From Apus apus (Eukaryota; Chordata; Aves; Apodiformes; Apodidae), in assembly GCF_020740795.1 (NCBI RefSeq), contig NC_067289.1:26716108-26780107 (forward strand): a stretch of 64,000 nucleotides of DNA, read 5' to 3'. Below the pieces are notes generated by a model. That model did not search any database, had not been told where the DNA came from, and saw nothing but the letters and a program-made list of their open reading frames with translations. Below are positions 1-64,000 of this stretch, in pieces. Both the position numbers and the translations under genes were made by a program. Each line of letters starts with the position of its first letter. Positions within the stretch are counted from its first letter, which is position 1.

Positions 1-20
1 TCCTGATTGTCTTGTCTTAC

Positions 21-154
21 CCATTCTGGAAAGGATAGGTCCATTCGTCTCCAGTGTTGCATTTAGGGCCTTTGTTTATGGCTACTGCTGACACAACAAA
101 GCAGTATCCAGCTCCCAGAACTCCAACTGCAGCGAATATTATAGAAGAAAACAT
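21..154 (-). CDS. TM4SF4: TM4SF4 coding exon 3
   Basis: This exon is 134 nt from acceptor CATCAG|ATG (155/154) to donor AATGG|GTAAG (21/20), ending in phase 2. It encodes TM3 and the start of the second outer loop, with the family-typical NKGPKC and WTYPFQNG segments. The next exon would begin beyond the left edge. Confidence 0.93.
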
Positions 155-2702
155 CTGATGAAGAGAAAAATAATGTTATTTTTGTTCTCATTCAAACAAC
201 AAAATGTATTCTATTAATGTGAATGTGCATTTTCTAAATTTGGTCAAAACAGTCAGCTTCTGAGCAGGTAACCTATATTACTTTGCAAATACACAGTAAA
301 TGCATGACGCATACCTGCTCTGGTATTCAAAAGATTTAAACCAATTAGCTCTGTTTGGGTGGGTGCTGGCACAGTAGATGGCAGTCCTCCCCTTCCCACA
401 GCCTGTATCCCACAGACCTCACTGGTGTTCCAGGTCCTGGGTTTCACTGAACTGGAGTCTTTCAAGAGATCATAAGTGAGACTGAAGTCTTGGACCACTT
501 GGACTTTACAAAAAATAATCTGCAGTACCCTTGTCAAGTTAGCTTTGGTATCTTGGGCTGAGTAACCCTATTTTTCCTTCCTGGCTCTCCCCTGGAGGTT
601 TCACATTAGTGTACTTAATCTCCTTGCAGACACTTGTCATGATTAGCTCTCCTAGTGCGACTGGAATGGATTGGAAAGGATGTCTTTATTTTCTGGCTTT
701 CCATGACAGCATTTTCATATATACTAATATGTAAGTAAATAATGCAAAGACTAATGCCCTGCTTGAATTGTGAAGCACTTGTAGCCTCAGTGGTTTGGAG
801 GCAGAGGTAGCGTCTGTTACTGTATCAAAGCAATATAGGTGGAGTTAAAAATAAATGTACTGTCAGGTCTGAAAGCTTTTATTGAGACCTCACCAGATTC
901 TTGCCTTGAGTGCTGACGTGTTTTAATGTTGATAGATCTGATGGGGCTGTCTTAAACATTGTGTTTATGTAGTAGACATCACTATAATGGTGTTTCTGCT
1001 AACATGCCAGAACAAGTCCAGGTCTCAGTCATGGTGTGATAAGGCCACAGGGCTCTTTTTGTACAGTGCCCTTAGTCCTCGTGCCTGTACCCAGCCTCTG
1101 AGCCAGCTGCCCTCTAACCTGAGTCACCAGCCAGGTGCTGTCCTGCAGGATGTGGGTGGATTATGGGCAGGATGGTGCCCAGATGGTTTATTGAAGATGG
1201 AGATGTGCTGGCCTGAGCAGTGCCAGGGCCACTCCCCTGTGAGAACCACCCGCCCAGGACCAGGTTGTGCTCTGCCCAGCTCAGCTGTGCTCACTGCTAA
1301 CAGGCAATGGATGAGACACTGTGAGGAAGAGTAAGACATGGCTCCATTCCCCTCCTAGAAGTGCCACCTGCTTTGTTGGCATTGCCTGAAGACCGTCAAA
1401 GACAGGGTTTAGGGAGGCTCCTTGTTAACCTCACAGTCATAATTCTTTTCCTATTTCTTTTTTCCTTTTTTTTTTTTTTTTCAACTGAAAACCTGTTCCT
1501 TTATTTAAAAAATTGTGATGATTTATTTGAGCCAATTTCTTTTAAAAGGACAGGCTTTCATAGTAGAAATAGATTATTATTTTTTTTAATCTAATCTCAT
1601 TTTTAAACTAAAATGCTTGCAATTTTTACTAGTGTCTGAAGGTATCCGTTTGAAACTTGTCACTTGTAATGTGAAAGGAAGCTATAAATTCGAAGTGAAG
1701 CCTGGTCTACTGGGTTTTAAGGAGGAGGTTGGATTAGATTAGACCTCCCGAGGTTTCTTCCTATCTGAAATCTCCTATGAACCTTACAGCCCATTGCAGG
1801 GGTCTGCTGTGAGTTGGGAACGTAGTGCCCAACTGTCAGAGTATTTTTTTTTAAAACTGCCAACAAAAAATGGCTAAAGAGAGAACTGTTAACACTGTGC
1901 AAAACAAAGTGCAGATCTTTCAGAAATAGTTTTAATTGTGATAGGGACTGCTAGTATCTTGTGACAGCAAAACACACCGAGGCAGTGCAGCTGTGGTGCC
2001 TGTGGCACATCAGAGGCATAAAACAGCTTTTACAGCCTGCTGATCCTGCTTTCAGCGCTCAGACAAATGGCAGGGCTTTGTGTCCTGCACTCTGGGCAGT
2101 GTCTGTCTAGTCTCTCAATGACTGAGCAGAAGATACATATATCACATCAGTAACCATTTAGATTATACTTTTTTGCCATGTTTCCCCTCACTTACCGCAA
2201 ACCTCTTCCCACAGCTCTCATTACCACAGCAGCCACAGCAATCATTATTCTTAAGGCCCAAAAATACCAAGGCAGGAAAGATCATCTACCAATAACAGAA
2301 AGACAGTTTGAATTGGGATTAATTCAAGTTATATTTATTTGTAATAGTTCTTTTTTTTTTTTTCTTATCACTATATTAACTTATTGCAAAACTGTGGGGT
2401 GACTTGTAACTTACTTGTTTCTCAAAGCAGAATTTACAAGGTTGAAGCCTGCATTTGAGGTACGGTGGAAATTCAGGAATGCAAAGTCATGGGGGGGGAA
2501 GGAGGAATGTCTGAAGTTATGTACTCACCAATATGCCAGATCCCAAGATCCCTCCGAACCACCAAACCTCATCTGTAATGTTTTCAGTGTTTTCAACGAC
2601 TGTTCCTCCAGGGAAAAACAACAGAATGTTAGCGAGGGTACATAGCACAGCCAGAGGGATAAGAGTGGCTCCCAGGCACTTGGCACAACCTCCCGTGCAC
2701 AT
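21..2702 (-). CDS. TM4SF4: TM4SF4-like four-transmembrane L6 family protein, partial (3' exons outside window)
   Basis: Coding exons on the minus strand are 2702-2529, 2285-2196 and 154-21. They join with phases 0 and 0, and the third ends in phase 2 at the donor left of position 21. They give 132 residues plus 2 nt of a protein usually about 200 aa long. The start [11 protein letters not shown] and the block [15 protein letters not shown] match the TM4SF4 N-terminus and first cytoplasmic loop as I recall them from human. Visible are TM1 (about residues 10-31), an NIT sequon at 41-43 in the first outer loop, TM2 (about 50-69) and TM3 (about 90-114). The family consists of membrane proteins that organise surface and signalling complexes; TM4SF4 is mainly a liver and gut gene (family knowledge). 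It is divergent from TM4SF1, as in the human order. Missing are the large second outer loop, TM4 and the C-terminus. Confidence 0.93.
155..2195 (-). other. TM4SF4 intron 2 (no other gene seen)
   Basis: This is a 2.04 kb intron. It contains a poly-T run at about 1466-1486 and a short degraded CR1-like tail near 1713-1775. I see no conserved coding segment in the other open frames here. Confidence 0.75.
1713..1775 (+). repeat. degraded CR1 3'-end fragment
   Basis: The segment reads like a worn copy of the CR1 3' end (a GTTGGATTAGAT-like core followed by a CCTCC..AGGT..CTTCC block). It is short, lacks a clear terminal octamer and is assigned by pattern only. Confidence 0.4.
2196..2285 (-). CDS. 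TM4SF4: TM4SF4 coding exon 2
   Basis: This exon is 30 codons between acceptor GGTAG|ATG (2286/2285) and donor GCG|GTAAG (2196/2195), phase 0 on both sides. It encodes the end of TM2 and the cysteine-rich cytoplasmic loop [15 protein letters not shown]. The intron before it is only 243 bp. Confidence 0.93.
2529..2702 (-). CDS. TM4SF4: TM4SF4 coding exon 1
   Basis: This exon is 58 codons from ATG at 2702 to the donor TTG|GTGAGT at 2529/2528, phase 0. It encodes the N-terminal cysteine cluster, TM1, the short first outer loop and the start of TM2 (ending GGILGSGIL). The upstream minus-strand sequence has no in-frame alternative Met with family similarity, so this start is preferred. Confidence 0.93.
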
Positions 2703-2897
2703 GCTTCTTTAAAGAAATGGCAAACGCAACTGAAGGCAGAGGAAAAAGCTTGTGGATGTTCTCAAAACTGTTTTATAAAAAGGAGCTTCTTGGTGTACTT
2801 TACAAAATCCAGTTTCTGCTGTGCCTTTGGAGGAGCTGAGCCTGTAGAATGCTCTTCAGAGACGTTGCTGCAGTTGACCAGACATGCAGTGTGCTGG

Positions 2898-2906
2898 TTA
2901 TTTATA
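2898..2906 (-). promoter_or_regulatory. candidate TATA box of TM4SF4
   Basis: Read on the minus strand this is TATAAATAA, about 195 bp upstream of the ATG at 2702. A start site 25-30 bp downstream would leave a 5' leader of about 170 nt. Further upstream (about 3002-3014) lies an imperfect HNF1-like GTTAATATTTTAC, which would fit liver or gut expression. Both are inferred from motif and position only. Confidence 0.4.
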
Positions 2907-5900
2907 TGTTCCTGCGGCTGTGATGTCAATTTTCTGAACGTCCGTAAATGAAATTACGTTCATTGCAGCCTCTCATTTTACTATGACAACCAATAACCTC
3001 TGTTAATATTTTACTAATGTGGGTGAGACACTTTGTTATCTGGGCTCAGGTCATAGATAGATACCCTTCTTAGTTCTGGATCATCCCTTTTACAACACAT
3101 GGTCCTTTTTCACACAAAAATGCTTCTTTGTAAAGACTGACATGAAAACACACAACAGATCAGATGGACGACAGTTTCTACTTTGCTCAGACATTAAGCT
3201 CAGGAAACTCTCCTGCAAATTTGAAATAACCTTTATTTTAAAGATGTTTGAGGGTTTGTTTTGATCCATATAGTGGACCTCTGCTGAACCTTCAAAGACA
3301 GGCAGTCCAGAAACATCTAAAATTTTACCTTGTACAACCAGAAAACCCCGTGAATTACATGGTATGGAACTGTCTGAAGCTGTCTTGAACTGTCCCAAGC
3401 AATGGCTTCAGGTTGAGTGGCAACACTGGATAAGGTGCTTTTCACAGCCACCATTCTTATAGAAAGGACACAACTGAAACCCAAGTCACTGTTCATCTAG
3501 ACTAATGGTCTGGTCCATCACCTGCTGCACTGACAATTGTGTGGATACAAGGAAGCACAAGGATGTCTTGAGCTGCTGCTGAAGAGATGTATTTGGAAGC
3601 AGTCTAGGCCTTGTGGTGCCTTTGCAGAAACAGAAGGAGGTAAAGCACTTTTATCAGGATGGAGGGCCAGGCCTAATGTTTTTAGTCACGTATCTTTTTA
3701 AGGTGACAATAGTAGTACTAGAAGTTGTACTCCTGTTGTATGTCTACAATTCTTGTAGTTGTGAGGTGCAACTGGAAGGGTAGTCAACTTGTAGAGGGCT
3801 TAAATGTCTTTTTTTGCTGAAGGTGCCAGTAGGATCGAACACAGACAGGTACTGTCTCTGCCAGGTAGTGTGTTTGGAGTTCTGTAAAATATGATTCAGA
3901 CTTAGACAAGTAGTTACTACTAATTTAGGTGCAGCACTGGGTATACTCCTGTTGTTTCCAGTAGCTAAATTCTAACTTCAGGGGAAAAGGGTCACAGTCT
4001 TGTTTCTTTGATTGAAAGATGAAACTATGAAACCCATTTTCATGTCAGACTCAAGACTAGATTTTTGAGCTTCCAATTTACTTCAGGGAGTCTGCTGTCA
4101 GACTAAGAAAATTGTCACAGTATGATTTAATCTTTGCAGGTAAAAAATCAGCTCACTTATTTACTATCCACTCACTTGACCTTCAGTGCAGCAATTTCTA
4201 CAAAGAAATCTTACTTTTCCCCAATGTATTTTTCCCTAGATACTAGGAACCAACTGAGCAAATGCTAAAAGCTGTGAGTTTCTTTGATGGGTTAATTGAT
4301 AATAGTATCTTTCTGCTATGTCTGTTATTCCTTTAATTAAAAGAAGCATTTGCATAGATCAACGGAAGTAAGAAAGTAGGAAATTACTCACTGAAAGTTT
4401 TTATTATTGAGAATTTATAGAACTCCCAATACCAGTCACTAAAACAGCTTTTAGTGGATTGGGAAGTAAAACAAGAACCTGGATCAAAGCTTTTGCAGGA
4501 GGCAACTTTCTCTTGGATGCACACTTATTAATTTTTAATACGTGTATCTCTTTAGAATAAATAAAGAGAATAAATATTCTCTTTCTTAGAGAATAAAGAC
4601 AATTATGTTTTGTTGGAGCTTTTTGATTATTAACTAGCTGATAAGTTAATTCTGCTACACTGACATACTCATGGTCTGAATTCTCCTTACACATAATGAG
4701 GTGGCTCTGTAATTGAAACTGTAGATACACCAGCAGATACAAAGATGAGACATTACAGACTGCCAAAGATCCACAGCTGCAAATCTCATAAAAGTTCCTG
4801 GATTGCAGCAGAATGAGGAGCACCAGTCTGTGGACATGAGGCCTGTAGAATAAATGAGCATGTTTAGCACTAGCTTGGGAGCTTGATGTAGCAATGTACA
4901 GGGAACTCTATCCTGTGTAGGGACAGAAAAAGTTACAGTGGAGTCCATCTTATATTGTACTACTCAGAAAATTATGAAAAAGTCACGAGGAATCTAAGAA
5001 CTTATTTAAGCAACTCCTTTTCCCCTAGGAGTATCAGAAGACCCTGGGATGATGCTGGAGACTCTTTTTAGTTGACCTGTTCTTGGGCAGACTGGTCTGT
5101 GTAGATGACTTGCCAGAGATCAGAAGCCTACAGACTCTTTTATTGGACTGTGCCACAGAGTATGTGTTTCTCTGTATTTGGGATTAAAAGGATTTTCTAT
5201 TTATTTTGTGATTTCTGGAAACCATGCTTCGTGGTGCAAGAGTGTTTGCAGGAAAGACTGAATTTGAAATACTCTAATTTTTAATAGCCCTCATCACTGA
5301 AACAGAAGTTATATGATGAAGATGAATCAAAACCTGAATATATTTTTTGTAGATAGTATTTTGAAATTTGGCATATGCCACATTTTAGGATAATGAACAT
5401 GTTTTTTTTCTTTAAAAGGAGAATGTTTCATACCACATATACTTAAGCCCATTCAATAAAGGATGGCAAAAAATGATTGTCACCACTGACAAAACAATCC
5501 CATTCTTCTGTGTATGAAGCCAGAGGATTGTTCCTTTGTAACGACCACTCCCAGGAACAAATGTGTTGGTAGTGCCGATGCCTGTAGTGCGGAGCAGACT
5601 CATGATTCCTGAGAAAATCACACCAGTTTACTTTGTGAGTGTTTTATTCAGGTATTAGTAAGACAGTTTTTTAGTGGCTCCCCAAGTTTGCATATAATGC
5701 AACATGAACGAGGTCCACAGGCTCTCAGTGTGAAGTGCAGGTCTAGCAGAACAGCCTGGACAGTGACTATGGTGGTTCCCAGTGGACTGGAAGATTCCTG
5801 TCAAGCACGGAGCAGTCGGTGCTGTTGGCACAGGCAGTTTTAGGAGGAGTCTGCAGTTGATGATTCATTGAACAGTTTCTGGGAGTTGTGCTGTATTTGT

Positions 5901-5937
5901 TTTTCTTCTTCTGTCATGGTGATCCCTCTCTTAGCCA

Positions 5938-6026
5938 TTCTGAACCTGCTTTAGCAGGAGGGTTGGGCTAGATTATCTCCACTGGTCCTTCCAACCCCTG
6001 CCTATCATTCTGTGTGAATCTGTGGT
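5938..6026 (+). repeat. CR1 LINE 3'-end fragment
   Basis: The fragment contains the CR1 3' signature GGTTGGGCTAGATTATCTCC, then CCTTCCAACCCCTG and a terminal CATTCTGTGTGAATCTGTG tail. Only about 90 bp remains, so it is a severely 5'-truncated insertion. Confidence 0.75.
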
Positions 6027-9000
6027 TTTGCTGGGATCCATGGAGGCTGTGAGGTACATAAGCTGTTTGGTGCATGTTTGGGAAGCCCTGGCCCTTTATG
6101 TGCTGCCCTGCTCAGCCAGGGCAGTTGCCTCTGCCAGGCTCTGGGAGCTGCCTGCTGCTTTGGCCCGTGTTGTGTCACACCTGGAAGCTGGAGGGACCTG
6201 TCCTCCTCCTTGCAGAGCAGACATGGTCAGAGGCATTGCTACTGGTGGTTAGTTGAGCCCCTGGAGCAGGGAGGAAATAAAACCTCAGTTGACTGAAATC
6301 TTTTTCCAGGGAAAAACTGAGTGACTTGGACACTCAGTTCCTCTCTAAGGGGTTCTCCCCTTCTATTCTAGCCCACATTATCTGACTCTGGCCATCTACC
6401 TGAGAGGAGGACCAGTGAGCCCATTGTCAAGCATCAGCCACAACTGCTTTTCCTGGAATAAATACTCCCTTGTGAACCTGGTTTGGAATGTTGTGTCATC
6501 CTGACCTTTTCAACAGCATTTTCCTAGTAATTGTGGAGCCACCACAGAAAGCACTCCTTTCTGTCATGCTATGAGAGGGTGTTTCCTCCTTTCCTCACCT
6601 CTTATGTCACACAGACTCCATGCAGTGCAGCAAAAGGTGAAGTGCTGTGTTTTCCTATGGAAAAGTAACAGGAATGGAAGGTCACTAAGATACTTTCAGT
6701 TGTTTCAGGTGGATGTAAGCAGTGATTATACTTTGTCAATTCTTTGCCTAGTTTCTTAAAACACAGGGAGTGATCTGCAAACTACATGGAGACTGACAAA
6801 TGACAGGATCAGATAATTTTATAGATATAAATACAGCTGCATGCCCTCAGGCTATATATAAACCTGCAGAATGCATGGTAGCTGGAGCTGCAAATGTGAA
6901 AGTCCGATAACTGGAAGCAGTAATCCTGAAACTGAGCCAGATGTAGCACAGATGGTAACCTGAAAAGTAAAGTTCATTATCCTGGGTCCAGCACACACCA
7001 GTTAACCACCTTTTCCTCAGTACCTGTGCTACCCCCTGAGATACCACCAGTACTGTTATCACAAGAAGTTCCATTTTTTTGTTGCCATGGATTTCTTGCT
7101 AATCTTGGTAATCAGATTTTTATTTTATTCAGATAGATGAATGTGGCTTAACATGTATTTTGATTTACCTGTTTATTTTTAATTTTAGATAGGTGCATCT
7201 TGATCAGTTCTTTTGACAATGAATGAACTCATTAGACATGACCCAAGGTCATGAGTTTTTGCTCTTGTGATTTGTGTAGCTGCTTCCATTTTCTAAATGT
7301 CGTTTGGATATCTGGAGCTTCATACGCTTCTCTCTTAAGGACTGATCCTGCCCCCAGTTAAGCCAGGGAGGATTTTGCTAAAGGTGGATGGGTAGGATTT
7401 GACTTACAGCAGCATGACTGAAACCAGGTCTGTTCAAGCCTCTGCTGCTGCAAGTAAATTTCTGTGTGTGTTTTTAAATATATATATCGGGTAAAACTCC
7501 TTCTGTGTGCAGTGCATGGGCATGGAACACACATTGGTGAGATGCTAAAAGAGCAGGACTGGGTAAGGGGCTGTGTGTGCCAAGTAAGAGCCATTATCCC
7601 ACCACAGCTTTGACACTGGAGAGATTAATTTCTTTTCTATTCACAAACTTTTCTGCCAAACCTGGGGGCTGTCTGTGGCGAGGCATATGAAAGCAGAGAA
7701 GGGAAAAACAAAACCTAGGTACCTTGGGCTTCCCTGTGCTGCCATTTTCCTGTCCCAGCCCCAGGAGCCAGGCCCCCTGGGCACTGAGGGCAGGCTGGGA
7801 ATTTGCACAGTATCACCAGTGCCTTCTTTGACCTTTGTTCTCTTCCTGGCGTTTCTGCTCAGATAAGAGCCTGTAACAGGCGTAGCTTGGCCTGGGAGGT
7901 ATTTTAAGTCACATGTTGGTATTAGCCTTGTGAATACAGAAAAGCAAAGTAAGCTGCTGAAGAGTATTGAAGGGAAGTTGCTGGAAGGCAGGTCATAACT
8001 GAAACAGTCCTGGATTCATGTTCTGTGTGGGCAGTTCTGCTGTCCATAGTCAGGTTGTAGATATGATTGAAGCTTCCAAGAAAGATCAAGTTAATTAGGT
8101 CCTAGACCAAGTATCTACTATAGGTAGATAACTGCCAGTTTAGAGTGGGAGATTCCCCTGCCCCTCTTGGGAATGGAAATAGGTCAGATGAAGGAGCCTG
8201 AATTTTAAAGTCCTATTTCAAGTAAAGTTTTTATTCCATGACATCACTCTGATATCTGATAGCCTAGTCCCTTATTAGAGAAAAAAATTGAAATACATGT
8301 TACTGACGCTTTCATTTGAAGTGACATTACACATAAAATTCATGTGTCACAGAAAATAATGGACCCCAGTTTGTAGGAAATAATTATTGTGGTGTAAAGG
8401 ATGTTAATGTTGTGCTATGATATTCACACTTGGAGTATCTGGCTGGGATAGGTAGGTTCAGTTGTACTTCCAGATCACCTGTCCAAAATGAGGGCACTTC
8501 TCATTACAGATCATAAATTGCTGATTGTGTAGAGAGGCAGAGTGAAAAAGGTCGTTTCCTTGGAAATGGAACTGGATAATTCCTATCCCCATTTTTGATC
8601 AAACTTGAAAGACTGTTAGGGTTTCTAATTTGTTCAAATTTAAGAACTGCCATGGATCACATCTTCCAAGCTGTGTGTCTCATGTCTGTAGACATGATTC
8701 TGTTCAGCTTTTGGTTGATAGGAAGAATGCTATCATGTGCTGTGTCCATTTAACCCATTTGGTGTGTGACTGAGGTACAAAATGCCTCATGTTTATCTTG
8801 CTCATAACTACAAACAGGCTTCCACTTAGCTAGTCCATCTCCCATGCTGATTTCACTGGGGACATTGTTTAAGAATGGGGTCAGAGTCCATGTTTACACT
8901 TAATTTCCTCTTCAGTTGTTTGTTTAACTATCCTCTGCTTGAATTCTGTTCAAAAGAGAGATTTTTCATGACTGAATAGTATTTTCTTCCACGTTGAGCT

Positions 9001-9316
9001 TTTCTGATAGCAAGAACCAAATTCTAAATAAAGCAGCCCGTTGGACTTTTAGCTTTGGGATGCCTAGAACTCACAATTTTGAGTTCTTCTTTGTTTTTAC
9101 AGAGCAAATTAAAGGTTTAAATTTTAGTTGTACATTAAGGATCTAGTTACATGTCCTGCATTTATCCACGGTTCACACTGACTTCTGCAGAACAGTTGTC
9201 TTGCCAAATTTTTTCTTCCTTTACAATTAAGACAGTGCATTATTTGGCCAACCCAAAATGCTGGTTGCTTGACCTTGCAGTCAGCATCAGGTTCCATAGT
9301 CTCTTGGAGTGCTCTT

Positions 9317-10216
9317 AGAATCATAGAATCCTAGGGGTTGGAAGGGACCTCGAAAGATCATCTAGTCCAACCCCCCTGCCAGAGCAGGGTCACCTAGAGT
9401 ACATCACACAGGAAGGCATCCAGGCGGGTTTTGAATGTCTCCAGCGAAGGAGACTCCACAACCTCTCTGGGCAGCCTGTTCCAGTGCTCTGTCACTCTTA
9501 CAGTAAAAAAATTTTTCCTGATATTCATCTTAAACCTCCTATGCTCCAACTTGTATCCATTACCCCTTGTCCTATCACTGGTCTTCACTGAAAAAAGCTT
9601 AACTCCATCGTCTTGACACTCACCCTTTACATATTTGTAAACATTGATGAGGTCACCCCTCAGTCTCCTTTTCTCCAAACTAAAGAGACCCAGCTCCCTC
9701 AGCCTTTCCTCATAAGGGAGATGTTCCACTCCCTTAATCATCCTTGTGGCTCTGCGCTGGACTCTTTCAAGCACTTCCCTGTCCTTCTTGAACTGAGGGG
9801 CCCAGAACTGGACACAATATTCCAGATGTGGCCTCACCAATGCAGAATAGAGGGGGAGGAGAACCTGTCTTGACCTACTAACCACACCCTTTCTAATACA
9901 CCCCAGGATGCCATTGGCCTTCTTAGCCACAAGGGCACACTGCTGGCTCATGGTCATCCTCCTGTCTACCATGACCCCCAGGTCCCTTTCACCTACACTG
10001 CTCTCCAGCAGGTCAGCCCCCAACCTGTACTGGTGCATGGCGTTTTTCTTCCCCAAATGCAAAACTCTACACTTGCTCTTGTTAAACTTCATCAGGTTTT
10101 TCCCCGCCCAAGTCTCCAGCCTGTCTAAGTCTCTCTGAATGGCAGCACAGCCTTCTGGTGTGTCAGCCACTCCTCCCAGCTTGGTGTCATCAGCAAACTT
10201 GCTGAGGGTACATTCT
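9317..10216 (-). mobile_element. 5'-truncated CR1 LINE retrotransposon (reverse transcriptase C-terminal part)
   Basis: The element lies on the minus strand; its 3' end, on the left at 9317, is the CR1 tail ending GGATTCTATGATTCT. An uninterrupted frame ends with a stop at 9394 and runs from upstream of the FADD catalytic box (codons at about 10197-10186). It encodes over 258 residues of the reverse transcriptase thumb and C-terminal region, with typical CR1 segments such as [13 protein letters not shown] and [19 protein letters not shown]. The 5' truncation falls just upstream of FADD, so the copy cannot be autonomous. A frame of this length without a stop suggests a fairly recent insertion. 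It is not a host gene. Confidence 0.93.
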
Positions 10217-13200
10217 CTTCCTTATGGGCAACTTGCAACTCCATGTTAGTGACCTTACTTGGAGTGGCTTTATTCCCCAGTCACTGCTCTAGACAAGAGC
10301 AGAATCTGAGCAGTTTGCCTTTCCACTGTTGTAGTTGTTCTCATCAATTTCTCAGTTGCCAAATAAATTAAAAAATGAGACACATCATGCAGCAGTAAGT
10401 CTAATTTCTCACCAATTCTGTGAAAATTTGCATTCTTCTTTTTAAGAACAAGTTGAAAATGTGTAAAGTCATGGGTGTTTTGTGAATTGCATGCTGTTTG
10501 TTGGCAGCCTTATGCTGCTCAAAGAAAAGCCCATGGAGGCAAGGATGTGACATGCTAGTGCTGGTATCAGACTATTGCTACTTATTTTACCTTGGATTTC
10601 TTGGCTAGATGTTTGGAGGTAGGATGGACTCCCCACACACACCTTCTCCCAACCTCTTTGCCCCTTCAGGTGTTCCTTTGCTGTTGCAGGATTGAGAAGC
10701 TTACCCTGCTCCTGTTTTCAGAGCATTCATATGAGGGGTGGTGCATCTTTCATATTCCTCTCACCCTTCAACAAATCACCTTGCAGTCATGAAATTTGCA
10801 TTTGATAAAGCAACAAACTGTTTGCTCTGTAAATAGACATCCAGATGGTCTAAGGCATATGCACTGTTTTGCATTGCATACTGCTTGTGGCTGGTAATTA
10901 TTGATTAGTTGTTATCAAATTTGCCAGGCTGAGAGTAGAATTATAGTGCTGGTAACAGCCTCCACAGTAAACTTGGAGTGATCCATGACATTGAAAGTCT
11001 TGCCCTTTGGTATGCTCTGTCCTTCTTATAGCAGAGTTCTTGTCATTGTTACTATGCAGTACAGGATATGTTAACTATTTCACAGATTTGCCTTCTGTTG
11101 TACTCTAAAGTTACTTTTGTTTCTTGACATTTTGACATGGACCATTTAATTTTGTCAACATAGTTATTAAAAACTTTTGCGATACATTTTTCTGAAAGCA
11201 TTTGACAAGTCTGGATGTCAGAAGTGAAAACAAATTTTAAACTCAGATTTTAAATCAGATCTTTTTGTTTCAAAACAAGCAAGACAAATCTTCATTTTTT
11301 TTTTCAGGAACAAGTTATATTCAGTTTTATAGGTGGACCTTCACTTTTGTGCTTAAAGTCAACACAAGTAATTAATTCCTTTTCACCACTTCAGTTTAGA
11401 CTATCATGAAGTATAAAAAATGGTGCAAGACTGTGAGCTGATGAATTTCTCACTAAAGCACAGAATATACAAGAAGTGAAGAGCAGCTGTGTTTTTCCTG
11501 TTGTGTCATTGAAATGATACCAACTACATTTAATGAGAGGATAGATGGTTTTACCGTAAATAGGTTAATTAATGGTTGTTTTGCAGCAGCCTCTGGTAAA
11601 TTGGTTTTATTTCCATGGCAACTCTTTCTGCTTCCTGGATAACTTCGTTTCAGTAAATGTAAGTCTGAAGTGAGTGGAAGATAGGCCTTTCTGTGTAGTA
11701 ATAAGTGGGCAACTACAATAAATTTCCGTATCATGAACAGATAAATATAGGCACTTAACCTTGTTGTGTGGGGAATGTAATGTTACAGGTTGCTGAGAAC
11801 CAAATGTCAGCAAAAATAAATAGGTAATTGAGAGTGAGAGCCTATTGATAGTGCTAGTTCATCCATGCTGAGAGCACATACAGGATCTCAGCTGTAGGAA
11901 ACGTAATGCTTTGCTTTTTTCTTTTCTTTCTTTCTGCTGTGAAATTTTATTGTATTTACTAGCATGACTAGAGCTAGGTAATTGTTAATCTCTTCTATAA
12001 AAAAGCTCTCTTGCTTCTGTTTCTACTCTACATTTGAAGTCAACTACCATGCAATTAGGAGGCCCAGAGGGAAGTTTACCAGGACACCATTTATTTCAGG
12101 GATGTATCCTGTATGGATTATGGGGTTTATTTCATTTTTCTGAAGGCATGGAAGTAATCCAGTTTGAATGCAAAATACTGGGTTGTTCCACAGAACTAGA
12201 AGAACTGCAAGCTCTGGGTTGGTTGCAAAATGTTTTTTTTTTTCCAGATAGTAAGATAAAATTCTGATCTTTTTCACCTATGCCTTTCCTTTCAAAGTGA
12301 TAATGTAGCGTCTTACAACAATTTATGAGCTTAGACTTGATTAGTTAAACTTCTTTTTTTGGAAATGGTTAAAATTGTGGTGAGAGTTGACTCGCCTTGA
12401 GTAAATTAGTTATTGCTTTTGTTAATGTTTAATGGCATGGTACCAGGCTGTACCCTGTTACTTTCAAAGCACTCCCATATTGTTTTGAGAGATAATGTTT
12501 CTGCCTTAATACCAGGTGTCTGGGATAGGACATGCTCTGTGGCCTCAAAGGCTCAGTGTTTCTAATGCATTTGTGATTGTGAAAAGGCTGCGGTGGACCC
12601 TAACAGTACAAACATTAAGATTCCAAGACCCTAATTCTGGTCTTGCTCATAATGATTAGGAAAAAAAAAAAAAAAGATCAGGGAAAAAAAAAAAATTACA
12701 AATAATTCTAGTTAGTTATCTGTATTTTTTTGTGAAAAATACGGTGACCCTTTTGAAGCTGGCCTGAGGTCAGGGGACTGCTGCAGCCCTTAGTGTTCAT
12801 ACCTCACTTTTTTCTTGCGAGCCCTTTAAGCTGTTTCCCTACATCTCCTGTCCCCGTGCCTGGGATCAGCTGGCGCGGCCCCTCTTCCCTGCCCGCGCGT
12901 TGTGCGAGCCAGAGCTGTTGGTACGAGCAGTACTTAGGAGGGCACCTCTGTGCTGCAGAAACACGGATCTGAAGGAACACCACAGGAATTTATAGGCTTA
13001 CCCTCTTTGGCAGTTAGCTAAGCCCCTCCTCACTTTGTTATGTCTTCCCACCTCAACAGGAGGGCAGCAGGTGCCTTCCCTGGAGCGAGACACGCTGTGG
13101 CTGCCCCCCCAGAGCAGGTGCCTCCCCCAGGGCTGGCGTTGCCGTGGCCGGGGCAGCAGGGTTCGGCCCCCTCCCCATGCCTGGGATGCACCTGGGAGCT

Positions 13201-16200
13201 GCCCCATGTCTTCCCAGGCTTCCACCTGGGAGAATGGAGAGGAATAGCCTGGCACTGGCCCCTTGGCAGCTCATTCCACTCTGCCAAGGATCAACAGACT
13301 CATCAGGCTGAAAGCTACTTGGTTTTTCACTGCTTTTAAATTTCTGCCACTGGGCTAGTTTTCATCCATGTTAGTTCTCTGATCTGGTCCAAGCAAGACT
13401 ATAGGAATGCCAGGACCAATACTGGGGAAAAAGCATTAATATTTATCTGCAAGTAGAGAACAGGATGGAATCTCCAGCAGCAGTTTGCAGTCAGATCAGT
13501 TTAAGTCAACTGCTAAATTGCACCTTGAGGCTGTGAAGCTAACTATTGTGGTACTGGGCCTCTCCGTGCAGTCACATGAGTCAGGAGTCAGAAACATTAA
13601 AGTTTTATGTATGGCTGTTTTCATTAAGATAATTTTTTCCAATTCTATTAACTTAGTTTTTGTGAGTTTAAGATAAAATAAGGCAATGTTTGCTGCAGCT
13701 TGTTCCGCACAGGAGGTCTGAGCCCGGCCTAATTAAGAAGATGCTTTGTCAGGATAATGTTGCTGACCTTGGTGGAATTAATCTCCTTCATCTGAGTGTC
13801 AATGAGAGCCAGGTGGCTGGGGGGGTTTTGCTCTTGGCCTGTGCACTGCAGGAGTTCTGGAGACACCCTCAGTTCTTGCTCACAAGAGAAATCCCTGGAT
13901 GTGTTCAGTGGAAGTTGTTCCCGCTCTGTTCAGAAGGTGGGAGTGAAATCCAGGCTTTGTGGGGGTGGTGGGGAGATAAGGGTTGTGGTGTTCTCCAGTC
14001 GCTCTCTCTGCCCCTCTGCTGTCCTGGATGTCCCTCTGTGCTGCGTGGTGGGCATGGGGCAGGAATCCACGAGCAGTCCCTCCTCCCTGCTCAGCTGGTA
14101 GGCAATCATGGGGGAAAGAAGGCCGAGGCAGGCTTTTCCATTCGTTCTTGCCAAAGGAAAGGCAGGGGTGTACAGCATAGTTGGTGCCTGGATACCCTGA
14201 AGTGGGTCTCCTCTAAGTGCTGTCAGATGTTCCCTGCCCTGGGAAGGGACAGCCTCAAGCCATGGATCAGATGGGTCACACCTCAACTTGGGTTCCACAG
14301 TTAGGTTTGCTCATGGTTAAAATATGTATCAGCATTGGATTTAACACAGTCTGTGTGAGATGTGGGTTAGCAGCAGGATACTGCTTTGAAAACTGGCAAA
14401 AACTTAACAGTGATGGGGTTTTCTGCCTTGGTTTGGCTAATGTAGAGATGTCCTTTTTTTTAAATTCTTTTTGAGGTATCTCTCTGTTTCTGTTTTCCCT
14501 TCTGGACAACTAGCAGTCTGGGGTGATTTTTAGGAACCAAAAATGCACTTATAGGTGTGGTACTAAGTTTCTTTTAATAGTTTCAAGTATGATGTATGTG
14601 AATTGATTTTACTGTTGTGTGTTTCTTAACTCATTGGTAGCTAATCCTTACATCATTTAGAGCAGCTGGGAATAACTGGTTTTGAATTTAACTAGGTATC
14701 TTACTCTTCTTTGTGAGGGATTAAAAGATTTATTTAAATACTGAATATATTTTGAAATGTCAGTAAACCTCATAGCTTGATTGTGGCAAAGTAGGTTCTT
14801 TTAAATCATCGGTATGTGTCATAACACCACACCAACTTGTGCTTAAATGACTTGACATGGGACTCTCCTTAGCTCCTCTGGCTGTCATTACTGTATGACC
14901 TCATGCAGGTGCTTCAGCTGCTGTCACACCCTTGCCTTTTTGAGTAAAAGTATTGTATACTCTTGGAATATAATTATCTATAATAACTTGAAGCTACCTG
15001 ACCTGTCACAGTGAGTGTCATCTTAATACAATGAGGTTGTCATACCCAACTTCATCTTTGGATTCTGCTGGATTTACTGGATTTCAATCTCTTTAATTTA
15101 AGCGTAGAGCTCATCCTATAAATTTGACAACAGCATTGAAATGTGCTAAGCCTTGTTCTGTGTGCACGTACATGGGATACCATTGCTGTTTCTCCAGAAT
15201 TCCAGAGCTCTGGTTGCATGACTTGCATACTCAGAACCACAGTTCTGCTTGCAGGTAGAGTTCTGCTCATGGGCACAGCAGACACTAGGAATGCACCAGG
15301 GCTTGGTTTCTAGATTCAGATTATGATAAATCTGCTGCCAGCATTGATGGTCTGTACTTGGTGGTTATTTTCTCTGTTCTGCTTGAAATGGGATCTTTTT
15401 AATACTGCTGATGGGCTGTAGGAGTGATACTTCCTTGGTGGTCATACATTTTGGTGATACCTGTAATGATGAGGAGACAGGTGTTTTCAGAACTATTGCT
15501 AGTCTTTGAAAAGTAAAAACATGGGAGATTTAAGACAAAGACTTTTAAAAAAGTGATCTTTATTCTCTCAACTGTGCTGGTCATTATCCCTGACAACATG
15601 CATTTATGTCACATATACAGCAATCATTATAATGTAGGGACAGGAATGGAAAAAAAGACAGTAATGTTTAATTCTACATCATGTTCTAGGGCATATGATA
15701 CAAAGGGTTTGCTCCCAAGTTATTTTTTAGTTGGAGTGCTTCTACTCAAAAGGTATAGATATGCTCAGATGTATAGGTATACTTTGCAAGCATTATGCAA
15801 AGAAATGCAAAGTAGCATTTTTAATTTTTGCCAATTAGGTATTTGAGCTTTGCCTAATTATACTTCCCAATAATCCTAATACTTCAAAAAACTTCATAGT
15901 TCTGTTTTATACTGAGACTATATAATGAAATGATAGTTGGCCTGCAAAACGTGTGGAGGACAGGAAGGTTCGTGTTCTTGCCATAGAAGTTACTACTCTC
16001 AGCAGGTAGGTCAGAATGCTCTGCACACCCTGTTATCCTGTACTATCATGCTTCTTACTCCAAGAGCAAGCATTCCTTCTAATCCAGAGCTTAAAGGAAA
16101 AGGTTATTAGTCATTCATTCAGTGGCATACCTATTGATAAATATTTTTAGAAAGAAGCAAGAATCCACAGCATGGCTCAGAGACTTGTGAAATGACTAGC

Positions 16201-18289
16201 TACATGCACGCCCATGCCCGAGACACTTTTTAATTACATCAGTGGGAGTTGTGTCCAAGTTGAGCAACAGACTCTTAGCACTAATGGACTAGCTGTTGGG
16301 CTAGTGAATTTACTATTTTCAAAGCAGGAAAATTCATGTCCTGAGTAATACTGAAACCAAAACATCCAGGTACATAGCAGCTTTAAAAGCAGACATAAAA
16401 CTTTAGAAGATTTTTGTGGACGTAGCAAGAAAGTTTGGGCTAGTTCAGTGTTAAAGGAATTATTTTCTTTAATGCTCAACAGGTGTGTGTGGCATCTGAA
16501 ACACTGGATGTCTTTTTACCTGTGCTCTTTGCTGAAGGCAAAAGAGGGCTTTTCAATAATATTATGTGCTTCTCACAAACCATTTTGACTGGCACATTGC
16601 TGCTGCAGGCAGGTTCTGAGCATTTTTGGCTTTTGGGAATACTAGGGAAAAACAAAGACCACAGTCTGACCCTGAATGTACCGAGTATTAAGTAAACTTC
16701 AAGTGCATTATGAAAAATGTCTATTTGTAACTAATCTGCAGCTGGAATCTATTCCCTGTGAGGGCTCAAGATTTCCCCCCAGCTAGCAGCTGGGACAGAA
16801 CCAGCACTTAGACTGGACTGGCCGGTGGATTGGGTTACTGCTGCAGAGCACTGTGCTCATTTATAATGCTTATCTCTTATCCTAAAAGATTAGTTTGGAG
16901 AAGTATGGAAGGCTACTACCTTACTGTTTGAAGTTTCTGTGTTACGAAGAAATACCTTCACTCTGTGATGGTTTTAGTATAAATTTCTAATAATGCTGTT
17001 GTTGTTGTTTAAAGCAGGGGAGAAAAAAATCTGTGTGAATGTTTGGGAAATATATCCAAGTGGAGAAGAATCACAGCTTTAGCCCTCAACATTTAGGAGA
17101 ATTCTAATGATAAAGGTATGGCTTTTATATCCAGTAAGAGGTTTAAGAGGCATATGTTTGTCTTTCAAGTCTTGCCAACTGAAAATATGACTCAGACACA
17201 GAAGACTTAATCTGTAAAAATTTTCAGTCATTTACAGTTCAGGGAGAACATTCATTGAAGCCTGCTCAGAAGGCATGACTTCAAGTCAGCTGTACAAGGA
17301 ACAGTTTTGTACTACAAAATGTGATTTTATTGGAGAGAGGTTCTTAGTATCAAAGTGTTTTCATGCTGAAAATACTATGTTTTGCAAGCTGCAATTTTAG
17401 CCAATTTTTATAAATAACTTGATGTCATTTCAGAATTCCTCAAGGCTAACTACTGTGCAGTGTTGTGAAAAGTATGATTAAACCAATACCTTAAGTTCTG
17501 TGAATAAGTCTCTATATGCAGAGCTCTTTATTACGCAGTAACACTGGACGTTTTAAAATGTGTGGTCAATCTAATGCAACTGTGCTTCTGCTGTTGCTGC
17601 TGCTTTCAGACGTGGGTCACGACAGAGCTGACTCTCTGCACGTGCAGACTGAAACTCAGCATCACAGATGCATTCTCAGCCTGTGCTGACTCCAACAAAG
17701 TTTTGGTACCTAGAAAAAAAAGCCTGTCCAGATTCAGTGCTGAGGACTGTTGTCAACTAATTAACTTAAAAAAAGGGTTTTCTCCTTCCTTGCGTTCATG
17801 GATTAGGCATACAAGTGGAGTCTGTAGTATGAGGAGGAACTCCGTTACTGGTGATTTTAATCTGCTTCTGTAGATCTGGTCATAAGGCTTCCCTCAGAAT
17901 GATTTTGTTTGCAGTATGCCTGTCTCTGTTAATTTGGCTCAAAAGGTCTGTTTTTGTGACATTAGTCCATGTATACCGCCATGCTAAAAAAATGAAAGGC
18001 AGTAGGAAAAGGGCAAATAACTGATAAATTGCAGTAAAAGCTTATTAGAAACTATCAGTCTGCAGGTTTTAAATAAACTAAAAATACTGAGATTTAACAG
18101 GTGCACTAATGTTTTAATTTTAAACAAAATGCTTTAAGATTTTCATTTTAAAAAATTCCTCCGCATTGACTACATGGTATTTTCCTCTTGTCTAAGAATA
18201 ACACTAAAAAGTTTCACTTGGGTGGTCAGGGAACAGGAAAAAAAATGAGAGAAAGCCAGCTTGCAAGTCTCAGCTGGATGATCAGAGAA
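10217..18289. other. intergenic DNA, middle part
   Basis: No coding exon, RNA gene or clear mobile element was recognised. Notable composition includes two poly-A runs at about 12660-12707 and small GC- and CpG-richer patches at about 12850-12915 and 13050-13280. Overlapping open frames in the latter reflect base composition rather than a gene. Confidence 0.65.
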
Positions 18290-18905
18290 CCATTCGGGTG
18301 CTGCGGCAGAGCCCGAATTACCGAGTCCCGATCTCCCTGTGCCTGCGGGGCCGCTGCTCCGTCCCTGATGGTTCCTCCCGCAGGGCAGCGGGCGCAGCGC
18401 GGCAGGACCCGCCCGCGGGCAGCGGGGAGACCAGACCTCCCGCCGGGCCCCCGCGCCCTGCCCTGCCCCTGCCCCGCGCCCCTGCCCCGCGCCCCTGCCC
18501 CGCGCCCCTGCCCCGCGCCCTGCCCCGCGCCCCTGCCCCGCGCCCCTGCCCCGCGCCCTGCCCCGCGCCCCTGCCCCGCGCCCCTGCCCCGCGCCCTGCC
18601 CCGCGCCCCTGCCCCGCGCCCTGCCCCGCGCTGCCCCGCGCCCTGCCCCGCGCCCCTGCCCCGCGCCCTGCCCCGCGCCCCGCCGCTCTCTGGCAAACGC
18701 TCAGGCCCCGCACTGGTGGCCCCGCCGAGGTGGTCCCGGCAGCAGCCGCGGGCGCGGGGAGGTGCGGGCTGCAGCAGGGCGCCCCAGGCACCCCCCGCGG
18801 GGCTCTGCCCGCCCGGCCCTCCCCGGTAATGGTGCCGGTTCGTTGGTGTGTCTGAAGGGCAGAAATGGAACCGCGGAGGCCGGTGGGGGTTGCAGTCTGG
18901 TCACA
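18290..18905. promoter_or_regulatory. isolated CpG island in the TM4SF4-TM4SF1 interval
   Basis: About 600 bp is strongly GC- and CpG-rich, in contrast to AT-rich flanks. It begins near GGTGCTGCGGCAGAG and fades near GCGGAGGCCGG. It is about 9.7 kb upstream of the TM4SF1 ATG and about 15.6 kb upstream of the TM4SF4 ATG. It could be a distal promoter or first noncoding exon (CCCCG|GTAATG at about 18825 could act as a donor), an enhancer, or simply GC-rich minisatellite DNA. No coding sequence is supported: the long frames on both strands are Pro/Ala or Gly/Arg repeats made by the tandem array. Confidence 0.6.
18470..18681. repeat. GC-rich minisatellite, 17 units of 10-13 bp
   Basis: The unit is TGCCCCGCGCCCC (13 bp), with 12-bp variants (6 of 17) and one 10-bp unit. 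The order is 13-13-13-12, 13-13-12, 13-13-12, 13-12, 10-12, 13-12, 13, so there is a 38-bp higher-order period in the middle. Each unit carries two CpGs. The minus strand is a run of G4 and G3 tracts and has G-quadruplex potential. Confidence 0.95.
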
Positions 18906-21324
18906 GCCAGTTAGGGCCGTGCGTAGCAAGGTCCTGTAGCCAGGAGTCATCTTCATCTGGTGTCCAGTGCCAGCCTGGCTGAAGGGAGGTGAAGAAAGTC
19001 CTGTGAGCACAGGGATTGCTCTGGTAGACATTCCCATGTGTGTAAGTACCAGGCTGTGTTAGTCTGCTTTTGTTTACTTTAGATAGTTGTGTTTACTTTA
19101 ATTTGTTGGCAGGATTGTGTTTGAACTTAACCAAATATTAGTTCTAAAGGTGAAATGCCTTATTGCCACAAGCGTTACGTGGCTGTGAGAGGACTTTGGC
19201 TCCATCCAGTACTTTGTCTTTAGTATGATAGCATCTGTCATTTCCAGGTCTGCGTCTGGAGCTTGGTGTGTCATGTTTCTTTCAGATTATGGTTTATACT
19301 ACCAATTTGGAGTTACTTTCTCCAGCTCTGTGCTAGTGTGAGGAGTCCAGACTAATCCAGCCTGTTGGTTCAATAAAGCAAGTAAGGATTAGGATTGTGT
19401 TTTTGTCATTTCCCTGCACAGAGATGTCCTCTGGTTCCAGTAGGACAGTTCACAAGACAGGATGAGTTATGTCTTCTAGGTATATAGTGTTTATTTGTAA
19501 CTCAGCTAGAATTTTTATGTGTGCTAAACCTGGTTATTTTCTGCATTTCAGAGCAGTAAGAAATCTAGTTCTGAAAATGTCTCGCAGTTAGATCTGAGTG
19601 GATCCTCAAGGCGATGCCTGCTCTTTCATCAGGTGCAGCTGCACGGGCTTTGGCACAGGAGCGATTCCACATGGCTGAGGATTTACGCTGCAAGTGAGAA
19701 AACATTTCCTAATGTAACATCTTCTAGTATGTGTTAAGATTCTTTGAGAAGATGATCAGAAAGTCCACACTGTACTATGGGTACAGGATAGAATAGTGAA
19801 TTTTCAGATTTTTTTACGAGACGCATTTCCTGTTCTTGTTCTGTCTGACTGAAGGAACTCATTTTTGTTTTACACAAAGCCTTCCTTGTGCAACAGGATA
19901 ACAGGGGTGGAGTGCCAGCCTCTTGCCCATGTTCTCACTCTGCGTAGCAGATGAGATTCCAGGAGAGGACTGACTGATGTGTGTGTTGGCCCAGCCCAGG
20001 GGTTGTCATGTGTCTCCAGGAGCCTCAGCATGTCAGCCTGTGTCTGTGCAGCACTGTGCATATACAGTGCTGGTGAAGTTACATTTAAGGTGCTGGGGGT
20101 GTAGTGGAGCCTTTTTTCTTTAAGGCAAGGAAGACAGAAATGTCTTCATGACTTCTAAGATACTTAAAAGTGACTCCTTGAGTAGTGAAAAGTTGTATCG
20201 GCCTGAAAACTGTGCACCCTGACACCCATATGTATACAACTCTTGTGTGAAACCAGTGGTGATAACTTTTCCTTTTGCTTTTTGCAAACATGATGCACAA
20301 AAGTTCTTTCAGTTCTTTGCAAGATGTGCTTTTTAAGTCTAGATCTTCATTTTATTTTGGGATAAAAGTAGAAGTGTATTATGTTTCTGGGATTGCTGCT
20401 TTAGAATCTTTGCACCATTTAAGCACCCACATGGGAATAGGATTTGCTGTTACTTATTTTTCACAATGGAAAAATTCTTGTCATTCAGTTTCTGTGAGAA
20501 GCTCTTTGGAAGGTTTCTGTCTCTATGTCTTCCCCTTTTCTTTCTCTGTTTGCCCCCCTTTTACAGAGTTAAATGGGTGGACTGAAAAGTGTAGCAGATT
20601 GTATGGCTCACTTTTAATCAAATATAATTATTGGTAGGGTTTGCTTTTTTAAAAATCTGATAGCAACAGGAATTACTGCATTTAAATATCAAATGCAGCA
20701 GAAATGTAATCAATGTAGGCTTGGCATAGACAGCAAAATACTTATGAAAGAAAATTGCACATCTAGACCTCTAAAAGCTGTGCTCTCCCAGAGGAAAATT
20801 TGAGCAGGAAAGTCCTTTCCAGTGATTGTGCATGTTTTTATTCTGTTTGGTTACTGCTGTGGAATGTGCTAGTGATAAATAGAAAGTGAGAGGAATGAGA
20901 GGAGGATGAGCTGAAGCTGTTTGAGGAACTGTATTCCTTCCTCACTTAGACTGCCAGGTGGAGTCTGTAACCATTTCTGTCACGCTTTTTGTGCTCTCCT
21001 TAGCTGTCTCACATCTCTTTTAGTTTAGTATGCCTGGTGGCAGTCCCTGCTGATGGAAGATGAGAGCTAACACAGTTAAACAGTTAAAAAAATATGTAGC
21101 CAAAGCAGGTAGGGTGAAGAGTTGGATTAAGCTTAGTCTGCTTTTTGTACATCTGTTTGATTCACTGCAGTAGTTGTCTTCCTGTTTTCTTCCCTTTGGG
21201 ATGCTCTTAAGGGCTACAGGGAACACCCTTTTCCTTCTACAACTCTTGTTGTGTCATACATAAGCACATATCTTTCCTGTAGAGTCTGGAGATGTGTTTT
21301 CATCAGCTGTGTTTCAGATGTGGT

Positions 21325-21443
21325 TCTGGGGCCTTGAGCAGCCTGATCTAGTGGGAGGTGTCCCTGCCCATGCAGGGGGGTTGGAAGTAGGTGATCTTTA
21401 AGGTCCCTTCCAACCCAAACCATTCTGTGATTCTGTGATTCAT
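21325..21443 (+). repeat. CR1 LINE 3'-end fragment
   Basis: The CR1 3' end is recognisable: CTTGAGCAGCCTGATCTAGT, GGGGGGTTGGAAGTAGGTGA, AGGTCCCTTCCAACCC and the tail CATTCTGTGATTCTGTGATTC. About 120 bp remains. Confidence 0.88.
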
Positions 21444-24400
21444 TAGAACATAGAAGCTGAAGAATAGGTCAATATGGGATGGGCAAGTGAGTTTCTGCCT
21501 CTTTAGCCTCTCTTTCCAGACATTGACAAGCCCGTGACTTCACTATCCTCAAGGTGTCTGCATTTAACTTCTACAAGGAAAAATAATCAGTCACCTGAAG
21601 TTAAATTTTAAAAAATTTGCACAAAGGCAGCCTGTGTGCAAAACAGCAGTCTTCCTATGAAGTGTCAGAAAATGTTTTGCGAGATTTGTTGCGTTATGTG
21701 CACTCTGCCTCATCACAGAACTCCTCTTACTCTTTTTAATAGTGCTACTAAATATGTTGGAGTTTGGGATGAAATCCTCAACAAGCCATAGCTGAAGCCT
21801 GGCTTTGCTTGAACTCTTCCAAGAGAGGGGTAATCTTAATGTTTGAAAAGTAAACAGGCCAAGAGTTTCTGGTACACAGACACAGCAGCAGATGTGACTG
21901 TGAGGACCAGGTATCCAGCAGTTCTTGGCACTGCCTGTACTTGGCAGAAAAGTTGTGGTGCTGTACTGTCATACCTGCCTGCTGTTCTCAGGCCTGTTGG
22001 TAAAGGAGTATTTTGCTTGCTTAGCACATAATCTGAAATAAAATAAATTTGCTATGAGGAGGAGTAGAAACTCCGTCCTGCCATGGTATTGTTTTATATT
22101 CATTGCATGTTAATGATAGGCTGGATTACTCAACAACCCACTTACAAAGTCTGCATAGGGAGGACTGTGTAATGACTTTGCCATAGTTCCACAGGACACA
22201 TTTTCATTTTCCTTCAGCCTTTTGTATGTCCTTGAGCAGCACTCAGTTAGTAGGCCCTGTGGCTTCAGCTTAGGGCAGAATGCAATCAAACAAAATCTTA
22301 CGAGTCAGTGTCAAGTAGTACAAGAAAAACCCCAAGATGTTTTGTCTGACAGGAAAATGCTCTTGTGGCTGCAGTTTACTCACAGATAGTGCCTGGCTTT
22401 TTGAAGCAGAGTGTGACCACACTCAGCTCAGATACCTGGGAAGGGCTGAGTGGGTTTTTGTTTGGTTGGTTTTGGGTTTTTTTGTCCTCACCTCTAGAGG
22501 AAGCTTCCCGTATTTTATTTTTGTTTTGTTTCCTTTGTGCTTGTGGAGAGTGAAGAGCAGTACTGCTTGTCTGCTGAGAAGATCTGAAAAGAAGAAACTT
22601 GGTTTACTTCTGTTTTTAACTTTCCATATAGTAGTGCTCTTCCTGGGAGAGCTCTCTTTTGGAACTAGCACCGGAACCAAACCCAGCCCTGCTGAAGCCT
22701 TCAGGGTTTGACTCCTAATTCAGGAACTTAGTCTTTCTCCGCCTTCCAAGCCAAGTTGCAGTTCATTAAAGTGGCACCACATATGAGTTAGAAGGACCTT
22801 ATTAAAGGAGCAGCCACAGCAAAGTGCTGTCTGTAGTCTCAGTTGCGTTGTTCAAGTATGTTTCCTTAAAAGAAGACCAAGAATTAATTGAGATGTGATC
22901 GGCATTAAATGTTATTTTCTTTTCCTTTTCTCCATTAAATATTGCTCAGATTAAAAGGGATTTCTCTAGTCTGACTTTGTCTTTAACTGTAGTTTTTAAT
23001 TGGTTTCTTGTTTGGGGTTTTTTGGTTTTTTTTAATTAACATTCAGCTATTAAAAATGTGTGCTGCATTTGTATATAATTTTTGAGGTCTTAGTGTGCCC
23101 AGTGGAGGAACGTGACCATGAAATAGTTGACTATATGATTGATGGCTGTCTTAAGGACCAGCTGGTAGCAAAAAATTTGATGCACTGAGTATATATTGAT
23201 AAATGAACTCCAGAGTTTTTACTGTTACTGACAGCAAAGCCTGGTGGAAGGGCAGGGCTGCTGTTTAGGAAGCATCTCTTAAGTCTTATGGCCATGTCTG
23301 ATTTGCTCTCCTGATTGTGATGTGTGATCTAGTTACTACTGATGCTAAAAGATGTGCAAGCAAATACAGCATGTTACAGTATCAGCCATGATAACACTGA
23401 AGGCACGTTAATTTTAAACACGGAATTCCCTGTGTTACTGCTGTGGAATTAATACACAGACTGTTCCTAGCCAAGCAGTGGTTGTGGCATCCCTCAGCAA
23501 GAATAACATCTCACGTTTTTAACTGGCATGAGCTAGGGACAAGACTGCATGAGCAGTGCATGAAGCATATGCTAATGGAACAAAATGGGCAATTAAATTT
23601 GTATCCTTTCTTTTGGGCCTACAGATCTAAAATATATTGTATGATTGATGTAATCTTTTTGGCTAGTTGAGAGGTAAGTAGAAAACTCCTGACGGGATCT
23701 CTCTATGAGAAACACAGAGATGGTTAACGATTGACTTTTGCGCCATGAGAGCCGAAGTCATAATTGTGGTATTTTTTGTTCAGTGTTCTCTGAAGTGTCA
23801 GGATGGGGTGACTGGCTGGATGTCTTGCAGCCGGGGAGGGGAGTCAAGACGTGGCTCACATGCAGCCTGAGGACAGTCTGGTCACCATGCAGTGCTGTGC
23901 AGGGGTGGGTGTGCAAGGCTGCCCCACGCTGCTGGTGCCAGCAGCCGTTCCCTGCAGGCACAGCTGAACAGGGGAGGCTTGTAGGACAGTGGTGATCATG
24001 CTTCCTGCTCCCTTAACTTCTGCAGGAATGCTACGATTTTAGGGATTGACTCAAAATGCAGAATGCAAGCCTGTGTGTAAATACTACAGTCCAAGGGGAA
24101 CAAACTTCGTTGGTCGTTTTGCATGGCCAAAGCTTCATCCACAGGCTGTGGCAGAAGTGGTATTTGTCTTATGTCCTACTTTTATCATAATAACATTGTT
24201 GCAAGAATTAAGGAATGCAGGCTACTTCACGGGTTTCATATGTCACCAGAAAACAGTGTTTTGAAGTGGTTTGTTTTCTTGTGGAGTGACGTTACAGTAG
24301 CTTTGCAAGTCCAGGGTCAGTCATAGTTGTTCTGAAACAAGGTTTATGGTCTCTTGTTTAGAGAGAGGAATTTCTATACACTCATATTTAGTGGTAGCTC

Positions 24401-26282
24401 TGCCCTGATTTTAAGCTTTTGAATCTCCCAGCTGGTTGTTAAGTGTCAAAACTACTTTTGTTGCATCATTGCTGACTCCTTCTTAGGTCAACATTGTTAC
24501 TCATAAATCTTCTCTCTATGTGTCAGTGTGTTGTGAGCACTCTCTTCAAGCTGACTTCTGCAGCTGAGATCAGTTTTCTTTCTCAAAGTGATGGCACAGA
24601 GAGCAGGCGAGTACCTGTATGTTACAGCTGTGTAAGGATCCACTGGTTTTGTGTTCAGGGAGCTGTCTGATGGGAATGGGTGGTTGCTCCTCCTCAGAAG
24701 TAGCTCATTAGTTCATCTGAGGAGCTGTCATGTAACAGTGATCTGGAAACTTTCTTCTGGCTGTGGTCTGGAGGCCATAGACATCAAGGACTTCAGGGGA
24801 GCAGATTCCCCTTGTAACTGTCCAGGTGGAGTGTGCTGATGGACGTCACCTGTGAGGTGGTGTGCATGAGGACAGTCGCAGCTGCAGCTTGGTGACTTGT
24901 GGATGATGGGTTGGAAACGTAAGCAATGCCTCACTTGAACACTGAGAAGTGGAGGGTAGCATGGACAGGTGTTTCTGCATTTGGTCAAAGGGAAGTCATG
25001 AGCATTCCTAAGGTCACTGGGATCTCTGTCTGGACAGCTGGCCAAGAGGCTTCCCTTGGTTTAGCTCACAGGTGACTGCATGTTCATCTGAGATTCCCAG
25101 CAATCATCTGAACTAGTATTTGCTTCTGTGAGCAGCAGAGGAGTACAAGTGAGCTCACAACCTGTGTCCATGCACGTGTGCTGTGTGGCCCAGTCCATCC
25201 AAACATGTCCGTGCAGCCCATGCTGTGATTTCCCAGGCTGTGTCTCATCTCCAGATGCTGTGCATTTACCACACCCTGCCAGTGCTTCCTCGAGAGTCAC
25301 TTCCCTCCCCTTAACCTTGTGCCAGTGTTGGGTGGGACCAGGACCTCTGGAAGAGAAGTTATAATGAGAACCTCTCTGGTAGGAGTTGTAGCATAGGGTG
25401 TCCAAATGGCAATGACATCAGTAAAACCCCCTTGATTCACATCAACTAGTTTTTATAATGTAAAACATTTTTGTTTTCTTCAAGGCTTTTTGTAGGGTTT
25501 TTTAGATTGTTTTCAAGGTAATTGGAAGACGTTTGTCATGTGTCTGTTTCAGATCACTATTGTGTCTTATCAGACCACATATAAAGGTGACTATAAGGCA
25601 GCATAAAGCAGTAAGACTGACCATTTGGAGCATTAGATTAAACTATTGGAAATAAACACATGATGCTTTTCAGCAGAGCAACATCTTTCTTTTCCATCTT
25701 TCTGGCACCTTTATTTTAAATCAGGAGATTGCCTGTATTTGCTCAGAAAACACTGATGGCAGAAAGAGCTATTAGGGTAGCTGAGCTATCAATATCTCAT
25801 TTCTGTGAAGGGAGTAGGAGTCAGACTGTCCCAACCATGTGCCAGGGAGCCAAGGAGAGTGTTCTGTGGCATCCTCCAAGCACAGGAGCCTCAAGAGACT
25901 CGATCCTTGGAGCCCATGTGATATTGGACTTGGACACTTCAGTGCTTGGACAAGGCACCTAATTTTAGCCACTTCTCTGGTGTGAAAGGTCAGTGTCCTG
26001 CCCCATGTACCACTGTTCTGCTGACAAACTTTATAGTGCAAAACTGATGAACTGGGGATACAAGCCAGTTGCTGTAGTTGGTTATAAACCAGCCCCCTTT
26101 CGGCAGGAGAGGATATGGAGGTCTTTCTTTCACAGTGGCCCTACCTGCTGGACCATAGAGCGGGCTATCCAAGTGGCTTCCCTGCCCTTTGGATTGTCTT
26201 GTCCTTCCTGAGCTGCGTTGCAGTGGGTGCTTCTCAGCCAGAGCCAAGGACTAGACCTACAGCCTGAAGTTAGGCCTTAGCC

Positions 26283-26400
26283 TAGAATCACAGAATGTTA
26301 GGGATTGGAAAGGGACCTCCAAAGATCATCAAGTCCCACCCCACTGCCAGAGCAGGACCCAAAACTAGCGCAGATCACTCAGAAAGGCATCTGGAATTAG
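26283..26400 (-). repeat. CR1 LINE 3'-end fragment
   Basis: Read on the plus strand it starts TAGAATCACAGAATGTTAGG and continues GGGACCTCCAAAGATCATC and CCACTGCCAGAGCAGGACC. This is the reverse complement of the CR1 3' end. It is closely similar in layout to the end of the larger copy at 9317. Confidence 0.88.
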
Positions 26401-28525
26401 TCCTTTGAGAAGAAAATAATGGAGTTTCTCATGGGCTGTGGGGAAGCACCTGTGAGTGAGTAAACAATTATCTTACCTCTTCAAGTGCAAATAGTGTGGT
26501 TCTTGTATAAAAGATTCAAAACCTGATTTGGGTTTTGTTTACACTAGTGTAAACTCTGCCTTCTGAGGGGGCTGGAGTTTGGGCCCTCTCACTTGGCTGC
26601 TGCTCACCAGTTTCTCAACTGGTATGTAAACTCAACATGCCCACAATGCATTCCAAAAACCCACCACTGCTCACTTTACCCAGCAGTAAAATGTGGATAT
26701 ATGAAGTAAACAGGCATGAGAAGTAAACAAGCTCAAGATTTTTGTAACCTATATGATTATATAGGAGAGTGATCTGATCTGCTGTCTGTGGGGGGCAGGT
26801 TCAGTAGTAACTGCAGACTGCAATGGTCGTGCAGTGCTCTGTGTGCTTGATAATGTGTAGAATTTATTTTAAATATAAGTTCTTGATTATGTGAAATTTT
26901 CAGGTCAAGTGTTTAGAAAACAATTATACACATTATAAATAGATTTAAAATTACTTCTCAGTGGCCATATGTATGGTGTGGCTGGGAAGGGAGAGTGCTG
27001 GGTGGTGGTTTGGAGGGGGAGTGTTTTGGTTTTTTGAGCATAACACAATAAAGGGAGTTTTCAGTTGAGCAGCCATCTCATTCTGCAGAGGAAACTTGCA
27101 GGATGATGTTTATGCTGGTGTTAGTCATCAGAGGTGAAGTGCACAATAATGGTAGGCCTGTGTTTCTACAATTGGAGGATATTTTTCATGATGAAGGAAG
27201 TCTCCAAGGTCAACAGCTACAATACCCGGAGAAGTTACATCACAAAACCAGTTTTGCACAACGCTGCTCTCTTTGTTTTTTCTTCCCCCCTTTTTCTTTT
27301 TGCACATGGTCTCTCTCTCTGTCAGCTTAAGTGTTGTTCTCATCACTTGCAAGAATACCACGGATTTGATTTGGACTTCTGTTTGAATTGTTTTGCTGTT
27401 ATTTGGCTGTTAAAAAAAATAGCAAACCCCAAACCAAAAGATTGGAATGTGTATTTTTCCCCTAAATAATTGAAGGAGGCTTACTACAGTGTTCTAACAT
27501 CCTGTACATTCCCAATCTTACTTTGTCTAGCTGCTGTTTTTGCAGTGAGAATTGCATTGTGTTAATGATGATGGCACCAGCAGCACCTCCTGAATCTGGT
27601 CTGGGCCAGCACGTTTCATAGTTACCTTCTATCACCTGATAGTGGTGGGCATGGCAGCTCACACCTCTGTGTTGAGCTGAGTGCATGCAGAGAAGGGAGT
27701 TTTTGACTTATTTTAGCAAAATTTGCATGAGGGGAAAAAAGAGAAGGCTAGATGTTAATTTTTCCAGGTCAGTCTGTATCTCAATTTACTATGCAAATTA
27801 ATGTTACTGGTACATGTAAAACAGTTTGGAAACACCTCATTTCTGCTTAGCATTTTTCTTTATTGTGTTTTTAATGAAATTTCAGTGCAAGAACTGTATT
27901 TTGTAATACTCTTTTTAAAATAGGATTTTCACCAATGTTTGCTTGATTTAGCTTTAACAAATAGCTGTTAAACTCAGTTCAGCTTGTCCTATAGTGTCAA
28001 GAACAAGGACACTCCTTAGAAGCATAGCTGGCTCAATTTTATTTGTTTTGCAACCTCTTGATGAGGAGGCTCTTATTCCATCAACAGGACAGCATACTGA
28101 GAGGTTGCTCTACATACTCCTCATTACTGTAGACCTTATTGTATTTATACCCAAAACTCTGACTCAATACTACTGAATTCAACAGAGTCTTTCCCTGGCT
28201 TCATGTTGCTCTGAATCAGTCTATAAACCTAGAAGTCAGAGCTGCTTCTAACAAAGAAAACAAAGTATTTTTCCTGCAGTTCCTAACAGAACTTGTGTTG
28301 TGTTGTCCATGTCTCATCGTGTTCACTGGTAATTGTTCCAAGCAGTATATATTAATTAGAGTGAAATTACCTAGTATTCAGTATTTCCTTGATTGCATTT
28401 GGTTTGTCAACAATGATGGCATTTGGAAAGAGTGGTGGTGTTCTGCCATCCCTGTTTCCTCACTCTACAATTGGAACTGGTAGTTATGAAGAGGTGTGAA
28501 TGTCATCCAGGGAGCTGGGTAACAC

Positions 28526-28532
28526 TATTTAA
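28526..28532 (+). promoter_or_regulatory. candidate TATA-like element of TM4SF1
   Basis: A TATTTAA motif lies about 100 bp before the ATG, which would put the start near 28555 and give a leader of about 75 nt. An alternative is a leader spliced in at CTTTTAG|GTG (about 28555), which would mean an upstream noncoding exon. The sequence alone does not decide. Confidence 0.3.
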
Positions 28533-28628
28533 GGAGGGGAGAATAAAGGCTGGTCTTCTTTTAGGTGTGGACAGGTATGAGAGAGGTCAGGTTGGAGGAG
28601 TGAGAGGAGGATTTACAAAGCTGAGGAC

Positions 28629-28805
28629 ATGTGTTTTGGAAGGAGTGCTCGATGTGTTGGTTATCAGTTGCTCTTCCTTGCCTTGCTCAGCATCGTGGCC
28701 AACATTTTACTGTATTTCCCCAATGGTGAAACAAGATACGCTTCCCAGCATCGCCTCGGCAGATACGTGGAGTGCCTCCATGGCATTCTAGGTGCAGGCT
28801 TTTTG
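28629..28805 (+). CDS. TM4SF1: TM4SF1 coding exon 1
   Basis: This exon is 59 codons, ATG to donor TTTTTG|GTGAGT, phase 0. It covers the N-terminus, TM1, the first outer loop ([10 protein letters not shown]) and the start of TM2. Residues 47-50 read VECL, where paralogues here have VWWF or VWYF. Confidence 0.95.
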
Positions 28806-31800
28806 GTGAGTAAGGACCTACTTGCTTCTTTCAGACTTGCTTTGGAGATACTTGGTATTACTGTTTCTTTATCGGTTATATGAATTAATTGTTCAAATAT
28901 CTCATCAGCAGGAATCTCTGGAGTTATATCAAAAGAAGTTAGCTACATTACCCCATAGGTATTATTGGTTACTATCAATTATTTTATCTGAACTTTGTAT
29001 CAGTTTAGATCTGAGAAAATCATGGGGTCTAGGTTGCAGAATCCAAATGTAAAACTGGAACAAGGCTCTCAGTGGTTTATGGTTTGTGTAAGAGGTTAAA
29101 TAATACATTTTTGTTATATTATTGACCCCTTCTCCTTTTAGCTGTCCCTAGATAACTAGCATTTAGCTACAATTCCTTAATTTCTATTCTCTGAGATGCT
29201 GGCAGTTAGTTCTTTGCCTTAGCTCTTTATTCAGGGGCATGGAGTGGCAGTCATCAAAGCTTTGCATTCGAGTAAAAGCAAAGGATGAAGAATTGTGTTC
29301 ATTATAGGATATTGTTAATCTGAAGTTATTCATTTCTACCTTTTCAATTTTGTGCACACATTGTAGGATGCCTTTTTCATTTGCTTTTTAAAGTCCTCAT
29401 AGAAACAGGCTACAGATCTCAAGGTGTCTGCAAACCACAGGTTGAAAAGGATGGCATGATGAGGCCTTCCATCTTGTGGGAGGTGCTTCCAGCTCTGTTA
29501 CAGCCCATGGGAACCTGGGCTGGGATTTGCAAAGTCTAGGCTTTATAAACAGAATAATACAAGTGAAATCAATGGAACTGCTCCTGAACCTCTTCTGGAC
29601 CTGCAGCATTAGGACTCAGCAATAGGTTTGAGTAAGGGCTGGCAAGTATATGGGTGTTCAAGTGGATAGTTTTTATTTTATTATCTTGTTCAGTAAATCT
29701 GTGCAGTTTGCTGTGACACTTCACTCTTTCTTTATGGTTTTCTGACCTACTTCTGTGTGTAGAGTCTTTATAAGTGCTAACTATTATTAAGTCTTATTAA
29801 TGCTGCTGGGGAGGATACTCTGTTTAATCAACTAAGCTCCTTCTTGGTTTTACGGTAAAAAGATCTGGAGGATGGATGATTTATGTTTCTTACAGATAGC
29901 TCCTGCTTCATTACTTTGCATTACTGTCATTGGAAACTGTTTGTGAAAATGTAGAAAAAGCTAGATGTCTGTAGTGAGATGTTTGTCTGAATTGGGCAAA
30001 ACAGTCCTAGTCTTTCTGCTCTGACTAGACAGGCTTGGACATAGGCAGAGATGACTATTCTTCAGCAACTAGTATGTTGGTACAGGTTTAACAAAATAAT
30101 TATGAGAAACTTAACTTGTAGTCCACATTTGGCAGAAAGTGCTTTTTTTACAAAGCATTTTATTTACAGGATACAGAAATTTTTGAAGCTAGATACTGTG
30201 AATTGCAACAATAACAGCAGGCTCTTTCTTGACAGGCTCTTGATGCACTGAAGTGCTGTGTATAGACCAAGCAGAAACAGGAATACACCAGTTCTGGAGT
30301 TGGCAGTACTGGTGTCAGTGGTGAGATGCCTGCTGTGTTAAACAGGAGTAAAGCTGAATCAGCTGTACAGGCTGCCCCCCACTCCCCTGCTAATAAACAA
30401 TGGACATGAATGCAGCATGAGGACTGTGTTTTATCTGCCCTGTGCAACTAAATGGAATGTGTGTTTGTTTTGCTCTGTCCCCAGGTACTGATTCCAGCTG
30501 TGGTGTTCATCAGGCTTCACCACGGGGGCTGCTGTGGCTGCTTTGGCCATGAGGACTGTGGGAAGAGCTGTGTGGTAAGTGAGCCCTGGAGCTCCAGCCC
30601 CTGGTCATCCCAAAGACAAGATGATGGCTGTGTAGAAAGTTAATCTCTGTGTTTGCTATGCAGGTGCTGTCCTCAGTTCTGGCAGCCTTTGTTGGGATCC
30701 TTGGTTCTGGCTACTGCATAATCATCTCTGCACTGGCCTTGTCTCATGGACCATATTGCTACACTCAGCTGGAAAGAAACTGGATATATCCTTTCACTGA
30801 ATCCTCTGGAGGGTAAGTGGTCTGTTTGTGAGGATATTGTACCTTCCCCCATGTAGACCTGGGTTTTATTCCAGTACCTTTCAGCAATATCCAGTAACTA
30901 TTATATCAAGATCCATTCATAAGTTTACACTTCTCATGCACTAAGAACTAAAGAGATGGTGGCAGTTCCCCGCACTGCCACAGCTTAAAACAAAACCAAT
31001 ATAAATCCTCCATCCTACAAAAAGGATTCTGAAATATATATAGGTAACAATACATGTATACCACATACTGTTTATGTCTTTGAACTATGGATAGTGGTAG
31101 TTATGAAATTTGTCTTACCATTTGTGTAAGAATCTGGTTTGTGAGGCTTGCTTCTGAAGTTGCTTTGTGTCAGTGTAAACTGGCATAATGCCTTCCTTAG
31201 TGACAATGGCATAGAGTCATGGTGATGGAAACTAGGGAAGGTTCATAAGAGTCTTTGTTCACTGCAGGGTGGGGAGGGCCAGAAGCTCTTAATTATCCCT
31301 AATTAGATCTCTCCAGCAAACCCAGCCTATGTGGCTGGTTTGTATGCTATTCCCCATTCATCCTCAGAAATCCTGTAGGTTGGAAGAGGATTTGGTTTGG
31401 GTCCTGGCATGCTTTTACTGTGTCTGGGGCTGCTATCTTTAGAATAAAGGCCCAGTCCTGAAAAGGTCTGGGGTTGTTCTGAGAAATAGCTTTGCTCTTT
31501 CAGCTTTCTTGAACTTTTTTCTCACTTCAATTAGTAATAGAAGATTCTTCCTATATAGCTTGGACTTTTTAAAAAATAAATTAAGACTTAACAAAAATAT
31601 ATTGTTGATAGTTCAACATGTTCTTAAACAGAGCAAACTTTGCATGGAATAAACCACGGCATTTTGTTTTCCCACTTGGAGTGATCATCCTCAATGCAGT
31701 TACAGACTAAACCTAATTTGGTTGTTAGCACATGGTAAGCATCCCACTCTGTCACAATGTTAATATGCTTTTAATTGGTATGTACAGGTACTTGTTTGAG

Positions 31801-32935
31801 TATAACAAGTGGTCTGCGTGTCAAGAACCTCACAACATTGTGCAGTGGAATGTCACCCTCTTCTCCATCCTCCTTGTCTTGGGAGGAATAGAGTTCATTC
31901 TGTGCTTCATACAGATAATCAAGGGCATTCTTGGTGGACTGTGTGGGTTGTGCTGCAGTCACGAGGAGGTAAGCTATCTGTAGTTATAACCATGCTTCTC
32001 AGATGGACATGGAACACTGTTGTTACTGGTGCTGCTCTGTAGTCTTACTCAGCAGCTGTTTTTTAGGCATTCTTAAGCAACAATTCAGTGTACAGCTTTT
32101 CTTATGGCCCTGTTGTGTTTGGGGTTTTCATGTAGCATTTGACCACATTTTCTCAGCTGGTTGATCAGCTGTCACAGTGAAGTTAGTCTGCATAGGAGCC
32201 AGAAGGCTCCTTTTCCCCTCGTGGCACGTGTGGTGATCAGCACTATTATGAGTGATAGGACTGAAATACAAATCTCTGGTGGTACTGGTGGTCTTTGCCA
32301 TGGCCTAAACTTTTTTGCAGTGTGTTGCAGTTCTGTGTAAGCTGCTTTTTCTAACTATTGCCACGTATTTTGCTCACAACAGCTGATAGACCACTGAGAT
32401 TATGCCATATGGAATGAAAACTGCAGCATCCTGGCCTTGTTTAGGAAATGTAGGGTAAGAGAAGGAATTAAGTTGCACATAGCTAGCAAAACCTGCAGGC
32501 AGATCTGAAGGGTTTTTTGAAGGTAGGGTTTTTTGCATGAGGAAGGGGAATTCCCTCCAAGTTTCTGAATTTCCTCCGAATTTCTCTAGTCTTACTAAAC
32601 AGTATGGACATGTTGTTTAATCAGTATCATAGTAGTAATATTGGAATTGCAGTGGCTTAATATAAACCAGATGTAATTTATATCATACACATATTATGGC
32701 TAAGAAATGCTTCACACTTTTAATTGACGTGGTGGAACATTTAGGCTCATCCAAACCCAATACTGTCCTCTCACTCCTGTCTTCCATGCTGTAACTGCAG
32801 GATAAAAGAGCCATGCTGTGGTTGTCTAAATGTGGTCAGGTTAATATTAGCTTTTATAGTTGGATACAATATTATCATTCTTCCCTGTAATGTGTTTCTT
32901 TCTTTTTGTTCCCCCCACAGACGTACGTTTGCTAG
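28629..32935 (+). CDS. TM4SF1: TM4SF1, transmembrane 4 L6 family member 1 (complete, 5 coding exons)
   Basis: Exons are 28629-28805, 30485-30574, 30664-30812, 31788-31968 and 32921-32935. They total 612 nt, giving 203 aa and a stop (human has 202 as I recall). The protein starts MCFGRSARC, has the first-loop motif [15 protein letters not shown], the cytoplasmic [12 protein letters not shown] loop, TM3 [15 protein letters not shown] and TM4 with [19 protein letters not shown], and ends SHEETYVC. TM segments are at about residues 9-30, 52-72, 92-114 and 161-185. A sequon NVT (160-162) in the second outer loop sits where human has NVS. The L6 family acts in plasma-membrane and endosomal microdomains with integrins, in endothelial and epithelial cells (family knowledge). 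Oddities: Cys6 is Ser, and the usual aromatic VWFF before TM2 is VECL. Confidence 0.96.
30485..30574 (+). CDS. TM4SF1: TM4SF1 coding exon 2
   Basis: This exon is 30 codons between CCCCAG|GTACTG and GTG|GTAAGT, phase 0 on both sides. It encodes the end of TM2 (VLIPAVVFI) and the cysteine-rich cytoplasmic loop. The following intron is only 89 bp. Confidence 0.95.
30664..30812 (+). CDS. TM4SF1: TM4SF1 coding exon 3
   Basis: This exon is 149 nt between ATGCAG|GTGCTG and GGAGG|GTAAGT, ending in phase 2. It encodes TM3 and the first half of the second outer loop ([14 protein letters not shown], then YPFTESSG). Confidence 0.95.
31788..31968 (+). CDS. TM4SF1: TM4SF1 coding exon 4
   Basis: This exon is 181 nt between TGTACAG|GTACTT and GAGGAG|GTAAGC, ending in phase 0. 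It encodes the rest of the second outer loop with the [11 protein letters not shown] motif, then TM4 and the Cys-rich tail start (CGLCCSHEE). Confidence 0.95.
32921..32935 (+). CDS. TM4SF1: TM4SF1 coding exon 5 (last four codons and stop)
   Basis: After a strong polypyrimidine acceptor (CCCCCCACAG|ACG) the exon encodes Thr-Tyr-Val-Cys and TAG. The terminal residues resemble the YDC end of human TM4SF1. Confidence 0.9.
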   Translation, partial: TYVC

Positions 32936-33315
32936 AAACCTGACAATGGATTGACGTCAGTGCATGTGTAGGGTATTGAGTATTTTGTGGGTTTTTTTAC
33001 ATTCCATGTATACTAAAATGCACATTGCTTGTTGTCAAACTGTGCTGTTACTGTCAATGTAACTCACTTGGGGCCAGCCTTTGTTGTTGGAGTCACATAA
33101 GGGTTTTCCACTCACCTACCAATATATCTGAAGGCAAAATGTATCCTGAATTTCTTTGGTTCATTTCATCTTAGTAGAGGCAACTGCCTCAACACTTGTG
33201 ACGAAAGATGCTTCCCGCCCACCTTTCTACTGACATTCACCTCCCCTTTCTACTGACATAACGGGTCTGTACTTTATGCTGCTTTCCCAATAAAGTTGCA
33301 TTTTCATTCTGATAT
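32936..33315 (+). other. TM4SF1 3' untranslated region
   Basis: This is about 380 nt from the TAG to a likely cleavage site 15-25 nt after the AATAAA at 33289. Its end is inferred. Confidence 0.7.
33289..33294 (+). terminator. TM4SF1 poly(A) signal AATAAA
   Basis: A canonical hexamer in CCCAATAAAGTTGC, 354 nt after the stop codon, is followed by a T-rich stretch. It is the first AATAAA downstream of the coding end. Confidence 0.8.
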
Positions 33316-36300
33316 TGGAATGAACACAGACCAAATCTAGTCTGGCCTAGAATACTCAGATGGAGCAAAAGCAAAGCAGCAGTAAAATGTGGATGATCAA
33401 GGGCAGATACATGCACTTCACCTCTTCAGGATTTTTCTGAACTTCACCTGTATTCCACAAATAAAGATTTGTATTAAGAATGCCCAGCAGGTGACAGTGA
33501 TTCCTTTCCTGCCCATGCTGAAACACTGCTTTCCTGGTCTTAAAGGACAGTGGTGGCATGAGGTGAATCTGAATGATGTGCTGCCAGCAACACTGCTGGC
33601 AAGGTCAGTATGGTGCTGGCAATGGTGTTTTTCAAGTGAAAAACAAAACAGAACATACCATCCATTTCAAAGAAATGAGGCTGGTTACCATTATTGCTCA
33701 GTTTCGGGGTGTAGCAGTTAATGTTGCCTTTGAAAACAGGTGAGTTAGTTTCCGTTTATGGGAGAAAAATAATTTCCCATAGGTGTCAGTGTGTGCTTGG
33801 GACTACTTGTCACCAGGAGGGGAGGGCAGTCTTTAGAGGTAGCCAGAAATTTGAGGTGTACCTTGGACTGTCCTCGCAGCCAAGACTGTGCAGTAAATAT
33901 GCATATCTGAAGAAATGCATTAACTGTGAAAACAAAATTGCACACACAGGTTCACAGCAGCAGCAGAACCTGGATGGGAAGAGTTTGTGTTTACAGTCTC
34001 AGCATGTCTGCTGCTTGCAGTTCTGTTGATTCATACATAAATATAGAAGTATATGGAAATAGGGCAATATCATTTCTGCTTGCTTTGTTTATCCCTCTGT
34101 CACCCTATTATGGGAGGGAGGAGAACATGCCCCAGATTCCTTGCTGCTGTGCAGCATGGTGTTTCTGTATGTGAAAAAGCACAGTCTGAAAAACCTTCTG
34201 CAAGTTTACATTGTGTGGGCTGTAAGGAGGAGGACAAGGGTCTCAGTGGAATAGAGTAGAGTTTTCATGCAACTTACAGATTTTAGCCTTTATGCTTGCA
34301 TCATTGTTACTTGCCTTTCAGGTATACACAGCTAATTAAAGAACTGAATCAATTTTAGGAATTCCAATGGACAGAATAATTAGACTAGAGTTTAGAATTA
34401 AAAGTTTAGCTCCGATCCATGTAGCGCTAATGCACAGCATTACTATTAGTGTTTATGTTGTCATTTAAAAACAGGCAGTTGAATTACTTTGTTTCCTGAT
34501 GTATAAGACAGTGGTTTGGGAGTTCTATCAGTTACATGGTAGAGAAGCAGTTGTTTTGGGTTAAATTAATTTCGGTCAGCAGAGAAGTCACTCACCCAAA
34601 GTAAACACGGCTTTGCGGTAATGGGCTCGGCACCAGCTCGTGTGCACTGACAGCACCAGGAAAGCAGTTCTTGCAACACTTGGCAAGATATTTGAGAAAC
34701 TGGTTGCCAGGTTTGCTTAATACTTCGCATAAAATGTTTGCTTCCTATTCTGGCAGTACAGCATGACAGCAAAAAAAACCCCACACCTTGACTTGGTATT
34801 TGCAGAACTCAGCTTGAATACAGAGTAAATCAAGATGTGGGCTGCTGTACTGCAGAATGATCTCTGTTCCAGGTGTCATTTTCCATGTTTCTTCTAATCA
34901 GAACAGATTACTATGGGAAGAAGCAGCAAATTTGATTATAAACTAAGCTGCTCACTAGTGATTTTGGCCTTTGCTTTTAGAAAAAAGGATTTCATCCTAT
35001 TACATGATGTCTGAGTTTCTTAATAAAAAATCAGCCCTGGGGATGTGATGTGCCTGCCTTTAATTCAGCTGTTTCCTCTGGTCTTTAAGGCACAGTTTGG
35101 ATGGTATGAGTTCTGTCCAGGCCCCTGAGCCTGCAAGGGACATTTTTTTCCCTTGGAGGGAGGCCTGAAAAAGTATCTGTACTGATTAGGGAATACAACA
35201 GGAAACAGTAAAGTCTGAGGACTTAAAAATGAAACCTCCTAGAAAAAGAAGGGAAGAGGGAAACAGAGGAGAGTCAAAGCAGAGAATGGACAGAAAAATG
35301 GTGTAATGGCATGAGTGCCACTGTGACCAGTTCCTTAGGTGATCTCATTTGAAGCAACAGGAAGGAATTAAATACAACGTCCAACCAAACATTGGACCAA
35401 ACAGCTTTATGAGAACATGAGAGGAGCCTGATGTGCATAGAGCTTAAAACAGCTCATGAGGAAACAGAAGGAAAATATGCCATGACATCATTGTTTCTAA
35501 AATCAGCCTTCTTTTGATAGAGACCAAATTAATTTTGTTCTCTGACTAGGACTTTCCTATTGAATACACCCTAAACTCATTTTTTAGTTACTTTTCTGAT
35601 GACTCACAGGGGCTTGGAAAGAAGGCTTGGGTCATACTGTGAGCACACAGGCAGCTCTGGCTCTGTGGTACTGGGATGGATGTTTAGCTGCTTAGGGAAT
35701 GATGACACATGAAAATGGGGAAACTGTCTGGCTTTGGCTTTGCACAGTGCAAAACGGCAGGCGTTTGAAAAAACAGCCAGACCTTTTGTCCTGTACAAGA
35801 AGTCACGTGTACTTAGGTCAGGTCTGTGGCTGTGCATACTCAGCTGTAAGCATAGGATAAAACAACTGGAGAAACAGTAGGATTTAATACATGAAACAGT
35901 TCAGCTGCATACTGCCATGGAAAAGAATAGTTAATTAAAGTGTGATAAGAAGTCTGCCTGGCAGTTTCTGACCAGTGTTCTTTGGGTTTCTGTTCTCTCT
36001 GCAGGGTGGCTGGGAGCAGCAAATGTTGCTTCACCCTTAGGGCCCTGCCTGCCAAGCTCTGGTCTCTGCAGGGAGGTGAAGTGTGGCCTTCTGCACAGAG
36101 TCTGGGTGTGGGTATCTTTTGACAGCCCCTTTCCCTGTTTAAGGAAGAAAAGATACTGAGCTGCAGGAAGGCTGAGCAACCTGCCCGGTGTCCCAGGCTG
36201 TCTGCATCGTAATCCGTGTGCTCAGTAGGAGCGCGTTGCTACGTGGTCACTAGGAAATGAGACTTGGGAAGTTCCTTCCTGAGTATGACTTCTAGACATA

Positions 36301-36568
36301 CTTCATTTGGAAGATCACAAAGGAGGATCTTTTAGAAGGGAAACTGCTACTTAAAGACATGCGCTTAGGAAGGACAATGAGTTTAGACAGCGATATTCAT
36401 CTGTTGTGCTAACTGTTCTGCTCTGATTTCTGGAATCACACCCCAGTCACCAGTTCCTGTCAGCAGTAAATGACTGGATCAAACTGAGGAGGTCCAAAGG
36501 CTTTTCATATTAAAACCTTGTAATCTTGTGTTAGCTCAGAAGAGCAAAGCTTCTATAGTTCTTGAGAG
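33316..36568. other. intergenic DNA between TM4SF1 and TM4SF18
   Basis: About 3.2 kb of unique-looking DNA with no recognised exon, RNA gene or repeat. The right end should hold the TM4SF18 promoter. A TATTAAAA motif at 36509-36516 lies 53 bp before the ATG and could serve as a weak TATA element. Confidence 0.65.
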
Positions 36569-36745
36569 ATGGCTTTACAGACATGTGGAAGCTGTTTGAG
36601 TTGTCTGCTGATACCTCTTGCCCTTTGGAGTATTGTTGTTAACATCCTGTTGTTCTTCCCTAATGGGAAAGCTTCACATGCTGCCAGTTACCAGCTTCCC
36701 AACTACGTGTGGTATTTTGAAGGGATCTGTTTCTCAGGTGTCATG
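36569..36745 (+). CDS. TM4SF18: TM4SF18 coding exon 1
   Basis: This exon is 59 codons, ATG to donor GTCATG|GTAAGT, phase 0, the same length as TM4SF1 exon 1. It encodes the N-terminus, TM1, the first outer loop and the start of TM2. Confidence 0.95.
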
Positions 36746-39700
36746 GTAAGTGTTGTTTCTATGGATTTGAAATGAATGACATTCTACTGCAAGTAATATT
36801 GGATTCCTGTGCAGCAATGTAATTGTGCTAATTGTGATTTTAAAGATAAAAGAAAATTGATTACTTTTGCAAAAGGAGTGCAGGCAAAGCTTGCTCTGAC
36901 TGAAACAAATGTGAATATGCTGAATTACACGCTCTGTGTACTGTTTAGTATCATGCAAGTGATTTGTCAGGGTGTTTGGGTTTTCTGCTGGCTTTTAAAG
37001 TTTAATTTACGCTTGCATTATGGAGACAGGCACTATCTTGATTTAATCCTCTATGAAGATTGAATTAGAGCTTTTTTAGCAAAACAAAATAATAATAATA
37101 AAAAAACTAAAAAAAGGTTCTCCTAAGTGTTCAGATGTTTTTAAGAGCTGTGTTCAGTCCATTATTTAAAGGATTGCATTGAGTGTTACTGTTGTTAGGC
37201 TAAATGCAGGAGATTGTCCACTGTGATTGGCATGGCAGGATTTTCTCCATTACATCTGAAATATGCACATTTGCTGTACTACACTAACAGGAGTTGTCCA
37301 CTGCTCATCCTGCTTGCTGTGTTCATAAAGAACTGCAGCCTCAAGGGCAGAAAGCACACAATCAGTATTTTAAAAGGTTTCATCTGCATAAGTAAGGTTT
37401 TTTTTATGAACGTACTGAACTGGGAGGGTTATTAAAACATGAGACATTCTTTTGAAATTGTGTATTCTTTCTGAAGCAGAAACATTCATCTTTTCTAGTG
37501 GGGTAAAAATCTGTCAGGCAGAGAATTTGAACAGAAATGCGTATTTGAAAATTTGGGAAAAAGTGTCTGTAATATTTTGAAGTATTTTTAGCCTTGGAGT
37601 CACTAGCAGTTTATTAAACACGTGTATGTTATCCTGTTGCAAACAGGGCAGCAGCACGTGAGAGGACAGTGCTGTGATTCAGAAACATGCTCCTTTCATG
37701 TTCCTGCTTTCAAACCAGTGCCTTTCTGAGCAGCAGTTCATCATTCTGGAGCCAACATCTGATTTGTTGAAATGATTCTAGTACCAGCTTTAAATACTCC
37801 AATAGTCTGAGAAAAAAAGGGTGGTTACTTGACAGAGAAAGCAAGTGAAAGTCCAGGTGAATTTAACATAAAGCTTGTGCCACTGACCTTTTCAGCAGAA
37901 CAGGGTTGGTAAGGAAAGTGACACCCTGATCCATGTAACTGCATCAGCAGGAAGCTGTTGGGCTGATGTGGTTGTACCAGTAGAACATCTGTCCTTTCAT
38001 TGGTACTAGTTCTTGTGAGTTTGCTTGGGCTTCTTCAGCTTCACTGGCACAGTGCCCATGCTAGGTGATGCTTTGCTGTGGTGGGAGACCTGTACTCTTG
38101 TCCTTCAAGTACAAGGGAACACATACAGTGACAGACAGCCTAATAAAAACAGTCCAGTTCCATGCTAATTGTGTGTAATTGTGCTTTCTACTGAGCAGCT
38201 GTAAAATCTCAACAGAGCATAACAGCTGCAGTCCCTCCCTCCCAAAGGTGAAGGGGACTTCAGCTTAATATCGGCATCCATTTCACTGACCTTATCATGT
38301 CCCCTTACAGATCCTTCTGTTGGCAGTAATTCTGATATCACTGGAGTGCAGCATGTTCTACCGGTGTTGCCAGAGTGAGAGCTGTAACAAAACCTACAGG
38401 GTAAGTGTGTTTTATTTTTGTGCCTCTCTTTAACATTTGTGCTGAGCCTTCCTGCCCTCTGTGCCTTCCGGCACATCCTTCTGCCTTCTCCGGTGCTGTT
38501 TCTGCTTCCTTTCACAGAGAAGGAGTCTAAATCAGCTTCAGAGGTCACAGAAAATGTAGCTCCTTCTGAAGCAGGATAAAAAAAAATAAGCAAAAAAACC
38601 CCAAACAAACAAACCCTACCAAAAAATCCATGTAAAATAAAATAAGACGTTAGAAGGCCTGAGAGTTTCAATGAGATGCCCCAGCTACATAGCTTCATCT
38701 CCTTGCTTTTGTATTGTTTGGAAGTCCTTTTTTCCAGTAACGACTCAGTAGACACTCACTATCTGGGATGCAAGCATGTTCAACACGTGGTTGTGTTCCT
38801 CTAACGTTTTGGGAAACAGTTTTGCAAAAAGTACAAGTTAAAAAAAAATAAAAAAATCCCCAGACAATATTTAACTGAGTTGTGAAACTGTCTAAACTCC
38901 GTCTTTGTATTGTATGGATGTGCTTACTGCTCTTTACCTAGTATTTTTCTTCCTGATTTTTTAAGATTGGGACAATCAAATGTGAAATTCAATCCCCGGG
39001 AAGTAGCTGGCCCAGCTGAATAACTGTATTTGCTGTGGACACCATCCCCACACAATAATATTTTTCTCTCTTTACTTCAGAGTTTTATTTCAATTGTGCT
39101 AGCCCTGCTTGGAGTTGCTTTCTCTGGATACAGCTGCATCATTTTTACCTTGGGGTTGATCCAAGGCCCCTTTTGCAATTCATCAAGTGGATGGGATTAT
39201 ATCTTCAAAAACACTGCTGGAGGGTAAGAAACATCAACATAACTCTTCTGGAAGAAGCTGTTCATCAAAACAACAGTCCAACACTCTCACAGTTTTACAC
39301 AAAATAGCAGTCCTTTGAACACAAGGCCTGTGTTGGTGAGTGAGGTTTTTCACCTTCTTGAATGAGCACCAGAATCCTCAGGGAAAAGGTATTTGCCTCC
39401 TTGTAGGAGAGATTAACTGTAAGAACCTTTGTACTGATCAGTCAGGCCTGGAGGCCCATCTAGATAAGTGTCCTTTATCTGTGGTGGTCACAGTCACACA
39501 TGTAGTAAAGAATACAGATTAGAGTGAGTGTTCAGGGCTACTTTCTCAAGGTTTTATCTCAAATTCCTCATGTTCTTGGTTTAAAGATTATAGATGGCAT
39601 TTTTTGTACTTAATAACTCAGTAGGTTTCTTTTTAAATCCTGAAGCTCAATGAAGTCTGGTTTGATCACTGGTGGTTTTGCATACAGCTGCTTTATCTCC

Positions 39701-41848
39701 TAAGACACCTGAATGAGGCAAAATGTTGCCTGTCCCAGCCTCCCAGAGGCATGGGACAGATCTGTACCCTGAGGCTGCTTTCACAAGAATTTGTCCTCCC
39801 TTTGAAAGATCAATGCTTGGTAAGACTTGAATATTTAAGTCATAATGCCAAGCTCTTCCAGCTGCATTTGAATGCATTGAGAATTACACTTTTCAGAGGA
39901 TCACAAAGAAGTTCCTGCAGCATCCAACAGGAGTAGTTCCTAAACTATGGCCTTCTCTCACTTGTCACCTTTATTTCAAAACTCTGAAGAGCATCTGCAA
40001 TCTCTGCTTCATATCACCAGCATTACCATCCCATTTGGAAATACAATTTGAATTCAACAGAAAGGGCCAGATGCTGAAAAATGCACTCCAGATTTGGCTC
40101 AAAGCGTTTTGGTTATGAATGTTTAGGGCAAAAGCAGTTGCCACTGAGCAGGTGTCTAACAAATAGTCATTTAGGCTGCATGCACTGGTTAGAATGATAG
40201 CACTGATGTTTTCCTGTTCTGCCTGGTGCTGATGTCAGCTGGACTTTATCTAAAGCTGAAACTAAATCAATAAAAGGAAAATTCCAGTTTTAAACTTGGC
40301 TTCTGCCATTTGAAAATATGATGGTTTCTTTCTAACACTTGGGTGTCTAACAGGGAAACTAATTAAGCAAATGCATTTGAGGAAATAAGTCTTTTCACTT
40401 AGCTAATGTTGACAAACCTATGCAGGAGTTACATTGGTATAATGAAAGACTAGAGTCTGGCTCCTAAACTTGAAGCATATAAATCCCAATATGCTTTTCC
40501 TATATATTATAGGTAAAAAAATGTGTAATTAAATTGAATTGCAGCCACTACGTTTCACTTACTTCACCCTGTTGTTTCTCTAATAGGTACCTCACAGATT
40601 ATCCTGCTTGGTCTCGCTGCACCGAGCCTGCTAACATCGTGGAGTGGAACATCATTTTACTCTCTATTCTTATAGCTCTTAGTGGACTGCAGTTGATCAT
40701 CTGTTTCCTCAAAGTGGCTGCTGAACTGAAACGGACACTCTGTGGAACCTATTCTGTTTTTGTCCAGGTAACATAGTATCTGAGGTAATTTCTTCAGCAT
40801 CTCTAACCAGTCTAGCTTCAGCAGTTTCCCTCTGTTGAGGACCTACCCTTTTGGTTTATGCATTCTCTGTGCTACTGTGTTATTACCAGAGGATATGTAC
40901 TGATAATGCCATTGTGGAATACAAGGATTGGTGACTGCTCATTCTGACCTTTAAGGCTAGGATTGAGAACAAAAAAATGTGGCTGGGAATTCAGCACCGA
41001 TGCTGAGTCCATTACTCCTGGGTCAGCAGAGGCTTCTGAGCACCTTTTCTCTAGCATTCAGTTTAAAGTCATTCTTATCAGTGTGTGGATTTCACAACAA
41101 ACAGAAGAAGATGCAGGAGGCAATAATATGCAGCAGTCATGACCTAGACATGGGTTTTTACTACATTTTCAGTAGGTTATTGGAACAATAACTGAGAAGG
41201 CTGTGCTTTGATCAGAAGAATTAGGTGGAGCCCCAGAGCTCAAGTGACTGCTGCTGACCTGCGTGGAGGTGTGAAGTGGTGTGGTTTGGCGTGGTGTCCT
41301 GTTTCCCTAGCTTTGCAAGCAGGGTGATGATAGACACGCTTGTCCCTCCCTGTCGAGCTGCACGAGACCAAGGAGCCCTCAGGGTTTTATGTAGCCGGCA
41401 GTCTCAGTGTGATGGCACATTCCGGAGAGATTTCTAATTAAGAGAAGCTCAACCCCCAAAGGCCTGTGTGCACAGCCACGCTCGCGCACACGCCTGTGCT
41501 GACCTGCAGAGCGCGGGGGCAGGTCTGTGGTGGGAGTCGGGAGGACAGAGGGGATGGGATGGCGCGGCCTGACCGGGGCAGCAGCCGGGCAGGGAGCAGG
41601 GGACAGGCACGGCCGTGGGCAGGCTGGCAAGGAAGCTTCTGGTAGGAATTTACTGTAAGGGCCACCCACCCACGGGCCAAGGCCTGAGGCGTTTCTGCCG
41701 GGGCTGCCGCCAAGCGCCAGCGGTGCTGCCGGCCCTGGGCCTGCGTCGGGCTGGGGTTGCATGTGGGTGCTGAGCACTTCGTGTTAACTTCAGTTGAAAA
41801 AAAGACGGCAATTAATTCCTTTTTTATTTACAGGCCAGGATTCTCTGA
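36569..41848 (+). CDS. TM4SF18: TM4SF18, transmembrane 4 L6 family member 18 (complete, 5 coding exons)
   Basis: Exons are 36569-36745, 38311-38400, 39081-39223, 40587-40767 and 41834-41848. They total 606 nt, giving 201 aa, the same length as human TM4SF18 as I recall it. Diagnostic segments are CGSCLSCLLIPLALWSIVVN (TM1), NYVWYFEGICFSGVM (TM2 start), RCCQSESCNKTYR (cytoplasmic loop), VAFSGYSCIIFTLGLIQGPF (TM3) and NIILLSILIALSGLQLIICF (TM4). The first-loop motif is FFPNGKASHAAS. The start has a good context (G at -3, G at +4). The function is poorly characterised; it is presumed, like other L6 members, to be a membrane organiser. The final four residues (ARIL) differ from the PGII I recall for human because of a one-base shift in exon 5. 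Confidence 0.95.
38311..38400 (+). CDS. TM4SF18: TM4SF18 coding exon 2
   Basis: This exon is 30 codons between CCTTACAG|ATCC and TACAGG|GTAAGT, phase 0 on both sides. It encodes the end of TM2 and the loop RCCQSESCNKTYR. Confidence 0.95.
39081..39223 (+). CDS. TM4SF18: TM4SF18 coding exon 3
   Basis: This exon is 143 nt between TTACTTCAG|AGTTTT and GGAGG|GTAAGA, ending in phase 2. It encodes TM3 and the first part of the second outer loop, with an NSS sequon (CNSSSGWDY). Confidence 0.95.
40587..40767 (+). CDS. TM4SF18: TM4SF18 coding exon 4
   Basis: This exon is 181 nt between CTAATAG|GTACC and GTCCAG|GTAACA, ending in phase 0. It encodes CTEPANIVEWN of the outer loop, TM4 and the cytoplasmic tail ending SVFVQ. 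Confidence 0.95.
41455..41765. other. GC- and CpG-rich block in TM4SF18 intron 4
   Basis: About 300 bp is rich in CpG (CACGCTCGCGCACACGC, GAGCGCGGGGGCAGG, CAGCCGGGCAGGG), unlike the AT-rich surroundings. It ends about 70 bp before exon 5. It may be an intragenic CpG island or a GC-rich drift patch; no exon can be supported. Confidence 0.55.
41834..41848 (+). CDS. TM4SF18: TM4SF18 coding exon 5 (Ala-Arg-Ile-Leu and stop)
   Basis: From acceptor TTTACAG|GCC, phase 0 reading gives GCC AGG ATT CTC TGA. The exon continues as 3' UTR. The +1 frame reads Pro-Gly-Phe, closer to the human end, but has no AG acceptor to open it. Confidence 0.75.
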   Translation, partial: ARIL

Positions 41849-42190
41849 AAATGGCAAGGAAATTTTCACTGCTCCTTCCCCACCCCTCCAGAAGAAGAAA
41901 GAAATGGCTTCTCTAGCATATACGATGGTAGATTTGGGTGCTGCAAAGACAAATGAAACCCTTGTCTTAAATCTTTGCCTCCCAGTCCTCTCTATTTTGG
42001 ATGAAGTTATTCGAACTGTTTGGTATCTACATTTTCCTAGTTGTTTTCTAACATGTCTGGTTGTTCCTGACAGTGAATCTTCATTTTTTTACTCTCCAGC
42101 TGCTTCTGACAATAAGGACGTTTGAATACCATGAACTGTGTTTGTATTCAACTCACCCTCTTTTGAAAATAAACTGCTGTAAAACTGCTA
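41849..42190 (+). other. TM4SF18 3' untranslated region
   Basis: It runs from the TGA to about 15-20 nt past the AATAAA at 42168. It contains a fortuitous open frame of about 90 codons that is not in phase with the gene. A second AATAAA at 42604-42609 could give a longer transcript. Confidence 0.7.
42168..42173 (+). terminator. TM4SF18 poly(A) signal AATAAA
   Basis: A canonical hexamer in GAAAATAAACTGC lies 320 nt after the stop codon. The alternative downstream hexamer is at 42604. Confidence 0.75.
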
Positions 42191-45100
42191 AAGAACTGCT
42201 TTTATACTCCCCTGTCTTTGCTTAGAAGGTAGGAATATGTGTTCTTCTGAAGGGTCCTGATTCAAAGCCCAGTATGTCAGGAGGGGTCATTCCCTTGAGA
42301 ATTAGTGCCCTGGATGAAGCTATGATTTCTAAGTGAAGAAATTTTAGTTGCAGACAGACCACGATGGTCACAAAAGGCAGCAGCCTGTCCTGCTTATTCT
42401 ATCGTGGAAGTTAAACGCAGAAAGCAATTACTGGATAAAGTCTATAAGCCTTCCTGCAGTAAGGCTTTTAGAAATGCATCCAGGCCTGACTGAAAAATCA
42501 GATGTACAGCTCTGAAGTCAGCTGTGCTAGTTAATATGTGTTGATAACTGCACTGGGTTTCTTTTTATTTTATACTCACAGACAAACGTTTTTTGTTTTT
42601 TTTAATAAAGTATTATGTGACTTGAGGGAATTTATGAGGGAATCTTGTGAGCACCCAGTGGCAGCTTGTGAATACTCTGCTAGATTCCTTGACCTTGCTG
42701 CAATGGGAGCTTGACATTCTTGGCAGTATTAATCAGAGGAAAAAGAATAATCTGTTTTCAAAAACAATCAGCAGCTACAAAGTGTTTTTAATTTCTCAAA
42801 TAATTATTATTTCATTCCCAGTGGAAATTCAGGGATTCACAATAAAGTGGACATTTGGCTCATTTGCTGCAGCTCTATGGGCACCATATTTGCCTGTATT
42901 CAGCACTCTGGTTTTGAGAGAAGGAACAGCCAGTGGAAAGTGAATCCCATCCTTCAGACAGTAAGGCTCAGATCCCTGTTACATTGGAGCTAGCAGGATT
43001 CAGCTGTGTGAGCATCTGATCATAAACACTGCTAGAACTGCAAACCGTGCAGTAAGTAGAAGTTGTGGGTAAGATATTTAGATAAAATAGAGTACATGTG
43101 TCATTTACTTCTGTGTCGAGACAATATTGAGAGTTTGCCTGGATATTCCTTTATCAGATTGTTTTGAAAAGATTATTTCGTCCTGTCGGATTTTATTTGA
43201 AGAATGCATCTAAAGTTGTAGTTGCTTAGTTTCTATTGAGTTGCAAACAGTAATAAAGAAATTAATTATGTTTAGTAATAGGGCTAATCTTTTGAGAGGT
43301 GGTGATTCAGGGTGGCATGGCTGATCAGAGATGCTTGATGACAAGGCATTGGTACATAATGGGAATTAGTACAAAACTATTTGCAACTGCACACTTGTTT
43401 CTCCCTGGTCTTAAAAATACATCATATTTATACATACCTAAAGGATAACACCATATTCCTATGGATTTGGGGATATTGTTTGCAGACAGAAGGAAAAGAA
43501 AACTTCACAATCAACTTACACTCCTACCAAACGTCTTGGAAAATCTTGCTGATTTCATGCCTGCAAACTGTGGAGCTGTTTATTTTGAAATGTTAGAAGT
43601 ATTTGAAAAAAGGTTTTTGTGATTTGGATGAAAGTAGTGTGTGTAGGGTAGACATTCAAAGCAGAAAAGCCCTCGAACTGCTAAATATTCCTGGAGGGAA
43701 TGGCGCCATTTCCCTGAGCAGAGCAAACAGGGTATTCTATTCAGACTCCAGCTCAGCCATGGGGAAAATACAGGCTTATCTTTAGGCAAACAGGATGTAC
43801 TGAGATAGATTTTGCTGTGCTGGATGAGACCAGTGAGATACCTTAAAGTCACACCTGGAAACTCTTCACCCTTTGTCCTCCTCCTGTATGTGTCCTTTCT
43901 GCTTTTCAGTAACTTCTGTCCCTGGTCGTGGAAAGTTTTGAGCTTGGCAGACAGGAGACATTGAGACCAGTATCTAGTTTGAGCAGTAAAATACTGTGGA
44001 GCCCCAACCACCATGGCATCTTGGGACATACTATTCCTTGTGTAGGTAAAAGTGAGTCTCACTGAAGTACAGTTTCCTGATTGCTAGTTCTTAGTATGTT
44101 TAAAGGAGTTGTTTATTTTTTCCACACTGAAAAATAATAGTGTGGCAGAGGATAAATGAAGCTCCCCAGAAATTTAAAGGGTATTTGCCTGCAAAGGTTT
44201 GCAGGGGGTCAAACCAGCAGCAGGGGCAGGAAACTGTAAACACATTCAGATTATGAAAAGATGAAATTTTGGAGTTTCAGTTCAGTGTCACTGGGAGCTT
44301 TTGAGACTTTTTTCCTCAGAATAGCCAATTTTATTATTTTTTTTTCCTGATTGGACATGTTGAAATAGAAGACTGGCTTTATATTTTCAATGCAATTTTG
44401 AGGGCTGTCAGAGTGGCCATAGCATTTCAGCATCCTCAGCATGAGAAATGAGGTATTGTGGTTGTCACAGTTTGACTCAGGTTTGACAACAATGCTCTCC
44501 ATCCCCTCCCACCCAGGTAGGGAAGGAGAGAGAGAATAAAGAGATTCCCTGGATTGAAAACTAAACTACACAGCTTTAATTAAACACTAATGATAAAAGA
44601 AAATATATACAATTATATACAAATGTATTCAGGAATGTGCAAACCTCTCTTGCCTCCTCCCACCCTCAGCAGCTCCCATAGCATCTCCTGAGCTGTGAAC
44701 TTCATAAGGTATTAATCACACCAAACTGCAGACTCAAATTTAACCAATTAAATTAGGTGTTTGGTCTTTTTTAGGCCCCGTCTACCAGAGGAGAATTCCT
44801 GTTCTTCAGACATCCTCTGGAGCCTGGCCTCAGTAACCTCTGTCAGTTTTTTGAGTTCCTTAAGAGAATAGGAGTGTGCTCAGGCACAGGAATATCTTGG
44901 GTGAGGCACAATTAAAAGTGGTAATGGAAAAATCTTGCCTGTCAGAAATGTTTGTTTTATCTTTAAATAAAAACAATATGCAGTTCTTTTTACAAATCAA
45001 GAAAGAGTAATTTAGAGGAGTCAAGGGACTAAGGAAAATAAATGCTCATGTTTTTACAGTCAAATAAGTGTGGAGATTTCAGGGATACTGCTTGCTTTGT

Positions 45101-46830
45101 GTTCAAATTTCCATCAGAATGAGGAACCACACAAATAATCCACGTATACATTAACAACTCTGTTAGTTGAGTATTAAGAAATTACTTTGAATTTAAGTAG
45201 TATAAGAGGAGGTAAACATTTTTTCATTTGTACCTCAGTTAATCTACAGGATGGGGCATATGCAACTTGTACAAGCTGATCTTTCCACTGAACCACTGAC
45301 CTTCAGCTGTAGTAAAGAAAAAAAAAAAAGCCTGCAGAAATAATTTTTAGTGTGTGATGCCAACCTGGGAAACTCCAGAATTTCATCATAGCTCTAGTCA
45401 GATTTCAAAAACCTGGCTTTGGCAACAGTTATTTAGACAGGAGCAGGATTCTCCAGTTAATGCAGATGGGTAGAATGTTCCAAAAGGGGAATTATGAATT
45501 TCAGTATTCTGACAGTGCCTGCAATTTTTTATATTAATAGTGATTAAAATTAGTAATTTATCTGTATGCAATAGTCCTGGTAAATAAGGTATAGATTTGT
45601 ATGTCATTAAAGGAAAGCTGTTGCACTTTAGTATGTTCTGAATCTTAGTCTTCTATCCAAAATAATAATAATATTTCTGACTGCTAAGAAAATAGCCTCA
45701 GAGAAGATTGTGGTTATTACAGATAGTTTTAAGTTGCCCTACAATGTAAAATGTCATTTAGAATGAGCATGACTGTGTCAGGGCTCAGAGTGTAGAAGAG
45801 ATTTTTTTAAGAATTCCCAACTGATTGAAGATACATCTTTTTAATAGAAGTCTTTACAGTTTGCAAGTTTACAGGTGGCCTTGTATGTCTAAAGCTTCAA
45901 ACACTCTCATGACATAATAGATGTATGCTTGGAAAAAAATGCAATTGCAAACTTTAATTAGGTGTTTTATATATGTCCTGTGTGTAAGGTCCAATCTTGT
46001 TATTTTTTCAATGAGACTGAAAGATACAAAACGTTTGCAGAACTTAAATAAAGCAAAAGTAAAGTCTTCTGTGCATTTAGTGCATTTAGATAACCTGGAG
46101 GTTTATACATCTGTTATGCTTTAATCATTGAAGAATGTGGCTTTTCCTGTCTGGTGGTAGACCAGGAGTAAGATAAGGCAGGGAGCTCTTTTTGTGGAAT
46201 TTCTGAGCCTTATTTCCATTTGGGAGGTACTGAAACTGCTTGGAAATGAGATGCCAACATCCCCTTCTCCTCTGTCGGGAACAGCAGGTCCCTTTTGTCT
46301 CTGGCTGCAGATGCCACACGCTGGGCTCAGGTGGCGTTTCATGGGACCTGCGGCAGGTCTGCAGTGCTGATCGGGGGGGGGTAGGCTCAGCTCTGGTGCA
46401 GCTGGCCTCGGCCCTCCCTTCCCTGTCCGTGTGTTTGGGGATTGCTGGCAGAGGGTGAAAAGCAGGGATCTGTGGAGTGAGAAGAGCGAGGGAAATAGGC
46501 AGCAGGCAGTCTGGAGCTGGGGGTCCAGCCCTGTGCCTGCTCCCGCACCCCAGCGAAACGCCCGTCGTGTACAGCTGGTCACGGTGCCCTCAGACAGGGG
46601 GCTCTTGTGCCCCTCTCACGGGAGTTGTTTTCTCAGTAGTATACAAGCTATAGAGAGTGAAGAATGTAATGAAGCTTCTCTGTAAATCCATTTAAATCTA
46701 CAGTGCTTTCGATTCAGCTAAAAATCTACAGTTCAATAACAGTCTAAATGGTAACTGGTGTGATAGTAAGTTGGCAGAAATTGAAGGAAATTCTTTGAAG
46801 ATTATCTGAAATGACAAGCTTACCAGAATC
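42191..46830. other. intergenic DNA between TM4SF18 and CP
   Basis: About 4.6 kb with no recognised exon. It holds an LTR-like segment (about 44457-44880) and a GC-richer patch at about 46240-46620. The minus-strand frames at 43580-44062 and 46121-46582 show no recognisable domain and are not supported as genes. Confidence 0.65.
44457..44880. repeat. candidate avian LTR-type interspersed repeat fragment
   Basis: The block has the look of a solo LTR-like repeat: a TGTGGTTGTCACAGTTTGA start, a pyrimidine-rich CCCCTCCCACCCAGG segment, AATAAA, then AT-rich ACACTAATGATAAAAGAAAA and ATATACAATTATATAC. I associate these segments with repeats in bird genomes but cannot name a family. No coding remnant is seen, and the ends are uncertain. 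Confidence 0.35.
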
Positions 46831-46833
46831 TTT

Positions 46834-46840
46834 TGTTTAC
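46834..46840 (+). promoter_or_regulatory. FOXA/HNF3-like site upstream of CP
   Basis: TGTTTAC lies about 110 bp before the TATA box. A C/EBP-like palindromic element ATTGAGCAAC follows at 46856-46865. Together with the TATA box they resemble a liver promoter, fitting a plasma protein gene. This is motif evidence only. Confidence 0.4.
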
Positions 46841-46944
46841 TCTTGACAGAGAGGCATTGAGCAACATTTTATTGTATTCACCAAAGCAAATAGGAATGGG
46901 GAAGGGGGAGGTAGGGAGGGTGGAAGGTGGGAGAGACAAGAACA

Positions 46945-46950
46945 TATAAA
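46945..46950 (+). promoter_or_regulatory. CP TATA box
   Basis: CATATAAAGG lies 71 bp before the ATG, after a purine-rich G tract. A start 25-30 bp downstream (about 46975) would give a 5' leader of about 40 nt. Confidence 0.6.
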
Positions 46951-47015
46951 GGGATATTCCTTGTGCCCATCCTGTGTTTTTATATCACGTTTTCCACAAG
47001 GTTTATGAGTGCAAA

Positions 47016-47170
47016 ATGAAGCTATTCTTCCTAAGTTGCTTGCTGGTTTCTTGCTCTTGCCAAGCTGGAGCAGTGAAGAGGGAGTACTACATTGGCATTG
47101 TAGAGACAGTGTGGGACTACGCACCCGGCAGCACCGATGCTGTGTCTGGAAAGCTTTTTGCAGAAGAGAC
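47016..47170 (+). CDS. CP: CP coding exon 1 (signal peptide, domain 1 start)
   Basis: This exon is 155 nt from ATG (A at -3) to donor GAGAC|GTAAGT, ending in phase 2. It encodes [19 protein letters not shown] followed by the mature N-terminus with [14 protein letters not shown]. Confidence 0.94.
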
Positions 47171-50100
47171 GTAAGTAAAAACAGTTCATGCTGGCTGAGT
47201 TTGGTTTTACTGCATTGTCTGCTTTAGGCATTAGGGCCAGGCTGAAAACCTGGTAAAGGCAGTGAAATGAATCGTGGTGTTGTCAGTGGATTTTGTGTCA
47301 GACATATAAATCGATGTTGATCTTTTTCTGGGCTTGCTTGAGAAGTACATTCCAATGCTCTGCTAATCAAAAGCGTTGGGATATGCAGGTTTCTTGTGAG
47401 TTTGTTGCAATGAAATGTTTACTAAGTAGAGACTAGAAAAAACCCTGAATGTCCAAAGATGTTTGAGTGCCAGTGGTTAAGAGAAGACTTGCTGTTAGGT
47501 TTTCAAATGCAGAAGTTTGACAAGTTTAAAACATTCCTGTTGGGCACAGGTTTCCTTTTCAGCTGTTTGTTGTTGGCAGGGGTCTTCTTCAGTGGTGCAG
47601 CAGCACAGCTGAGTCCTTCCACTCACAGTGGAGGAGCTGGGTTGCTTGTCACAGGGCAAGAAGGGCCTTGTGCAGAGTAGAGCAATGGGTATGGTGAGGA
47701 GGAGGGGAGCACCCTGAAGATATGACTAATCAATAAAGAAAACTCAGATATAAAAGGCATCAGAGAAATATTTGATAGATAAAAAATGTTCCTTCCTGTT
47801 ATTTTCTTTCAGTGCCTTTAAAATGAAGTAGGACTATAGTGAAATAAAAACAAGGAAGAGAGAAATAAGAAATTAGAAAAATAATTTAGTCTGTAGATGA
47901 GGGATTAGAAGATTTCCTGTCGTTTGTTTTCTCTAATGAGAGCCAACAATATCTCAGCCATAATCTGCCACTTCATCAAGCATGAGACAAAGCAGTCAGC
48001 TTTTTGGTTTTGTTGACTTGTAAGTAAGTGACTTGTAAGACCCTGCCAGTGATTCAGCAGACTAGTAATTCTGATAAATGGTGGAAGCAGGGTGTCTCAC
48101 CTGAAAGCTGCAGGGTGTCTCACCTGAAAGCTGCAGGGCAGTGTTGTAGCACAAGCCAGCACCGTTCATTGCACTTTCACTGCTTTTCTGTGCTCTGAGG
48201 CAACCTGCAGCATGCTAAATTAATTCCAGTTTTTCAGTGGTTGCATGCCTGCTATGGAGCTGGTCCCTTTTATTGCCCTTCCCGTGTTCAGCTTCTCTGA
48301 TTCTTCTCCTCCTCCTGAGTCATTTTTCAGCTATGAGGCTGTGCATGTACAGAGACTGAAATTTAGCAAGGCAGGGAGCAGCAGGGGAAGGGAAGAGTGT
48401 GGTATACCTGCTGGAAGGAATACTCTACAGTTAGGTGGTAGCTGTTTAAACAGTCCAAGAAGAGCCATAACATGCTTATTTGATCTGATTTGCAGCTAAA
48501 AGGTTCCTGCACTCAAACTTCCAGTAACTTGAGTATTTGCAACTAAGTTTAAGCTCTCCAAGTTTCATGGAGCTCTGAGTTGCCATTTTAATTACACTTC
48601 AGATCTGTGCTTGCCAAGGTACAATGCGCTCAAACAATGCTCAGCCTGTGGGAAATACTGTGCATTTTGGGGCAGTGTTAACTTGCTTCACAGTACAGCT
48701 TGCTGTGAGGATGGACCTGAGTTGGCTTTGTTTCTCCTCATGTAAAATAAGAAATCAGGAGGCTGCTGAACTCCAGGCAGTGTTGCCCTGTATCCTGGGA
48801 TTGCCTCCTCCTGGAGCAGGTTTGCTTCCACAGCTCATCCTCTTGAAATGGGCCTGGAAATCTGCAGGAAGGTTTGTTTGGGCTAAGAGCACCAGCACTG
48901 CTGGTTTGAACAGCCAGGGCTGGCAGTTTCTCTCACTATTGTAGTTAGGGAACATAAGCACTTTTTCCACACAGCTGACTGTTCTCAGGCACTAAAATAC
49001 TTACTGAAAGGTATTTGACCCTCAGCATGGGTAAAGGTTGGCTCCAAAGCTGTGGGCAGAGAAGTGTAGTGACCCGTGCTTGGGCAGCATGTCCATGGCA
49101 GCCACACTGCTCCGAGGTCTTGATACCACAAATTATCAAGGGAATGTAGGGAATGCTATCTCCACCAGTCTTGTTTTGCTTCCTGAGTTAGGCTGTTTCC
49201 CCACTAACCAAGCTCTCATGTAACCTGTTGGTCTGTAAAAATAAAACTTTCTTAGGGTAAATGCATATGAAGCTCTGAGGCTGTGATCTCCGTCTATGAC
49301 TGGTGGGCAAGCTAAGGGCTGGGTCTCATTTCATCACTCTGCATACCCCCTACCCCACATGCACACACTGGATATTGGCAGCACCTTGTTGTTTTGCCAA
49401 TGTCCAGACACCTTAAATTAATTTTACAGTGAAAAGTCTGCTCCTTATTGCAATGGAGTTACCATAATAGCACCATGATGGAAATTACTATTTTTAACAG
49501 GCCGTGGAAAATCTTACAGCAATTTAAGCATGCAAGTACAAAAGTTTTGAGCAATAAGAATTATTATTTGCCTTGTCCACAAGGTCTCAGATTTGCCCAA
49601 AATTGTATAAAATACCCTCATCTTCGGTCTACAAAGTAGGTAGAAAAAAAATCAAGTGCATAACATTTGATCTCTATATGGATGCCTAACTCTTTATGAT
49701 AGGAGACTTATTTGTTCCTGAACACAAATACAGTTGTGTACAGCAGTGTGGAGGCCTGGTCTTTATTTGAGACCCTACTAATTAACACCATGCAAATACC
49801 AAGTGAGTATCTGACACCACAGATGTGTTTGTGTGTTTTCATTACAGGCAAGCTGGAGTCTTTGTCCAAAGAGGACCACAGAGGATAGGAAGCACTTACA
49901 AGAAGGCTGTCTACACTCAATACACCAATAATTTATATGATGTGATAGTTGACAAACCTTCATGGCTGGGTTTTTTAGGCCCTGTCATTAAGGGAGAAGT
50001 TGGAGATTCTATTATTATTCACTTGAAAAACTTTGCTTCCAGAAACTACACACTGCATCCACATGGTGTAAGATACACAAAGGAAAATGAAGGTAAGGTT

Positions 50101-53100
50101 GAGTCCATTCTGTGCCAGAATTTATCAGAAGTAAATAATTCCTCTGAGTGTAAGTGATATTTTCTCATCAAAGAGAAGACTGGACAGACAACTAAATGAA
50201 GATTTAAACCAGCACACAATCCATTTAAAATTGGAGATAAGAAGTTTGATGATTTTTTCAAGAGCAAAGTACAAAGCCCAAAAGTGGTATTCATAAAGAA
50301 GACATTGTAGATCAGCATCTCACCTGAAATAAAAGTATTTATATTTCACCTGGAATAAGGGTATAAAGGTATGTAAGAGGTGCAGGATTGAGATACATAA
50401 AGGAAAAATTGATGCTGTTGTGAAGAAGACAGTTATCAGGGATAACTTCGAGTTCCAACACTATTAATTTGTATATATCGTATGTAAGATACACAGGCAT
50501 TGCTTAAAATGGAGAAACAGCTACTGCTTAGTAACAAACCAGCAGGTGAGTCTGGCACATGGCAAGCTGCAGGGTCGGGGGGCTGCTGGGGTCCCTCGTG
50601 CTTTGCCCTTGTGGTCACTGGGCTGGTGGCCCTGGGGGACGGGGGATTCTGCGCCGGGCGGCACCAGAAGGTGGCTCTGGAGGGGTTTGGTTTATTAGTG
50701 GGCCTTAAAAACCATGTGTGAATTCTTGAGAATCTGATGCTATCTTGAAAGCAGTCTTTAACAATTTTTCATTAGAAGGATTAGTGAAGTATCAACTTCT
50801 AATATTTCAGGAAGTGTTTCATTACAACGAATATGTGACTTGGAACAGACACGGTCTGTGGGAGCAGAGCAGTGTGTTATGGAGCAGTACGAGGGCTTTT
50901 TGGAACAATGCTGGAATTCGGTTTTTTTCTGTTGCTCTCTTCCCAGTGACCCCTGTATTACGTGAGGACACATACAATATTTTAGAACAGTTTCCAAGCT
51001 TAATATTCAACAAATTATTTACAAATATTCCAATTGTTATCTTTTTAGCAGAGTTACATAGTGCCTTCCTAATAAATTAAGGATTAAATTTAATGTGCCA
51101 TTAATTGAAGGACTCCCATGGAATTCCAAGAAAAATGAAGAGACTCCTAAAAGAGGAGGAAAAGATCTACTAATGTGATTTTAAAGATTTTTTGTAACCT
51201 GTATTCAGATGTTCAGCCTGTGTTACTGCAACATGTAAAGCACGGCAGGTGCTATCCTGATGCCATGAGGTGAGTGTGTTGTGTTAATGGTGGCTGTGTG
51301 GCATTTTTCAGGTGCTTTTTATCCTGACAACACCAAAGATGTGCAAAAAAGAGATGATGCTGTGGAGCCTGGAGGCCAGTACACCTACATATGGGATGTG
51401 ACAGAAGATCAAGGTCCAGCCAAGGGAGATGCAGACTGCATAACCCGGGTTTACCACTCCCACATCGATGCTCCACGAGATGTTGCCTCAGGGCTTGTTG
51501 GGCCTTTAATAATTTGCAGAAAAGGTAAACCACAAATAAGTAATTAAATAAATACACATGCAAGGTGATTGGTAATGGTTGTTGATAAATACCAGTGAAA
51601 TAACTGACTGGAAGAGGAAAAGATTACAGCTAATTTTGAAATAGCAGCTTTTTGTCTTCTCAGCTGCCTTGCGATAGCGTAGGAAGTAGTTTGATTTTGT
51701 GTGACAGTGAGTATAATTTGCAAAATACTGTGTCCCCAAATCCATATGAGTGAGAGGTATTCATGCTAGTAATGCAAAAGGATGTGTAAATACAGATATG
51801 AGGAACAGATTTACTGTAATCTTATCACAGGCAATATTTATTCTTAGTAAAGTTATTTTATAGTATCTATCAAAACTGATTTTTGTTTTCTGAGCATATC
51901 TGTATATTTAGGTATAGAATCACACTCAAGGAAAGTGGCAAAATACGAAGTAAATAGTGACCAGCCCATTTAAAACTGAAGAAAATATGTCAGTTGCCAA
52001 AAACTTTGAATATACTGCTTTCTTTTTCAGATAAAATGAATAAGGGCAGTGATAAACACTTTGATGCTGAATTTATCCTTATGTTTTCTGTGATGGATGA
52101 AAATCTCAGTTGGTACCTAGAGGAAAATATCAGGACATACTGTTCTGAGCCTTCCAAAGTTGACAAAGATGACGAGGACTTCCAGGAAAGCAATAAAATG
52201 CACTGTGAGAGAATGTTATATTAACGTTGCTTGTCGTCGATATGGTGAAGTAATCTTTTTATGTGTTGTCTCTTTTAAAGATGAACTGTAGATAATTTAT
52301 CTTTTTTTAGGGAGGGCTTTTTATTGGAGGATAAGGAAAGATTGTTTTAAATTTAAAGGAAAAAAAAAAGGTAATTAAAAGTGATGGCAAGTATTTTACA
52401 GTCAAATCTTGGGAGTTGTGATATCAAATCTTTAGGGCTCAAGAACCTCTTTGCTGGTATAATCTCCCAGGTGCTCTAAGCAGAGAATTGTTCTGTTTCT
52501 GTTCTGTTTCTTACTCCCAAAATCTGTAGTATAATATCACAGTTTAGAAAAACAGTTTTTACTGTTAGTGTCAGCAAAGAAGATGCCTGTGGCTCTGACA
52601 GGATTCCAGAGTCACAGCAAGAACTGCTGGTTATGCAGGTGAAGTGTGTGTCTGATACTGGCCCACTCTAAAGGTGTGGGGTTGAGTTTTGATCCTCTTT
52701 CTAGTTTGAAGAGTAGAGCAATGGGTGTGTGACACTTGCTTTTGAAGAAAGATCCTAAGGTCTCTGAAGGTAACTGAAATAAATAACATTTCTTTTAGCA
52801 ATCAACGGGTACATGTATGGATACCTCCCAAACCTCACAATGTGTGTGGAAGATAAGGTTAAATGGCATCTTTTTGGCATGGGAAATGAAGCTGATATCC
52901 ATTCAGCCTACTTTCATGGACAGACCCTAATAGAAAGGCACCATCGAGTTGACACCATCAGCCTCTTCCCAGCCACATTTGTTGATGCTGTCATGGTACC
53001 AAGGGGTCGAGGGGAATGGCTGCTCAGCTGCCAGGTGAATGACCATATCGAAGGTACAGAATAAGTTCCAGCCCTGGGAATGTTTTTTTGCCTTGAGCTA

Positions 53101-56100
53101 ATAGTCTGCTGAGTCCCTTAGTGATACTCCTGATTATATACCAAATGACATTCTTCTCTAGGTAACAAAGCTTTCACAGTAATTGAAATGTGTAGAAGTT
53201 TATTAGATGGGCTTGAGCATCTAGCCATGGAAATCAAGGAAATTCTTGTCTGTAAAGGAAATTGTTACCAGTTGGCAGCAATGGGCACAGCTGCATTTTT
53301 GCAAGCCTCAACTTTGGACAAACAGGAACATGATGCTTGGCTCTTGCTGAGGGCAATTAATCACAATTTTTTATTTGCCAACAAAATGGTTGGGGCTCAT
53401 TCCATCTTTTGGCATGGGACACAGGACAGACAGGCTAACTTGCCTGGTGATAAAGACATGTTCTGGAAAGTGCATTGGCTAAAAAGCAGAGATTATCTGC
53501 ATTTCTCTTCCCTGCATCTTCCCGTATTTCCAGTGTTGTTAACCATATAGATACTTAGAAGCCAATGCCACACTTTTCCATGATCTATATCCCTATATGT
53601 GAGCTAGAGGAGTAATTTGTCACAATAGTGGAAAGGAATACAGAACTCAAAATCACTCTCCAAGATTTGAAAATTCTGATATAAAAAGGAGTATGTTTAA
53701 CCTGCAGGTTAAATCCACAGAGGTTCTAAGTCTTGAAATAACTCTCATCAAGCAGCATCCTGATGTGGTTAAGATGACTGAAAGTGGGGAAGAAGAAAAC
53801 AAAGTGTGGTTCCTTCTCCCTAGTTTTCTCCACCTCCTCATTTTTTTTCCAGGTGGTATGCAGGCCCTTTATGAAGTAAAAGATTGTGGGAAATCCACAA
53901 CAAATCACAATGAGAGGACAAAGATAAGAGAGTACTTCATTGCTGCTGAAGAGATCATCTGGAATTATGGCCCATCTGCAGTAAATAATTTTACAGGACA
54001 AGAATTAATCTCTGACAGGTAAATGTTTCTAATTAAAGAAGTTTTACTTTCCAAGCAGAATTAACATAAACGTGCTGAGTAAGGTAAGCCATATGGTAGA
54101 ACTGACTTTTAAGTAGAATTTCTCATTGTCCTCATTTCTACTTAAATATTAATGCCAGATTAAATACCAGAACAAATTAGGTCTGTTGTTTTCCTTGCAA
54201 TCTTACTATAAATTTTGCTGTACTGTTAGTAATTTCATTGGGATGAAGATGAATTGTAATATATGCAGGTGGTCACCTCGGATGATTCAAGATGGGTGAT
54301 TATTCTGAGTTAGAGAATGAGGACAGGAATTCATTATCATCTCCTTAACTGATGAAAGTCATGCTGGTAGCATCTCAGCCAGCAAATGGCTTGCACAGGG
54401 TAGCTTTGCCCTTTGCTCTGTGTTTAGGTACTTATGACCTGGATCAAGTAACTGTCGAGACTGATTCCTCAGGGTTTTAATCTGTGAGTTAAAGAATACT
54501 TACCTGCTCCATGAGGGCTGAGGCACAGCTTATTGTTTGAAAAGTGCTTGTAAAACACTGAAAGGTCCTTTTTTGAGGAATAATCCAAGAGAGCTCCGTT
54601 GTGATCAATGGAGCAGGGCCCAGTTGGAGGCCTGTAGCCAGCGGTGTCCCCCAGGGGTCAATACTCTGTCCAGTCTTGTTCAACATACTCATCCATGACC
54701 TGGATGAGGGGACAGAGTGTGTCCTCAGCAAGGTCGCTTCCTCAGTCAGTTTGCAGATGACACCAGATTGGGCAGGAGTGTTGATCTGCTTAAGGGTAAG
54801 AGGGCTCTGCAGAGGGAGGTGATCATGCCCCTGCACTGGTGAGGCTGCACCGTGAGCAGTGTGTGCAATTCTGGACTCTTCACAACAAGAAGGACATTGA
54901 GGGACTGGAGCAAGCCTACAGAAGAGCAACCAAGCTGGTGAAGGGTCTAGAGAAAGTCCTATGAGGAGAGGCTGAGAGAATTGGGGTTGTTTAGTCTGGG
55001 GAAGCAGAGGCTGAGCAGAGACCTCATTGCTCTCTACAGCTCCCTGAAAAGAAGTTGCAGTGAGGTGGGTGTTGAGCTTTTCTCCCAAGTAAATAATGAC
55101 AGGACTAGAGAAAAAGACATGAAGCTGTGCCAGGGTAGGTTTAGACTGGGTATTAGAAATAATTTCTTTACTAAAAGAGTGGTTGGAGACTGGAATGGGC
55201 TGCCCAGGGAGGTGATGGAGTCACCATCCCTGGAGGGATTCAAGAAATGTGTAGATGTGGCACTTCAAGACATGCTCTCGTGGGCCTGGTGGGTGTTGTT
55301 GTGTTTGGTGTTTGTTTGTTTGTTTGTTTGTCTGTTTTCCCTCCTGGGTGGCAGTTGGACTCCGTGATCTTAGAGATCTTTTCCAACTGTAATGATTCTG
55401 TGTTTCTGTGAAAGCTGAGCAGTACGACTTGAACTGTTTGCATCTGTTGCAATTTCTTTCACACAGTGAATCTCACACATTTTTTGAGCAAAATGAGACA
55501 AGAATTGGTGGCTCTTACAAAAAAGCTGTTTACAGAGAATACACAGATGGATCTTTCACTGAACGTAAAAAAAGGCTCACAGAGGAAGCACATCTTGGAC
55601 TCTTAGGTAAGATATCTAAAATTCTTTCATGTCAAAGATTTGTGAGAGTGATCTGTCACTTCCCCAGGCTAGCCAACAGTGCCTGTCTGCCTCCAAGGGA
55701 GGGTTCCTCAGCTCTCCCTCACTCCTGCAGGTGCTTGTGGCTTTCTCCAAGCGCCACACCAGGGTGTAAGAAAGCTCTTGAAGGCAATGCTTTGGTGGTC
55801 CTCAGCTTGCCTGTGGGAATGTGGCATGGTGTCCAGAGGTCAGGCTCTGAATTAGAAAGCCAGGCAGGTCCAGCCCTATTTATAACCTAGCTGCTTTTGG
55901 CATGGCTCTGGACTGAGTTTCAGGTTGGCACCAATGCCTGTAGGTCCCTTTCCAAAGGTAAGAACTGACGTGCATGTCACAGGGCCTCCATGAGGAGCTG
56001 GGAATGGAGCTGCTGGGCTGCTGTGTGAGTCGGGTCGGTGCCAGGAAGCTGCTCTGTGGCCACGCAGGGGCAGGGGCAGCTCCCCATGCAAAGGGAGAAG

Positions 56101-59100
56101 TAGCCAGCCACTGATCACCCTGGTGATCTGCACATCACTTGGCAGAAACATCTTGTAATGTTGACCGTGTGCTCTTTTTTAGGACCCGTGATCAAGGCTG
56201 AAGTGGGTGAGAGCCTCAGGGTGACCTTCAGGAACAGAGCCAGCCGCCCGCTCAGCGTGCAGCCCCACGGCCTGGGCTGCAGCAGCCCCCGGGGCGCTGG
56301 GTGCCAAGGTGGGCAGCAGGGAGCACGGCCTGTGCCAGCGCTGGCACCTCCCCTCTGCTCCTGAGGCATCACTCCTCATCTTCTGTCTATGGCAGGTACT
56401 GACTCTCCAGCCTCTCACGTGAGTCCTGGTGCTACGTTTACCTACGAGTGGGATGTGCCGGCAGATGTGGGCCCCACGGACCAAGATCCAGACTGTTTAA
56501 CCTGGCTTTATTATTCAGCTGTGGATGCAGTCAGAGACACCAGTTCTGGCCTTGTGGGTCCTCTCTTGGTGTGCAGGAAAGGAGCTTTGCTTCCCTCTGG
56601 GAAACAGGTGAGTCAAAATGTAGAAAAATGGAAGCATTTGCATAATCGTAGCTGAATCTGCTTTGTCTTCCTGGATCGTGCCCTCAGGGGCCTGCCACGT
56701 TCAGGGCCACGCAGCAACACCCAGTTCCACTGCACAGTCTCATCCTTGTGCTGAGGGGAGTACATCAGATAAAGAAAGTGGGGGCTTGGGGGTTTTTGTT
56801 GGGGTTTTTGTTTGTTTGTTTGTTTTGTTTTGTTTTAATTTTTAAAAAAGCAAAATGAGTTTGGGTCCAGAGGAGACAGACTCTGTGTTATGAAACCACC
56901 GTTTGCAGTGAGCAGCCACTGGCGTTCATTGCTCAGCTAGGATGAGAGTAACTAGAAGAACGTAGAGACTTTAAAGTCCAAAACCCACATTCATTTCCAG
57001 AGATGATTCCTGCTGGTAGAAAGAGCATTAGCAGTAAATCAGATACAGCAGTTAGAGAGCTATATGATTATTGGAATGAAGCATCAGTGTCCTACTTTGT
57101 GAATTAGAAATTATGATGTGTGTAAAAACTTTTTCCTGACATTTTCTGTTCACTCCTGTATTTCTTGACACTATTTCTTCTCAACAGAAAAATGTGGACA
57201 TGGAGTTTTTTCTACTGGCCACAGTATTTGACGAGAATCTGAGTTGGTACTTGGATGACAATATTTTGATGTTTACACTAAATCCTAATGAAGTTGACAA
57301 AGATGATGAGGACTTCCAAGAGTCAAACAAAATGCACTGTAAGAAAAATATTAGTTAGCCAAATATTCATTTCACAATAAGGTTTTTACTTTTGTACTCT
57401 CATGTTGGAGACTGGGAAGCTATAGTGGCAGAGACATTTCATTCCTTTCCATTGGAAACCAAACCTTGTTTGAATGTAATTCAATTCCAGACAGATGTGG
57501 TAGTTGAAAACACAGAGCCAGCTGTTCAGTGCCTGGGGTGGCAGTCGAGCAGTTAGCCCTGCTGTGTACTTTTTGGAGCAGACAGGAGAACTTTGGTCTG
57601 CAGCCCATGTGTAATCCCTGTGAATGCAGCCAGGCAGCAAGAGAAAACTGACCTCTGCCCTACAGGTGATGTAGCTGAAAGGAGGATTTTTCCAGAATTA
57701 CAGACTGGTTGAGGTTGGCAGGGTCCTCTGGGGTCCGTCTGGGCCAACACCCTGCTCAGGCAGGGTCACCCACAGCCAGTTGCCCAGGACCATGTCCAGG
57801 TGGCTTCTCAAAACCTCCAAGGACAGAGACTTCACCTCCTCCCCGGGCAACCTGTGCCGGTGCTCGGTCACCCTCTCAGTGAAAAAAGTGTCTCCTGACG
57901 TTCAGAGGGAACCTCCTGTGTGTCAGTTTGTGCCTCTGGGCCTGTCACTGGGCACTGCTGGGAAGACCCTAGCTCCACCTTCTGTATGTCCTCCCTGCAG
58001 GTATTTGTACAGGTGGATGAGATCCCCCTGAGCCTTCTGATCTGCAGGCTGAACAGTCCCAGCTCTCTCTGCCTCTCCTCATGGGAGAGCTGCTTTCTGG
58101 TGCCTTCATCATCCTTGTGGCCCTTTGCTGCACTCTGTCCATGTCTCTCTTGTCTTGGGGTGCTCCAGGTGTGGCCTCAGCAGTGCTGAGCAGAGCAGAG
58201 GGATGCCCTCCCTCGACCTGCTGGCCACGCTTTGCCTCATGCAGCCCAGGGCACCATTCAGCCTTTGCAGCAAGAGCATGTTGCTTCCTTTGTTCAGTTT
58301 GGTGTTTACCAGGCCCCCAGGACCTTTGCTGCTGGGCTGCTTTCCCGCTTGACTTGTCTGAAGTGCTGCTCCAGCAGCAGCTGTGAGCTGACCTTCCCAG
58401 CGCTCCCAGACAGCCCGGGAGCCTCAGCCCCGCCGCGGCAGGGACACTTCTCTGGCTCATTTGGTGTCTCTGCCGAGTCTGGCCACTGTGGCCTCCTCAG
58501 GGTGAAAGTCTTTTCTTCTCTAAGAGGGCAGACCTGAGTTTCACACTGGTCATAGTCTGAAACTGTAGAAAGGTCTTTCAAGTGTCCTGTGAGAGAACAT
58601 GTTTATCTTCAGTACCTAGTCCTAAGCTTTAGAGTATTTGCTTGTGCTTTTTCTTACATTTTGCCCTCGGGGCCTTCCCTCTGTTTACAGAGCCTGACAC
58701 TGAGCACTCAGTGGTGCCTGTGAGGCCCAGGCTGTGGAAGCTTTGCACTGGAGTAGCTTGAAAGGGTTAGTAACTCGCACTGAGGTGTCTGCTGGAGGGC
58801 TTGAAGGGCAGAAAGCATGACGCTTGTGCATCATGCCTACTTGACAGGTGTAAAGCAATGGAAGTTCCAGTTGGTCAAGTCAGCTGCCTGTGCTTCAGAC
58901 AGTGAAAAGGAGAACAGTTATAAATTGTTTTTAAACAATGTGTTTTAAAAGTTCTTTTGCTTGAATTAATTTTTATAGTTTCACTGATGTGAGAAAATAT
59001 TTTATTACTGATGTTTCTGTCATTCTAAGGTATCACATCTTAATTATTATTAATAATTTAATTAAATATTATTTATTTTACATGTATTGTAGAATTAAGT

Positions 59101-62100
59101 AATTTGTTAATCAAGATGGGTTTTGCTTCCTCAAATCTTCTGCAGCCATTAATGGTTACATGTATGGAAATCAGCCTGGTCTTGAGATGTGTAAAGGAAG
59201 CGTGGTTTCCTGGCACTTGATGGGCTTGGGGTCAGAAGCTGATGTCCATGGGATATACTTTTCAGAAAACACATTCATAACTAAAGGAACAAGAAGAGAC
59301 ACCGCAAATCTGTTTCCACATACATTTCTGACAGCTGTTATGAAGCCTGATTCTGAAGGTAAATGTTTTGTTTTAAAACTCTTGTTACTAGTTTAGAAAC
59401 TGTTAACCTATTAACATTTTGTGCTTAGAGACAAGTTGTAAATAGCTGATATTTTGACCTTTTGGTTGCTAAAACCATGTATAGTTGTGTTTCAGGGGCA
59501 GCAAACATCTTCATAGGATGTAAGCTCTGAGTGCTAAAGCCTTGATTTTTCTAGCTTCTGTGTATGCTGAATATTATTACCAGAAGTAGCCATACTACAC
59601 CAAGACTTGATTTTGCATGAGCAGTAGCCTGTGTCTCAGTCTCCAGACACCAGATCACCACAGGTAATACAGTCTCTGGATCTACTAGTAACAGATGTTT
59701 GTCCTCAAGTCTGTCTTTCTTGTACAACCTCTAGGAGTTTTTGAAGTGTCCTGCCTGACAACAGATCACTACACAGGGGGCATGAAACAGCATTACAAAG
59801 TGAAACGATGCCATTGGTGGAATGTGGATCCCTCTCTGTATTTGCATGAAAAGACTTACTATATTGCTGCAGTGGAAGTTGAATGGGACTATTCTCCTAA
59901 CAGGACTTGGGAATTTGAGCGGCATCAATACCATGAGGAAAGGTACTTTGGAATATACACAAGAAAGAAAAATGCAAAAAAGCAAAGGACCATCTTACTT
60001 CCCCTCTGAACCTTCTCCTTCTGTAGGCATTTCTAGAGACACTTTCTTTAACATATCTTTCTAGGCCTCACTTGAATTTGTGATTCTTCTCCAGTAATGT
60101 TGCTATGTAACTGTGAGCAGACAGTGTGATGTTCATGAAAAGCAGCACAGATCTTCTGTGGGGCTGCTGCAGATTTTTGTGAATCTTGGATAGAGCCTCT
60201 GTGTGTATTAGTTACTGATATTGGTGCAGTCCTTGATGTGGAATGCCTAAACAGAACTAAAATGTTCATTAAGTCTTAGATACAATGACTACTTTGTGCT
60301 GATAGTAACTTTGTGCTGTACTAACGACATGTGACCTGTCTGTCTCATGTTTATCTGTATTCTGAGAAAGGTTCTTTTTCACTGCTCTCAGTTTCTTTAA
60401 CTTAGTCCAAGACCAAATTCATTCACTACCAAGCTCTGTCACCTGGGTGTTTTATTCACAGTATTTGAATCTCAGTGAGAGGGAACTGATTGGCTCAAAT
60501 AATTAATGCAAATTAGCAGAAGAGGCTAAACAATGAAGTGATTAATTTCTATGTGTTCCACCTGTATCACTTCATTTGAGGTTAGAGTAGTAGATTGTAA
60601 CTGCCTATAGTTTTTATTTTTAATTGACAACTGTATTTTCTTCCTTTTCCTCAGCCTGATAGCACGTCTTTGCCTTGCATAGCACAGTGGGCTCTGGCAT
60701 AGTGCTGAGCACAAGGAATATAGACTATGCTTTTACCAGACTGGTTTTTTCCCCACTGTCTCTGAGGATCTGTCCCTCACTTTTAATTTCAGCAAGGCAC
60801 TTCAGATTTACAAGTTTTAGGCTTCATTTCAGATCTACAGAAATCACTTGAGTGCTCTGGTTTTTGGTATACAAATTGCTGGATGACTTCTTGCAGTCTG
60901 AAATACCAGCCACGAAAAGCACTCTACATTCTCTCAGATACTACAGAGACTTGGAGCACTTACAGTGGTTTTTTATTTCTTTCAGGTTAAGATAAACCTC
61001 CCAGCTTAAAAAGAATGTCTTCATGTTGAATATACCAGTGGCCTATGAGATTACTGTTTCACTGAGCTGGATTTTTGTTTAATGATTAATTGACATACCT
61101 GCAAAATATTTAAAATACACTAAGAAGTGTGCATATTTTTATCTCAATTTTCTCAAATTCTTTCTTCCTCCCTTTTCCTCCCAGCCCTGGCAACCCATTT
61201 TTAAATAAAGAAGACAAATTCATTGGCTCAAAATACAGAAAGGTGGTGTATCGGGAGTACACTGATCAGACATTCAGTACTCCCAAACACAGAGCAGAGG
61301 AGCAGCAGCACCTGGAAATTCAAGGTATAGTAATTGTGAAGTTCACTTTTGAAACTGGGAAACAGTTAAACAAAACAAGAAGATAGTATTTGAACAATAA
61401 TGAGTGTTGTTCTACCCACACAAAACCTCTAAAATGACCTGGAATTGCTACTTTCGTTATGGTGCTTTCCTTCTAAGATGACATTGCTTGCTTTGCAAGG
61501 AAAAAACCCTTGTTTTTCTGCCTGATCACACACCAGTACTTACAAAGACAGCGTAAAACTGGGCAGAAATATTCAAACTGATTTTAAAATCACAGTAGGT
61601 GCTCAAGGCTTTTGAAACTTGGGCCTCTACTTAGGTGATTAACTTCAGCTCCTCGAGTTGGTGTATCCCAGGGAATAACATTATCCATGTACAGGTTTTA
61701 GGTGAATTATAAGCCAATGTTGTTGTGCATTTGAACACAGAAAACTGTCTTGCTCTGCTCTGACCTCCTGTAAAACCAAGTTAATCTTTCCTTTCAATCC
61801 AACAGGGCCACTGCTTATGTCAAATATTGGAGATAAAATTATAGTAGTTTTTAAGAACTTGGCATCAAGACCTTATTCTATCCATGCCCATGGAGTGAAA
61901 ACAGACAGTTCTGTTGTTGCTGTAACTAACCCAGGTATCAAAGCATCCTTCTTTATTTCTAGCAGGTAACATCAAGCCTTCTAGCAACGTTTAGCAAAGT
62001 TTCATTTGAGGATAGCTGGAGAGACTTCATTTTTGTTTGTTTGTTTCTACCTCAGTTTTTTTTTAATTTGTTATGCTGCTGATGAGAAATATTTCTACAA

Positions 62101-64000
62101 TTTCAATGGTCCTGCAAACTATTGCTATGTATCCTACTCCTTGGCAGATCAGTCATTTTTTTGACACAGTGTGGCTGCACCTTTCATGAAAGCAAACAAA
62201 TATGGCTGCAGAGGGAGAGCACAGCTTATGCTAGCTATTATTTCAAAAGTTCCTTTGTGATCTCTACAGAAGATACAATTGGTTTCATTAAGTCTGGTGA
62301 ACTGGAGAGTGTAGTTGCACAAGAAAACATTGGCCAGAAGAGTCAGGGATCTGGAGAAGGGAAATAACAGTAAACTAGCCAGTGCAGTATTTGGGAAGAG
62401 GAAGTTTAAGACAAATATAAGCTCTAAATGGAGATAACATCTCTTTCAGGATGACCTATTATGGGTCATCACACAGAAAACTTCTAAAATTCATCAATAT
62501 TTATTCAATTCAGGTGAAACAAAGACCTATGTCTGGAAAATCCCAGAGAGATCTGGTTCTGGGAGAGGAGATCCAGATTGTATTGCATGGGCATACCATT
62601 CAACAGTGGACATCATTAAGGTATATGATTAGTACCACTATAAGTGGTTTTGCTCACAACAACACAGGTACTGCTACAGCAAAAGGGAGATGAATGTGAA
62701 AAGCTGCTTTTTTTTTTTTTTTTTTGTCAAGTCATTCCCCCCATGACCAGGCCTTTGAATGTAAAGCTCTCTTGAATGTTGCAATGAATTCAAGGCAGAA
62801 TTTGAGAGTCACAGCCCTTCATGTTCTTGCTCCCTGTTTCTTCTGCTTTCTCTATAGATCACCTCGCTCAGATTTTGTTCTTAAAGCTCACACTTCACAG
62901 CTTGCTCAGTATCTCAACAGTCACGTGTGGGAAACCTCACATGCAGCTGTGGAACATGAATCTGCCATGTTTTTCCAAGGGCCCATGAACTCAACATAAC
63001 CTTGGTTGTCAGGCACTGGCTGCCCTGATTCCCAGATACCAATAGCTGTAAAAATACTGAGAGGATTCATGTTTGCATTTAAACTGCTCCTGCTTTGTCA
63101 CATTTTGTAATTAGATGATTTTTCATTTGTAATTTCAGGACACTTACAGTGGATTAATAGGCACACTTGTTGTGTGTCGTAGACGTTATTTGCCATCATT
63201 TCATACTAAAGAGAAAGTTCAGTTTGCTCTTCTTTTTATGGTTTTTGATGAAAATGAGTCATGGTACTTGGATGAAAACATTAAAACCTATTCTGCCAAC
63301 CCACACCTTGTTGACAAAGAGGATGAGGAATTCCTTGAAAGTAATAAAATGCACGGTATGTTTCCCAGTTTACTGGATGTAACTATAAAATTACATATTT
63401 GAAAGTAGTGCATATACATTTGACTTTCTCATCCCCTCTGAATTTCCAGTGGAAAACCTGAAAAATTTAACTCAATCTATTTTAAAACATAGTTAATGCC
63501 TCCAAATGACTTGTGGGGTTTTTGTTTTGTTGGTTTGGGCTTTTTGTTTTTTAACACCTATGAAAAAATGCTCCGATGTTGAAGTTTTGAGAGAGTAAAA
63601 ATACAATCTGAAATTTTTATTTTGTATCAGTGAACAACTGTTCTGGATCAGTTGGAAAAGCAATGTGTGTCCTGAAACTATGTCCTGGTAAGGCTTACCC
63701 TTTACAAAGAGCTGCAGGAAATGCAGATATTTAAGAACTGCAGTATTAGTGATGGTGTAGTGTGAACTTTCAACTATGTCTTATTTTCTAGTTAAATATA
63801 GAACATTTACTGTTTTGCTTTTATATACCCCTCAAAGCCATTACTTTTGCCTGGCATTGGCTTTCAAATCTTGTATACTATTTAAGTTTAGAGAGTCAGG
63901 ATGCATAAAATCTTATTTGTTTTCTCTGTCTTGCCCTTTCCCTCTTTTTAGCCATTAATGGAAAGGTGTTTGGAAATTTACATGGTCTGACCATGCATGT
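47016..64000 (+). CDS. CP: Ceruloplasmin (multicopper ferroxidase), 17 coding exons, 3' end outside window
   Basis: Seventeen exons join in frame into 966 codons plus 2 nt; human CP precursor is about 1065 aa, so roughly 100 C-terminal residues lie to the right. A signal peptide of 19 residues ends ..CQAGA, and the mature start [16 protein letters not shown] matches CP. Six cupredoxin-like domains are expected and five and a half are present. Trinuclear-cluster ligands of domain 1 are His122, His124 (HPH) and His182, His184 (HSH). Type 1 copper ligands are His297, Cys340, His345, Met350 in domain 2 and His647, Cys690, His695, Met700 in domain 4. Disulfide pairs C176-C202, C278-C359, C525-C551, C628-C709 and C865-C891 match the human spacing. 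The domain 6 ligands are beyond the edge. CP oxidises Fe(II) for loading of transferrin and carries plasma copper (family knowledge). A hephaestin paralogue is less likely because of the secreted N-terminus and the synteny. Confidence 0.96.
48087..48138. repeat. 23-bp tandem duplication
   Basis: The unit GCAGGGTGTCTCACCTGAAA plus GCT is present twice, exactly, at 48087-48109 and 48110-48132, followed by the first six bases of a third copy. It lies in CP intron 1. Confidence 0.95.
49848..50092 (+). CDS. CP: CP coding exon 2 (domain 1, first His pair)
   Basis: This exon is 245 nt between TTACAG|GCAAGC and GAAG|GTAAGG, ending in phase 1. It encodes [27 protein letters not shown] and the trinuclear ligand motif TLHPHGVRY (His122, His124). 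RNYT is a possible N-glycan site. Confidence 0.95.
51312..51524 (+). CDS. CP: CP coding exon 3 (domain 1, second His pair)
   Basis: This exon is 213 nt between TTTCAG|GTGCTT and AAAAG|GTAAAC, ending in phase 1. It encodes [22 protein letters not shown] and [15 protein letters not shown] (His182, His184), then [12 protein letters not shown]. Confidence 0.95.
52031..52204 (+). CDS. CP: CP coding exon 4 (domain 2 start)
   Basis: This exon is 174 nt between TTTTCAG|ATAAAA and CACT|GTGAGA, ending in phase 1. It encodes [20 protein letters not shown] and the acidic [14 protein letters not shown] block. His262 closes this block, where human domain 2 has Tyr. Confidence 0.95.
52799..53053 (+). CDS. 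CP: CP coding exon 5 (domain 2 type 1 copper ligands)
   Basis: This exon is 255 nt between CTTTTAG|CAATC and GAAG|GTACAG, ending in phase 1. It encodes [17 protein letters not shown] (Glu293, His297) and [14 protein letters not shown] (Cys340, Asp344, His345). NLT at 274-276 is a sequon. Confidence 0.95.
53853..54018 (+). CDS. CP: CP coding exon 6 (end of domain 2, start of domain 3)
   Basis: This exon is 166 nt between TTTCCAG|GTGGTA and GACAG|GTAAAT, ending in phase 2. It supplies axial Met350 and Cys359, then domain 3 [19 protein letters not shown] at 393-395 is a sequon. Confidence 0.94.
54580..55410 (+). mobile_element. CR1 LINE, sense copy in CP intron 6, internally deleted
   Basis: Recognisable CR1 blocks in order are CCCAGTTGGAGGCCTGTAGC, TTGCAGATGACACCAGATTG (degraded catalytic-box region), GAGAGAATTGGGGTTGTTTA and GGAGGGATTCAAGAAATGTG. 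The tail is TAATGATTCTGTGTTTCTGTG. Some reverse transcriptase sequence between the catalytic box and the CTGCACCGTGAGCAGTGTG block is missing, and several frameshifts are present. A (GTTT)n expansion at about 55311-55331 interrupts the 3' end. It is old and inactive. Confidence 0.9.
55467..55606 (+). CDS. CP: CP coding exon 7 (domain 3)
   Basis: This exon is 140 nt between TTCACACAG|TGAATC and TTAG|GTAAGA, ending in phase 1. It encodes [20 protein letters not shown] and [17 protein letters not shown]1 copy ends about 56 bp upstream of the acceptor. Confidence 0.95.
56183..56308 (+). CDS. CP: CP coding exon 8 (domain 3, GC-rich, divergent loop)
   Basis: This exon is 126 nt between TTTTTTAG|GACCCG and CAAG|GTGGGC, ending in phase 1. 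It encodes [20 protein letters not shown], then a divergent [13 protein letters not shown] with two cysteines (Cys482, Cys490) not in human. It is much more GC-rich than the other CP exons. Confidence 0.9.
56396..56607 (+). CDS. CP: CP coding exon 9 (domain 3 end)
   Basis: This exon is 212 nt between ATGGCAG|GTACTG and AAACAG|GTGAGT, ending in phase 0. It encodes [31 protein letters not shown] and [12 protein letters not shown]. The intron before it is only 87 bp. The segment before SPASHV is about 13 residues shorter than in human. Confidence 0.94.
56803..56836 (+). repeat. (TTTG)n / (TTTTG)n simple repeat
   Basis: A short TTTG run passes into TTTTG units in CP intron 9. Confidence 0.85.
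57188..57338 (+). CDS. CP: CP coding exon 10 (domain 4 start)
   Basis: This exon is 151 nt between CTCAACAG|AAAAAT and CACT|GTAAGA, ending in phase 1. It encodes [15 protein letters not shown] and [14 protein letters not shown], ending at His612 of the domain 4 iron-holding motif. Confidence 0.95.
57693..58350 (-). mobile_element. CR1 LINE, antisense copy in CP intron 10
   Basis: Reverse-complement CR1 blocks are seen on the plus strand: CTGCTCAGGCAGGGTCACCC near the 3' end, CCTCCAAGGACAGAGACTTC, CCCTCTCAGTGAAAAAAGTG, GGTGTGGCCTCAGCAGTGCT and GGCCACGCTTTGCCTCATGC. The layout parallels the copy at 9317 but represents a different, more diverged subfamily with a GC-rich 3' part. The reading frame is broken many times. 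Confidence 0.88.
59146..59358 (+). CDS. CP: CP coding exon 11 (domain 4 type 1 copper His)
   Basis: This exon is 213 nt between TCTGCAG|CCATTA and GAAG|GTAAAT, ending in phase 1. It encodes [18 protein letters not shown] and [14 protein letters not shown] (Glu643, His647), then [15 protein letters not shown]. Confidence 0.95.
59735..59942 (+). CDS. CP: CP coding exon 12 (domain 4 Cys-His-Met, domain 5 start)
   Basis: This exon is 208 nt between CCTCTAG|GAGTTT and GAAAG|GTACTT, ending in phase 2. It encodes [16 protein letters not shown] (Cys690, His695, Met700) and [19 protein letters not shown]. The donor is weak, but the join to exon 13 is in frame and the domain 4-5 segment keeps the human length. 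Confidence 0.92.
61185..61324 (+). CDS. CP: CP coding exon 13 (domain 5)
   Basis: This exon is 140 nt between CCTCCCAG|CCCTGG and CAAG|GTATAG, ending in phase 1. It encodes [20 protein letters not shown] and [11 protein letters not shown]. The usual HLGILG at its end is HLEIQG. Confidence 0.94.
61806..61934 (+). CDS. CP: CP coding exon 14 (domain 5)
   Basis: This exon is 129 nt between CCAACAG|GGCCAC and CCCAG|GTATCA, ending in phase 1. It encodes [20 protein letters not shown] and [11 protein letters not shown]. Confidence 0.94.
62514..62620 (+). CDS. CP: CP coding exon 15 (domain 5)
   Basis: This exon is 107 nt between AATTCAG|GTGAAA and ATTAAG|GTATAT, ending in phase 0. It encodes [16 protein letters not shown] and [15 protein letters not shown] His replaces the second Tyr of YYSTVD. 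Confidence 0.94.
63139..63355 (+). CDS. CP: CP coding exon 16 (domain 5 end, domain 6 start)
   Basis: This exon is 217 nt between ATTTCAG|GACACT and CACG|GTATGT, ending in phase 1. It encodes [37 protein letters not shown] and [12 protein letters not shown]. Glu945 and His950 correspond to the human domain 6 iron-holding pair. Confidence 0.95.
63952..64000 (+). CDS. CP: CP coding exon 17 (partial, cut by window edge)
   Basis: It begins after CTTTTTAG and encodes [17 protein letters not shown] before the window ends. The domain 6 copper ligands should follow immediately to the right. Confidence 0.92.

Follow-up and report, generated by a model that had tools for sequence, protein, structure and literature searches.

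Human ceruloplasmin (CP) contains a type 1 copper that is redox-inert, an old puzzle for which a bird CP offers a natural test of the cause. Does domain 2 of bird CP carry a complete ferroxidase subsite that the human protein has lost? The gene that raises this question lies on the + strand of the window, by which we mean the whole stretch of 64,000 nucleotides of Apus apus that was analysed. Its predicted exons 1-17 run from the coding start to the window end (47016..64000), exon 17 and later exons continuing in locus L004. All 16 introns of the predicted splicing are GT-AG with consistent phases, and the 17 exons, of which the last is open, yield a fragment of 966 residues that is itself open at the window end (residue numbers here count the signal peptide). 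In a PDB search with residues 1-966, human and rat CP (1kcw, 2j5w, 4enz; 5n4l, 5n0k) are the best matches to the whole fragment. Human CP 4enz scores 1459.9 bits, more than the 715.1 bits of the top factor VIII chain; along its entire length the fragment resembles CP more closely than it does the PDB chains of factors V and VIII, and no hephaestin chains appear among the PDB matches. Type 1 copper ligands are present in domains 2, 4 and 6, that is, in three domain pairs, and the histidine motifs of the trinuclear cluster, assigned by motif, are HPHG and HSH in domain 1, HAHG in domain 5, and HFHGH and HCH in domain 6. On these matches and motifs the gene is a vertebrate ceruloplasmin and, by family, a predicted ferroxidase. 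Four further six-domain genes, hephaestin among them, lie elsewhere in the bird genome, where a protein search gave 48 matches; Pfam PF07732 gave none among 14 candidates, probably because the exons are short. Rfam at gathering scores and ARAGORN gave no matches in the whole window.

The residues of the putative domain 2 site are spread over three exons. Exon 4 (52031..52204), in which the domain starts, supplies the iron-site ligands Glu257 (52186-52188) and His262 (52201-52203). Exon 5 (52799..53053) carries the type 1 copper ligands His297 (52900-52902), Cys340 (53029-53031) and His345 (53044-53046), the iron ligand Asp344 (53041-53043), and Glu293 (52888-52890), which would serve the domain 6 site in trans as a ligand. 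Met350 (53858-53860), the axial ligand of the copper, stands at the start of exon 6 (53853..54018); across the predicted junction (CGAAG/gtacaga ... ttttccag/GTGGTA) it falls five residues past His345, as an earlier note on this DNA had claimed, and the residue numbers which that note gave for domain 2 and for Glu643 of domain 4 all hold in our splicing. As predicted from the gene model, domain 2 is therefore complete in its four type 1 copper ligands and in the iron ligands Glu257, His262 and Asp344. The window contains no Ns and the three codons read CAC (His262), GAC (Asp344) and ATG (Met350); that three independent sequencing errors should all have restored ligands is implausible.

The same note had given Tyr, Asn and Leu for human CP at the positions of His262, Asp344 and Met350. 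A gapless alignment over 146 residues (1kcw, 4enz) bears this out, and rat CP (5n4l, 5n0k) likewise has Tyr, Asn and Leu, so that the bird residues occur in neither mammalian protein, whereas the His, Cys, His and trans Glu of domain 2 are the same in all three. We regard the Leu and the incomplete iron site of domain 2 as traits of human and rat CP, and not as a hallmark of vertebrate CP. The bird differences do fall on ligand positions and follow the pattern of CP domain 4, as had been proposed, and that of domain 6 too. In the human protein the set formed by E236, Y241, N323 and E633, together with Leu, is not expected to bind iron, according to an excerpt of PMC11817551.

In domain 4, Glu607 and His612 (ESNKMH) are encoded by exon 10 (57188..57338), and Cys690, Asp694, His695 and Met700 by exon 12 (59735..59942), which would make up the second type 1 copper/iron site. 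Between them, exon 11 (59146..59358) encodes Glu643 (59235-59237), which is expected to complete the iron site of domain 2 in trans. In domain 6, Glu945 and His950 (ESNKMH) are found in exon 16 (63139..63355), and the remaining site residues are encoded in L004, from the same genome (GMGNEIDIH and HCHVTDHIHAGM). Since domain 6 is also complete, all three type 1 copper/iron sites of this CP are, by sequence, intact. The earlier suggestion that Glu643 reaches the domain 2 site across the interface fits crystal structures of human CP, in which Glu633 of domain 4 lies 3.58 and 4.11 A from the domain 2 copper ligand His324 (PMC6614124, excerpt).

The direction of the change may be read from an alignment of 19 second-domain rows, in which mammals are represented by human and rat alone and the bird by one genome. 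Met occupies the axial position in 17 of the 19 rows, with Leu only in domain 2 of human and rat CP; His fills the His262 column in 16, the other three (human and rat CP domain 2 and human factor V domain 2) having Tyr; and Asp fills the Asp344 column in 13. The full set of eight residues is present in domains 2, 4 and 6 of bird CP, in domains 4 and 6 of human CP and in domain 2 of bird hephaestin. It is also present in all four prokaryotic rows (L001-L003 and L005, Methylocystis heyeri); the prokaryote scan used patterns derived from the bird protein, and those that matched include neither Asp344 nor Met350, while MHSINGYM, which matched L002, includes His262. Over the domain 2 segment, bird hephaestin domain 2 is 69% identical to bird CP domain 2 and 54% identical to human CP domain 2. 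Loss in human CP, which the note had put forward, is the simplest direction, and bird domains 4 and 6, bird hephaestin domain 2 and the four prokaryotic relatives agree with it. The bird domain 2 state is thus most simply taken as ancestral, and that of human and rat CP as derived by loss in the mammalian line, which suggests caution in applying the human two-site model of CP to birds. Faster evolution of the mammalian domain 2 alone was considered and rejected, as the human branches exceed those of the bird in domains 4 and 6 too.

The bird state might instead have been regained through gene conversion, with domain 4 or hephaestin as the donor. Bird domains 2 and 4 are indeed identical across 23 residues around ESNKMH, and the tree has no single domain 2 group, bird hephaestin domain 2 sitting with domain 6 and the prokaryotes (support 39). 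However, 9 codons and 11 of 69 bases differ within those 23 residues, all synonymously, which excludes a recent conversion in that stretch. Moreover, the codons near Asp344 and Met350 are unlike those of hephaestin, the prokaryotic rows carry the same three residues, and domain 2 of bird, human and rat CP cluster together, if weakly (ultrafast bootstrap 77). Conversion from either donor was rejected on the synonymous differences and the hephaestin codon differences, and we regard a regain of this kind as highly improbable.

Our main reading, to which we give a probability of roughly 0.7, is that bird CP keeps an ancestral, complete third subsite with a domain 2 copper able to cycle, and from the residues we infer cycling of this copper and iron oxidation beside it. 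According to this proposal, Glu643 of domain 4 would supply the fourth iron ligand of domain 2, following the cyclic scheme that also completes domains 4 and 6, and Met350 would bring the potential of the domain 2 copper down enough for cycling. Ferrous iron would bind ~9 A above this copper, as in domains 4 and 6 (the iron sites of CP lie ~9 A above the coppers; PMC11817551, excerpt), and would pass an electron to it. The electron would then hop ~18 A, the spacing of the type 1 coppers in CP (PMC6614124, excerpt), to reach the copper of domain 6 and, from it, the trinuclear cluster. Iron would have three entry points instead of two. One may go further and speculate, with the balance evenly poised, that bird CP is a three-entry ferroxidase in which three coppers cycle and three interface iron sites are filled, that mammals lost the axial ligand and two iron ligands through separate changes, and hephaestin its Asp as well, and that human CP has its permanently reduced copper not by design but as what is left of an ancestral site that once worked.

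Data on laccases speak against the part assigned to Met350, in that the axial exchange has an effect of only about 90-140 mV: a Leu-to-Met change made the potential of one enzyme 140 mV lower, and a Met-to-Leu change made that of another 90 mV higher (PMC4220974, excerpt). Met alone is perhaps insufficient, because the potential of the human domain 2 copper is so high that its oxidation damages the protein (PMC3738974, excerpt). It could be, although we think it unlikely, that the bird domain 2 copper is reduced in spite of its Met, through second-sphere residues, and that function is unchanged. Two laccases with identical first-sphere ligands lie 250 mV apart (PMC4220974, excerpt), and Fet3, a ferroxidase, has Leu (PMC11817551, excerpt), so that the axial residue is not the sole determinant. 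Against such a reduced copper, bird domain 2 leans towards the compared rows: in 35 columns where the bird differs from a residue shared by human and rat, the residue commoner in the 10 other rows, which include non-active sites, is that of the bird in 21, that of the mammals in 8 and tied in 6, the columns being partly far from the copper.

An alternative that overlaps with our main reading, and to which we would give somewhat less than an even chance, is that the copper of domain 2 is redox-active but its iron site adds little to turnover, a conserved, near-idle entry like domains 2 and 4 of human hephaestin. In that protein E960 and H965, both in domain 6, are critical, and the sites of domains 2 and 4 are seemingly dispensable for high-affinity oxidation (PMC11817551, excerpt). 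Human hephaestin has Met in the apical position of domain 2 and, in E264, H269 and E652, residues of a predicted extra iron site, so that neither feature is unique to bird CP; it has Ser351 at the Asp position (PMC11817551, excerpt). Asp was thus seemingly lost in two mammalian enzymes, and mutagenesis of hephaestin there probed an incomplete site. The type 1 copper site in domain 2 of human hephaestin-like 1 (zyklopen) is typical and includes Met357 (PMC6534290, excerpt). The bird hephaestin-like protein keeps the Met but differs at three iron-ligand positions: Thr replaces Glu257, Glu replaces Asp344, and a His in domain 4 takes the place of the trans Glu. This indicates that Met can be retained without a full iron site. 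What argues against an idle site is that bird CP and bird hephaestin, a separate gene on another contig (C13), both retain the four domain 2 iron ligands, Asp included, together with the Met; at the Asp position of its domain 4, bird hephaestin has Asn.

Spectroscopy of chicken CP is directly relevant to the redox question of the domain 2 copper. Machonkin 1999, on chicken CP, reportedly opens with an earlier report of no permanently reduced type 1 copper in that protein, and Bielli 2001 is said to concern type 1 site mutants of human CP. In the titles and abstracts of the matches listed, no mention of bird CP domain 2 ligands was seen, and 'chicken ceruloplasmin' occurred in the literature searched only as a cited title (Calabrese 1988).

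A scan of viral contigs gave no CP relatives at its sensitivity. The prokaryotic relatives, with 44-50% identity to bird domain 2, are multicopper oxidases of two domains: L001-L003 come from metagenome-assembled genomes and L005 from a plasmid of Methylocystis heyeri. A fold predicted from the alignment of three of them was poor (mean pLDDT 46.5). Unlike the six-domain CP they are single two-domain units, and their trans Glu would therefore come from a neighbouring subunit.

The window covers the 5' and middle part of the ceruloplasmin (CP) gene on the forward strand, with 17 exons starting at 47016 and exon 17 open at the window end. Joined by 16 GT-AG introns with consistent phases, these exons yield 966 residues, and in a PDB comparison human CP matched the entire fragment. 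An earlier note had proposed that domain 2 of this bird protein holds a complete iron-oxidising site that human CP has lost. All residues it named were found in the spliced protein at the numbers it gave (counted with the signal peptide), and splicing of exons 5 and 6 places Met350 five residues beyond His345, across the junction. Domain 2 aligns to human CP without a gap over 146 residues, with His262, Asp344 and Met350 standing opposite Tyr, Asn and Leu in both human and rat CP. The human residues given in that note agree with the PDB sequence. In one review, domain 2 of human CP is described with two Glu, one Asp and one Tyr (PMC3738974), and a later one has Asn, not Asp (PMC11817551), as in the PDB sequence.

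We compared eight site residues, namely the type 1 copper ligands (His, Cys, His and the axial Met) and the iron-site Glu, His, Asp and trans Glu, in 19 second-domain rows. At the axial position 17 rows have Met, and Leu occurs only in domain 2 of human and rat CP. Sixteen of the 19 rows have the iron His; domain 2 of human CP, rat CP and human factor V has Tyr instead. The iron Asp is found in 13 rows; its position is taken by Asn in domain 2 of human and rat CP and in domain 4 of bird hephaestin, by Glu in bird hephaestin-like domain 2, by Ser in human factor VIII domain 2 and by Lys in human factor V domain 2. All eight residues occur together in the four prokaryotic rows and in bird hephaestin domain 2. 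Outside the 19 rows stand domain 2 of the bird factor V-like and factor VIII-like proteins, domains 4 and 6 of rat CP, and domains 4 and 6 of human factors VIII and V; in bird factor VIII-like domain 2 the exon junction continues to Met, and Ser occupies the Asp position. Because of this distribution of residues in the rows compared, retention in the bird and loss on the mammalian line is the most parsimonious explanation at all three positions; the case is best for Met and least strong for Asp. On these rows, loss on the mammalian line is well supported.

Human hephaestin and hephaestin-like were compared by published descriptions only, the domain 2 site of the former having an apical Met with E264, H269, S351 and E652 (PMC11817551) and that of the latter H304, C347, H352 and M357 (PMC6534290). 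Domain 2 of bird hephaestin reads SCQINDHIQ/AGM (L036, G000:C13:20372000-20380500, minus strand, exon 5 near 5188-4931), with Asp where Ser351 is reported in the human enzyme (PMC11817551). The domain 2 Asp therefore seems to be gone from both mammalian enzymes, CP and hephaestin, and kept in both bird ones. Other subsites of the family likewise vary by single ligands.

A protein search of the bird's own genome, together with tblastn, gave four more six-domain genes, assigned by similarity and motifs: hephaestin (C13, 20.36-20.38 Mb), hephaestin-like 1 (C1, 11.2 Mb), factor VIII-like (C13, 4.65 Mb) and factor V-like (C1, 66.9 Mb). The hephaestin and factor VIII-like genes share one 20.8 Mb contig (C13), which fits a chromosome 4A. 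In domain 4, the iron Asp is replaced by Asn in bird hephaestin (L037) and the trans Glu by His in bird hephaestin-like (L039). One genome from each of 84,980 prokaryotic species was scanned by pattern, which gave three two-domain relatives (L001-L003) with 44-50% identity, and tblastn of a plasmid collection found another in Methylocystis heyeri (L005, 46.9%). The scan patterns were derived from bird CP: L001 and L003 matched MFSVMDEN, a pattern outside the compared sites. L002 matched MHSINGYM, which contains His262, so the His of this relative is not independent of the scan. All four prokaryotic proteins, 44-50% identical to a vertebrate CP domain, have complete copper and iron ligands. The Methylocystis heyeri copy is adjoined by genes for a ferritin-like protein, an FMN-binding protein and an FMN transferase.

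Over 23 residues around ESNKMH, bird domains 2 and 4 share the same protein sequence. Nine of the 23 codons differ, every difference being silent, and conversion of domain 2 from domain 4 was rejected on these differences. In a maximum-likelihood tree, domain 2 of bird, human and rat CP group together with weak support (77; human and rat at 99), and the CP and hephaestin domain 2 rows do not form one group; three deeper nodes with support of 32 to 39 were not used. Faster change confined to domain 2 was also rejected, since human branches exceed those of the bird in all three repeats (0.49 vs 0.16 in domain 2, 0.38 vs 0.11 in domain 4 and 0.21 vs 0.09 in domain 6). At 35 columns the bird differs from a residue shared by human and rat; among ten other rows, the bird state is more frequent at 21 of these columns and the mammalian at 8, with 6 ties (two-sided binomial p = 0.024, a guide only, since these rows share ancestry and two of them are bird CP domains).

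The same bird genome (G000; 1.10 Gb, 110 contigs) supplied the CP sequence just beyond the window (L004), in which domain 6 has GMGNEIDIH and the terminal stretch HCHVTDHIHAGM. The iron site of domain 2 consists of E257, H262 and D344 with E643 from domain 4, that of domain 4 of E607, H612 and D694 with the Glu of GMGNEIDIH from domain 6, and that of domain 6 of E945, H950 and the Asp of HVTDH with E293 from domain 2. With domain 6 completed by L004, the full ligand set is, judged from sequence, present in all three second domains. In human CP the site residues are E935, H940, D1025 and E272 in domain 6, E597, H602, D684 and E971 in domain 4, and E236, Y241, N323 and E633 in domain 2 (PMC11817551). 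The human protein shares iron ligands between domains in a cyclic manner, and the bird sites follow the same scheme.

Human type 1 coppers lie ~18 Å apart, with the domain 6 copper ~13 Å from the trinuclear cluster, and two crystal structures put Glu633 of domain 4 at 3.58 and 4.11 Å from the domain 2 residue His324 (PMC6614124). Given this distance, bird Glu643 should be correctly placed for the domain 2 site. The type 1 potential fell by 140 mV on Leu-to-Met exchange in one laccase and rose by 90 mV on Met-to-Leu exchange in another, and two laccases with identical first-sphere ligands differ by 250 mV (PMC4220974). Going by these potentials, Met would shift that of the domain 2 copper in the right direction, yet alone would be no proof of cycling. 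Human hephaestin has Ser in place of Asp in its domain 2 iron site, and this site appeared not to be needed for high-affinity oxidation (PMC11817551); this does not settle the bird case, since bird domain 2 has the full ligand set. On its residues, a third working site in bird CP, as the earlier note had suggested, is likely.

Chicken CP had been reported without permanently reduced copper, and its spectroscopy has been studied (Calabrese 1988; Machonkin 1999); the bird sequence here would fit that report. Chicken and zebra finch CP are among the sequences of a phylogenetic paper that gives domains 2 and 6 as the most conserved copper sites and fish CP as without the domain 4 site, and the accessible part of its text yielded no discussion of the axial residue of bird CP (PMC3600357). 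Nothing on bird CP domain 2 ligands was found in the literature searched, among the matches listed.

Domain 3 of bird CP has a short, GC-rich loop with two Cys (56269-56308 and 56396-56420, end of exon 8 and start of exon 9), whereas that of human CP is longer and carries SRSVPP, a protease-sensitive site around Arg481 that is missing from the bird loop. Exon 8 of this domain also has a QPHG remnant (SVQPHGL, 56260-56271), apparently of a trinuclear-site motif; human CP reads EPIGV at this place. Upstream of CP, an exon-like open frame on the forward strand (40513-40776), presumably of a TM4SF gene, matches the L6 membrane protein family (Pfam PF05805, E = 5.1e-17). Intron 6 holds a CR1-like LINE copy (about 54590-55410) that ends in TGATTCTGTGTTTCTGTG (55393) and that we assume to belong to the CR1 family usual in birds.
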